Below are positions 1-64,000 of a DNA stretch of 64,000 nt, piece by piece; positions within the stretch are counted from its first letter, which is position 1, and each line of letters starts with the position of its first letter. The position numbers and the translations under genes are program-made. Below the pieces are notes generated by a model, which ran no database searches, was not told where the DNA came from, and saw only the letters and a list, made by a program, of their open reading frames with translations. Source of the stretch: Owenia fusiformis. Lineage: Eukaryota; Annelida; Polychaeta; Sabellida; Oweniidae. The stretch is from assembly GCA_903813345.2 (NCBI GenBank), contig CAIIXF020000006.1, forward strand, positions 23,259,936-23,323,935, given 5' to 3'.

Positions 1-94
1 ACAACAACATGTGAAATATTATTGTGTCAAATGTTGCCAGCACATAGAATTGGATCATTTATAAAATCACAGCAAATTGAGTATAAAATCTATA

Positions 95-394
95 ATATCA
101 CGGTGACTATCCAGGCCCCGTATATCTCGAGCAAGTACCTGCTTACATCGCGAGCAATAAGCTCATGTTAGAAGCAGGGAGATATGATAAAATACAGTTA
201 TAGTTGAAGAATGACGTTGCCCTGCAATTGAAATAGCCATTGTACTATGAAATAAAGTTGTTCTGAGTTTCACTTACTAAAGTTCTATAGAAACGTTTAT
301 ATTTCAATTTCATCATATCTCTTGAGGCCCCGCTTCTAACACGAGCTCATTGCTCGCGATGTCAGCGGGGCCTGGATAGACACCGTGTAATATG
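95..394. repeat. 300 bp foldback (MITE-like) element
   Basis: Left arm (about 95-190) and right arm (about 311-394) are inverted copies. Both carry CACGGTG, CTATCCAGGCCCCG, CGCGAGCAAT and GAGATATGAT blocks in mirror order, with about 120 bp of AT-rich DNA between them. No coding potential. No clear target-site duplication was seen. Confidence 0.75.
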
Positions 395-1519
395 GCACTA
401 AAATTAATTTAACATGTTACACACAAAAATATATATTCCTCAACAATTCAACAGGACATAATATGTATAATTATATAAAATATGTTTTCATAAAATTCAA
501 TGTATTAGAAATTTCAATGCAATCTTTCATGCATTTTTTCAGACTTGATTTAGTAAACTATGTACTGTACAGCACATATGAAAACTAGGTGTATATAAAA
601 CCAGTATGTACATATATGAGTACAAGTCCCTTTAGGAAATCTTGAGTATATAACAACGAGTATAGATATTTACAAAATGTGTAAGCATGATATCAAAATA
701 ATCTATGTATCAAATAAAAAAACTACTTTTTCATTTGTTTTTGATAAAATAATTAAGTGATCAATAAATCTCAATGCGATTCCAAATAGAAATAAGTACA
801 TGAATAACACTTTCATTATAAAACCAAACTTTTTTAAATGTGTGATTGTTGTTACACATCATTTTGAGTCCTCTTGTATGTTCTTGAAGCTTTTCTGCCA
901 TGTTTTTTTTCGAAGTTTGACTTCAGAATTAACATGGCTGAAACTCTCAAAACTTCAAGAGGTTACAACTATCCTACAAAATATACTTTAAAATCTCTGA
1001 AATGAATATATTTTAGTCTTCCAAATATGTTAGTAACTTTCTATTTAGAATCACACTGGAGTCCACTGACAACTTCTTCAGCTATAACTGTTTAACAAAT
1101 CTGAAATAACCTTCAGATATTAATTGAAAAATCAGCATCGATAACAATGTTATAATTTATAACAATGAAATATTTTGGTTAACATGGTTATATTACAATC
1201 CTCCAAACACATATAGTTAGACATCCACAAAGTTTTTCCTGTGAATGATGTCTGGATTGTGTTCAGAGAAACAAGCATCAGAATAGTCTGCAATCGGCAT
1301 CAATAGACTTTGACACAAACTTGAAAAATTGGTCACATAGTATAATTGACAAGTAAAAATAAAGGACCATGCACCTTTAATCATTTTAAAAGGCACTTAA
1401 TTAATTTATGTGAGCAAATTGCATAGTGAGAGAAGGGAATGTATCAAAGACTACGGATGGTGTAAGTTGTCCTGTGCATTTTAAGTGATAACACACCCAT
1501 ATCAAAGGTGATACCACTA
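395..1519. other. AT-rich flank / probable 3' UTR of the CIKS-like gene
   Basis: No coding exon recognised. On the minus strand a possible ATTAAA polyadenylation hexamer lies at 1381-1376, about 325 nt past the stop of the CIKS-like gene, so at least the right part may be its 3' UTR. The rest shows nothing I can name. Confidence 0.4.
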
Positions 1520-1672
1520 GGGGTTGAGCTAGGTTCTGAGAGCAACTGGTCAAAATGGTATTAAGGACCAGTTGCCATGTTATTTTCCTATAGCTGTTCA
1601 ACTGTTCCGTATCAAAAGTGACTAAGCAAATGACCAGTGGACTGGCCCTTAGCTCAAGACCTGGGTACTGGG
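1520..1672. repeat. Dispersed repeat, copy A (inverted relative to copy B)
   Basis: About 150 bp that matches 2325-2480 in reverse complement; shared blocks include GTTGAGCTA, CCATGTTATTT, AAAAGTGAC and GCCCTTAGCTCAA. This copy lies just downstream of the CIKS-like stop codon, in its 3' UTR. Confidence 0.7.
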
Positions 1673-1705
1673 TGTTCAATGTCTTAGCTTAGAACTGAAC
1701 TTTTT

Positions 1706-4700
1706 TTAATGGGTGACATTTCTGTTGTGTTCCCTGTCCTTATACAAATTAGAGTACCTCTGTTCCACATGAAAGAATAAATCCCGATATCCATGAGGCC
1801 ATCTATGGACGAGTGACTTTTTAGCACGACTGCTATTATCTGTTATAGGTGGCGTTGCCATCCAGCAAGGGACATGCTTCATATCCCCACCAGGAAATAA
1901 CAATGGAACGAAGCGAAGATTGTTATTTTGGTGCTGTTGGTATTCACGTAGCATTTTCTGATAGAGATAGCGTGTGGGATTTTGTGCATTATTGTTGTTT
2001 TGGCGATTTTTAACATCAGCAGCATATTTAGGCGAGATACAGACAATTATTATATGAGCCTGAAAAACATGAAAGTATATGAAATCAAAATACATATTTA
2101 TATCCATATATATGGAATATGATGTACAGTTTATATTCAATTCTATGTGGTTTCTATATCTACCACGCAGAAATCAATAGAAAAGCATATACATGTACAT
2201 ATATTTAGCATCTCAGGTCTGTCACATGCTTTGATAATTCAGTGATCTCTTTTTCTTGATAGGGCGCTTAATCCTAATTTTACATAATATTTGGGAGAAA
2301 ATCTCATTTTATCCTTTTCACAGGGTTTGAGCTAAGGGCTGATCCACTGCACTGGTTATTTGCCAGGTCACTTTTGTTACAAACTAGTTGTTTTTTTCAG
2401 TCGGAAATAACATGGCAATTGGTCTGTAATGCGATTTTGACTGGCTGCTCTCGAAACCTTAGCTCAACCTCTGTCGGTAAAAACATATTTTCAACAGGAT
2501 AGCATTTAATTTTTGAATTAAAGCACCCAGTTGCTTTGCTGCAGAGATCATTTTAGTTCATTATCAATGTTGCATTCATATTTTACATACCTTTGTAAAC
2601 CTTGTGTCCAGCCAATCTTTTAAATCATTTCTTTCCACGAATCTCTCCAACATTTCAGCACTACATGCAAAGTCGTTGTCCCGGAGACACTTACATAATT
2701 GCAGGACATTTTTCTCATGCTCTGGGTTATCGCAAGAGTAAGTCACCAATATCCTTGCACCTCTTGAAACTGTTGGAAAAAAATAAATTTTCTTGAAAAA
2801 TAAAATAATCTTGATCTTCCTAAATTAAATTGCACCAACCTTTTAAGAATATGATACAAATATTCAATTCTATTGAGGTGCATCTTTCACAAGTGATATT
2901 CCACAAAGCCCAAAGGGCAAGAGGAATATCATCTTGAGAAAGTGTTACAGGTATTCACAGAAAAGAGAATTAAATATGTTTTATTACTCGCTGTTATATT
3001 CCCCACTCACATTAATGGATTAACAAATTATTGATGTCTAATTAATCATAACAATGTACTAGGGATATCTAAAAATAAAATTACATTGGACTAAGGTGTG
3101 ACTGGTGAATATCATTTGATATTCAACGGAAGTGACTTTTGTTGAATATTGCTTTTTATTTTTTTAGTCATGTGTAAGAATTGGATCGATCAGAGAGTGA
3201 GGAATATGACAGTGATATAATTTTTTTTATTGTTGATTTCAGACTAACAGATCAATTGGGATATAACAACAAACGACAGGGCATTTACATGCAATATGTC
3301 ACCACCTGCCATTTGTTACAGACACCATTTGTGACAGTGATAAAATAAAGCTGAGTATAGATATGGATGCAAATACCATATCTACCTGTCATCATCTGTC
3401 ACATTACTAGTAATTTAATCATCATAGGAAATATTCCTGATAACTGACTTTATGACCCTAAGAATAGAATAATGAATTTATAACAAACAAATCTAATCTA
3501 GAAAGAATGTAATACTAAATTATTATAAATGAGTCAAATCACTTTTGACCTACGCGCTGACCTTTCTTCCACCAATCAGCGAGCTTGAAGAAGCATACAC
3601 CAAATGCGTTCTAATTAAATATGCGCATGTCATTGGACAATTCTGTGCTCAACAATGATGTCAGTAGGAATGACCATATATAGAACGTCGGTCAAATTTG
3701 GCCAACGAACACTGATTGGCGCGATGAGTTCACAGGTTTATTTTAGTTTGAAAGAGTGGAGACGAAGCTCTCTTTTAAGTGAAGTCAAACGAATGCAAAG
3801 GGTAACAACTTTCTGAAGTGAAAACAACAAATTTCTCAAAAAACATGATGATTCTGAAATGGCGGTGACAGGTAAAATAGATGTCCATGGACAGCCATGA
3901 AATTAATATAGGCATGACCTAATATGAATAGCAGTTTTGTTTTACTTAATTAGTTCAACCACTGTAGACAGACAGACAGACAGACAGACAGGCAGATAAA
4001 TGGACAGATGTCTATTTTGATCACAGACTCATTGTTTGACCAAAATAGAGCTAAAACATGTTTAAGTAAAATAGCATGAAACATTTACAAGGTTTGTCAT
4101 CTTACTGTGTTTGAGTTCAATTTATATTGTAAAGAACATTATATTTGCCAAAAAAACATTACAAAAGGAAAGAATGTAATGCTAAATTATTATAAATGAA
4201 TCAATTTTATGAAAGTAAAGTTTTTGTGTTCACCATCTAGTTACCATGGTAATGCAGTTCATACACATAATGCAGTACATATTAGAGGTGTCAAGTATTA
4301 ACCGGTTAACCGGTTAACCGCCGATAATGCCTTGACCGGTCTGAGTTTTTATGGGCGGTTAGTTGACCGTGTATAATTCTGTTATTTCCCGCGCTTATTT
4401 TGCATGCTAATCCGTTTGGTTTTATGGTGTCAGTTTCACGTAAGCTACTCATACATGTCATAAGTCCCATAACTCCTTACAAACATCCAATCAGCAACTT
4501 TAATCCCTGCCACATTGCTTTCCCGCGCTTACTTTGCATTTTAATCTGTTTTTCAAGTGTCAGTTTCATGTGAGCTACTCATAGATGTGATAGGTCCGAT
4601 AATTCCTTACAAACATCCAATCAGCAACTTTAATCCCTGCCACATTGCTTTCCCGCGCTTACTTACATAGAATAGCGTAAAGCTTGACGAACGTAAAAAA

Positions 4701-7700
4701 TAAACGCCGATATATCATTTTTCCAATTTTTTTCAACTTTCAAGATCGAAGATGAAGATTTCATTTGAAATTATAAGTTCAAATTTCCCGCCGGTTAACC
4801 GACTTTAACCGGTAAAAACCCCCGGTTAACCGGTTAATGCTCAAGCGGTTAATTGACACCACTAGTACATATACATAGATAATAAATAACATTATTTACC
4901 TCTCCTAAGGGTTCCTGTGCCAACATTCCCTGGGGTGGATTCTGCAGGGCTAATCTTTGAAGACTCCACCAAGGGATGGCTTGTATACTTGGGAAAAGTG
5001 TTTGCATACTGCAATGGCTTTGGATTCTCTGAAGTTCTGGATTTAACCTGATTGTGTTTTGTGGCTTGATTCGTATGGACTGGAGCCTGCCTAGTTGCTT
5101 GATATTGGTCGTGTCCATTTTGTTGATATGGGACTCCGACTAGGTCTATACCCTGGTTGTGCTGAGATGACATCCCATATTTGTATGCTTGGGCTTGTTT
5201 ATGGTAAGGTTGCCTTGAAGATTGTTGTTTCATAGCATATTTCGTATGATCGACATTAGGGTCACCATGCAAACCCTGGTTGATGTTTTGTGGGTCAGTG
5301 GCATGATTCAACTGCCAAAGGGTACCATTGTAGCCCTTTGTACTGCTAGTGCTAGACATACCGCTAAGATTTCTTTCGAGAGTAGAGCCAAAGTTCTCTA
5401 TTTTTATGGATGATGGAGAAAAATTGGAGTACATTGATTCTAAATCAAGACTATTGGTGTTGCTATGAGCCTCTGTGTTGGGGAACACAGGAGACGAAAC
5501 TAGTTCTGAGGGTGGGTCAATATCCATTGCTTCCTCCAGTTTAGTTGGGCTAAGGTCATTGTGTGGAGTGACCTCAACCTCAGCCCCAACATTGGACATA
5601 TCATGACTCTGCACTAAGAATGATGACATAGGGGGTAATGGATTCAATTTGGGGCTAGTTGTGACAACGTTACCTTCCAATGAATTACTTTGATACTTTG
5701 TTTCTATATATCCAAGCTGTTGATCCCTTGTTGCAGCCTCATGTTTTACAGAGTGGGCACATGGAGGTTTCCCTTCAAGCTTAATATCATGATCAGCTCT
5801 ACGGAGGTCAATAGGCAGATCACTTAGTATCGGGACTGGAATGCCTCCCCTCGGACTATCAGGATAGGATGGGCTAGACTTAACCACAGTAACTGATCCA
5901 CCACTCGTACTATTATATCGCAATGGTTTTGTATATGGTGTAAAAATGGCAGTTGTTGTGGGCACTTCATTTTCATTACTTTCGATGTATTGTTTCATTT
6001 GAGTATCCCCCTGGTTGTAAAATGGTATACTGTTGTCACCTGTGTTATTTTCATTGTTTAAAAGTTCCATCATTGATGAGTAACTATTTTGTACTGGCTC
6101 GTTGTTATGGGGCGACTGTTGCGCATTTATTGGAGATACTTGATGAGCAATGTCATTAAGGTGACCAGGGTGTCCCTCTTCGGTATTGTTAGACTTATCT
6201 TTATTTTCCACCACTAGCTTAATAACAGCATCTTGTGTTGTCATGGTAACGGAAAGTTGTGATGAATAGGGAATTCTTCGAGATCCCTCTGAATGCTCAA
6301 TAGCAACTTTGGGGGTGCTTGGTCCATTCGCACCAATATTCGATGCATCTGTCATATTCTGATTACCATGACAACCATTATTATTGTTATTAATCCCCAA
6401 ATTGGGACTATGAGTCATATTCTGAAGACCCCTTGAACTGTTAATATCTGTAATATTATTCACCTGTTCACCAATACCAGATGATACTGTATTATCTTGA
6501 ACTGGAGATTGTTTAGAGGGTGAGAGTGGTCCTTGCTGGTTGAGCTGGCTATAACCTTTGGAATCATTAACACCAGGATTGGAATCCAAGGGTGAGACTC
6601 TTATTTGTTCGACTGAGCCCCCTGAATGTTGTGTTGTAAATGTGCGTTGTTGCTCTAATTGTGACCTCTCCCTATATTCCTGGCGAATACCTGTAATGTT
6701 GATATTATTGATAGCTTAGTATTAATAGACTGCATGGTCATGTCATGACAACTTATTAATAGTCAACTTATTTTAGGAATGATAACATGCTTGTTGCCAT
6801 CACAACAAACTTGATTTATATAAAATTAAACAGCATATAAAAAAAATTAAATATAGCTCGCTTTAATGCAGCCACTCAGAAAGGCTTATCTGTTCAGGGT
6901 TTTCACTAGAATTTCTCACAACAGGTTAAGTAAATGAAAACAATGGGCAAAATTAATGGAAATCATAAATCTAACATGTTACATTCCAAGCTGAACAGTA
7001 TATGCTAACACTGTATTTGAAATTTTGAATATGGGCTAAGATAGAAGATGGAAACCGATTCTTTGTTAAAAATCTCTGTATTACAAGGACATACACTCAG
7101 ATACTTCTTTATGGTACAAAATATTTCAAATCTCAATAAATATTATCTCATTAGTAATCTGATATGACTCTATCATCAAGTTTCTGAACCCCCCCCCATC
7201 TCCCCTTTGTTTTACTTCACCTCTTGTGCAACTGAGGTGTTGTGGGGGATCCAGGCAAGTAATTCTGTGTGTGGTTCCTGATTCCTAATATATATGAACT
7301 TATTCTCACAAAGGACCAAGAGACCTGTACCAAAATGTGACTTTTTGATATCAAATTTGCCAATTTTTTAAAAAGCAAGATTTGGAAAATTACAATGACA
7401 AACTAGAACAAAGTCAAAGTCAAAGTCCAACTGTTGTGAATTTAAACTACACTCTGCCTAGTAGAGACCAAATTACAGTTAAGTAGCCACGCCCCCACGA
7501 TGGGTACCGGTGACAGTTTGGGTAATAAATCACTTTTGACCTACGCGCTGACCTTTCTTCCACCAATCAGCGAGCTTGAAGAAGCATACACCAAATGCGT
7601 TCTAATTAAATATGCGCATGTCATTGGACAATTCTGTGCTCAACAATGACGTCAGTAAGAATGACCATATACAAATTTGGCCGACGAACACTGATTGGCG

Positions 7701-9387
7701 CGATGAGTTCACAGGTTTATTTTAGTTTGAAAGAGTGGAGACGAAGCTTTCTTTTTAGAAGTGAAGTCAAACGAATGCAAAGGGTAACAACTTTCTGAAG
7801 TGAAAACAACAAATTTCTCAAAAAACATGATGATTCTGAAATAGCGGTGACAGGTAAAATAGATGTCCATGGACAGACATGAAATGAATATAGGCATGAC
7901 CTAATATGAACAGCAGTTTTGTTTTACTTAATGCAGGCAGACAAATGGACAGATGTCTATTTTGATCACAGACTCATTGTTTGACCAAAATAGAGCTAAA
8001 ACATGTTTAAGTAAAATAGCATGAAAAATTTACAAGGTTTGTCATCTTACTGTGTCTGAGTCCAATTTATATTATACAGAACATTATATTTGCCAAAAAA
8101 CATTACAAAAGGGTCACAGTGACTCAAATCTTTTTAATGTTTACTCAACCTGTTAAAATTATGTGTGAAATGAATGCAGTATTGAATTCAGACTGTTTTG
8201 ATGTTTTCCAATTTTCATAGCCTATTACTGACGCATAAATTAGAGTATTCAAAAGCATGTTTATTTCAAATTACAGACCTAATAGATATACTGTATACCA
8301 TGGTAATTCAATCTTCAAAAATAAGCCCATAGTGTATATGTACGTGGATGTCATTAAACCAGAGAGGCATTTTGAGGAGCGGGTCACATACACATTTAAC
8401 ATAATTGACTTACTAAATGCTACCCTTCACAAAAGCTAAACTTTACCTGCTGTCTTTACATAAGTGACACTTCTTTGATATTGCAATTATAAATCAGATG
8501 TACTCAGAGAACAATAATATTAACAAACTTCCATAAAAGGCCATGAAAGCTGCATTCGAGATCATTAAGATCTCACCAACAGTCAAACTGTAACATCAAT
8601 AATACTAAAAACTTCATTATAGCGGGCAACATAGTGAAATCTTGAAGGGTCACTGAAATGAGGTTATTGGTATATTGGACTCAAGACTTACTTTCAATTT
8701 GTGATTCAATGATTCTAATACAGTCTTTCCTCCCAATTCTTGTGAGAGCTTCAAGAACTTCTTCTAAGGAATGTTGATCACCCCTTCTCACATAATCTTC
8801 AAACAACTTCAAAGTATTGCTTCCCCCACATCTTTGCAGAGTTTCCAAATTCTGAAAAATGTTGTGTTCTAGTTATTGGTGGAATCAAGAGTTTTCAATT
8901 GTACAAAATTTATATATTTTTGCATTTTAAATCAAAAATTACTTCAACAATAAGGATATAAATGCACTGACCATAATAAGCCAATGGGTACATATCTAGT
9001 AAAAATTAATTGTATTATTTTAATTATACTGTAATCATAGGGCTGGTCAAGAAAAAATCTTAAAATGTCTTCAAACAAATAACAAGGCATTTATTACATG
9101 TAAAATGTCACCATCTACCATTTTTAATAGACGCCAACCACCGACCACCAACCACCACCCACATAAAATTGGAGACTATAACATTATGTCAGCATTTTTG
9201 GTGGTGACATAACAAACCAACTCACAAGTAGATCTTCACCTAGGCCTACCTTAATCTGTAAAACTGTATACTTAAGCTCATGGGCCAAAGCTCTCCAGTT
9301 CTTCCCACTTTCCGGGTTCAATAATTCTGCCAATGGCTCCCATACGTTACTATAGAGATGGCTGTCGAATGGAATGCAGTCAGACAT
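1706..9387 (-). CDS. CIKS/Act1-like adaptor with Death and SEFIR domains (TRAF3IP2-like)
   Basis: Five coding exons on the minus strand: 9387-9250, 8851-8692, 6690-4900, 2769-2591 and 2059-1706. All have GT-AG borders and matching phases, giving 873 residues. Residues 1-99 form a Death domain (VWEPLAELL, NWRALAHEL, then LKLFEDYVRRG and LEEVLEALTRIGRKDCIRIIE). Residues 100-697 are a Ser/Asn/Gln/Pro-rich, probably disordered linker encoded by one 1.8 kb exon. Residues 700 to about 850 form a SEFIR domain: it begins RILVTYSCDNPEHEKNVLQL, includes WLDTRF, and resumes with AHIIIVCISPKYAADV. SEFIR adaptors bind the SEFIR tails of IL-17 receptors and recruit TRAFs in the cytoplasm. Human Act1 has a SEFIR domain but no Death domain; the combined form is typical of invertebrate homologues, as I recall. 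I saw no clear TRAF6 motif in the linker. The start is the ATG 11 residues before the Death fold; an upstream coding exon is possible but not supported. Introns carry several transposons. Confidence 0.85.
2325..2480. repeat. Dispersed repeat, copy B (in last intron of CIKS-like gene)
   Basis: Reverse-complement partner of 1520-1672. It lies between coding exons 4 and 5, so the pair brackets the terminal SEFIR exon as an inverted repeat about 650 bp apart. Confidence 0.7.
2985..3218. repeat. Short foldback element
   Basis: Arms at about 2985-3013 and 3193-3218 are inverted (TTACTCGCTGTTATATTCC against GGAATATGACAGTGATAA). Two further small hairpins flank or lie inside it: GTGATATTCC...GGAATATCAT near 2893-2933, and GAATATCATTTGATATTC near 3107-3124. 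In an intron of the CIKS-like gene. Confidence 0.5.
3268..3410. repeat. Copy of the GTCACCAC dispersed repeat family
   Basis: Contains GGCATTTACATGC, ATGTCACCACCTGCC and TTGTTACAGACACC, which recur near 9074, 17030, 51077, 51595 and 58595. Non-coding, intronic. Confidence 0.5.
3501..4204. repeat. 630 bp dispersed repeat flanked by 37 bp direct repeats
   Basis: Positions 3538-4167 match 7527-8111 over almost the whole length in direct orientation. This copy is flanked by near-identical 37 bp direct repeats at 3501-3537 and 4168-4204 (two mismatches), which look like a long target-site duplication. The body ends in A-rich sequence (CCAAAAAAACATTACAAAAG) and includes a (GACA)n microsatellite at 3966-3990 that is absent from the other copy. 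A retroposon or retrocopied promoter/first-exon segment is possible; class undetermined. Confidence 0.7.
4288..4860. mobile_element. Non-autonomous DNA transposon with GGTGTCAA termini
   Basis: Terminal inverted repeats: GGTGTCAAGTATTAACCGG on the left, and GCGGTTAATTGACACC on the right, each followed inward by palindromic CCGGTTAACCGG runs. Inside, a 130 bp segment (CCAATCAGCAACTTTAATCC) is tandemly duplicated. No ORF. The termini resemble hAT-type non-autonomous elements, but I see no convincing 8 bp target duplication. Confidence 0.65.
7527..8111. repeat. Second copy of the 630 bp dispersed repeat
   Basis: Direct copy of 3538-4167 about 4 kb away, in a different intron of the same gene. 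It lacks the (GACA)n expansion and the 37 bp flanking repeats. It contains a TGACGTCA palindrome where the first copy has TGATGTCA. Confidence 0.75.
9074..9215. repeat. Copy of the GTCACCAC dispersed repeat family
   Basis: Contains GGCATTTATTACATG, AATGTCACCATCTACC, a CCACC-rich stretch, and ends GGTGGTGACATAA. It lies in intron 1 of the CIKS-like gene, 35 bp from the first donor site. Confidence 0.55.
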
Positions 9388-10591
9388 ATTGAAATTGCAC
9401 TCTTGTTTTTCTATTCACGGGGCGAAGTTTTATGGAGTTACAGTACCGACGAAGTCCTTATATGTTCTATTTTAGTATTGTATTTACTGGTTGAAGCCAA
9501 AGGTGAATTATGTTCACTGCTGTTTACTTTTGGACACTTCAGTCTGAAGTATCTGCAATATACAGATAAAACATATAAACTGCGTCATTAAATGATTCCA
9601 AGAAAACCAGAGATCTGAATTCTGAGAAATAAACAAGTTATTCGTATTTGGAATTATTAACATGTCTTTGTATTGCCATACTTTAGTTTGATTATATGGG
9701 TACAAATTAAAGTTAGGAATGGACTTAACATATTGGGTTGGCACCATGTAAAATGTGAACCCCCAAAACATGCCACTTATTTCTAAATTGATATGACATT
9801 AACCAGTAATATTTTTGAGTAAAAAAGAGAGAGCTACATATGTAAGACATGACATTAAACAACATGCCACTCAGTGTAAAAGAATTAAAATTTGTGCTGG
9901 AACACATTCTCTGAATATTAGAATCAAAAGAAAATGTTGCAAAATGAAGTACCTTTTTCTAAAGAAGAAAGAATTCTTTCAAATTCTCCAAATATGTTGC
10001 TTCGCGAATCTTGAACCATGTCTCGTTTGATCCGGTCCCTTGTGGCATACACCACATAAAAATAAATGATAAAGGTAAATGATAGTGTCAAAATTGGTAC
10101 CATTATCACAAAAAGATGAAATGTTATAAGAAAATTTTGAAACCGCCATTGGATGACGTCATTTGTCTGTCTATTTGACCAATCAGTGATAATGTTTTCT
10201 AAATGCACATTTACACTATAGACATATGTCTTCTCTGAATCCTGGGGTTTGCCCCCTCTAATCAAGGATCAACTTATGAACATCAATAAGCAAAAACAAT
10301 GTATAAAGATGCAAAGATTATATCTACATGCAAAAATATATACTAAAACATCCAAAAGAAACTTTGCTAAATAAAAAGAAAGGTAAGATATATGTTTGAG
10401 TAAAAAAACATGGGGCATTTTAAAAAAAATAAAAGTTTAATTCAGATATTTTTGCATCACCAGAATCCATTTGGAGATAATCACTGAGATGTATTGATTA
10501 AACGTGACAATACACATAGAATATCCCTGTTTGGCATGATAATAATTGGACCTGAATAACAAGTGTACATGTACATGTTTTTCTCAAATTG
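9388..10591. other. 5' flank of the CIKS-like gene
   Basis: No exon I can support. The first 60 bp upstream of the start codon are CpG-richer (CGGGGCGAAG, CCGACGAAG) than the surroundings and may be 5' UTR or promoter. A minus-strand ORF at 10265-9924 has a hydrophobic stretch but no recognisable domain. Confidence 0.35.
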
Positions 10592-12232
10592 CCTACATGT
10601 GTGACATGAGCTGCAACATATAACCCTGATTGCAGGAGATTTTCTGGCACAACCACGGCCATGTTAAATCATGTGCAGGAGTCTGGCGTAACCATGGTAC
10701 ATTGCAATATTGTAAGTTGTACATGTGGTATAACCGTGACAATGCTAATTACAAGCAAACGACTGTGACAATGCTAAATACCAGCACAGTCTGGTACAAC
10801 CACAGTTAAGTTGATCCGCGGCTTACTTTTGTTCTCTAACTATGTTATACATCATTACCATCCTTCCGTGCAAGTATTGGAGCGCTGAAGTACTTCCTTT
10901 TCGATCAAGACTTGTAATTGATAGTCGAGTGAATGTTTTTCTGCCAAATTCCAAAATGGCTTTTCTGCTCGGACATTTTCGTAAATCTCCGGAGGTTGTC
11001 AGAACCTAACTCGTTCTCAAAATTCATTTCGTTCGTTGCGTTTCTCGCTCCTAGCAAACCGCCATATTGAAAATGGGTCGAAAAAACATTTACTCTATGA
11101 AGAATTTACAAGTCTTGATCGAAGCGCTCCAATACTCACAGGCTGGTATCGAAATATTTGTCCGCTGTGACGGAGCATGCTATTTTTCATAAAAACACTA
11201 AGAATACTTCACGATATATTTTTTAACTAATATGTTTCGTTATACCATACAAAATTACTTACCCCATGCAATGGATATATCATTTGCGGGTAACTTTCAC
11301 TTTTGTTTGAAGTCCAATTACGCTGGGAAGAAAAGCTATTGAAAATGGCGCCGGAGTATCATACTTCAAAATGTACCATTTCTTGTTTAACTTTCTAATG
11401 GCACGATATAGTGACACGATATTTACACATTGTTTCAGCATAACTATGAAGGTATAAATGAGATGTTGATGTATTTGGTCTTTTTAATTCTTTTATAAAA
11501 AATATTGTTTAATTTTTTTGTCCGCTGTGACGGAGCAGTTGCAAATGTGAACTGTGAAAATGTTCCGTCACAGCGGATAAAAAATATTAATATTATTTTT
11601 AATAAAAAAATTTAAAAGACCCAATGGATTAATATCTCATTAATACATTCAGAGTTATGCTGAAAACATATGTTAATATTATCGTGTCACTATATCATGC
11701 CATTAAAAAGTTAAAAAAGAAATGGTACATTTTAGAGTTTGATACTCTGGCGCCGTTTTCAATAGCTTTTACTCCTAGCGTTATTGGACTTCAAACAGAA
11801 GTGACGGTTACCCGCAGATGATATATCCATTGCATGGAGTAAGTAATTATCTTTGATATAACGAAACATATGAGTTAAAAAATAAATCGTGAAGCATGCT
11901 TAGTGTTTTTATGAAAAATAGCATGCTCCGTTACAGCGGACAAATCTTTCGATACCAGCCTGTGTACTTGCACGGATTGATGATACTGATGTAAGAGTAC
12001 TAAGACACAGTTAAAAGTACCAAAAGTAAGCCACGGATCTCATTATTCATGTTTTAAAGGTCACTATTATTCAGCTGTCCAAGTGCGCCGCCACCGTGTT
12101 GTTCCAGAAAAATAGCATCTAACAAAACAAAAATATTACAATGTACCATGGTTACGCCAGACTCCCGCAGAAGATTTAACATGGTTGTGCCAGAAAATCT
12201 GCAATCAGGGCTGTCTCAGCTGCCACATGCAG
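10592..12232. repeat. 1.64 kb foldback palindrome
   Basis: Left half (10592 to about 11545) and right half (about 11535-12232) are inverted copies. The centre holds TCCGCTGTGACGGAGC facing its mirror GTTCCGTCACAGCGGA, and the same block recurs at 11160 and 11930. Outer blocks CCCTGATTGCAG, GATTTTCTGGCACAACCA and GTCTGGCGTAACCATGGTAC mirror each other at 10625-10710 and 12137-12215. No ORF spans it. The arms differ by insertions and substitutions, so this is a natural palindrome rather than a perfect assembly artefact. Confidence 0.8.
10877..11132. mobile_element. 256 bp TA-flanked TIR element nested in the palindrome
   Basis: Begins TTGGAGCGCT and ends AGCGCTCCAA, with further inverted sequence TCGATCAAGACTTGTAA inward. 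TA dinucleotides flank both ends (10875-10876, 11133-11134). The opposite arm of the host palindrome reads through the site without it (GCAAGTACACAGG), showing a clean later insertion. Confidence 0.75.
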
Positions 12233-12261
12233 TGATTTACACAGCAGTGCTTATTTCACAA

Positions 12262-13104
12262 TAGTCCAACAACATTAGACCTAGCCCGGGCCTCGTTTCT
12301 TATCTGACATGTGTTATGGCCCGGCTAGGTCTAACCTCCATGACCATTTTGCCTTTGATGCGTTAATTTAATCGTTCAGCAGGTATCGACAAGCGGAACA
12401 AATTAAACCCTGAAAACATGGCAATATTACACAAAGAATGTGATTCAAACATGCATACATACCTTATAAACACATACACCCCGTCCCGTATCCCCCTTAG
12501 ACCCTATTGATGCATAATTACGAAAATATTGGAGACAGGTTTGGAATATGACGAAAATGTCGGTCAGTTTCGGTAACATCGAAATTGCAAATCGTTTCAG
12601 GAATTAACCGTCATCATGGCACTGCATTAACGAACAGTAGGTTTGCAATTAATAACTATTTTGCGTGTATAAACGCGCTATATAAATTAATCAAAGATAC
12701 GTGTTATCCTCAAAATTGATCTTTTTATCCCGAGTAATCGCGATAATAATTATCAATCTATTTGACAACAATTTCGTTTCGCTGGTAGTTTAATTTTACG
12801 ATCCGGGACACTCAGACGAACAGACACAATGACGGACATGCGGAAATGTCACTTTAGAGATTGGTAAGTGTAGCCTCATTTTACTCGTATAAATGAACAT
12901 TTAACACAAAAATATTGTGTTAAATCGCTTTATGTTATGTGTTTTTATATTATTGTCAAGTATCAGTTGCACGTTGTTATCGCGGAAAAATGGTTTCGAT
13001 GGATTCAGAACTTGCATCAAAGGAAAGAATAGTAAGGAGGTTAAACTCAATAACGGCCCAAAGAAAATTCCTAATAATAAAGAACGCCGTTATTGAGTTT
13101 AACG
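12262..13104 (+). repeat. 843 bp duplicated segment, copy 1 (gene-start fragment)
   Basis: Nearly identical to 18958-19795. Left end holds an inverted repeat (TTAGACCTAGCCCGGGCC ... GGCCCGGCTAGGTCTAA); the right end holds another (GTTAAACTCAATAACG ... CGTTATTGAGTTTAAC). In between is a promoter-like region and what look like the first two exons of a gene. In this copy an extra A near 12845 breaks the first exon's frame. Confidence 0.8.
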
Positions 13105-13934
13105 ACGTTGAACTAATTTCACAACAAACCTTGCTTCCTTGGTTGTCAAAAAATGATGCTGTTCATCAGTACAAAACAATAGTAATGTAAACGACAGATA
13201 AAACATTCCTTTGGCAGAAAGATCTCTGCCTCCTTATAAAGTAATCTAAACTTCTCTGAATTGAAAGTAAATAAAACTTTCAAGATCGAGTTTCTCAGAA
13301 AATAAATATTGTGAAATTCAGTGTTGATTTTTCAAAATCACCATAAATGCCCAAAACACACATGCCTTAAAGTACATCAAAATATTTATCATTAGTTTAT
13401 ACTCACAACATGTGTACTACCATTATGAACAAATTCCTAATTATTGTAGTAATCTGTGAAATGTTTGAAGAACTTTCAATCAGACTTTATGAAGCCATGT
13501 TGATTCACTTCTTAGAAAGAGACCCCTTAGCATAAACATGACCAAAGCTATTTTGCCGGGCTTTTGTTTAAAACCAAGTCCTTGTGCAATATATTTTTAA
13601 AATTCTAAATCTAATAAAATCAGCTCGAAGTTTATATGAATAACGTGTGGTTATCAATTGTGGTAGATGTCAGAGAATAAATGGGGATATGTTCAATATC
13701 AATAGAAGAGCTCTCTTTAAAAGGAGGTAAAAATTTCATAATTGGTGGGAAAACTCAAAAACTTTTTGTGCAGGAGTAAATTAAGTTACTTCAGTAAGAG
13801 CTTTCCCATTCACAAAGGCTGATGTAGATGTAGACCTAGTTTATAAGACAGTCTACAGTACCAGCATAGGCCAAGGGAAAAAAAGTAAGGAATAGAAGAT
13901 ACATTGAGATTCTATATTGAGCTACTACATTTCC
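13105..13934. other. Intergenic, nothing recognised
   Basis: AT-rich, no coding similarity, no clear repeat structure. Confidence 0.4.
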
Positions 13935-14345
13935 CTTGGCCCAGGGGCTGATCTGGGAGCCAACAAGGGGGGGGGGGCAAATTTCTGGTCTGAGAAAAAA
14001 ACTTCCGCGTTTGCACGCAAAAAAATTGATCATTCTTCAAAATTTGGCCTAAAATTAAAAATAAGGCCTTAGAAGGCCCATTTATGACCAAAAAGTTGGC
14101 TCAAAAAATTTTTAAGCCCAATTTTTTTTTCTGGGCCCATCCAAGGGGGGGGGGGGTGGGGGGTCAAAAAATTGATCATTCTTCAAAATTTGGCCTAAAA
14201 TTAAAAATAAGGCCTTAGAAGGCCCATTTATGACCAAAAAGTTGGCTCAAAAAATTTTTAAGCCCAATTTTTTTTTCTGGGCCCATCCAAGGGGGGGGGG
14301 GGTGGGCCCCTGCCCCGCCCCCCCCCCCAGATCCGCCAGTGTTGC
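13935..14345. repeat. Tandem 146 bp repeat with poly-G tracts
   Basis: Two copies of a unit (TTGATCATTCTTCAAAATTT to GGGCCCATCCAAGG plus a G run) start near 14026 and 14172. Long G runs (13969-13978, 14145-14163, 14291-14306) and a matching C run near 14314-14327 could form G-quadruplex or hairpin structures. The outer ends GATCTGGGAGCC and CCCAGATCCGCC are inverted. Confidence 0.7.
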
Positions 14346-14960
14346 CAATGAGTACCAAACAGTATCCAAGTATAAACTGGCTGCAAATGATTAATTGATT
14401 TACATATACCTTTACACCTGTTTACAAAGCTATTCATGCTATTCTTTCTTGTCATGTTTACTTTCGCTTCTGTATTAGTTACTAGTATATCACATTTCGA
14501 AAAAATGTTTCTAGGCCCACCTCCCTGGATCCACCGATGCAGAAGTTGCAAATTTCAATGTTTCCAGGGGAGCAGTTGGATACCTGTAGAATGACATCCA
14601 TGCATTATTTATCCCAATGATATGTGGATTCAATTTGATTTGGGTGAAACATGTTAAATCATTTGCCAAACCTTATTATGGTGACTTGATATTTGAGCCA
14701 AATTACAAGAAAAAGAGAACTTTAAGTTTTTATTATATTCAAGACCGAAAAGTGTCAGTGCTTGTGCATTCAACATGTCTTTAAATCAGTTTTTTCATTT
14801 GATCAAACATGATCAGGCAACTGAAATAGTGTGCAAGATGCTTGAATTTAAAACATAAACTGAATCACATGACATGGTACCAACAAGGCTATCTTTTCAG
14901 CTTGTGAATGTTTGTTTTCATTTTGTACAACTAGATAATGGCAACTCCGCGGAGTAGCAA

Positions 14961-15679
14961 ATCCCAACGAACAAAATATCAATTACCGAATTCCAATCAA
15001 TTATACTCATTAGTTACTTTGGTTAAAATTGAAAAATTTAGATTTTAGAATTGTGAATTCCTGCAAAGCAGCCATTTTGAAATTTCTGAGGTACAAATCT
15101 GAAAAATAATAACATAATTGTGATCTACTCCAAAATTCCTTCAATTTGAGTATAATATAGCCATACTTTGAAGGGATCGAAAAATGATTGCGAAATCGTA
15201 CATTAGACGGCCATTTTGAATTTTACGAGGCTCGAATCAGAAAAAAGATACAATATTTGCAATCTACTCTTAATTGCCTTTCATTTGAGTATAATAAAGC
15301 TATACTTCAGAAAGATCTAAAAATTAGCGAAAATTTCTGTTTTCCTGACCCCCCATACACGGCCCCTGGGGGTCAGCATGAAAAACTCGGAATATATGTG
15401 AAATAGATAGATGTTGCGAATATACTACCAAAATTTCAAACAATAATATTAATTATTTTGGTTTAGAATGAAAAATTTATGATTTTTGCGAAAAAGTCCC
15501 GTCATTTTTAAAATGGCGGCCATCTTGAAAAAAATTTTTTTTGCGTAAAACTATTCATCAATATACATCTTTCCATAAAATATGAAGAAAATCCGTCCAC
15601 TAATATTTGAGTTATCTTCCGGACTGACGGACGGACGGAGGGCTTTACTATATCCCTACCGAACTTCGTTCGTTGGGAT
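14961..15679. mobile_element. Possible TIR element (about 720 bp)
   Basis: ATCCCAACGAAC at 14961-14972 is mirrored by GTTCGTTGGGAT at 15668-15679. Internal sequence carries repeated CGGCCATTTTGAAATTT-like motifs. TIRs are only 12 bp and no target duplication was verified. Confidence 0.35.
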
Positions 15680-15683
15680 AATT

Positions 15684-15885
15684 AAGGCCAAGAAGGTGCA
15701 TGTTCAGAATGTTTCTGCATTCCTCTATGAATTGAGTCACATGTTATTTTTCAAACAGGAATCACCACTCCTTCCCCACATTGTCTATATCTTCCAGGGC
15801 AAGTAGTGATTCTAAGAAAAGTAACATGTGATCCTATCGAGGGTTGCAGCAAAATTCCGAACATGCATCTTGTCCTTAAAGGGGC
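15684..15885. repeat. Foldback element, about 95 bp arms
   Basis: Left arm AAGGTGCATGTTCAGAATG ... TCACATGTTATTTTT mirrors right arm AAAAGTAACATGTGA ... CCGAACATGCATCTTGTCCTT. Non-coding. Confidence 0.65.
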
Positions 15886-16744
15886 AACAAGGCTGGTAGA
15901 GAGAAAATAGGGAGATTTTTAACTTTTTCTGAGCTATCAAGGCAACATTTGGCTTAACATCTTCTTTGATATACCTATTTCTGAAAATGCAAAGATAAAC
16001 TATCAATTTCAGCATTAAGAAGTGTAAATTCAGTTCAAAGCTTCAAAAAGGGGAAATCCACTTTTATATTTTTAAGACCCACCAGGTTTCAAGAGGAATA
16101 TCAGCTGAAATAATGTTTATCAAGGGGTTTCTTTGTAGATAATAAAAATAGATGTAAGTCTTGATGAAATATCCAAACTTATTAAATATATTTTGACATC
16201 GGTCCACAGGTCCATGATCGTTGAATTGAACTGAAAGACATAACTGCATAAGGACGACATTATTCAAAATTTTGTAGTGGCTTTACTTGCACAATTATCC
16301 CCAAGGTTACCAAGCTTCTTTTCTCAGTTCTAGTGACAGTTTCGAGATTTTAATTTAGGTCCCGATATTAACCCAATCATCTTAGTCTTTGCCTAAACTT
16401 TTGCTAGCGTTTCTCTTGGGATGTTTCTTTTGCTAGCATTTCTCTTGGGATGTTTCAGTGAGAGATTTAAGTAATATTAAGGTGGATCACAGAACTGAAG
16501 TATTCCTCTTGCAAAGATGTTCTACTCTTGGAGAGGTTCACCCCCCCAACATATTTTACTGGAATTAAAAATTTTATAAAAATTCAACTTTACTGCTCGG
16601 GTTTTAATGCTGGGAGATGCCAATAGGTTCTTTGAAAGGTTTTGAACATTTTGTTTTTGATTGCATATCTACTCTTGGGAGGGTGTCCACTTAACAGATT
16701 TGACTGTACTTCCTATTCAACATGTTCAAGAATTTCATAAAAAT

Positions 16745-16880
16745 TCAGTTTTACTGGTTGAGTCAATGCTGAAAAATATGTTTTTTGGAAGGTTTTCAGT
16801 ATTTTTTGTCAAGTATTTTACTGGTTGAGTCGTAATGCTGGAAAATATGTTTTTTGGAAGGTCTTCAGTATTTTTTTTTT
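16745..16880. repeat. Tandem duplication, about 65 bp unit
   Basis: TTTTACTGGTTGAGTC...AATGCTG...AAAATATGTTTTTTGGAAGG and the following TTCAGTATTTTT occur twice in a row. Rest of 15886-17030 shows nothing I can name. Confidence 0.6.
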
Positions 16881-17029
16881 TTGTCATTTCAATGTGATAA
16901 ATACTAAGTAATAAATCTTCAAAAGATTTAAAGAACTGTTTAAAATATCCAATGCAGGGGTTTCATCATAAGTTTCTAAAATGAAAAACAGGCATTTTTG
17001 GAAATAATCATTTGAATATGAAAATGCCA

Positions 17030-17098
17030 TACTCCAATCACCACAAAAAATGGAGACCATAACAATATGTCACCACTTGTGGAGGTGGTGACATAAAA
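17030..17098. repeat. Fragment of the GTCACCAC dispersed repeat family
   Basis: AATGGAGACCATAACAATATG, then GTCACCACTTGTGGAGGTGGTGACATA, the last part being itself a hairpin. Matches the 9150-9215 copy. The first quoted block is broken by my spacing only for brevity. Confidence 0.5.
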
Positions 17099-17191
17099 AT
17101 TGCCTGCTGCCTGTCACTAATGAACCATTGCAGTGCGAAACAACCTTCTCAGATAAAATAACCCAAAAATAAGCATCCATTTCCATGTACT

Positions 17192-17197
17192 TTTATT
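17192..17197 (-). terminator. RPL15 polyadenylation signal
   Basis: AATAAA on the minus strand, about 94 nt downstream of the RPL15 stop codon, a normal 3' UTR length for a ribosomal-protein mRNA. Confidence 0.65.
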
Positions 17198-17290
17198 ATT
17201 CCAGGCTTTAGCACAGTAGAATACCAGACATGACAAAAAGTTTTGAGAAAAAAGTGAAAAATGCAAAAAAATGTTCTTGAATTTGAATGT

Positions 17291-20016
17291 CTATCGCTTT
17301 CTGCGCATTTGGAGCATGTTCTGGCGCTTCCAGTTGGCACGACGGGATCCACCAGTTGTTTTGTTGTATCCATGTCCTTTGCCAAGACCCCTGGACTTCT
17401 TGCTTGCAGAGGTGAGACCGCGAAGTTCACGATGTTTCATCACTGGCTTGGTAATCCATTGGGTGTCTGGGTCACGACGGATAGCCTTGTGGAATGGGTC
17501 GACCATAATGACTTCAAAGAACTTGTAGCTGGAGTCTTCAGACACCCAGTAAGAGTTGAGTACACGGAGACCACCACATCGACGTCCAACTCTCTCCTGA
17601 AAATTGAATTATCTTTTAAATAGGGCCCTAATCACCTAAGAGCCTTGACAGATTAGGGATCAATACTACTGATCCCAAGTATTTGAAATGATCCTTGATT
17701 TACACAGGCCTTAGGCCAACCTAATATTTTAGAAAAGCACATTGTACATCAGAAAAGATAAATAACCATGGTTTTGTCATTTGTCCCTATCTAAGAAGTC
17801 ATCATTTGTACAATAATTTTAACATTGCTTATTTTCTGCAACATTAACATGACTCCAAAATGATATATGAGCCTTTCACACACTAATTTCTGCTCTAACA
17901 AAAAAATGGAATTTTTAACTAGTGACATGTAACAAATATATTTACCTCAGCTGTGCTCTGTAGGGAACGCTGATATTTGAGACTGTTAACACCCTGGTTG
18001 GTGGGTTTGCCATAGGTGGCACCCTTAGGTACAGGCCTTTTGCGACCACCACGGCGTACACGTACACGGTAGATCACAAATCCTGGAACATACAAAGGTT
18101 TTGTTAAACAGAGAAAAATGTGAAGATAAATTCTAAGTGACACTATATAAAACTAGTCAAACCCCTGATCCTCGCCTCCTCAATTCTCTCTCTAACATAG
18201 GGTCATGAAAAATGAGATGCAACTGTAGACTTGATGTAAGTTTTCACTGCTTTAGGAAAAGGGTTTTCTTGTTGCATCATAATTTTTGTCTGTTTCTAAA
18301 TTTCCATATCCCGCCAAGAACATTTAATGGAATTAAATAACAAATAGAAACTGTGTACTTAGTGGTCATCATATGTACATCAGAAAAGATAAATAACCAT
18401 GGTTTTGTCATTTGTCCCTATCTAAGAAGTCATCATTTGTACATAGATAAGAGAATGTGTCACTCAGAACTTTCACTATTATATATCCGAATATTGAGCA
18501 CAATTAGAGAATATTCTGTTTTTAAATTGTGGACACAGACAGATCTTTGCTGAAATGAGCAACAAACAGACCAAAATGCAATTAGTAAATACAATCATTT
18601 CAGGGACCAAACTTTTGAATACCTTTTTCAGGTTATACATTCAGTATAAAAGGTGTGACATAGCCGTGACTGCTTGTAATTTTAGGAGTTTCACAGGCAC
18701 ACAGCTCGCTCAATCAAAAATATGCAAAGTTTTGGTCTCATGTATTTGCATAGTTTTTGCTTTTTTGATTTTTCAGTTTATACTTGCACTGCAGTCCATT
18801 TAGCACAAGTAACCTTGTCTTAATCAAGGTAGCTCGATGACTTTCCTAAGTTTTGGTCTCATGTATTTGCATATTTTTTGCTTTTTTGCTTTTTCAGTTT
18901 ATACTTGCACTGCAGTCCATTTAGCACAAGTAACCTTGTCTAAATCAAGGTAGCTCGTAGTCCAACAACATTAGACCTAGCCCGGGCCTCGTTTCTTATC
19001 TGACATGTGTTATGGCCCGGCTAGGTCTAACCTCCATGACCATTTTGCCTTTGATGCGTTAATTTAATCGTTCAGCAGGTTTCGACAAGCAGAACAAATT
19101 AAACCCTGAAAACATGGCAATATTACACAAAGAATGTGATTCAAACATGCATACATACCTTATAAACACATACACCCCGTCCCGCATCCCCCTTAGACCC
19201 TATTGATGCATAATTACGAAAATATTGGAGACAGGTTTGGAAATGACGAAAATGTCGGTCAGTTTCGGTAACATCGAAATTGCAAATCGTTTCAGGAATT
19301 AACCGTCATCACGGCACTGCATTAACGAACAGTTGGTTTGCAATTAATAACTATTTTGCGTGTATACACGCGCTATATAAATTAATCAAAGATACCTGTT
19401 ATCCTCAAAATTGATCTTTTTATCCCGAGTAATCGCGATAATAATTATCAATCTATTTGACAACAATTTTGTTTCGCTGGTAGTTTAATTTTACGATCCG
19501 GGACACTCAGACGAACAGACACAATGACGGACATGCGGAATGTCACTTTAGAGATTGGTAAGTGTAGCCTCATTTTACTCGTATAAATGAACATTTAACA
19601 CAAAAATATTGTGTTAAATCGCTTGATGTTATGTGTTTTTATATTATTGTCAAGTATCAGTTGCACGTTATCGCGGAAAAATGGTTTCGATGGATTCAGA
19701 ACTTGCATCAAAGGAAAGAATAGTAAGGAGGTTTAACTCAATAATGGCCCCAAGAAAATTCCTAATAATAAAGAACGCCGTTATTGAGTTTAACGTTGAC
19801 TTTCCTAAATCTATTCTTCCTTATGAGGTGAAAAACGTTATTACCTTGTTTGGCTCTGTAGCCCATTCTCCTGGCCTTGTCGGGACGAGTTGGCCTTGGT
19901 GCTCTGTGGATTGAGGACAATTGACGGTATTGCCAGCAACGAATACGAAGCAAGAATCGCATGACATCACTCTGTTTCTTACGCCACAGTTCCTGGATGT
20001 ATTTGTAGGCTCCCAT
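17291..20016 (-). CDS. RPL15: Large-subunit ribosomal protein eL15 (RPL15)
   Basis: Three coding exons on the minus strand: 20016-19845, 18082-17946 and 17596-17291. Phases fit and the product is 204 residues, the family's normal length. It starts [19 protein letters not shown]; other family landmarks are [67 protein letters not shown] and SRGLGKGH. eL15 is a structural protein of the 60S subunit. The first coding exon begins at 20035 with 19 nt of 5' UTR after an ATTACAG acceptor; a non-coding first exon with a terminal oligopyrimidine start is at 21612-21581. Introns hold two snoRNA candidates, an inserted 838 bp mobile segment and tandem palindromes. Codon use is GC-richer than the surroundings, as expected for a highly expressed gene. 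Confidence 0.96.
17742..17813 (-). ncRNA. Candidate C/D-box snoRNA, copy 1 (RPL15 intron 3)
   Basis: Read on the minus strand (host orientation), 72 nt: a terminal stem TTGTACA/TGTACAA encloses a C box AUGAUGA and a D box CUGA. An internal element TTAGATAGGGACA is complementary over 12 nt to UGUCCCUAUCUA, a conserved stretch of 28S rRNA just before CUAUCxAGCGAAACC (rRNA recalled from memory). AUGA follows 2 nt after the complementary part and could be a degenerate D' box. It lies in the intron between coding exons 2 and 3, about 145 nt from the 3' splice site. The core is identical to copy 2. Confidence 0.72.
18372..18445 (-). ncRNA. Candidate C/D-box snoRNA, copy 2 (RPL15 intron 2)
   Basis: Same core as copy 1 (C box, 28S-complementary element, D box), with terminal stem TATGTACA/TGTACATA. 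Compared with copy 1 the second outer base pair has changed from T-A to A-T on both sides, a compensatory change that supports the stem. It lies in the intron between the first two coding exons of RPL15, in host orientation, 290 nt from the acceptor. Flanks outside the stem are unrelated to those of copy 1, so only the snoRNA was copied or kept. Confidence 0.72.
18729..18957. repeat. 121 bp tandem duplication in RPL15 intron 2
   Basis: GTTTTGGTCTCATGTATTTG through AAGGTAGCTCG occurs twice in a row (18729-18849, 18850-18957). The unit contains an inverted AACCTTGTC/CAAGG hairpin. The second unit is cut by the inserted segment that starts at 18958; the missing tail (TGACTTTCCTAA) reappears at 19797. 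Confidence 0.75.
18958..19795 (+). repeat. 838 bp duplicated segment, copy 2, inserted in RPL15 intron 2
   Basis: Nearly identical to 12262-13104, ending 49 bp from the donor of the first RPL15 coding exon. Possible gene-start on the plus strand: ATG at 19524, exon to 19557 ([11 protein letters not shown]), donor GTAAGTG, acceptor before 19655, then an open frame [20 protein letters not shown] and on to [14 protein letters not shown] at the segment's end. The frame is intact in this copy. I do not recognise the protein. The surrounding 121 bp repeat shows the segment was inserted cleanly without an obvious target duplication. Confidence 0.8.
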
Positions 20017-20129
20017 TTTGAAGCTTGAGCTGGATCTGTAATACATATGACAGGCATATGAACATATGGTGGACTTGGACGATACTGATAACAAAGAGTA
20101 ATTTATTGGAAATCAGCCCATATTGGACA

Positions 20130-21361
20130 CGTGTATATTTCCTTGCTTTTTTTAGGAAAGTATCATTACATTGTCTACTTTTAGTAAACCTGGAAACAGG
20201 TTGGCTTCTGTATTGTCTGGAAACTTTGGAAGAAAATTTGGAAAAATAGAAAGTGTGAAATATCAGAATTTCCCATTGAACTCCTACCAGATATTCTAAA
20301 AGAAGACAATGTAATGATACTTTCTTGAAAAAAGCAAGCAATTTTTTACCAAAATGTTATTTTCCAGCTGCTACCTTATAACCAAATTTACTTTTCAAAG
20401 TTTCCACCAGACAACACACATTGACCGGTTTCCTGAAAAAGCAAGGAAATACACACATGCCTTCATACTAAATTTTGTACCAGAAAATAACATGTGCAAC
20501 TATAGCAATTTTTTTTACCAAAATGTTAGTTTCCAGCTGAGCCTTAAGGTACAGCTGGAAAGTAACATTTTGGTAAAAAATTGCTATACCTGCACATGTT
20601 ATTGTCTGGTACAAAATAAAGTATGAAGGCATGTATCAATTTCCTTGCTTTTTTCAGGAAAGTATCATTACATTGTCTTCTTTTAGAATATCTGGTAGGC
20701 GTTCAAAGGGAACTCAAGGGAATTCTGATATTTCACACTTCCTGTTTTTCCAAATTTTCTTTCTAAGTTTTCAGACAACACAGGAGCTACCATTGACCTG
20801 TTTCCAGGTTTACTAAAAGTAGACAGTGTAATGATTCTTTCCTGAAAAAAGCAAGGAAATACACACATGCCTTCATACTAAATTTTGTACCAGAAAATAA
20901 CATGTGCAGGTATAGCAATTTTTTACCAAAATGTTACTTTCCAGCTGAACCTTAAGGTACAGCTGGAAAGTAACATTTTGGTAAAAAATTGCTATACCTG
21001 CACATGTTATTTTCTGGTACGAAATAAAGTATGAAGGCATGTATCAATTTCCTTGCTTTTTTCAGGAAAGTATCATTACATTGTCTTCTTTTAGAATATC
21101 TGGTAGGCGTTCAAAGGGAACTCAAGGGAATTCTGATATTTCACACTTCCTGTTTTTCCAAATTTTCTTTCTAAGTTTTCAGACAACACAGGAGCTACCA
21201 TTGACCTGTTTCCAGGTTTACTAAAAGTAGACAGTGTAATGATACTTTCCTGAAAAAAGCAAGGAAATACACACATGCCTTCATACTTAATTTTGTACCA
21301 GAAAATAACATGTGCAGGTATAGCAATTTTTTACCAAAATGTTACTTTCCAGCTGAACCTT
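20130..21361. repeat. Tandem array of 408 bp palindromic units in RPL15 intron 1
   Basis: Two near-identical 408 bp units (20546-20953, 20954-21361) follow a diverged partial one. Each unit is itself a hairpin: a roughly 150 bp arm (GTACAGCTGGAAAGTAACAT ... TTTCCTTGCTTTTTTCAGG ... ACATTGTCTTCTTTTAG), a 100 bp centre, then the arm reversed. Open frames in it are artefacts of the symmetry. Confidence 0.85.
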
Positions 21362-21580
21362 AAAAAATCTGAAAACAGAAATGTGAGGGGGAGAGTACGA
21401 ATAAAATTTGAAGCATTTCCGTTTTAACTCATTACTAGGGAAGATTAAGACAGAAATGATACATAGGAGTTTACTAAATCGATAGACCAAATGTTCCTCA
21501 TTTGATTCACATCGAGATGAACAGCGGATGCATCAAAAAAGAGAAGATATTTGGAGATTTGTGGAGAAAATTTTACCTAC

Positions 21581-21612
21581 CGGCAGGGAGAATGATGGCT
21601 ACCTCGAAAAGG
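21581..21612 (-). other. RPL15: RPL15 non-coding first exon with 5' TOP start
   Basis: On the minus strand CCTTTTCGAGGTAGCC begins with an oligopyrimidine tract typical of ribosomal-protein mRNA starts. It ends at CTGCCG followed by donor GTAGGTAAA. It is spliced to 20035. The TOP motif implies growth-dependent translational control. Confidence 0.6.
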
Positions 21613-22191
21613 ATGATGGGAAGGGTTCAAGGTCAAATCAGATTTGGGTTGTGCTTGTTAGAAGAAACACAATAAGTTATTAGCTGAGGTACTTTAACAC
21701 AACATTCGTGCTTATTGTTTATACTCCTGTCACATTGCCTAAATAGATCAGTAGCGTAATCGACCAGAAATAATGCAATGTGGTCTGATCTGAGGAGCTA
21801 CACTGTTATGGTTATCACAGACACGGGAACAAGAGTTCACCCCCTCCCACTCAACATAGTAGCTTTTACATTATACAGTGAGTGGGGGGGGGGGGCATTT
21901 TGCTATTCATCCATATTGCTTGTAGATAATTTTGAGACAGGTTCACTCTAATGACATATACAGTGAGTGGAGGGGGGCCAAATCATGGGCTTTCATTCCT
22001 GGGCCTAGATCCTGGGTTTAGAATTTAGATGCATGACAACACAGCCCTTGGACCACAACAATGCGGGAATAACTTTCGTAATGTAGTCCAAATTATCGAA
22101 TGTTATTTTCTTGGATGTCTTAAATCTTAATCATACAATTCTTATAGAATAGATGATTGTGCTAATTTGATTGAGACTCAGGCACATTCAA
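21613..22191. other. RPL15 / PHF-like divergent intergenic region
   Basis: No coding exon. Contains a C/G-rich repeat pair (AACATAGTAGC..., CAGTGAGTGGGGGG at about 21880 and CAGTGAGTGGAGGGGGG at about 21961) and probable promoter sequence for both divergent genes. Confidence 0.4.
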
Positions 22192-22226
22192 TGACGTCAC
22201 GTGAAAGGTCAAAGTTCCTGACCTTT
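22192..22226 (+). promoter_or_regulatory. Promoter of PHF13/23-like gene: CRE/E-box plus nuclear-receptor-like palindrome
   Basis: TGACGTCACGTGA (22192-22204) combines a CRE and a CACGTG E-box. It is followed at once by AAAGGTCA, 7 bp and TGACCTTT, a perfect inverted repeat of the nuclear-receptor half site. They lie 120-150 bp upstream of the start codon, with CATTGTGGGA just downstream. Confidence 0.5.
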
Positions 22227-22343
22227 GCAATGCATTGTGGGATAGAAGCGTTGGAGTGTCACATTTCGGAAGAAGTTGTTGAATGTTTTGCTACAAAATT
22301 TACATTTTAGACGATATTCATTGGATTGATTTTACTTAAAAGT

Positions 22344-25300
22344 ATGTCAGAAGAAGTATTCAAAGGTAAGACACTGTTCTGTGAAGGATACACGCAGATT
22401 TAAATGAGATTTCATGTGGTTTGCAGTTGTTGAAAAGACTGGCCGATTTTCATGATTGGGCAAAAATGCCCATTCCAGTCTGGAAACATTCACTGCAATT
22501 TCATAGAAAATATGAAGGAACTCTGATGTTTATAACAATTTCACAGTCTTTAAAGAATGAGCTTTAAAATGATACCAAAATTATAGAAATATACCAACTG
22601 GTTATCGAAATATCACACTTTATAAAACACCTTACACAGACGGATTTGAGTTGTCGATCCACCCCTCGCAAAGTACCAATTTTACTGTGATATTCGTTTC
22701 AGGAAATGTGCCTAATTATTTTATTATTTAATTTCAGCACCTAAGTCTGCTAAAAGGACACATGGAAAATCTAGCTCGACGGTAAGTATCCTTGGTTTTT
22801 CCTGATAAACTCGTAAATGTTGCAATAAACAGAAATTTCAAAATGGCGGATATCGTTTGTTGTCCTAAATAAACACACTGCAAACTCGAAAAATATATGT
22901 TAGAAATTCACAATATTTGAGAATCTTAAGCTTTATGATGCATTTCACATCTCGTACAAATATGATTACAATTGAAATACTATGAGCCTCGAAATCCGTT
23001 TTTGTTTCTCACCATTCTTTCGGGTCAACAAATCAAAATGGCTGACTTCTTTTTTAAATCCAATTTCAGAATCTGTTCAAAAATAGATAATTCACAAAGT
23101 ATTTTTTCATGTGTATTGTGAGGATATTCATCGTTAAGTCCAAAGCAAAAGTAAGATCATTTACAGAGAAATCCATTCATGGACAATGAAGATAGGCACA
23201 CTTTTTTAAAGTGATATTTTTTGTTTTGTTCAATATGGCCACTGCAGCAAAGAAACTGCACAGTGCATATTCACATTGATTTATCTTTTTCATGAAACTT
23301 AGTAATCAAGAAATCACTATGGAGGTCTGTTGAAGTGACATGACCATGAAGAATCAAATCAACAAGTTATTCAATACGCCTATTCAATATTAAAACTATG
23401 TCATCTCATGCAGGTAAAACTTATTTGACTCTCTCGCCATCAATGTCATTCTAAACCGAATGATAAATTTTCATATTTATGATTTCAGTTCTGTCTTAAT
23501 TTTTTGCTGTAAGTAATTGTATATTTATTATGGATTCTAATTTAACGTAAAGAGACATGGTTTTACTCTTTTTATTACCATTAAATTAACAGATCATTTG
23601 TCTTTGTCATACAATTACTTTTCATTTGGTATATACTGGTCGTTTGAATAAATATCATGAAAAGGGATTGTTTTTTGAGTTCAAGATACAATTTTTGTTG
23701 AGGCCTGTTTTCGATAGGAAATAGAGTATCAATGAACTTCTAATATCTGTTATGTTACATTGTTTACCAAGTGTGTATATGTTCAGAAGTATCCATTTGT
23801 TTCTAAAAAGATACAGTCGTTTTACTTAGGTGGAATTCTCAGTTTCCAAACCAAACATAAAAATCTGTAGAATTATCATCTTCAGGGTATCTACAAGTGG
23901 TTGTACTAAACTTGCAGTTGCATTGAAAGTGTGCCGCGAAGTTGTAGACTAACCCAATTTTGTTTGAAGATTTGCCAAATATCCATCTATTGAAAGCCAG
24001 ATAAATATGCTCAATCCGGCATCTTTATAATAGAACACTCTTTATTTAGTTACCTGTCTAAAGAGCATTCTCCTTATAGATTTAAAGTACCAATCAGATT
24101 GCAAGCTGTGACGTAGCTTATGACCTGCCCTTTTAGATCAATAAGTCCTACAAAAGCTAAGTGCTGCAACTGAATACTAAATGCATGGAATATATCTATT
24201 CTACTCTTTACTGGATGTTTTTATTAGTGGAATACTCGTAAAACAAAAGTGGAAATTACATTGAATCTGCAGCCAAGGAAAAACATAAATGTACACAACT
24301 GAAAAAGGATTTGTTTACAAAAGTATATTTAAATAATGAGGAATTTACTATGATCAACAGATTTTTTAAACTTTTTTTCAGTTACTTGCACCTGGTTAAA
24401 TCAGCTGATATCTTTGAGAAATACAGTCACTTTAAGGCGACTATTTTGTATATAAAAGGATCAAATGTATATGTTGAAGCATTTTGTCAGTTTGTATTTT
24501 TCTGCGACAGCCGCCTTACAATTATATATTTTTAGAAGGAGTTAGGCTTTCCATCTTTTTACGGCACCATAAATCTTGTGTTATTATTGTTTTTCATGTT
24601 GAGTCTTATGATAAATTGAGAGCAAACTCACTAGAGGCTACTAAAGAAGGATACTACTGTTTATGTTCAGTAATCTCTCCAAAGTACAGTATTTAGATGT
24701 TTTCATGGAGGAGGTATTCATAAGATTCATTATCATGTCAAGCCAGCCAGTACAAAATTCAGTATTATAGGATCATCTCATTTTGTACACAGATGTCTAT
24801 GAAATTCTGTGGTTTTTATACATTCAGAGCAATTTTTTGAATAATATCCAATATTTTTCTCACTGATTTTCACGATACTTAAACCTGAAAACATTTACAA
24901 ATGTACCGTGCCCTTGAAAAGTGTCTCTCTCATTTTGCCACTTTTCAATGATTTTGCAAAATGCAAACAGTTGGAGTTACAATTTTAAAGCAGGACAAAT
25001 ATCTGTGAACATCTAGTTGATTAATATTTATCTAGCCAAATGTAAATGTCTTAGTAAAACTTAAACCCTGGATGTGTGTCTGCACTTAGTAAACAGGGAC
25101 TTTGCTTCATGATCAGATTTCAAGTAGATCTTTTCAGAATTTCTTATATTCTGAAAATTGATTTTAATTTTTGATAATACAGAATGCACAAAAGGAACAA
25201 TAGACAAAACGATATGGGAGATACAAATTAGAAAGAAATGAAGTTTACTGAATTACATTCATCATACTGTATTTTAATTAGTATGTGAAGAAATCATAAA

Positions 25301-28300
25301 TGGTTAAAGTTAAGGGGAGGGAAGGCTACCTGCTAGTAGCTTATATGAGATGCAGTTGATTTATGTTGCTGTACTATCTCAGTTGAACCATATGTTACCT
25401 TCCTTCACTTTATCAAGTAAGCATAGTCTTGCTGCAAGTCTCTGATAAACTTCCCTCAACTTGTCTCAATCCTTTTGATATATGTGTAAGAGGTGTGGTA
25501 TATGAGGGGGTGGAGTATATATAAGGCTTTGTTCAAGTTGATAAAAGAAGTCCAAGATAATTTCACATGTATGTGTATATAATTTTTTATTCTATTTCAA
25601 TTTTATAATCTGTGATGACTTTTTAGTTATTTGAAATAGTTTTCTACTCACTGTTGTACTGTTGGAATTTTTAGGACCTAATATTTTTAGTCAATCATTC
25701 TCAAACTCAATTTATTGCAAGAAAATAGAAATAGACATGCAATTTTCTATGTCAGAAATTTAGCATAATTTTATTGCTTGATGAACCAATTCAATGAATA
25801 ATTGACTCTTAAATAAAACACAATCAGGATCCTGGAGAATAAAATTGTCTATAAACTTCATATGATTTGACAATTCTTATTAAACCAGGGGTTTCATTAG
25901 CAGCAGACAACAGACGATATTCGTTGGTTGTTTTCAGAAAAGCACCTGTTTTTAAGGACTTCTCAATCTTTCCATGTTAAATTCATGATTTCCATTTATT
26001 TTGGCTGTTGTTTTCATTTATTTAGCTTGTTTTGAGAAATTCTAGTGAAACCCCTGTAAACTGTACTTTTTTTAGTCCAGAATGACATGTCTAGTCATCT
26101 ACCTTCCTAAAATGCTTATGTGCATTATGAACAAAGATGTAGAAATAAAGTAACATAATTAATATACCTAGTTGTTAGCAATCATGCAATGATCAGTTCT
26201 CTCTTTTATTCATAGAAGTTTTCAATGTAAAGTATGCATGTTTATAAATTATAAATGAATGTGTATTTTCTCTAATAACAGCTGGTTTATTCTGTATTAT
26301 GGTATTGATTTCATAAAATAAATATATAGCCATTTCATGTGATACAATTGAAAGTAGATCAGGTCTTTTAGTCACAGATATGAATTAGAATAGGCCTATG
26401 AATAGGGATTGGAGTCTGCAAAACATGCCTTTTAGGTAAATCATTTTTATTTTGCTTTAAAAAGGAATGGAAGTTTTATTAGTTATTTATTGAATAAATT
26501 GTTCAGAATAACAGGATTGAAAATAGTAAATAAAATATAGTATAGAACTTCTGTTCAGGATGACTTAAAGGTAAACTTTATCTACTACCTAACAGTATCC
26601 TCCCATCATACATTATAATTTTGATTCAGTTAATAATTGTTAAAAATGCACACATAATAAGGAACCTAGATCAAGACCGAAATGTTGCAAAATTTAAAAA
26701 ATAAGAAAATAAACGAGTCCTTGGTGTTTGTTGTGAAACAATCTTGGCTTAATTATTGCGAAACTTAAGATTTCAGACATGCAGATGATTATGATTTATG
26801 ACATATCTGTACTTAGGAAATATGAATTTGCATTTACTGTATACCTGTATAATATGCATCACTAATTTTCACTTAAAAATCAATATTAGCCCAGTAAATC
26901 ATTTTGTCTCTGTTTTACAATAGTACTAGCACATAACTTATATGGAAAATTGATACTGTGGTTTGATACTACTTGGATGGTTGTTTGCATCATGCCGTAA
27001 ATATTAAATATTTACCATATCTATATATCTAATCAGTCAAAAAAATCAACATCCATCTGCCATTCAAAAAATAAAGTATTTTTCTTATATTTCCAGCCAT
27101 GGTCTCCGGGAGGAAAACGGCGCCGGACTAAAGATGATTTCTACAGTTTCTGTAGCATTGTGTTAGCGTATACCCAGTATGAGGCTATGAGAGCAGAGGT
27201 AAGAATCGACATGACAAACCACAAAGGTCAACCATCAAAATATTAGATCATTTCAGAGGTGTATTAACCATTGGAAAGATGAAAATGATTAAACCTTTGA
27301 ATATTTTGTGCCTGCTGTAAATATAAAGGCTAAAGGTGTCCTTTTCCAATGTAACTTATACTTCAGTTTTTTAACATAGTTAAATGGAAAATCATACCAA
27401 TGTATTAAATCATTTATTTTGTAAAATAGCATGGTACAAAATGCAACTATAAATCAATAAAACCAATTTTACTGACACAATGTTTCTGTCAGTTTGCAAA
27501 TGTCTTGCTTGCTGAAAGATTTTATGGTGATTACAAAAAAAGATGCTGCAGGATATGATATGTAAAGAAATATATTGTTCGTATTGTGTGATGAATGAAT
27601 ACTTCATTGGATGCTACAAGGTTTTTATTATGATTAATCTGAATACTTTGGTATTGATTATATTAACAAGGAAAATGAGGATGTAGATATTTCACAGGGG
27701 TCACTGACTGACATATAAACGTTCAATAATCACACGGTAAATTGCAAAGAGGAAAGGTGTAATGTATATCTTTTGTCATCTTCTACTCCAGCAGGACCAG
27801 CACATAGAAAGGGGGATCTTCAAGTTAGGAGCAATCTAAAATCATTAGATAACCTTTAAAAAATGTTACATTTTACAAATCCAGGAATTTATATTTATAT
27901 ACCATATTACATATTCAACATGTTTTTGTAGGATATCCGAGCCAAGAACAATAGCAGTCCCCTAGACAGTAGTGGTAGTACCATAGAGAGCTTGTCATCT
28001 GACTCAAATGCAAGTTCAACAAGCTCCTACAGTCCAAGGGACGAACTCAGGGGGAACGAGGAGATGAGAGGAGGTAATATATAAACATTTTCTTATATTG
28101 TAGCTGTTTAAGATTATTCGTTCAAAGTCAAGTTTACAAACCATCAGTACAAATTGACGAAATTAAATTTTGCCCATTAACTGGTAGATAAACCCAAAGT
28201 AAAAAATGAATATTCCAACTGGTGCAATACAACGTTTGAGATCTCAACTGGGTGCAAAGGGGATTTTCAACTTGGTGCATTATCATTTTCAACTGGGTGC

Positions 28301-29413
28301 TGGGTATCGGGGCTGGAAAGCATATATCACTGATGTTTTATAAGTAGAAATGAAGTTGATACATTGTTTAATATGTTCCACAAATATTTCTTGACAAACA
28401 TTCAGATCCGTGTGCTATTGTTACACAAAGGGAAAATCATTTTGTGGGTTGTATTATACTGGAAAAATGTCAAAGTAGAGCTGTGTCTAAATGTAATATG
28501 TGGAGGCGGTGCACTGTGCATCTTATATAAGGAATCCTGATAGTCACGTGAAGTAATTTCCTGACGGGGGTGGTTGTTGATTCCTTTCAACGCATGAGCT
28601 AAAAAGCTCAGTTTTCATTTCCTGTTTTTGCTCACAATGTTTAGCCTATGAAATCACCTACTAGTTATGAATCTCTTGTATCTAATCCTTTAAAGTATCA
28701 CGTCAATGTCTAGAATTTCATGGTTTTGCTGCCAACAAAGTTCTTAATAGACAGCACAGATTGATTAAGATGAAGAATCTTGTTCTAGTTGTCAGTGAAA
28801 TTAAATGAAAAGATACAACTATCTGTAAATGAATGCTTATTAATATGAGCACTTTTTGCTCCCATCTTCCATGGAAATAAGTCAAAATGTAGAATAAAAT
28901 GTCCATGTTGGAATATTACTCAAAGATTTATTTATGTGTATAGTGCATCATATGTCAGATTTTATGGTCCGTATTCCATATTAAGTGATCCTGTCAGCAA
29001 CGTTCATTTTGTTGGGATTGAGGTAGGGGATCAATGTTGATTTGTATAATGGTGGAACCTTTTATGTCACCTGAAATTCAAATGGATGTCAAACTAACCT
29101 TTTCACAATTTGCTATATGGGAGAAAAGGAATTGTAAACCCTAACAAAATTACAAAGTCATAATTTTTTTTTTGATATTTCAGGGGTAGAAGACGGTGAA
29201 CAGGACCTTATTACTTGCTTCTGTATGAAGCCGTATGGTGGTCGACCAATGATAGAATGCGATGAATGTGAGATGTGGATACATTTGTCATGCGCCAAAA
29301 TTCGCAAAAACAATATTCCTGACACTTATATTTGCCAATCGTGTAGGGACTCCAAAACATTGAGCAGGAAGTCAAATCGACAACGGACTGAAAATAAGCG
29401 AATAAGTACGTAG
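22344..29413 (+). CDS. PHD finger protein, PHF13/PHF23 family
   Basis: Five coding exons, 22344-22365, 22738-22781, 27097-27198, 27932-28073 and 29184-29413, with consistent phases, giving 179 residues. Near residues 30-50 is the family's [19 protein letters not shown] block. Residues 57-103 are Ser-rich and disordered. A C-terminal PHD finger has Zn ligands C115, C117, C129, C132, H137, C140, C154 and C157, and ends in a basic tail. In PHF13/PHF23 this PHD reads H3K4me3; the aromatic residues F116 and W135 are present. The protein is much shorter than the vertebrate homologues (about 300-400 residues) because the middle region is reduced, so skipped exons in the 4.3 kb intron 2 cannot be excluded. 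Nuclear chromatin reader is the expected role. Confidence 0.9.
22782..27096 (+). other. Intron 2 of the PHF13/23-like gene
   Basis: 4.3 kb of AT-rich sequence in which I found no further exon, RNA gene or clear repeat. It is the longest transposon-poor stretch in the window. Confidence 0.5.
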
Positions 29414-29723
29414 CTGTCACTGGAATATATACTCGAGGCCATAGTATGATGTACAGTGTACGCCTTGTTGCCGAGTGAGTGTACGTAATGATAAGTTGAA
29501 TGCTATGATACGGTGTACACTGTGTGTATAGTTGTAAATATGTACATAGTCTACAAAGACTGATCTTCGCTGGCAGAAGGGTATAGTTAGTGATGACACA
29601 GTTGATTGTAGAAATTCAAGAGTTTGCCCTCTTGTAAAGGTTCACATACCATATAAGGTATCCATCACCATATATGGTAAGCCTGTTGGTTATTACTGGT
29701 TAGGAGTTCAATTATTACTTAAG

Positions 29724-29729
29724 AATAAA
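29724..29729 (+). terminator. Possible polyadenylation signal of PHF13/23-like gene
   Basis: AATAAA about 310 nt after the stop codon. The 3' UTR could be longer, as no other gene appears until the METTL1 3' end. Confidence 0.4.
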
Positions 29730-32242
29730 GAGCCAGACGTTCTTCATATGCACACCCTGTGGCAAAATTTTCATATATTTATATGCATTTCACATAAAAC
29801 TCGAAAAAAGAAAGTTCTTCTTGAAAATGTTTAGTTCATTGGTACATTCAATGTCAACAATAGTCTAGATGACCAAAACATGTTCATGGGAAAGATCTTT
29901 AATATTTAACGATGTGCCACATGACTATCCTTGTAGATCTTGTGAAAATTAGGATGACAGTCACCTCTTAACAAGATGGCTTGTAACCCAATCTTTAGTG
30001 TCTTTGTTTTACCTCTTAATGTTGGTATCTGTTGCTCACTTCACAGATAACAACATCAGTCGTTTAAGATCTCACTTGTTGCATTTAAAGATATCTTGTA
30101 GATACCAGTGTATGGATTTTAGTGCCTGTGTAAAATGAATACTGTATAACTGTTCATCTTTTTGTTGCCAAAATCATGACAAGATAAAGATCATGTTATT
30201 TAGTGTCCAAACATGACAAGCAAAAGCAACTTAAATGGAGTAGATTATCCAAATGAGATTCGATTTGTTGCATTTTTGCATAACTAACGTGAGTCTGTAG
30301 AAACATTGTTCTTGCAAAATTCATATCTTAATTTGAGCCTTAGATCTTGCATTTTATATAGAGGTTTTGGAAGTGTTACGGTATTCAGCATAACTAAAAT
30401 TGGTGTGGAAAAATTGACTTTTCTATTTGTTTTTTCACAGACAAAATTACCAAGTTTGAAAAATGAAGTCTAAAATTGACTCGCATATGTATCCAGTAGA
30501 AGTGAAATCACACTTGATATACATCATTTGAAGTGACTTAATGGTGACCATAGCATCTAAGTTTGTGTAAGTGTGAAATATGAAATGCCAGTTTAGTTGT
30601 AAATATAATTTTGATTCCCGTCATCACCCAAACTGGCCAAAGCAATTTCAAGTTCTTTATTTAAAGGGTGTGCTAAAAAGCACAACATCATTGTCAATGT
30701 TTTAAAAAACAGCAATATTATTATTGAAACAATATTATGAACTGTATAAACAAGAATTGGCAGGTTGCCACAGAACTGTAATTTATTATTTTAATTTTTA
30801 GTTACTCAATTTATATTTATTTCAAGTAAGTACATGGAAATATGTATGCTAAAGTTAAGACTTTGGGGAAATACCAGTTCAAGAAATCAAGAATTTAGAG
30901 CTGTGTGGTGTATTTTTTGTTTGTTTGTTTTATGTCAGTTCAGATGTATAAGTGTCATAACAATCCAAGAAAACAATACTATTTATTTAACATAACTATA
31001 TATTCAACACCATATGCATCTAATTTATGCACAGATGTAGAGAGATAATCTTGAAGTTATTTTAAGAATAATGAAATGAACAAGGGAGATATCTTGTATT
31101 ATTATTTTAATATAAGACATATTGACTGAAACTTGGAACTTACATTAGTATATTCTTGTATTGGTGCTTCCCCCAAGTTTAGGGCCAGTGCATATGTATT
31201 ATATGCGAAACTGAATTTCTTGGTCGTATCTTGTGTTTTATGTCTGTCTATATGTTTATAATTGGGGACGATTACTGACTTATGAAGTCAACAACTAGAC
31301 TCTCAAATAACAGTCATAATTCTTAATGCCAAAACAGAGTAGTTTTACTAGCTAGACGTTTCTTCTTAAGTGAGGGGTTTCGCCTTTGTTGGAGATATTT
31401 CTCATTTAAGAAAGGCCTTTCTCTTCTGAGAGAGGTCTCTCCTTTGATGAAACAAGTATAGAGAAAGAATATGAAGCTAAATGTATTATGATAGTCATAT
31501 CATATGTGTTAGATTCAGTTGAACATCTCATTTGTGATCTCAAATGTAACAAGATGTCCCTTTGAAAGATAGCATGGTGGTTGTGTCCATCTTCATAGAT
31601 TGGGGAAGGGAGGCTTAATTTTGGGTGGCTAGATTGGAAAGAGGCAAGATTGGGAGAGGCTAGATTGGGAGAAAGGGCTAAATGGCTAGCTGGTATAGAG
31701 ACTTAATCAAATAATGTTTACTTATTAAGGGTTTGGTAGGGAAATGGATACTTAATGCGGCATCACTGTATATTAGATTTGGAATTTGAGATTTTTAGCA
31801 AGGCTAAACCCCACAAGCTGACAAGGGACATCATAAGTAATATTGAATACCATGGTGTTCTTGACATAAGCGAAGATATTTTAGTACCAAGTATTTGTAC
31901 CTATAAGTGGAATTGCATTAACTTGCAAAAGTATGATATTCAATATTCATATTAATCTGAAAGATATGCCAGGTTGCAGATTAAATGTTTTCCCTCATAA
32001 GGTATTCTTGTACATTTTGTAAATAATATGTTTATCAGTAATTGCACAAAGTTGAATAATTACTGTGTTCCTGTTGATGTTCATGTTCTTCATAGATACG
32101 ATCATGTTCCTTCAATTTGATAAAATCATAATGCATTTAAAGAATCTTTCGATGTGTGCCTTTGTTGGTTTCCCTCAAACGAGTGTATTAGAGTCTGATA
32201 GTGGTTTAAACAAAATTACTTCATAAAATTAACTTGAATTAC
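29730..32242. other. Gene-free region downstream of PHF13/23-like gene
   Basis: AT-rich. A few short repeats only, such as GGCTAGATTGGGAGA-like units near 31627-31680. No coding similarity seen. Confidence 0.4.
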
Positions 32243-32661
32243 TCAGATGCGAGTAGGTAGTTACCAGTTTCGCCACCAGGTGGCTGATTTGGGGAATTAA
32301 CATGGCAGGGTATTACAAAATTCCCTTAAACTTGAATATGCATCAGTTTTAGTGGTTCGCTTTTCATATTACCCTTATGTATCTGATAGTTAAACAAATT
32401 AATATATGTCCAGTAAAAGAAAATGTTATCTGCTTAACACAAGAAAAGATTTCACTTTTTGTGGTTTTACAACATGGGGTCTATGGGGAATCTCCTCGAC
32501 CTAGAAGTCACATTTTCAAAGAAAATTAAATTTTCAAAGTTGATAAACTCTTTTAAAAACCACATTTCTAAATGTACTTTTACATGTAGATTCCAAATAC
32601 GACATCAGTTTGACTGAATTTTTGATGACGTAAATCAAGATTATTTCTACTCGCATCTGGG
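32243..32661. mobile_element. TIR element with CAGATGCGAGTAG ends
   Basis: CAGATGCGAGTAG (near 32244) and CTACTCGCATCTG (near 32649) are perfect inverted ends of a 418 bp non-coding segment. No target duplication verified. It contains the motif CCACCAGGTGGC at 32273-32284. Confidence 0.5.
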
Positions 32662-33184
32662 ATATTGGTGTGTCCAGTTTTTTGTTGTTTTTTTTAATTT
32701 TGAAATTTATTCATCATTTAAACAGAACTAATTTGGATCTCTGCATCAAAGTTAACTTTATAGTAAGTAACTGTATTTATCCCATACTTGGACGTGTTAC
32801 GGGTACATAAAGCTGGTTTGTAAAAACTTATATTTTCATCAGCGGGCAGATATAGCTTTACGTCCCGCTCCGAGCGGGCAGATATAGTATATCCGCCCGC
32901 TACGTCATAATCGGCGCTCGCATATTTGTTCATAATTTGTAACGTTCACGTAATGACTGTAAACTACAATGGAGAAAACACAGACAATCGGGATCTGTTT
33001 GATGGTTTAAAAAAGGGAAAGAGCATCCACTTAATCAATCAAAAATTCGAGAAAATAAATGTGGGAATATTTGAGAGAACAGGAAAATCCGCCGACGGCC
33101 AAGAAAACAAAACTGGACATGAATATTCTAAAATATTTCCACGATTGAACAATGTGAACCAGATGACCAAGATTGGTATGGGAT

Positions 33185-33340
33185 AAACATATTATCCTAT
33201 AGTCGGTTCAGGATATTGGGATTATCCCTTGGCCAATATAATATATTTTCCCTCGGGACCTGCGGCCCTCGGGCAAATATATTATATTTTCCTCGGGATA
33301 ATCCCAATATCCTGAACCTCATATAGGATAATCTCTATAT
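33185..33340. repeat. Foldback MITE with CCTCGGG core
   Basis: ATTATCCTATAGTCGGTTCAGG and GGATATTGGGATTATCC are mirrored by GGATAATCCCAATATCC and CTGAACCTCATATAGGATAAT. Centre CCCTCGGGACC...GCCCTCGGGC. The 350 bp to its left (32830-33184) has CGGGC-rich hairpins and an ORF without recognisable domain. Confidence 0.75.
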
Positions 33341-33938
33341 ATTTCTTACATTTCTTCATGGAATAAAAGCATATATCAAAGAAAAACATTTTCAATTTAT
33401 TCTTCAAGATCACCCATCTTTATGATATAAGGTTATATTTTCAGGTTATATATTATATGTACAGGTTACGGTATGTTATCTCAGATTGTTGTATTTAATA
33501 CAAAAGATCAGGGTGAAAAGTACCAGATTAATGTTATTCATTCTTGATTCACTGGGAAATTACTTTTTGTTTCATACTGTAGTTAGCCCAGAACATTTTG
33601 TATGTGATGTCTTTAATTTGTATTTTTATGACAACGTTCTTTTCGTCAGATTTCAGAAATCTGCGAAAAGTTAATCATGCAAAATGTTCAAGGTAATATG
33701 GGGCCATTGCAAAAAATCAATGTACATTAATGAACTGTACATACTGATAGACTTGAACAACCACCCTCTTGATTTGGAACTCATTAATGAGCGTTGAAAT
33801 AGATGCAGATTGATACAATTTGGCATATCTGTACTAATATTTTCTACGGGCTCCTTATCAATTAAAGCAAAGTTTTGCTGTTTGTATGATTTTTGCATTG
33901 GTCCCAAAGTATTTCTAGCATATCAAGAATGAAAGATA

Positions 33939-34011
33939 CAGAGTGACCCAAAAACCAGAACTCTAACCTCAATTCATAGATTTATGGGTTTTGTTTTTTG
34001 GGGTCACCCTG
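33939..34011. mobile_element. 73 bp mariner-type MITE
   Basis: TA-flanked, begins CAGAGTGACCCAAAAA and ends TTTTTTGGGGTCACCCTG. The short length, TA duplication and CAGxGTGxCC end are typical of Tc1/mariner-derived MITEs. Confidence 0.7.
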
Positions 34012-34538
34012 TACATATACTCATCTAAGAACCACTGTCATTGTGACTGAAGCAGGACCAGATTTTCTACAGTGAAGATTGCTATTATGTCTTACACTGA
34101 GAGTGTACATTTTGTAAAATAAGAAAAAGTGAAATACATTTACAAAATATATAAAATATAAGATTTCTTGTGTTTTATTGCTGATGTTGCATGATGGAAT
34201 GATACAGAAGTTGATGGCAGAGCACATCATAAGAGAAATATCATTGATACTGTATTTTATGAGATAATTGAGCTCATTTTTACTGAAGATTTCCTTTTAA
34301 ATGGTTTACCACAGTCCTGTAATCTATTCATCCAGCTCCACATATGAAGAGGTCGTCTCATTTAAATTCTACATGTATCCATTTCGAATGCTTAGACAAA
34401 CTGGCAAACCTGATGAATATATTTTTGCACCTAATAAAATTATTTATGGAAAGAGTATATTGGTAACACGAGATGACATCAGGATTCTATACTACAACAT
34501 GAATGTTCAAAGCATGGTTAGGGGAGGCATCAAAAGTT

Positions 34539-34912
34539 CAATGTCTGATAGGAAACTAAATAAATCTAGTTTTGAGTTAGACACCCCCTCCCCCTCAAAA
34601 CTAAATACAATGAAAGTTGATCGCGGACTTCTCACATGTTTTAGCGACTCAATTTGGACTTTCATGGGGGCAGTACTATAACTTATTATGATTCTTAAAA
34701 CATGTGCCAACAACAGTAGGCATAATATTCCATGTTGCATGCATCTTGATGAAGAAGGCATCTGGTAAAAAGTCTTTATTTTTAAACCATTCCAAGGCAT
34801 TTTGGGTCGAAATTGCAAAAAAATTAAATGTTGAAATTTGTCGGATAGCAAACTGAAATAGCTTTGACCCCCTCCCCCAAACTAGATTTATTTAGTTTTC
34901 TATCAGACATTG
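34539..34912. mobile_element. 374 bp TIR element
   Basis: Ends CAATGTCTGATAGGAAACT and AGTTTTCTATCAGACATTG are inverted, with TIRs extending about 34 bp to AATAAATCTAGTTT. Inner CCCCCTCCCCC blocks also mirror. It lies 250 bp past the METTL1 stop, and its minus-strand AATAAA (34778-34773) could serve METTL1. Confidence 0.7.
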
Positions 34913-35162
34913 ATCCTTGGTATGCTGGTATCCTGCCATGACCATGTAGCAAAATAATCCAATATCTAACTTGTCTGGCTCATCCAGGGAAACCTGACCA
35001 ATCACATAACATCCAAATCTGAGATCATTTTCACTAAATAAAAGTTATTTCACCTAGATTTTCACCCTGGCTAGTGATCACAATCTGGTCTGGCTACCTC
35101 TGATCACTCCAGCAATTATGTCATGTCCTGTTATCCTGAAAGTTAACTTCCGACTCCCAGTG

Positions 35163-46263
<11,101 letters not shown>

Positions 46264-46278
46264 GTTTTTCTTCAAGGC

Positions 46279-47895
46279 GGGTGTTACTAAATAACACCTA
46301 GGTGTCCCCTTGGGCACCTGGATTTCTAATTTCATTTTAAACCACGTACACATTTTAAATATAGTATTATTTCCTTTGTCATATTAACTTGACATTTAAT
46401 AGGCTTGAAATAATAATTTGTAGTCGAGAATATTGCAAAGAAGATTCGAAAATAAAATGTTAAAAGTTTTACTGTTAGAAAAATGGGCACCTGGAATTTT
46501 GCTCATGTATGGTCATTTATTTCAACCGTGTAGTACTGGTAATAAAACACTGTTTATATGCTAAAGTGTGCATTTACATTTGAAATATATACATTGGTCT
46601 TACTTAAGGCGACGCTATATTAAATAAAAAGTACAAAAAATGACTGCCATATTTTTTTGATAAAGACACATGTTTTTAAAATCTGTTTACCTTGTATATG
46701 AATTGTGTGTCTTGACTAATGAAACATGTCAAAGTTAACATCACACATAAACGCATTTTTCCAAACTATGAATTGGAGGTGCATGGATCCCCAAAGCTAG
46801 CATGAAGAGTGCGAAGTGAGGCTAATTTTTGAAAGTTTCAAGGAGTAGCCTTGCAACAGTCACACATTTGCAAGAGTCTAAAATTTCCACAAATCATCTT
46901 ACCTTTCCCAGGAACAACGAAGGAGCATGAAAATGTGCACTTCTTGCATTGTTAGAGTATAATAAAGCTCAAACCATTGTAAATTCTAAATATTTCATGT
47001 CCACATTTTGTTTGCCGGAACTACTTCTAGACTTCCTGATTAATCCTCATAAAAGTTTTGTGACTACACCAAGTGGCATGGATTATCACTTGTATGTTTT
47101 ATCTATTACAGTGTAATTATCATGATAGATACATGATAGAGGCTTTATGAATGATAAACAATGGAAACATGAATGAAAATAACTCTGGACTAAAAAATAG
47201 TTCCAGGAAACAAAATGGTGGACATGAAATATTTAGAATTCACAATGGTTTGAGCTTTATTATACTCTAACAAGGCAAGAAGTACACATTTTCGTGCTCC
47301 TTCGTTGTTCCCTGGTAAGGTAAGACTATATCTGGAAATTTTGAATTCTTGCAAATATGTGTCTGTTGCAAGGCTACTCCTTGAAACTTTCAAAAAATAG
47401 CCTCACTTCGCACTCTTCATGCTAGCTTTTGGGAGCCATACACCTCCAATTCATAGTTATGAAAAATGCGTTTAAATGTGAGGTTTTCTTTTATGTGTCT
47501 CTTTAGTCAGGAAATACATTCACATACAAGGAAAACAGTATACAAAATCTTCTGACTTTATCAAAAAAATATGGCTCCCATGTTTTTGTACTTTTGATTA
47601 ACTTAAATGTCACCTTAAGTTGCTAAAATAGTGTATTTGTAGCGTTTCATAGTGAGCAAATTATGAAATATTATCCTAACAAATGACTTTTCGACATCGA
47701 TCAAAATTTTTTAAGAAATTAAAAATATCATAACCAAACAGAAATATTTACACAAGCTCCATGAAAATACTTTATTTTGTACCATATTAACACTTGGAAA
47801 AATGTTAGTTTAAAATAAAGTAGTAAAATATGCCAATAAGGCATTTCAATGGGGACACCTAGGTGTGGGACACCTAGGTGGTATTTAGTACAACC
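46279..47895. mobile_element. 1.6 kb foldback transposon with 9 bp target duplication (MULE-like)
   Basis: Flanked on both sides by CTTCAAGGC (46270-46278, 47896-47904), a perfect 9 bp direct repeat. Terminal inverted repeats GGGTGTTACTAAATAACACC and GGTGGTATTTAGTACAACC, followed by ACCTAGGTGTCCC. Nearly the whole element is palindromic: arms about 780 bp, mirrored blocks include GCAAGAAGTACACATTTTCG, GGTTTGAGCTTTATTATAC and GGAGTAGCCTTGCAACAG, and a spacer near 47030-47180. Nine-bp target duplications are the Mutator-superfamily hallmark; no transposase is present, so the class is inferred. Confidence 0.85.
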
Positions 47896-47904
47896 CTTCA
47901 AGGC

Positions 47905-47983
47905 CGTTGTCTCGTTTTGAAATTTAGCCAAGGTCACAAATATTTTGAAAAGTGATTTTTGAAGTTTCTTCGTTTATCTCAAA
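47905..47983. promoter_or_regulatory. Probable bidirectional promoter remnant of METTL1 and the plus-strand gene
   Basis: Without the foldback insertion and one target-duplication copy, only about 95 bp would separate the METTL1 ATG (46263, minus) from the proposed plus-strand ATG (47984). This 79 bp is the main remaining part. It contains GGCCGTTGTCTCG and AAGGTCAC and has no TATA box that I can see. Confidence 0.45.
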
Positions 47984-50900
47984 ATGGTGAGTATATTGAC
48001 TTGAGATGTGATTAGTTGTGTTTTCAAATACTTCTGATAGTTTGAAGCATGATATCTAAAAGTAGCATACTCGACATGGTTGTAATGTTTGACTGTAATT
48101 CATCCAACTCAAATTTCTTCAATTTTTTCTCAAGTGAAGAAAGGAGTTCAAATTCAAGTTGAATTTCTGCACTGCCAGAGTGCCACAAGGGGTATGAAAT
48201 CCAGGCCACCTCAATATTTTTATCTCCAAGCAATTTGTTAATGCTGATTCATATGGTGAAGAATGCAAAAATGAACTGCAAGACATCCTCTGAGCACAGG
48301 GCTCCAGACATCCACGTCCTGTACGTTCCTCCCTTCATCTTTCATCTAAAAAAAAACTCAAATATTATCTGGAAGAAGGAGGTACGAGTTCTGGAGGCCT
48401 GTGTTTGGAGGATGACTAAAAGTTACTTGACTTGACTTCATTGATTTTGTATGTAATCTAGAAACAACTGTGCGTGTCGTAGGCGTAGCGCATGGTATGC
48501 TTGGTACGCACAGGCGTACAGTTGGGGACATAAATAAATGACAGGTGGATTTGCTGAAGTGAGGATTTCCCATGTTAAAAATAAGAGAATTTACAAGAGG
48601 CCATACATCAGTGGATGAGATTATACAAAATGTAAAATATACAAATTTTAAGGGATATATATCTAGACAATATTTGAAATTATGGGCTTTCAGACCACCA
48701 TAATTAGGAAATGGTGATCGAAAATCGACCTGTCATTTATTTTTGTCCCCAACTGTACCAGATGGTTGCAAATTTACTCCAAATATGAGCAAATTTCAAA
48801 ATTAAACCCCAGACCCCCTAAACGGTTCTTTTTTGCTTCGCTCACCTCTTGTTCCTGTGGTGGTGTACTGCTTAGAAATATAGCGCTACGCCCATGCATG
48901 TGTTACCATGATTTACAAATATTGAATATACCAGGTCGGCTGTAACAGTCACTTAAAGCAGGAATATACGCTAGGTTCGTGTTAACGCCGTTTTTCACGA
49001 TTTTTACGCAGTTTATTTCATCTTCACGCAAAACTGCAACACATCTTACGTATGGTATACGTAAAAATCATATTCAAAAAACAAAAATTAAAAACTTTAA
49101 ATAGGACTCTCTCTAACAGCGTAACATAATGATCAATCTGATTCGTGCAATACATTTTTCTTCTGGTTATTTAGCCAATCAAAATTCTTGTAGCAAACAT
49201 ATATGGCTAAACAGGACCGTCCTTTTGAAATGATCATAATTAGAGAGCTTGTGATTAACTTCTTGCTCTGCACTGTACAGCCGTGAGAAATCAACTTGTT
49301 CATGGTAAATGGATATAATTAACCCTAATATAGATGATCACCATGTTAGATTCTTCTTAAATACTTTGAATGGCCACTTGAATTGGCGGAATTGATTCAA
49401 ATAACCACGGCTATTTCATGCCTACCAACTGCATCAATCTAGTGAAAGTACCATACCTGGATGTCATAAGGGGATTCCCTGTCCAAAGCCAAACCGCCAG
49501 CTTGAAAAAATGAAAAAAACATGTGGAGACATAAAACAAATATTTTTCACCATATGCAGCAATTTTCAAAAAGTACCCCAAAAAAAATTTTGTACCTCGT
49601 TTTTTGAAGTGACCTGGGTATAAAGTACTCAAAATTACTAAGGTCTAGCGCAAGTAAACTACGAGGAGAATTTCTGATAATCTAGCGTAATTGATAACAA
49701 CGACAATAGTCTATCTCGATCACTTGTGTGTTTTAATGTCCAAGATAACTTGGCGATACAAATGTCATTCGTGTGTAATATGAATTTATTTTTCCATATA
49801 TTATAGCACAACATTCTTTAGCTATCTTATTTTTAGGTTCAAATGGTTGTTATGAATCCAGTTATGAAACAGGTTAAAAGACTGTATAATCCATATAATA
49901 TACAAATATAAAACTTTCATTGCTTCCAGTTGAACCAATTAAGGGTGCAATACAATTTCATAAACATCTCTTATAAATATGTTACTGTTCATATTCAATA
50001 CAGTGTATGCAAAGTCTTGCTTAAAGACCCTGGACTCCCCCCCCCTATCTATTTAACAACACTAAAACACTATAAAGTACATTCGATAAGCTCGAGGGTT
50101 CAGGGTATTGTAGCAAGACTATATACATGTATGTATCCTTGTTTTAATTAGTATGGGCAGAAGAAGCCACCCCCTATGTCTGAGAGTGAGTCTGATTGGG
50201 ATGACACCACCAGGGCTAGCAGTCCAGATGCAAAGCTACATAAAGCACCTGCTATTGAAGTGAGCTCGGATGAAGAACCATCAAGGATGTCTGTCAAGTC
50301 ATCAAGGTCGAATAAGAAATCAAACAATAGATGTAAGTTGAATATTTACCTTATATTACAAACACATCATCTTATGCATACTTTAACTATAAAATTAATG
50401 TTAAATAATTTAGCCAATGAGAGATCCAGTCAAAAATTGATGCGCCAACGTCTGAAGTTGGACTACAACCCTGCTTGATACAATAACATACACAGATAGC
50501 CTAATCGTGAATTAAAAAAGTAGGAGGTAAAATTAGAATTACTATGGAGTTTTTATGTTGTAGCTACAGTACTGAAATCAACTGAGAATACTTCTAAGTC
50601 CAGTAAGCAAGGGACTCCAAAATCTCAACAGAAATCTCAACCAAAAAAGTAAGTGAAACATTATAAAAATGACTGAAGCATTGTCCAAGCTTTTAGATAA
50701 CCTGTAAATCACCTGCAATAGTCAGAGGCTAAAGTGACTAACTAATGGGAATTTAGGGTATACATCGAGATGATTCTATCTTTAGCTAATGGCCAGACTT
50801 GATGCCTTAGAGCTGGCATCATAACGTTTACAGTGAATTTCTGCCAACAGAATTAATATATTTTTTTTGCAAGGCGCATAACATTTTTGTGGTAGTTGAG

Positions 50901-53900
50901 ATGTAATTAACTTCAGCATGAACTATCCTTATGGCACAAATTTATCCCGATCTGTACATACAAAATTAATTTTTTGGGCAATTTTTGAAGACAAATTTGA
51001 CTTTGCTGCATTTACAATAATAAGGTGTTAAAGGGCTAATAGCTGTTATTGTCATCCTATTTGTTCCTATCTTTTTATGTCATCACCAGAAGTGGTGACA
51101 TACATCTGTATTGTTAGTCTTAAACTTTTTTTGAACATTGTTCAGCAGTTTGTGTTTGGCATTTGGTGTTTGGCAGTTAGCATTCGGTGTCTGTAACAAA
51201 TAACAGGTGGCGAAGTTTTGCATGTTTGTACCTTGTTGGTATCTACAGAAGTACCAAGTCATGAGTGTGTTTAAAAGGATGTTGACTTTTTCAGTGATCT
51301 CCTTGATACATTCACATTCTCAGACAGAGGGCGCAGAAATGATGCATATAGCGAGGAAGAAGATATGAGTGTTAGATCAAGAGCCTCAAAATCATCAAAG
51401 ACATCTAAACATCATCAAAATAACAAGCCATCCAAAACTGAAAATCCACCTTACGATTTCAGAGATGCTATAACAGGTAAGTTTAATTATTAGTTATTAT
51501 GTTGTCACCAAGAGTTGATCAATATATTGATGTTTTTTTTATTTTGTTTCATCCTTTATTGACCAATTTATTTGTCACGTGCCAGGCTTTCCATGTTTTA
51601 TATCACCATTAGATCTGAAGTGGTGGCATTGTTTTAGTTTTACTAGTGGTAGTTTAGTCAATATATTGTTATAGTTATCAAATTTATCTCACCTCCAGAA
51701 ATGGTGAGATATTGTTTTTTTCTGGACAGTATTTTGCGGTTGGTGTTCAGCAGTTGGTGTTTGTGACTGTTTGGCAATCAGTAACACATTTACATGTATA
51801 ACAATTTTTAGAGATGAAATTCACGGTGACCAAGAGTTAACAGTGCAAATCGGCCCGGTCGTGTTTTTTTAAACTCTTTAGTCGTGTTTTGTTGAAAATT
51901 TGAGAGGTAGGTTGATAAATTTGGTCATGAAATTGCTGTCACTTGACTTTATGTAAAAGTAAGTAATTTATATTGCTTTCCATACTATATCTTAACTTCA
52001 GGTATTCGTAAACGTGTTATTTGCACGAATCGTATGCTATAGTCTTGTTATATCGGGAAATGAGCAATTCTGTCAGTGTTATACATATTTTTGCCTGAAA
52101 ATCACTTGCCTGACTTGTATTCAATGGATACATCGATTCATAAGGAAAGCATTCACAATATGTGCGAAAATTAAACATTAGAAGAGCTTAAATAAGTAGC
52201 AATTGACCGAATAATATTTCTTAGATTAAACTCTTTAGACGTGTTGAAAAGATTGCGGTTAATGACGTTGACCTGTTAGTGAAACGTTCTAGACGTGTAG
52301 AGACATTGGGGTTTAACAATTTGGAAGTGGGAAACAGCACAATTAACATTATGTATTTCCCCAAAAATGATCACAATGTGGAAGAAGTTGTTGTCTGAGT
52401 GACACTATCTTAATTATAAATGATTAACAATAATCAAATGTACGACATAATATGTCAAGATTGATCTATGGGATCACTACCGAATTTGATCCTTAAATCA
52501 AAATGGTTAGAATCAGACATGCATGGTTAATGCAAGCGAGCTTTGCCTCGTCGCTCGTCATTTTGAAAATTTGACCAGATATCATTTTTTAATTGCCCTG
52601 TCGCTCATTAAATGGCTCGTTGCTATTTTTGAATTTGCCTCAAATACGTTTTAAAACGTCCCTATTGGCATTAAACTAACTTTTCTCTGTTATGAACGTA
52701 AATAAATTTATTTAAAATGAGAGGAAATGTTTAGTTTGTGATGCACTACATGTAAATGCATATATATGATCACCTAATGTAAGGAATAACTCCTTCGTTA
52801 TTAAAATCGTATGCTCAATATCTATTAGGTTTGCCTCAGGATTTTTAACAATTTGATTCGATGTTATTCCCTAATTCGCCTCACACAATGCAATACAATT
52901 TCAATTTTAATTTTCAAATTGCAATAGGTTAAAAACGCTACATATGCTGCTATCGTTCTATGAGTGATCTATGAACTGTACTGTAACATAGTTTTCTAGC
53001 GAATTAAATTACAACATCTGTTGATCTTGTTAAATCATATATCTGTCTTTTTTATTTATTCTTATTTATTCATATCTTGACTACAAATTACAATAAACGG
53101 GTGACACATAATGTATATTCCCGTGTTTAGTACTAATACGATTATTTTCAGAAGTACAGACAAATTATTAAGCAACAAAACATGGTCAATGTGAACAATA
53201 TTACAAGACAATTCAAAGTCGTTAATTTTATCATGTCTAAAACGTTATCTTTACAATTCCAAAACGTTAACATACTTATTATAAGACACGTCCATGACGT
53301 TATATTGTCCCTTCTCCATAGTTAACTCCACTTTCTACATTTACGGTCATTTATGGCAATTTTAAGATAAATACAGTTAAAATATTTACACGATCTTTAG
53401 AGTAGTGAATATTATTCCACGTTGTTGAATGGATTGTCTGTTTAAACTTGATTAAATAACACTAAATGCAAATTAAGTACATATTTCTGGCACTTTTGGT
53501 ATATAATTGCGATTGATATGAAGTATGATGGATTTATCCCCAAAATAGATTCGTGGGTATGAAGAAGAACATCTTAGGTAGAAGTCAAGATATGTAAGTT
53601 TGTAAGATATGGAATATTCTTACCATTTTGCTCCTTTCTATCGAATGTCGCATCCCATGTTCTTACAAAACACGACTAAAGAGTTTAAAAAAACACGACC
53701 GGGCCGATTTGCACTGTTAACTCTTGGTCACCGTGAAATTCTGTCTTGTTATTGCCTTGTTTGTTTAGTTATACAATGATTATAATTTGGTGAATTAAAA
53801 GATTAGTTTTGAATTAACATAACTTACTAGAATGTTATGATTATACATTGTTTGATATGAAACTTGATGGAGATAAATTTTGTTGATGAAAAATATTCAC

Positions 53901-54224
53901 ATATATCAATGATAATGAGGATCCTCCCAACAGAGGGCTACAGAACTCATTGGATCTACGAGCCCTGCCTTCGGAGGATGATATTTTAGCATAGTATGTA
54001 CCAAACACAATACTTCCACTTCGACTAAAACACTTATGAATAAAGGAGCATATCAAATTTTCCCTTTGGTTCCAGACAAAAGGAATTCCCCTGCCCCTAA
54101 GGAAAACAGACCCCCTGGTAAAGATCGCAAGGGACAGAAGTATGACATACCTCCAGACTCAGCAAGAACTGAAAAAGGTAATATTTTTTATCTTATGGCA
54201 GCAGTACATAAATTAATTATTTAA
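47984..54224 (+). CDS. Unrecognised gene: Ser/Lys/Glu-rich, probably disordered protein
   Basis: Five exons: 47984-47986 (ATG only, then donor GTGAGT), 50152-50332, 50564-50648, 51328-51476 and 54076 to 54177 or 54224. All junction phases agree. If the last exon reads through its possible donor (GTAATA at 54178) it stops at 54224, giving 188 residues; otherwise more exons lie downstream and I could not find them. The protein begins MYGQKKPPPMSESESDWDDT. It continues with IEVSSDEEPSRMSVKSSRSN, a Lys/Gln/Ser stretch, AYSEEEDMSVRSRASKSSK, PPYDFRDAI, and KYDIPPDSARTEK. It has many potential phosphorylation sites and no folded domain, signal peptide or membrane span. I do not recognise the family. 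The one-codon first exon is inferred from phase, the strong donor and head-to-head position with METTL1. Confidence is for an expressed gene, less for its exact ends. Confidence 0.65.
48519..48755. mobile_element. 237 bp TA-flanked MITE
   Basis: Begins CAGTTGGGGACATAAATAAA and ends ATTTTTGTCCCCAACTG, with TA on both sides (48517-48518, 48756-48757); TIRs run about 33 bp to ATGACAGGT. Tc1/mariner-like in its TA target and CAG start. In intron 1 of the plus-strand gene. The rest of that intron (47987-50151) shows nothing else recognised. Confidence 0.75.
51077..51225. repeat. GTCACCAC family repeat copy
   Basis: ATGTCATCACCAGAAGTGGTGACATA hairpin split into ATGTCATCACC and GGTGACATA, then TTTGGTGTTTGGCAGTTAGC and GGTGTCTGTAACAAATAAC. 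Matches 58595-58720 closely. Confidence 0.6.
51595..51800. repeat. GTCACCAC family repeat copy
   Basis: TATATCACCATTAGATCTGA, AGTGGTGGCATTG, CTCACCTCCAGAAATGGTGA and GGTTGGTGTTCAGCAGTTGG. A diverged copy abutting the 1.9 kb TIR element. Confidence 0.5.
51822..53735. mobile_element. 1.9 kb non-autonomous DNA transposon, 71 bp TIRs
   Basis: Perfect 71 bp terminal inverted repeats start CACGGTGACCAAGAGTTAAC and contain CGGCCCGGTCGTG and AAACTCTTTAGTCGTG. Direct repeat AAATT flanks both sides (51817-51821, 53736-53740). Subterminal variants CTCTTTAGACGTG and GTTCTAGACGTG occur near 52229-52300. No ORF of useful length inside. Superfamily not assigned; the TIR perfection indicates a recent insertion. 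Sits in the last intron of the plus-strand gene. Confidence 0.9.
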
Positions 54225-54279
54225 TTAGAAAATTAATGCCAAAATTAGCCACCATGTGGCATAAAGTGATGACACACTC

Positions 54280-55335
54280 TTATGTGACAGCCAGAGTTTC
54301 AGATCCTCAGTAAAGCAATACTAGTATAAATGGCAAGTTTTTTTGAAAAATTACTAGTATGAGTTTTTACTAGTTTTTTCAAAAAATTACTTGTAATTGA
54401 AAGTAAATAACTTGTGCAAAAACTCCAGGGCCTACAGAGGAGCCCCTTGGTTTAGGCCTTCAACTTCCTACTGATTCCCTGGACTGACACTTCCTTTACT
54501 GGCAGTGTCCTTTTTACCAGGAATTTGCATGTATTGATGTATGTCACATTTTTTTGCACAATATTACAATAAATATGCAATACATATTCACGATTCTTTA
54601 ATTCAATCACTGCAAACACTAGAATTGTTATATTCATGAACTCAGTCTGATTCTGAATTAAATCTTGCTGAATTGCCAAGCCATACTCTTCGCTTCCTGT
54701 TTTTCGGCAAGGATAAATAACTCAGTATTTCTCAAATACTGTTGATTATCTGTCATTTTCACTTCAGATTTATCTTCTTTAAGGTATGGGTAATAGATTA
54801 ATTGCTCTGGGTTGAATTCTAAAAAAAATTTCAATTTTTTGGCGCAAAGCTTCGACTAGGCCCCTAAATGGCCAGGGTTTAGTCTCCAACTGGTTCAAGC
54901 GTTCAGTAAAAAGGGTTTTAAGAGATCGCAGATCCCAGAATTTCATCAGACACTGCATAATGCGTGCGTACGTGATACAGGTTAATTGCGCAGAACATTT
55001 ACAATATAGATTTTGCAGGCAACTTTTCCACGGGGTTATATCCAGGCTTATATCATATGTTTGCGCGGGAAATACACCTGAAATCTCCTGAGAAGTTATG
55101 ACTGGAAAAAGTTTTAAACTTTTTGGAAAAAACGTCTCTATATTTGACAAAACATGTGGTAAAAAGGGATGTAAAGCTACAAACAAGTAAGTTGAGTGAG
55201 AGGAATTACTACGAGTTTAGAGATCATGCCATACTAGTACGAATGGCAAGTATTTTGAAATTATTTCTTGTATTTGACAAATTACGAGTATACGAGTGGG
55301 GATCTGAACCACTGGTGACAGCTAAGGCAGTCATT
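54280..55335. repeat. Possible inverted-repeat element, short arms
   Basis: TGTGACAGCCAGAGTTTCAG and ACTAGTATAAATGGCAAG (54284-54330) mirror TCTGAACCACTGGTGACAGC and CTTGCCATTCGTACTAGTAT (read on the other strand, 55230-55325). The interior has a 135-codon minus-strand ORF without recognisable domain. Confidence 0.4.
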
Positions 55336-55929
55336 ATGAAGGGAACAAATAGTTAAGATCACAAGCATTATAAAGTTCAATTTAAACAAACTTATTAAAT
55401 TAATATGTACAATATTTTATGATCTAACAAGTGCGTGATAGAGGGGTTGCCATTTTAGTAAAGGGTGTAAATACGTTTTTGTGCTTGATACAGGGTATAT
55501 TTAATGGAAAAGGTTAAATTATGATGTTGAATTATTGGTGTCTATCATATATTTAAGAACTGCCATCTACCAAATATCATATACTTTTGATAAGATTTAC
55601 AATCTCTAGATCTTAGTCAATGGCATGTTGCACCTCAGCCTTTAATTGGCGATATTCGCGACTATTAATTTTCGTGATTTTTACACAATCGCGAAAAGCA
55701 CGAAACTAAATTGCACACGAAAAATATCGGGAGTACAGTACATTGAAACCATACACTCATATATTTCATAAGAATTTGCAATCAAGCCTAACAAATCTAT
55801 TAGCAAAATATTAGAAGGCCAGCAAATGTACACATGCTAAAGTGATGAAACTTTAATGAATTTTAATTTTGCCTATACTGAGATGTGTTAAACTCTATTT
55901 GGGTTAGATTTATTGCTACACCCTCTACT

Positions 55930-56725
55930 TACAGCCTTAACATGCCCCCTATGGGGCCCCCTATCGGCTATCACCCGCTTCAAAATCATAACAGGTTCCT
56001 TTATATCTTCCTTTATCTTCTGTTTAAGAAAAGCTGTTAGCTATCAGCTGTATTTTTGTCAATCAAGATTTCTCTTCATCTGTGAATTACCCAGCGAGAA
56101 ACCAAAATGGCAATTTTGATGGAAAGACACAAAGTACCAGTCAAAATCTCTGAAGATTTCCGTGCAAACAATGGCAGCTCTCCCAGTTAGGTTTTAGACT
56201 GTCTTCTCATATTTTGTCAATTTTATTCAATTTCAAGTATTGTTTAGAGTTGTGCGTTCAACATATTCGAGAAGTCAATAGCTATAATAAATTTGCAGAT
56301 TTTGCTCGAATTTATGTAAGCTTTTCTCTTTTGACGGATACTTTGTGTCTTTCCTTGAAATCATGACAGGTGTAACTGATCTACTGAAATCAACTTCAAG
56401 TGCTTACTACTATCTCCCAAATCTGAGCTACATCAGTGCTTTTTGTTGAGAAAATATGTAAGTTATTAGCCACTTCTTTGCCGATCAGGATTTAAATTCT
56501 CTTTATCTGTCATGTACCTAGCAAGATTCAGAGATTTTGACTTGTACGTCATGTCTTTCCGTCAAAACTTCCATTTTTGGTTTCTTGGTAAAGAGTATCT
56601 TCTCAATGTATAATGAGAATTTGCTGTTCGGCACAGAAGCACCTTTTAATTTTTTTCGATTTTCGCAAGGAGGACACTAACACAATTTTGAAGCGGTTGA
56701 TAGCGGGGTCTAAAGGCTGTTCTAA
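55930..56725. repeat. 800 bp foldback element
   Basis: Left arm: ACAGCCTTAACATGCCCCC, TATCGGCTATCACCCGCTTC, AGAAACCAAAATGG, TGGAAAGACA. Right arm carries the complements (GAAGCGGTTGATAGCGGGG, TGTCTTTCC, CCATTTTTGGTTTCT) in mirror order. Non-coding. Confidence 0.7.
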
Positions 56726-57837
56726 CAGATCAGTCACAGCCTCTGAAAGAGCTAGATCTAAGGCTCTAGCTTTGGGCTAGTCTAAGTCCTATAGATCTAG
56801 TAGTCTAGGCCTAGAATCATAGCCCAGCCATAGGCCCGTAAAAATGTAAAGAAATAAAGCTTACAGCATGTTCTATAAGTGAATTTGACTCATTGTTATA
56901 CATGTTCCGGGCCTATGCCTAGTATAGTCCCGCAGGACGAAGAAGATAGAATGTAAAAATCAAATTGAAAATCAAAATAATCGAACGAAAAAAAATTGAA
57001 AAAGTTGAAAATTCGATTTCGATTCAATTTGATTTTCTGCCATTATAAATGAAATACTGTACTTACCAACATGTTTCTCGGATATATATGTTGTTCTTAC
57101 TTTATCTTCGCCGAAGATCGATGTTTATTTATATATAACAATCGAATAATCGACATTATTCAAACTCATCACTACGACACCCGGGCTCGATTTAATTCAA
57201 CACGCACTTAAGACGGGCCCCTTGGACCAAGCCTAGCTAAAATATATCACTGGAGTTTTTCGTAATAGGTAGTTTCTGATCGAATTTTTGTCAAATCAAA
57301 AAAATAAATTACTCGGCAATAGGTTATTAAGATGAATATTGGCGAGAGGTGTACACTGACAAAGAATGGTTGAAATAACTCCATAAACGTCAAAGATCTA
57401 GGAAAAAAACGATGAAAATCTCCCCTAAAAAGGACCCCTTCGAAAATGGCATTCTCCATTTAAGGGCAAAAAGGCGGAGTTCACGTGAATTGCGGCTTTT
57501 GCTGGGGCATATTCGGGCATCTCGGCTTCAAACCCAATCAGAAGTTTCAATTTTGACTGGCGCCGCTTATCTCAAGTCTCACCCAATATTTTTATGTATA
57601 CGTTAATAATAAATGCTTCTTTACGTATAGTTCTTTAACTTTCACATTATTTATGGAACTTTCTGTATCATTAAAAACAATCAGTTTTTCTTTGATTGAA
57701 AGATGGTGTCATTAATAGGCAATAAAAAGACTTTTGGCAAAGTGATCTAAGCTTGTTTTACATTCAAACTTCCATAGAAGCCCCATATGAGAATCTTAAG
57801 CTTTTATCAGTCTAGCAAATGGGATTTATGGGAGAAA
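56726..57837. other. Region between foldback and ependymin-related gene 1
   Basis: Includes CpG-richer sequence near 57170-57220 and 57410-57560 with overlapping ORFs on both strands, neither recognisable. 57640-57837 matches 61550-61735, so it is part of the duplicated ependymin 3' region. Confidence 0.4.
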
Positions 57838-58506
57838 TCACAGTTCCTTGTTGCAGTAACTGGGTATGTCAAATATGCTGAAATCCTTGATTCCATCTTT
57901 GAAGTTGAATGTTGTTGTCATCCTTAACATGTGCACTTTCCCTACAGGGGAACTGAGTATTCCAGACATAGTACTCGTCACTGGAATGCAGGTGTCTGTC
58001 ATTGTGAAATGTGTTTTAACATCATATGTTTTACCTTTGAAAGGAGCTTTCCAGGAGTTGACCTTTAAACTCTCACCAAGTATTTCTTCTCCCAGAAATT
58101 CGGCATCATCCGGAATACAGCGCTCTGGTTTAGGATAAACTATTGGTCCAACCTCACATTTCTTATATGTATTGTGTATTGTATAATGTTTGTTAGCCTT
58201 GAAATCTTGGATCATGGTCACCACTTCAGGATGTCCATTTTGGACGATAGCATGGACTGCAGTTCTTTCATTTTTCCCATCAAACCACATTTGACCCATG
58301 ACTTCAAACTGCAGGGGATTGGATTTAAAGGTTAAGCGTTCAACCCGGCTGATATTGGCGTGCCATTGATACGGTGTACAGCATTTCTGTGGAGCATTTA
58401 CATAAAGGACTAAATTCTCATTGTGCCGATTTGTTGGGTTTGCAGAAGTATATGTTGCAAGGATCAGGCCAAGCAGAACAAATAGCAGCAAGTTGATCGT
58501 TGTCAT
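57838..58506 (-). CDS. Ependymin-related secreted protein 1
   Basis: Intronless coding sequence of 222 residues. Residues 1-22 (MTTINLLLFVLLGLILATYT) form a signal peptide ending near SAN. Ependymin-family landmarks follow: a CC pair near 42-43 (QKCCTPYQW), KCEVGP, CIPDDAEFLGEEILG, KGKTYDVKTHFTMTDTCIPV and a C-terminal DFSIFDIPSYC. Ependymin-related proteins are secreted, Cys-bonded, usually glycosylated and calcium-linked; the exact role in invertebrates varies. An AG acceptor lies one base before the ATG (CATTTTAG|T), fitting a spliced 5' UTR whose exon is at about 59195-59113. It is the tandem paralogue of 61858-62529. Confidence 0.9.
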   Translation of the reverse strand: MTTINLLLFVLLGLILATYTSANPTNRHNENLVLYVNAPQKCCTPYQWHANISRVERLTFKSNPLQFEVMGQMWFDGKNERTAVHAIVQNGHPEVVTMIQDFKANKHYTIHNTYKKCEVGPIVYPKPERCIPDDAEFLGEEILGESLKVNSWKAPFKGKTYDVKTHFTMTDTCIPVTSTMSGILSSPVGKVHMLRMTTTFNFKDGIKDFSIFDIPSYCNKEL

Positions 58507-58594
58507 ACTAAAATGAGTTTTGAATAAACTGTATAGAACATATATAAAACATGTTAAAGTCTTTCATATACACTCTTAGAAGATTGAAATTTCT

Positions 58595-58720
58595 ATTTAT
58601 TATGTCACTACCAGAAGTTATGACATATTATATTGTTATAGTCTCCAACTTATTTGTGGACAGTGTTCGGAGTTGGGTAGTTGGTGTTTGGAGTTCGGCA
58701 TTCAGTGTCTGTAACAAATT
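58595..58720. repeat. GTCACCAC family repeat copy
   Basis: TATGTCACTACCAGAAGTTA, TATTGTTATAGTCTCCAAC, GTTGGTGTTTGGAGTTCGGC and TTCAGTGTCTGTAACAAAT. It lies in the 5' UTR intron of ependymin-related gene 1. Confidence 0.6.
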
Positions 58721-59112
58721 CTTACAACTTCAAATAATACAACTTCAAATTTTAACCATGAACATATATAAATACATATTTTGGCTGACCTTCAATGTTC
58801 TCAGAAGTTCAAAGCTGACTTAAGATTTGACCTTTGGTTGACCTTCAATGACCTTCGAAAGGTGGTTATAATTTGTCATGTTAATGCCTTGTACTTATAT
58901 TAGGGTGCAATGACTATGAAACGAAAACAAACACAAAGTGGCAACGAGATCAAGAATTGGTAATTAAAATGAATACATGTACATTTCATCATTTATTTAT
59001 ATATATTCATCTCCCTTATGCAACATTCAAAGGTGAAGTGAGACCTCACCTAGGAATTGTTCTGGACCAATCAAACCTGAATTCTTGAAAACAATGAATG
59101 ACAAAATCTTAC

Positions 59113-59195
59113 CTGATATTTTCTATGATTGTTATTTACTCAATATAATTCACCTGTAGATCTTATTGCTATGGCTATATTCACATATTCAACTG
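59113..59195 (-). other. Non-coding first exon of ependymin-related gene 1
   Basis: Ends GAAAATATCAG before donor GTAAGATTT. The homologous segment of the second gene ends GAAAATATAAG|GTAAGA at 63295. Transcription start is estimated about 30 bp below the TATA box. Confidence 0.5.
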
Positions 59196-59220
59196 ACTTA
59201 TATTTTTTTTAATTCAGGAT

Positions 59221-59232
59221 TTTATTTATATA
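59221..59232 (-). promoter_or_regulatory. TATA box of ependymin-related gene 1
   Basis: TATATAAATAAA on the minus strand, preceded by AACTCAAATGTTGGC, which is conserved upstream of the second gene's TATA box. Confidence 0.55.
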
Positions 59233-60263
59233 GCCAACATTTGAGTTATTTATGAACCCTCAAATGATAATAAATGATGAAAAGATTATGTGGCAATACA
59301 TAAATCACATCTGATTATGTGATTTTGAAAACAAAACAGCACATCCACTTGTTATATCATTTGACAACATTAGACTAATGTGAAGTAAATTTCCTTGTAG
59401 CGCTCCAATCATATTTTCCTCTTTCCTCTTTTTTTGTTTTGCTTCCTTGGAAATAATTGCCCTCATAAGAGCTTAAGGAAATTTTCAGATGGGGATTTCC
59501 TCCTGTTGAACAACTATTTGATTTGTGGGAAGTTTCAATCTGTTGAGGACCATGATGCTTTAACAGGGGTCTAAATTCAAAGGTGTTTTATTGATTAAAT
59601 AATATTTTCTTATAAATGTTGATGCTTAGCAATTAAAATGAGCCTCTTTTGCATTTTCATTTAAAGAGATGCTGAACAAATTAACAAGAAAGTAATCCCT
59701 GAAGTGTGTCTGAAGTCTGAAGATAAAATTGGTTAAAAACACTAAAACCTGCTTGAAACAGCCACACTAGTTAGCTAATGTTATGGTGTTAACAATTTCA
59801 AAGTAAAAAGGAATAAAGAAAAATTTCCATGGGGAAATTAGTTTAGCACCTCTTTAATGACACTCTGCATACTTTATTCAATCATGTTGGATTCTATAAT
59901 GGATTTATTCATTTATGAGAGTCAATATTTATAAATAAACTTAAAATTGACCCTTGTTGAAGTCTCCTTTGATTCGTATAAATATAAAGTGATACTTAAT
60001 ACAGAGGGAGCTGCATGTTATATCAGTAATTTGAAACAACCTCAATGGTATTGATACTGTTCAATGACTATTCTGTCTTGAAATCTTCCCAAAATATATA
60101 TAGAAAAACTATGCTGGATCAAAACAAACTTTATGTTCATAGACAGTCAGTCCTACATGGCCTTTAACTAATGATAAAAAATGATAATAACATACTGTTC
60201 TACTGTATAAGAATTTATTCAGAATTTATATAACATGAAATTTTATATGAAAAATATAAGCTT

Positions 60264-61318
60264 AGTAACCTGGACAGGTTGAATGATGCATTTATGTTTT
60301 TACTCTATATTTGCAATGGAACAACCATTCTTATTGAATTTTCATGTTTTATTCTGGAGACAATTTCCTAGATAGAAAAAATATTTTATCAAAATTTCCA
60401 ATTTTATAATTTTGACAGGCTTCTTTCAAAAACACTTCACTGTCAATAAAATACAGGTTTTTGCTTGAACAATTGAACTTCTAACTTCATTTCAAATATT
60501 GTCTGGTTATTGTATTTTAGGCCTCCTAAAGTCTTTCCAGATATATTTGTTGCCACATTAAAAATTATGGCTGATTATTGTTATTCACTTTAGTCATATT
60601 CAATATTACTACAGTGCATTAGGTCAATAAAAAACGTGTTGCTCTGGGTCTTGTTTTGTGAAACTTTCCCTAGATTAAGCCCAGATAGAGGAGGTCAATC
60701 TTCTTGTCAACAGACACGAGTTCAACCCGATCAAACTGTTCAATACTGTCCAAATTGAAGTAGAATATTACAAATTTCCAACTTCAAGTATTTCCGGCAT
60801 TAGATCCTTCAGAGATGTTAATATAGCTGTGTCAAATTCTATCATGAAATTGTCAGGGAAACCTGACATATTCAAAGCATGGTACACTTTACATGCCACA
60901 GGGTTGCATGCTGAGTGAAATTGGCGGGAAAGCCTAGTGGCAAAAGAAGGTGCTTTATCAGACGAAAAGTGACCCAGAGTAACAAGTTTTTCATTGGCCT
61001 CATGCTAGATGTAATAATATTATTGAATATGACAAGTACATCTGGAAAGACTTTAGGGGGCCAAAAATTCAAAAGCTGGAAATCTTTGAAATGACGTTAA
61101 AAGTTCAATTGTTCAAGCAAAAACCTGTATTTTATTGATACTGGAATGTTTTTGAAAAAAGCCTATCAAAATTATAAAATTAGGAATTTCATTAAAATAT
61201 TTTTTTCAATATTGGAAATTGTCTCCAGAATAAAACATGAAAATTTCAATATGAATGGTTGTTCTATTGCAAATATAGAGTAAAAACACCACTGCATCAT
61301 TCAACCTGTCCAGGGTAC
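60264..61318. repeat. 1.05 kb palindrome between the two ependymin-related genes
   Basis: CCTGGACAGGTTGAATGATG, ACTCTATATTTGCAAT and ATTTTCATGTTTTATTCTGG on the left are mirrored at 61200-61315. The symmetry continues to the middle (CCTAAAGTCTTTCCAGAT; TTGCTCTGGGTC). Arms differ by indels. No target duplication seen. Confidence 0.8.
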
Positions 61319-61601
61319 TACAGTATAAGATAGACTTATGCAGAGGTTGACTGACTAGTAGCAGTAGCTGGTCTTCAATATGAATCTATCTGTACTGTAG
61401 TTGTTTAAGTGAAAAAAAGTTAAACATTATAGGGAGAACAAATTGCAAGCAATATTTACAGCAAAGCAACTAAAAATTGATATGTTTATTATTTGAGGAT
61501 CTTATCTCTTCTTTTGACTCTGATGCATCCTTAACTATGTTTTTTAAACTTTCACATTTATAGTAATTTCTGTATCATTCAAAAAATGTCAGTTTTTCTT
61601 T

Positions 61602-61850
61602 GATTGAAAGATGATGTCATTTATATAAGCAATGGAATAATAAGATTTGGCTCAGTGAACTAAGCTAATTTCACATTCAAACATCCATAGAAGCTCCATT
61701 TGAGAATTTTAAGATCTTAGCAGCATGTCAGGCTATCCAATTGGAAAGATGATGTCATTTATATCTAAACAATGAAACGAAAAGATTTGGCTCAATGAAC
61801 TAAGCTTATTTCACATCCATAGAAGTTCGATTCAGAATTTTATCTTCATG
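61602..61850. repeat. 130 bp tandem duplication in 3' region of ependymin-related gene 2
   Basis: GAAAGATGATGTCATTTATAT, AAGATTTGGCTCA.TGAACTAAGCT and CACAT..ATAGAAG occur twice (61602-61735, 61741-61850). Gene 1's 3' region has one copy. First block abbreviated: key bases GATGATGTCATTTATA. Confidence 0.65.
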
Positions 61851-61857
61851 GTAGAGT

Positions 61858-62529
61858 TCACAATGACTTGTCACAATAATCAGGTATGTCAAATATGCTG
61901 AAGTCCTTGATTCCAGCTTTGTAGTTGGACGTTGTTGTCGTCATTAATATGTCTAGTTCCCCTTGAGGAGAATCGATTTTTCCAGACAAAGTGCTTGTTA
62001 CTGGAATGCAGCTTTCGGTCATTGTGAAATAAGCTTTCACATCATATGTTTCACCTTTGAAAGGAGCTTTCCATGACTGCACCTTCAGACTCCCGCCAAG
62101 TACTTCTTCTCCCAGAAATTCGGCATCATCCGGAATACAGCGCTCTGGTTTAGGGAAGTATACAGGTCCAACTTGACAGGTTTTTTGTTTTTTGTTCATT
62201 GTATACTGTTTTTTGGCCTTAAAGTCTTGGATGACAGTTAGCACTGAGAGAACTCCATTTGTGACAATATTTGCATGAACTGCGACTTTTTCTTTTTTCC
62301 CATCATACCAAATATGGCCCACAAGCTCAATCTCTACAGGGTAATGGTTGACCACTAAACCTTGAACCTGGCTGATATTGGCTTGCCATAGATATGGTGT
62401 ACAGCATTTTGGTGGAGGTTTTTCGTAAAGGACTAAATTCTCATTGCGACGATTTGTTGGGTTTGCAGAAGTATATGTGGTGAGGATCAGTCCAAGTAGA
62501 ACAAACAGCATCAAGTTGATCACTGTCAT
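61858..62529 (-). CDS. Ependymin-related secreted protein 2
   Basis: Intronless coding sequence of 223 residues, paralogue of the gene at 57838-58506. Signal peptide MTVINLMLFVLLGLILTTYT; then PPKCCTPYLW, KTCQVGPV, CIPDDAEFLGEEVLGGSLKV, KGETYDVKAYFTMTESCIPV and DFSIFDIPDYC. An in-frame upstream ATG at 62565 exists, but TTTTTTAG|T immediately before 62529 looks like the 3' splice site of a 5' UTR intron, and the shorter start aligns with gene 1. Divergence is concentrated in residues 50-110, while both termini are conserved, suggesting different selection or partial gene conversion. Confidence 0.9.
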   Translation of the reverse strand: MTVINLMLFVLLGLILTTYTSANPTNRRNENLVLYEKPPPKCCTPYLWQANISQVQGLVVNHYPVEIELVGHIWYDGKKEKVAVHANIVTNGVLSVLTVIQDFKAKKQYTMNKKQKTCQVGPVYFPKPERCIPDDAEFLGEEVLGGSLKVQSWKAPFKGETYDVKAYFTMTESCIPVTSTLSGKIDSPQGELDILMTTTTSNYKAGIKDFSIFDIPDYCDKSL

Positions 62530-62589
62530 ACTAAAAAACAGTTGAGAATAATCGGTACAGTACATATGTATAAATGAATTAAATCATAG

Positions 62590-62766
62590 GTATCAGGGGG
62601 GTTCGAACCCCCCCCCCCCCCTGGCCAAAATTTCTTCCAAAATCATGCAGTTTTCCCCATTCTGACTTTTTTTGGGTGATTTTTGGCCAAATTTACCAAA
62701 GTGAACCCCCCCTATAATTTTTGGGAAAAGTGAACCCCCCCTTGGAAAATTCTGGCTACGGGCCTG
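62590..62766. repeat. C-tract repeat (CCCCCC / GAACCCCCC units)
   Basis: GGGGGGTTCGAACCCCCC at 62597-62614 followed by AAAGTGAACCCCCC twice and GGCTACGGGCCTG. Type is unassigned; the GTTCGAAC is a hairpin loop, not a tRNA arm. Confidence 0.5.
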
Positions 62767-63294
62767 AGTATTTAATAAACTCTTTAGAGAATAATACTTC
62801 CATTTCTACATGAAACTGCCTTCACCATGGTCAAAGTTATTGAAATAAAACAAAAATATGAACAAGATTGTGAATTAAACAAATATACACTGTAGAATGA
62901 ATAATAAGAAATGACAATGGTTGATTAAAGAAGAATTTCATTTGATATTATTTTATGTACAGTATTTCCTATTATTGGGAATATGCAATTCATAAGTCCC
63001 TCATTTAAGGACGAGGTACAATGTCAAAACAGAAACACTGCTGCATGTCAAATAACCAGTCCTTCATGTGAACTAGGCCTTTATGTTCACTTTGTTTAAA
63101 TGTTAGTATAATCTATAGTTTGCCTTAACCTCATATTCAACACTAGGTTAATATGAAAAATGCTCAATACAAGGTACAGTACAGTACTATAGCACTAAAT
63201 GTATGTATTGGTGAATAAAAGTTAATAAATGATTTATCTCTATTCCAATATGCAGTTTATTCAGACATGTATTCTTGGCATTGAAAATTCTTAC

Positions 63295-63375
63295 CTTATA
63301 TTTTCTGCGATTGTGTATGTGATATGACTTCCTTGTTGTAGATCTTATACTTGCTTGGCTGTATTTACACATAAA
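63295..63375 (-). other. Non-coding first exon of ependymin-related gene 2
   Basis: Homologous to 59113-59195: shared GTAGATCTTAT (plus strand) and donor GTAAGA. A minus-strand ORF through it (63441-63187) is a by-product. Confidence 0.5.
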
Positions 63376-63400
63376 CCTGACTTGGTTGTAATTTAGCATG

Positions 63401-63409
63401 TATTTATAG
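63401..63409 (-). promoter_or_regulatory. TATA box of ependymin-related gene 2
   Basis: CTATAAATA on the minus strand, downstream of AACTCAAATGTTTG, in the same place as in gene 1. Confidence 0.55.
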
Positions 63410-63802
63410 TACAAACATTTGAGTTGTTTATCAACACTCACATGATAAAATTTCTAAAATTATGAGGCAATGTATGAATCACAGCTGATCTTGTGACTTT
63501 GAAAAAAGCTCCACATTGGCAAAGACACAATGGCACATATGATATTGATATTACCTCACTCCTATCGGCTAATCATGTGATGTGAATTTCCCAATAATAT
63601 TTTCATCTTGCTTCCTTGCAAACTATTTTTTGAGTATCTGAAGCGCCCCTAGCAATTCTATCTATTGATAAAAAGTTAGATAGGGGCTTATTGACAGCTC
63701 TTTCTTTTTGATTTTTTAAAATTTAAATCAATATGCTTACAGTGAAAAATAATCTTCATATAAAACTAAGTGAAATTTTCAGGCTGCTCCAGATTAGGCT
63801 GA

Positions 63803-64000
63803 TTTTTTTTTGTTTTTTTTATTAAGATAAATTTATTTCATTACAAGATATAACATTATACATCCCTTCAATCGCCCAATGGCATTATAGAAGGGTACAG
63901 TAAGATTATACAAATACAATATGAATAAGGTCAAGGGGGTTAATACTGCACTTGAGGTTGACCATGGGGTGGACCTATCTCTGTGGACAAAATTATTTAA
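63803..64000 (-). mobile_element. 3' end of a retroposon (truncated by window edge)
   Basis: Read on the minus strand: CTTCTATAATGCCATTGGGC, GAAGGGATG, ATAAATTTATC, AATAAA, then a long A tract (63820-63803). A LINE-like 3' tail with its own poly(A) fits; the body lies beyond the window. Confidence 0.5.

Follow-up and report, generated by a model that had tools for sequence, protein, structure and literature searches.

The closest described counterparts of the snoRNA discussed here belong to Rfam clan CL00069, in which U74/SNORD74 (RF00284), snR64 (RF00509) and plant snoR44 (RF00357) have the same predicted target cytosine in the large-subunit rRNA as the sequences that we analyze. The clan also includes the Drosophila family snoMe28S-Cm2645 (RF00530). 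SnoRNAs duplicate within genes and move from one host to another, and the arrangement described below is in that respect ordinary biology of an ancient class of RNAs. The tables of PMC3511168 and PMC2780460 enter snR64 and human U74 as equivalents, PMC2780460 groups snR64, snoR44 and U74 with the guide at the D' box, and the table of PMC3511168 places the target among the ancient C/D targets. According to PMC2806949, snR64 is tied to C2337 of 25S rRNA; the table of PMC3511168 numbers its target Cm2235. PMC6856654 gives GATTCCCACTGTCCCTACC as the primer used to assay human C3820 and reports that methylation of C3820 is about 34% lower in a U74-mutant human clone.

We analyzed a 64-kb stretch of genomic DNA from Owenia fusiformis (the window) that carries two copies of a predicted guide RNA of this kind in the introns of the ribosomal protein gene RPL15. 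The sequences resemble clan CL00069 in the position of the guide upstream of D', as in the Neurospora equivalent, and in being intron-encoded, human U74 being hosted by GAS5 (both points as given in PMC3511168, PMC2780460 and PMC10743478). They differ from U74, snR64 and snoR44 in their hosts, which are RPL15 and a PRRC2-type gene instead of GAS5, in their number (at least seven copies in the genome), in the sequence of the D' box, which is AUGA, and in that no Rfam score exceeds the cut-off.

The host gene was recognized from three minus-strand exons that match Ribosomal_L15e (PF00827) in a Pfam profile search, namely the first coding exon at 19845..20016 (E = 7.5e-24), the middle coding exon at 17946..18082 (E = 8.3e-14) and the last coding exon at 17294..17596 (E = 4.4e-41), which is followed by the stop codon and also matches eL15 of solved ribosomes; splice sites and exon limits are a by-eye reading of the sequence. 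Copy 1 occupies positions 17742..17813 (72 nt, or 74 nt at 17741-17814 when the eighth stem pair is included) in the intron 17945-17597 between coding exons 2 and 3, and copy 2 occupies 18373..18444 (74 nt at 18372-18445) in the intron 19844-18083 between coding exons 1 and 2. Both are on the minus strand, in the sense of the host. Their 70-nt cores do not differ at a single position, while the 150-nt flanks of the two copies are only 29% and 27% identical, which is the background level expected of unrelated sequences. The preliminary description had proposed just such an intragenic duplication, with identical cores in host-sense intronic positions on either side of the middle exon, and this holds up, the positions agreeing with the 17742-18445 given there.

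Other repetitive sequences occur in the same region. The intron with copy 2 also contains two direct copies of a ~110-nt repeat (AGTTTTGGTCTCATGTATTTGCAT...) at about 18725-18958 of the window. At 20159-20321 and 20887-21021 of the window there are an inverted repeat upstream of RPL15 and a second stretch that gives sub-threshold Rfam matches on both strands; their appearance is that of palindromic mobile elements and not of microRNAs.

Judged by their boxes, stem and guide, the RPL15 segments are box C/D snoRNAs. In copy 1 the C box AUGAUGA is at 17799..17805, the guide UAGAUAGGGACA at 17782..17793, the variant D' box AUGA at 17777..17780, a degenerate C'-like element AUGGUUA at 17763..17769 and the D box CUGA at 17749..17752, all on the minus strand. 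The same elements of copy 2, likewise on the minus strand, are found at 18430..18436 (C box), 18413..18424 (guide), 18408..18411 (D'), 18394..18400 (C'-like) and 18380..18383 (D box). The C box is near the 5' end and the D box near the 3' end, and both copies are closed by an 8-bp terminal stem, so that the boxes and closing stem claimed earlier are all present. The internal boxes depart from the usual form, D' being AUGA instead of CUGA and the C'-like element, a tentative assignment in both copies, being AUGGUUA; both are invariant in all seven genomic copies found. A strict scan of the 64-kb window, requiring RTGATGA, a CTGA that begins 45-99 nt further downstream and 6 or more stem pairs, returned exactly two matches, which are copies 1 and 2, and no match in any of 30 controls shuffled within 200-base blocks. 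Folding z-scores for three of the copies are -2.0, -2.3 and -1.6, and part of the guide is paired internally in the predicted fold.

The terminal stem had also been noted for a compensatory change at one pair. The exchange itself, T-A in copy 1 against A-T in copy 2, is real, but it is not confined to one pair, since the next pair outward is swapped as well (A-T against T-A). Over the seven copies, 92.9% of the cells of the stem are standard-paired and two of the eight pairs are changed on both sides. In shuffle controls the covariation score was reached in 17 of 500 cases, the percentage paired in 19 of 500 and the number of doubly changed pairs in 238 of 500, and a helix slid by +2 columns has the same number of doubly changed pairs and a score of 0.244, compared to 0.202 for the actual helix. 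This result for the slid helix comes from the palindrome TGTACA within the stem. For the same reason, and because there are only seven related rows, the covariation lends weak support; the compensatory change in the stem is real and by itself poor evidence.

The guide is predicted to lead to a specific nucleotide of the 28S rRNA. The 12-nt guide, which all seven copies keep and which corresponds to the 28S target UGUCCCUAUCUA, has its partner TGTCCCTATCTA in a genomic 28S fragment at C10:25643658, and all 12 pairs are Watson-Crick. Counted upstream from the AUGA D' box, the pairing starts at position 2, and the fifth nucleotide upstream of D', a G (17785 in copy 1), lies opposite the first C of UGUCCC. 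Both the pairing and the cytosine selected by the fifth-nucleotide rule had been put forward in the preliminary description, and both are borne out by this geometry. Its mention of yeast snR64 and 25S Cm2337 is borne out by PMC2806949 (for the link of snR64 to C2337) and by PMC3511168 and PMC2780460 (for the equivalence with U74). The predicted target is the equivalent of human 28S C3820 (the U74 site) and yeast 25S C2337 (the snR64 site).

How exceptional the pairing is depends on the pairing rule. Among 300 shuffled guides, 2 reach 12 Watson-Crick pairs somewhere in this 15.5 kb locus; if G-U pairs are counted as well, the number rises to 124 of 300, by which measure the match is not exceptional. 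Occurrence of the bare 12-mer was rejected as evidence, the 12-mer being found 34 times genome-wide and its reversed control also 34 times; 7 of these occurrences are the snoRNA copies, 1 is the 28S fragment and 26 are others. The target was read from that single 28S fragment, the sole intact copy of the stretch found in the genome. Three further 28S-like matches are partial and 75-95% identical, with the target stretch absent or badly degraded, and a working rDNA was not found in the searched assembly, which may lack some stretches and yielded only the one intact target stretch and the three partial 28S loci. The fragment starts with TAGCCAAATGCC, the R2 insertion site motif, and reverse-transcriptase frames (RVT_1 match) are located upstream of it at C10:25.639-25.644 Mb, which together suggest that the fragment is probably R2-flanked. 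Those frames are an R2-like non-LTR retrotransposon.

We are highly confident that the two segments in RPL15 are genes for intronic box C/D snoRNAs, which are predicted to direct methylation of 28S rRNA at the first C of UGUCCC. We infer transcription, RNP assembly and methylation along the following lines. The snoRNA would be freed from the spliced RPL15 intron, fibrillarin, NOP56, NOP58 and SNU13, the usual C/D proteins, would bind it via the C/D kink-turn closed by the terminal stem, the guide upstream of the variant D' box would pair with the 28S target, and the first C of UGUCCC, corresponding to the human C3820 and yeast C2337 site, would receive a 2'-O-methyl group.

A different function could be sought on the D-box side, where the RNA might have another or an additional target; or the RNA might be an orphan snoRNA acting on the pre-mRNA of its own host. 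The stretch ACCATGGTTATTTATCT is invariant in 7/7 copies, and the D-side sequence has 12-nt matches in the C10 locus if wobble pairs are counted (from position 1 next to the box, in both versions tested). Against this, the D-side spacer is short, since no more than some 10 nt remain beyond the C'-like element, and is variable near the box: alignment column 62 differs among the seven copies, U being the letter specific to RPL15. It follows that there is probably no second guide. Moreover, shuffled sequences equal the D-side matches in 210 and 187 of 300 cases with G-U pairs allowed and in 64 and 280 of 300 cases with Watson-Crick pairs only. A second guide at the D box, whose matches in the 15.5 kb C10 locus do not surpass those of shuffled guides, was rejected, and we consider such a target or an action on the host pre-mRNA very unlikely.

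We compared the RPL15 copies with the Rfam families. A search of the window gave no family at its gathering score. In a relaxed search two families outside clan CL00069, SNORD82 (RF00158) and snoZ17 (RF00266), scored 28.9 bits, slightly more than RF00530; they align over the full length with the terminal stem and the boxes and are below their cut-offs of 43 and 44. The letters of the guide differ in these two families, so the resemblance is mainly one of stem and boxes. The best family of clan CL00069 is RF00530, which at 25.1 bits also stays below its gathering threshold of 48. Among the three families with alignments that we compared, it is the only one with a letter-identical guide: the 13-nt guide UUAGAUAGGGACA is the same as in the model consensus, and AUUUAUCUU is aligned in the 3' half. 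The D' box of the RF00530 model is CUGA, unlike the AUGA found here, and the 3' half is shorter in our sequences. Apparently little is shared beyond the guide, the boxes and the stem, which would explain why Rfam misses the copies at the curated score. In view of scores under the Rfam thresholds, we describe the RNA as a box C/D snoRNA whose predicted action is that of U74, snR64 and snoMe28S-Cm2645, without assigning it to any of these families. Searching the genome with RF00530 produced 16 weak matches, all of them short of the cut-off, including one of the five copies in the PRRC2-type gene and neither of the two in the window; weak matches also appeared in 9 of the 14 genomes that served as controls, all nine of them prokaryotes. 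Because of these omissions and control matches, the RF00530 search is not a census of copies.

The copies were counted instead by searching the 498 Mb genome with the 72-mer, which gave seven matches, a number to be read as at least seven because DNA-search counts in this genome are lower bounds. Two matches are the RPL15 copies and five are located at C6:28.383-28.397 Mb, 5 Mb from RPL15 on the same chromosome and 93-97% identical to the 72-mer. All seven are on the strand of their host; the two RPL15 copies are intronic by the exon limits, and a reading of the open frames suggests that the other five are intronic too. Of five frames scanned at the second locus, one matches BAT2_N (E = 1.2e-23) on the same strand as the copies, and the other four matched no Pfam family, which points to a PRRC2/BAT2-type protein gene whose remaining exons we place from open frames. 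The mean pairwise identity of the seven copies is 94.5% in the core and about 27% in the flanks, the similarity ending at the terminal stem. The guide, the D' box and the D box do not vary among them, and six have a perfect RTGATGA C box. Presumably the seven copies arose by duplication within genes combined with movement between genes.

The PRRC2-type gene (C6:28382000-28398500) contains further candidates. Two SNORD35-like matches score 36.9 and 36.4, just over the curated 36, three SNORD110-like matches are below theirs (41.9, 36.6 and 32.7 compared to 64), and there are weaker sub-threshold C/D matches as well. With the SNORD35-like and SNORD110-like matches the gene looks like a multi-snoRNA host, with what seem to be about ten C/D snoRNAs in all: five copies of the present one, two SNORD35-like and three SNORD110-like.

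The distribution of the copies bears on whether the boxes could be chance features of a transposon-like or other intronic repeat. A separate and abundant genomic repeat, which contains TGATGATGCCTAGGGACA, does fit a loose C/D pattern, and the counts of DNA searches in this genome are lower bounds. Nevertheless, the 72-mer has seven matches in 498 Mb, all on the sense strand of two genes, the similarity stops at the terminal stem, and GATAGGGACA is absent from the places with the loose pattern among the matches listed, which are part of 247. A transposon was rejected because all seven matches to the 72-mer are confined to two genes, and we regard a repeat of any kind as hardly credible. The preliminary description had named a wide occurrence outside RPL15 of copies that lack the boxes as evidence against a snoRNA. 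Such an occurrence was not seen in the 72-mer search: five of the seven matches do lie outside RPL15, and all seven have the guide and the D box. The loose pattern itself is uninformative, its 247 genome-wide matches belonging mostly, among those listed, to one repeat family. This is the abundant repeat TGATGATGCCTAGGGACA...CAAGATGGCGGCTGA (for example, C1:73007-73066), which mimics the boxes.

A redundancy of seven copies raises the question of whether the guide comes from the PRRC2-hosted copies, with either or both of those in RPL15 being silent pseudogenes. In vertebrates the distance from a snoRNA to the next exon is typically smaller than the 145 nt and 290 nt that separate copies 1 and 2 from theirs, and these distances would suit such a loss of function. 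Both RPL15 copies, however, have intact boxes, guide and 8-bp stem, with outer bases that are swapped yet still paired, and the sole damaged C box (AGGATGA) belongs to a PRRC2 copy. We therefore judge silent copies in RPL15 to be very unlikely and continue to regard both as snoRNA genes.

A literature search, with most subscription journals outside its coverage, found no report of this guide from introns of RPL15 or PRRC2 among the titles and abstract openings listed, and no paper that joins U74, snoRNA and RPL15. PMC3511168 argues that snoRNAs keep moving from one host intron to another, and PMC3412847 describes duplication of snoRNAs into neighbouring introns in sponge ribosomal-protein genes; the finding in RPL15 and the PRRC2-type gene fits both papers. 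It is conceivable, if unlikely, that copying between the two hosts is still in progress, with homogenisation of the cores while the introns diverge. If true, ongoing copying would couple the dosage of a single rRNA mark to a pair of growth genes; alternatively, the RPL15 copies could influence the splicing of RPL15. The RPL15 and PRRC2 copies add no new principle. They represent a deeply conserved rRNA-methylation guide that is present in several copies and in hosts other than the human one, which is useful for the annotation of animal snoRNAs and illustrates how a single snoRNA can be housed by two protein-coding genes.
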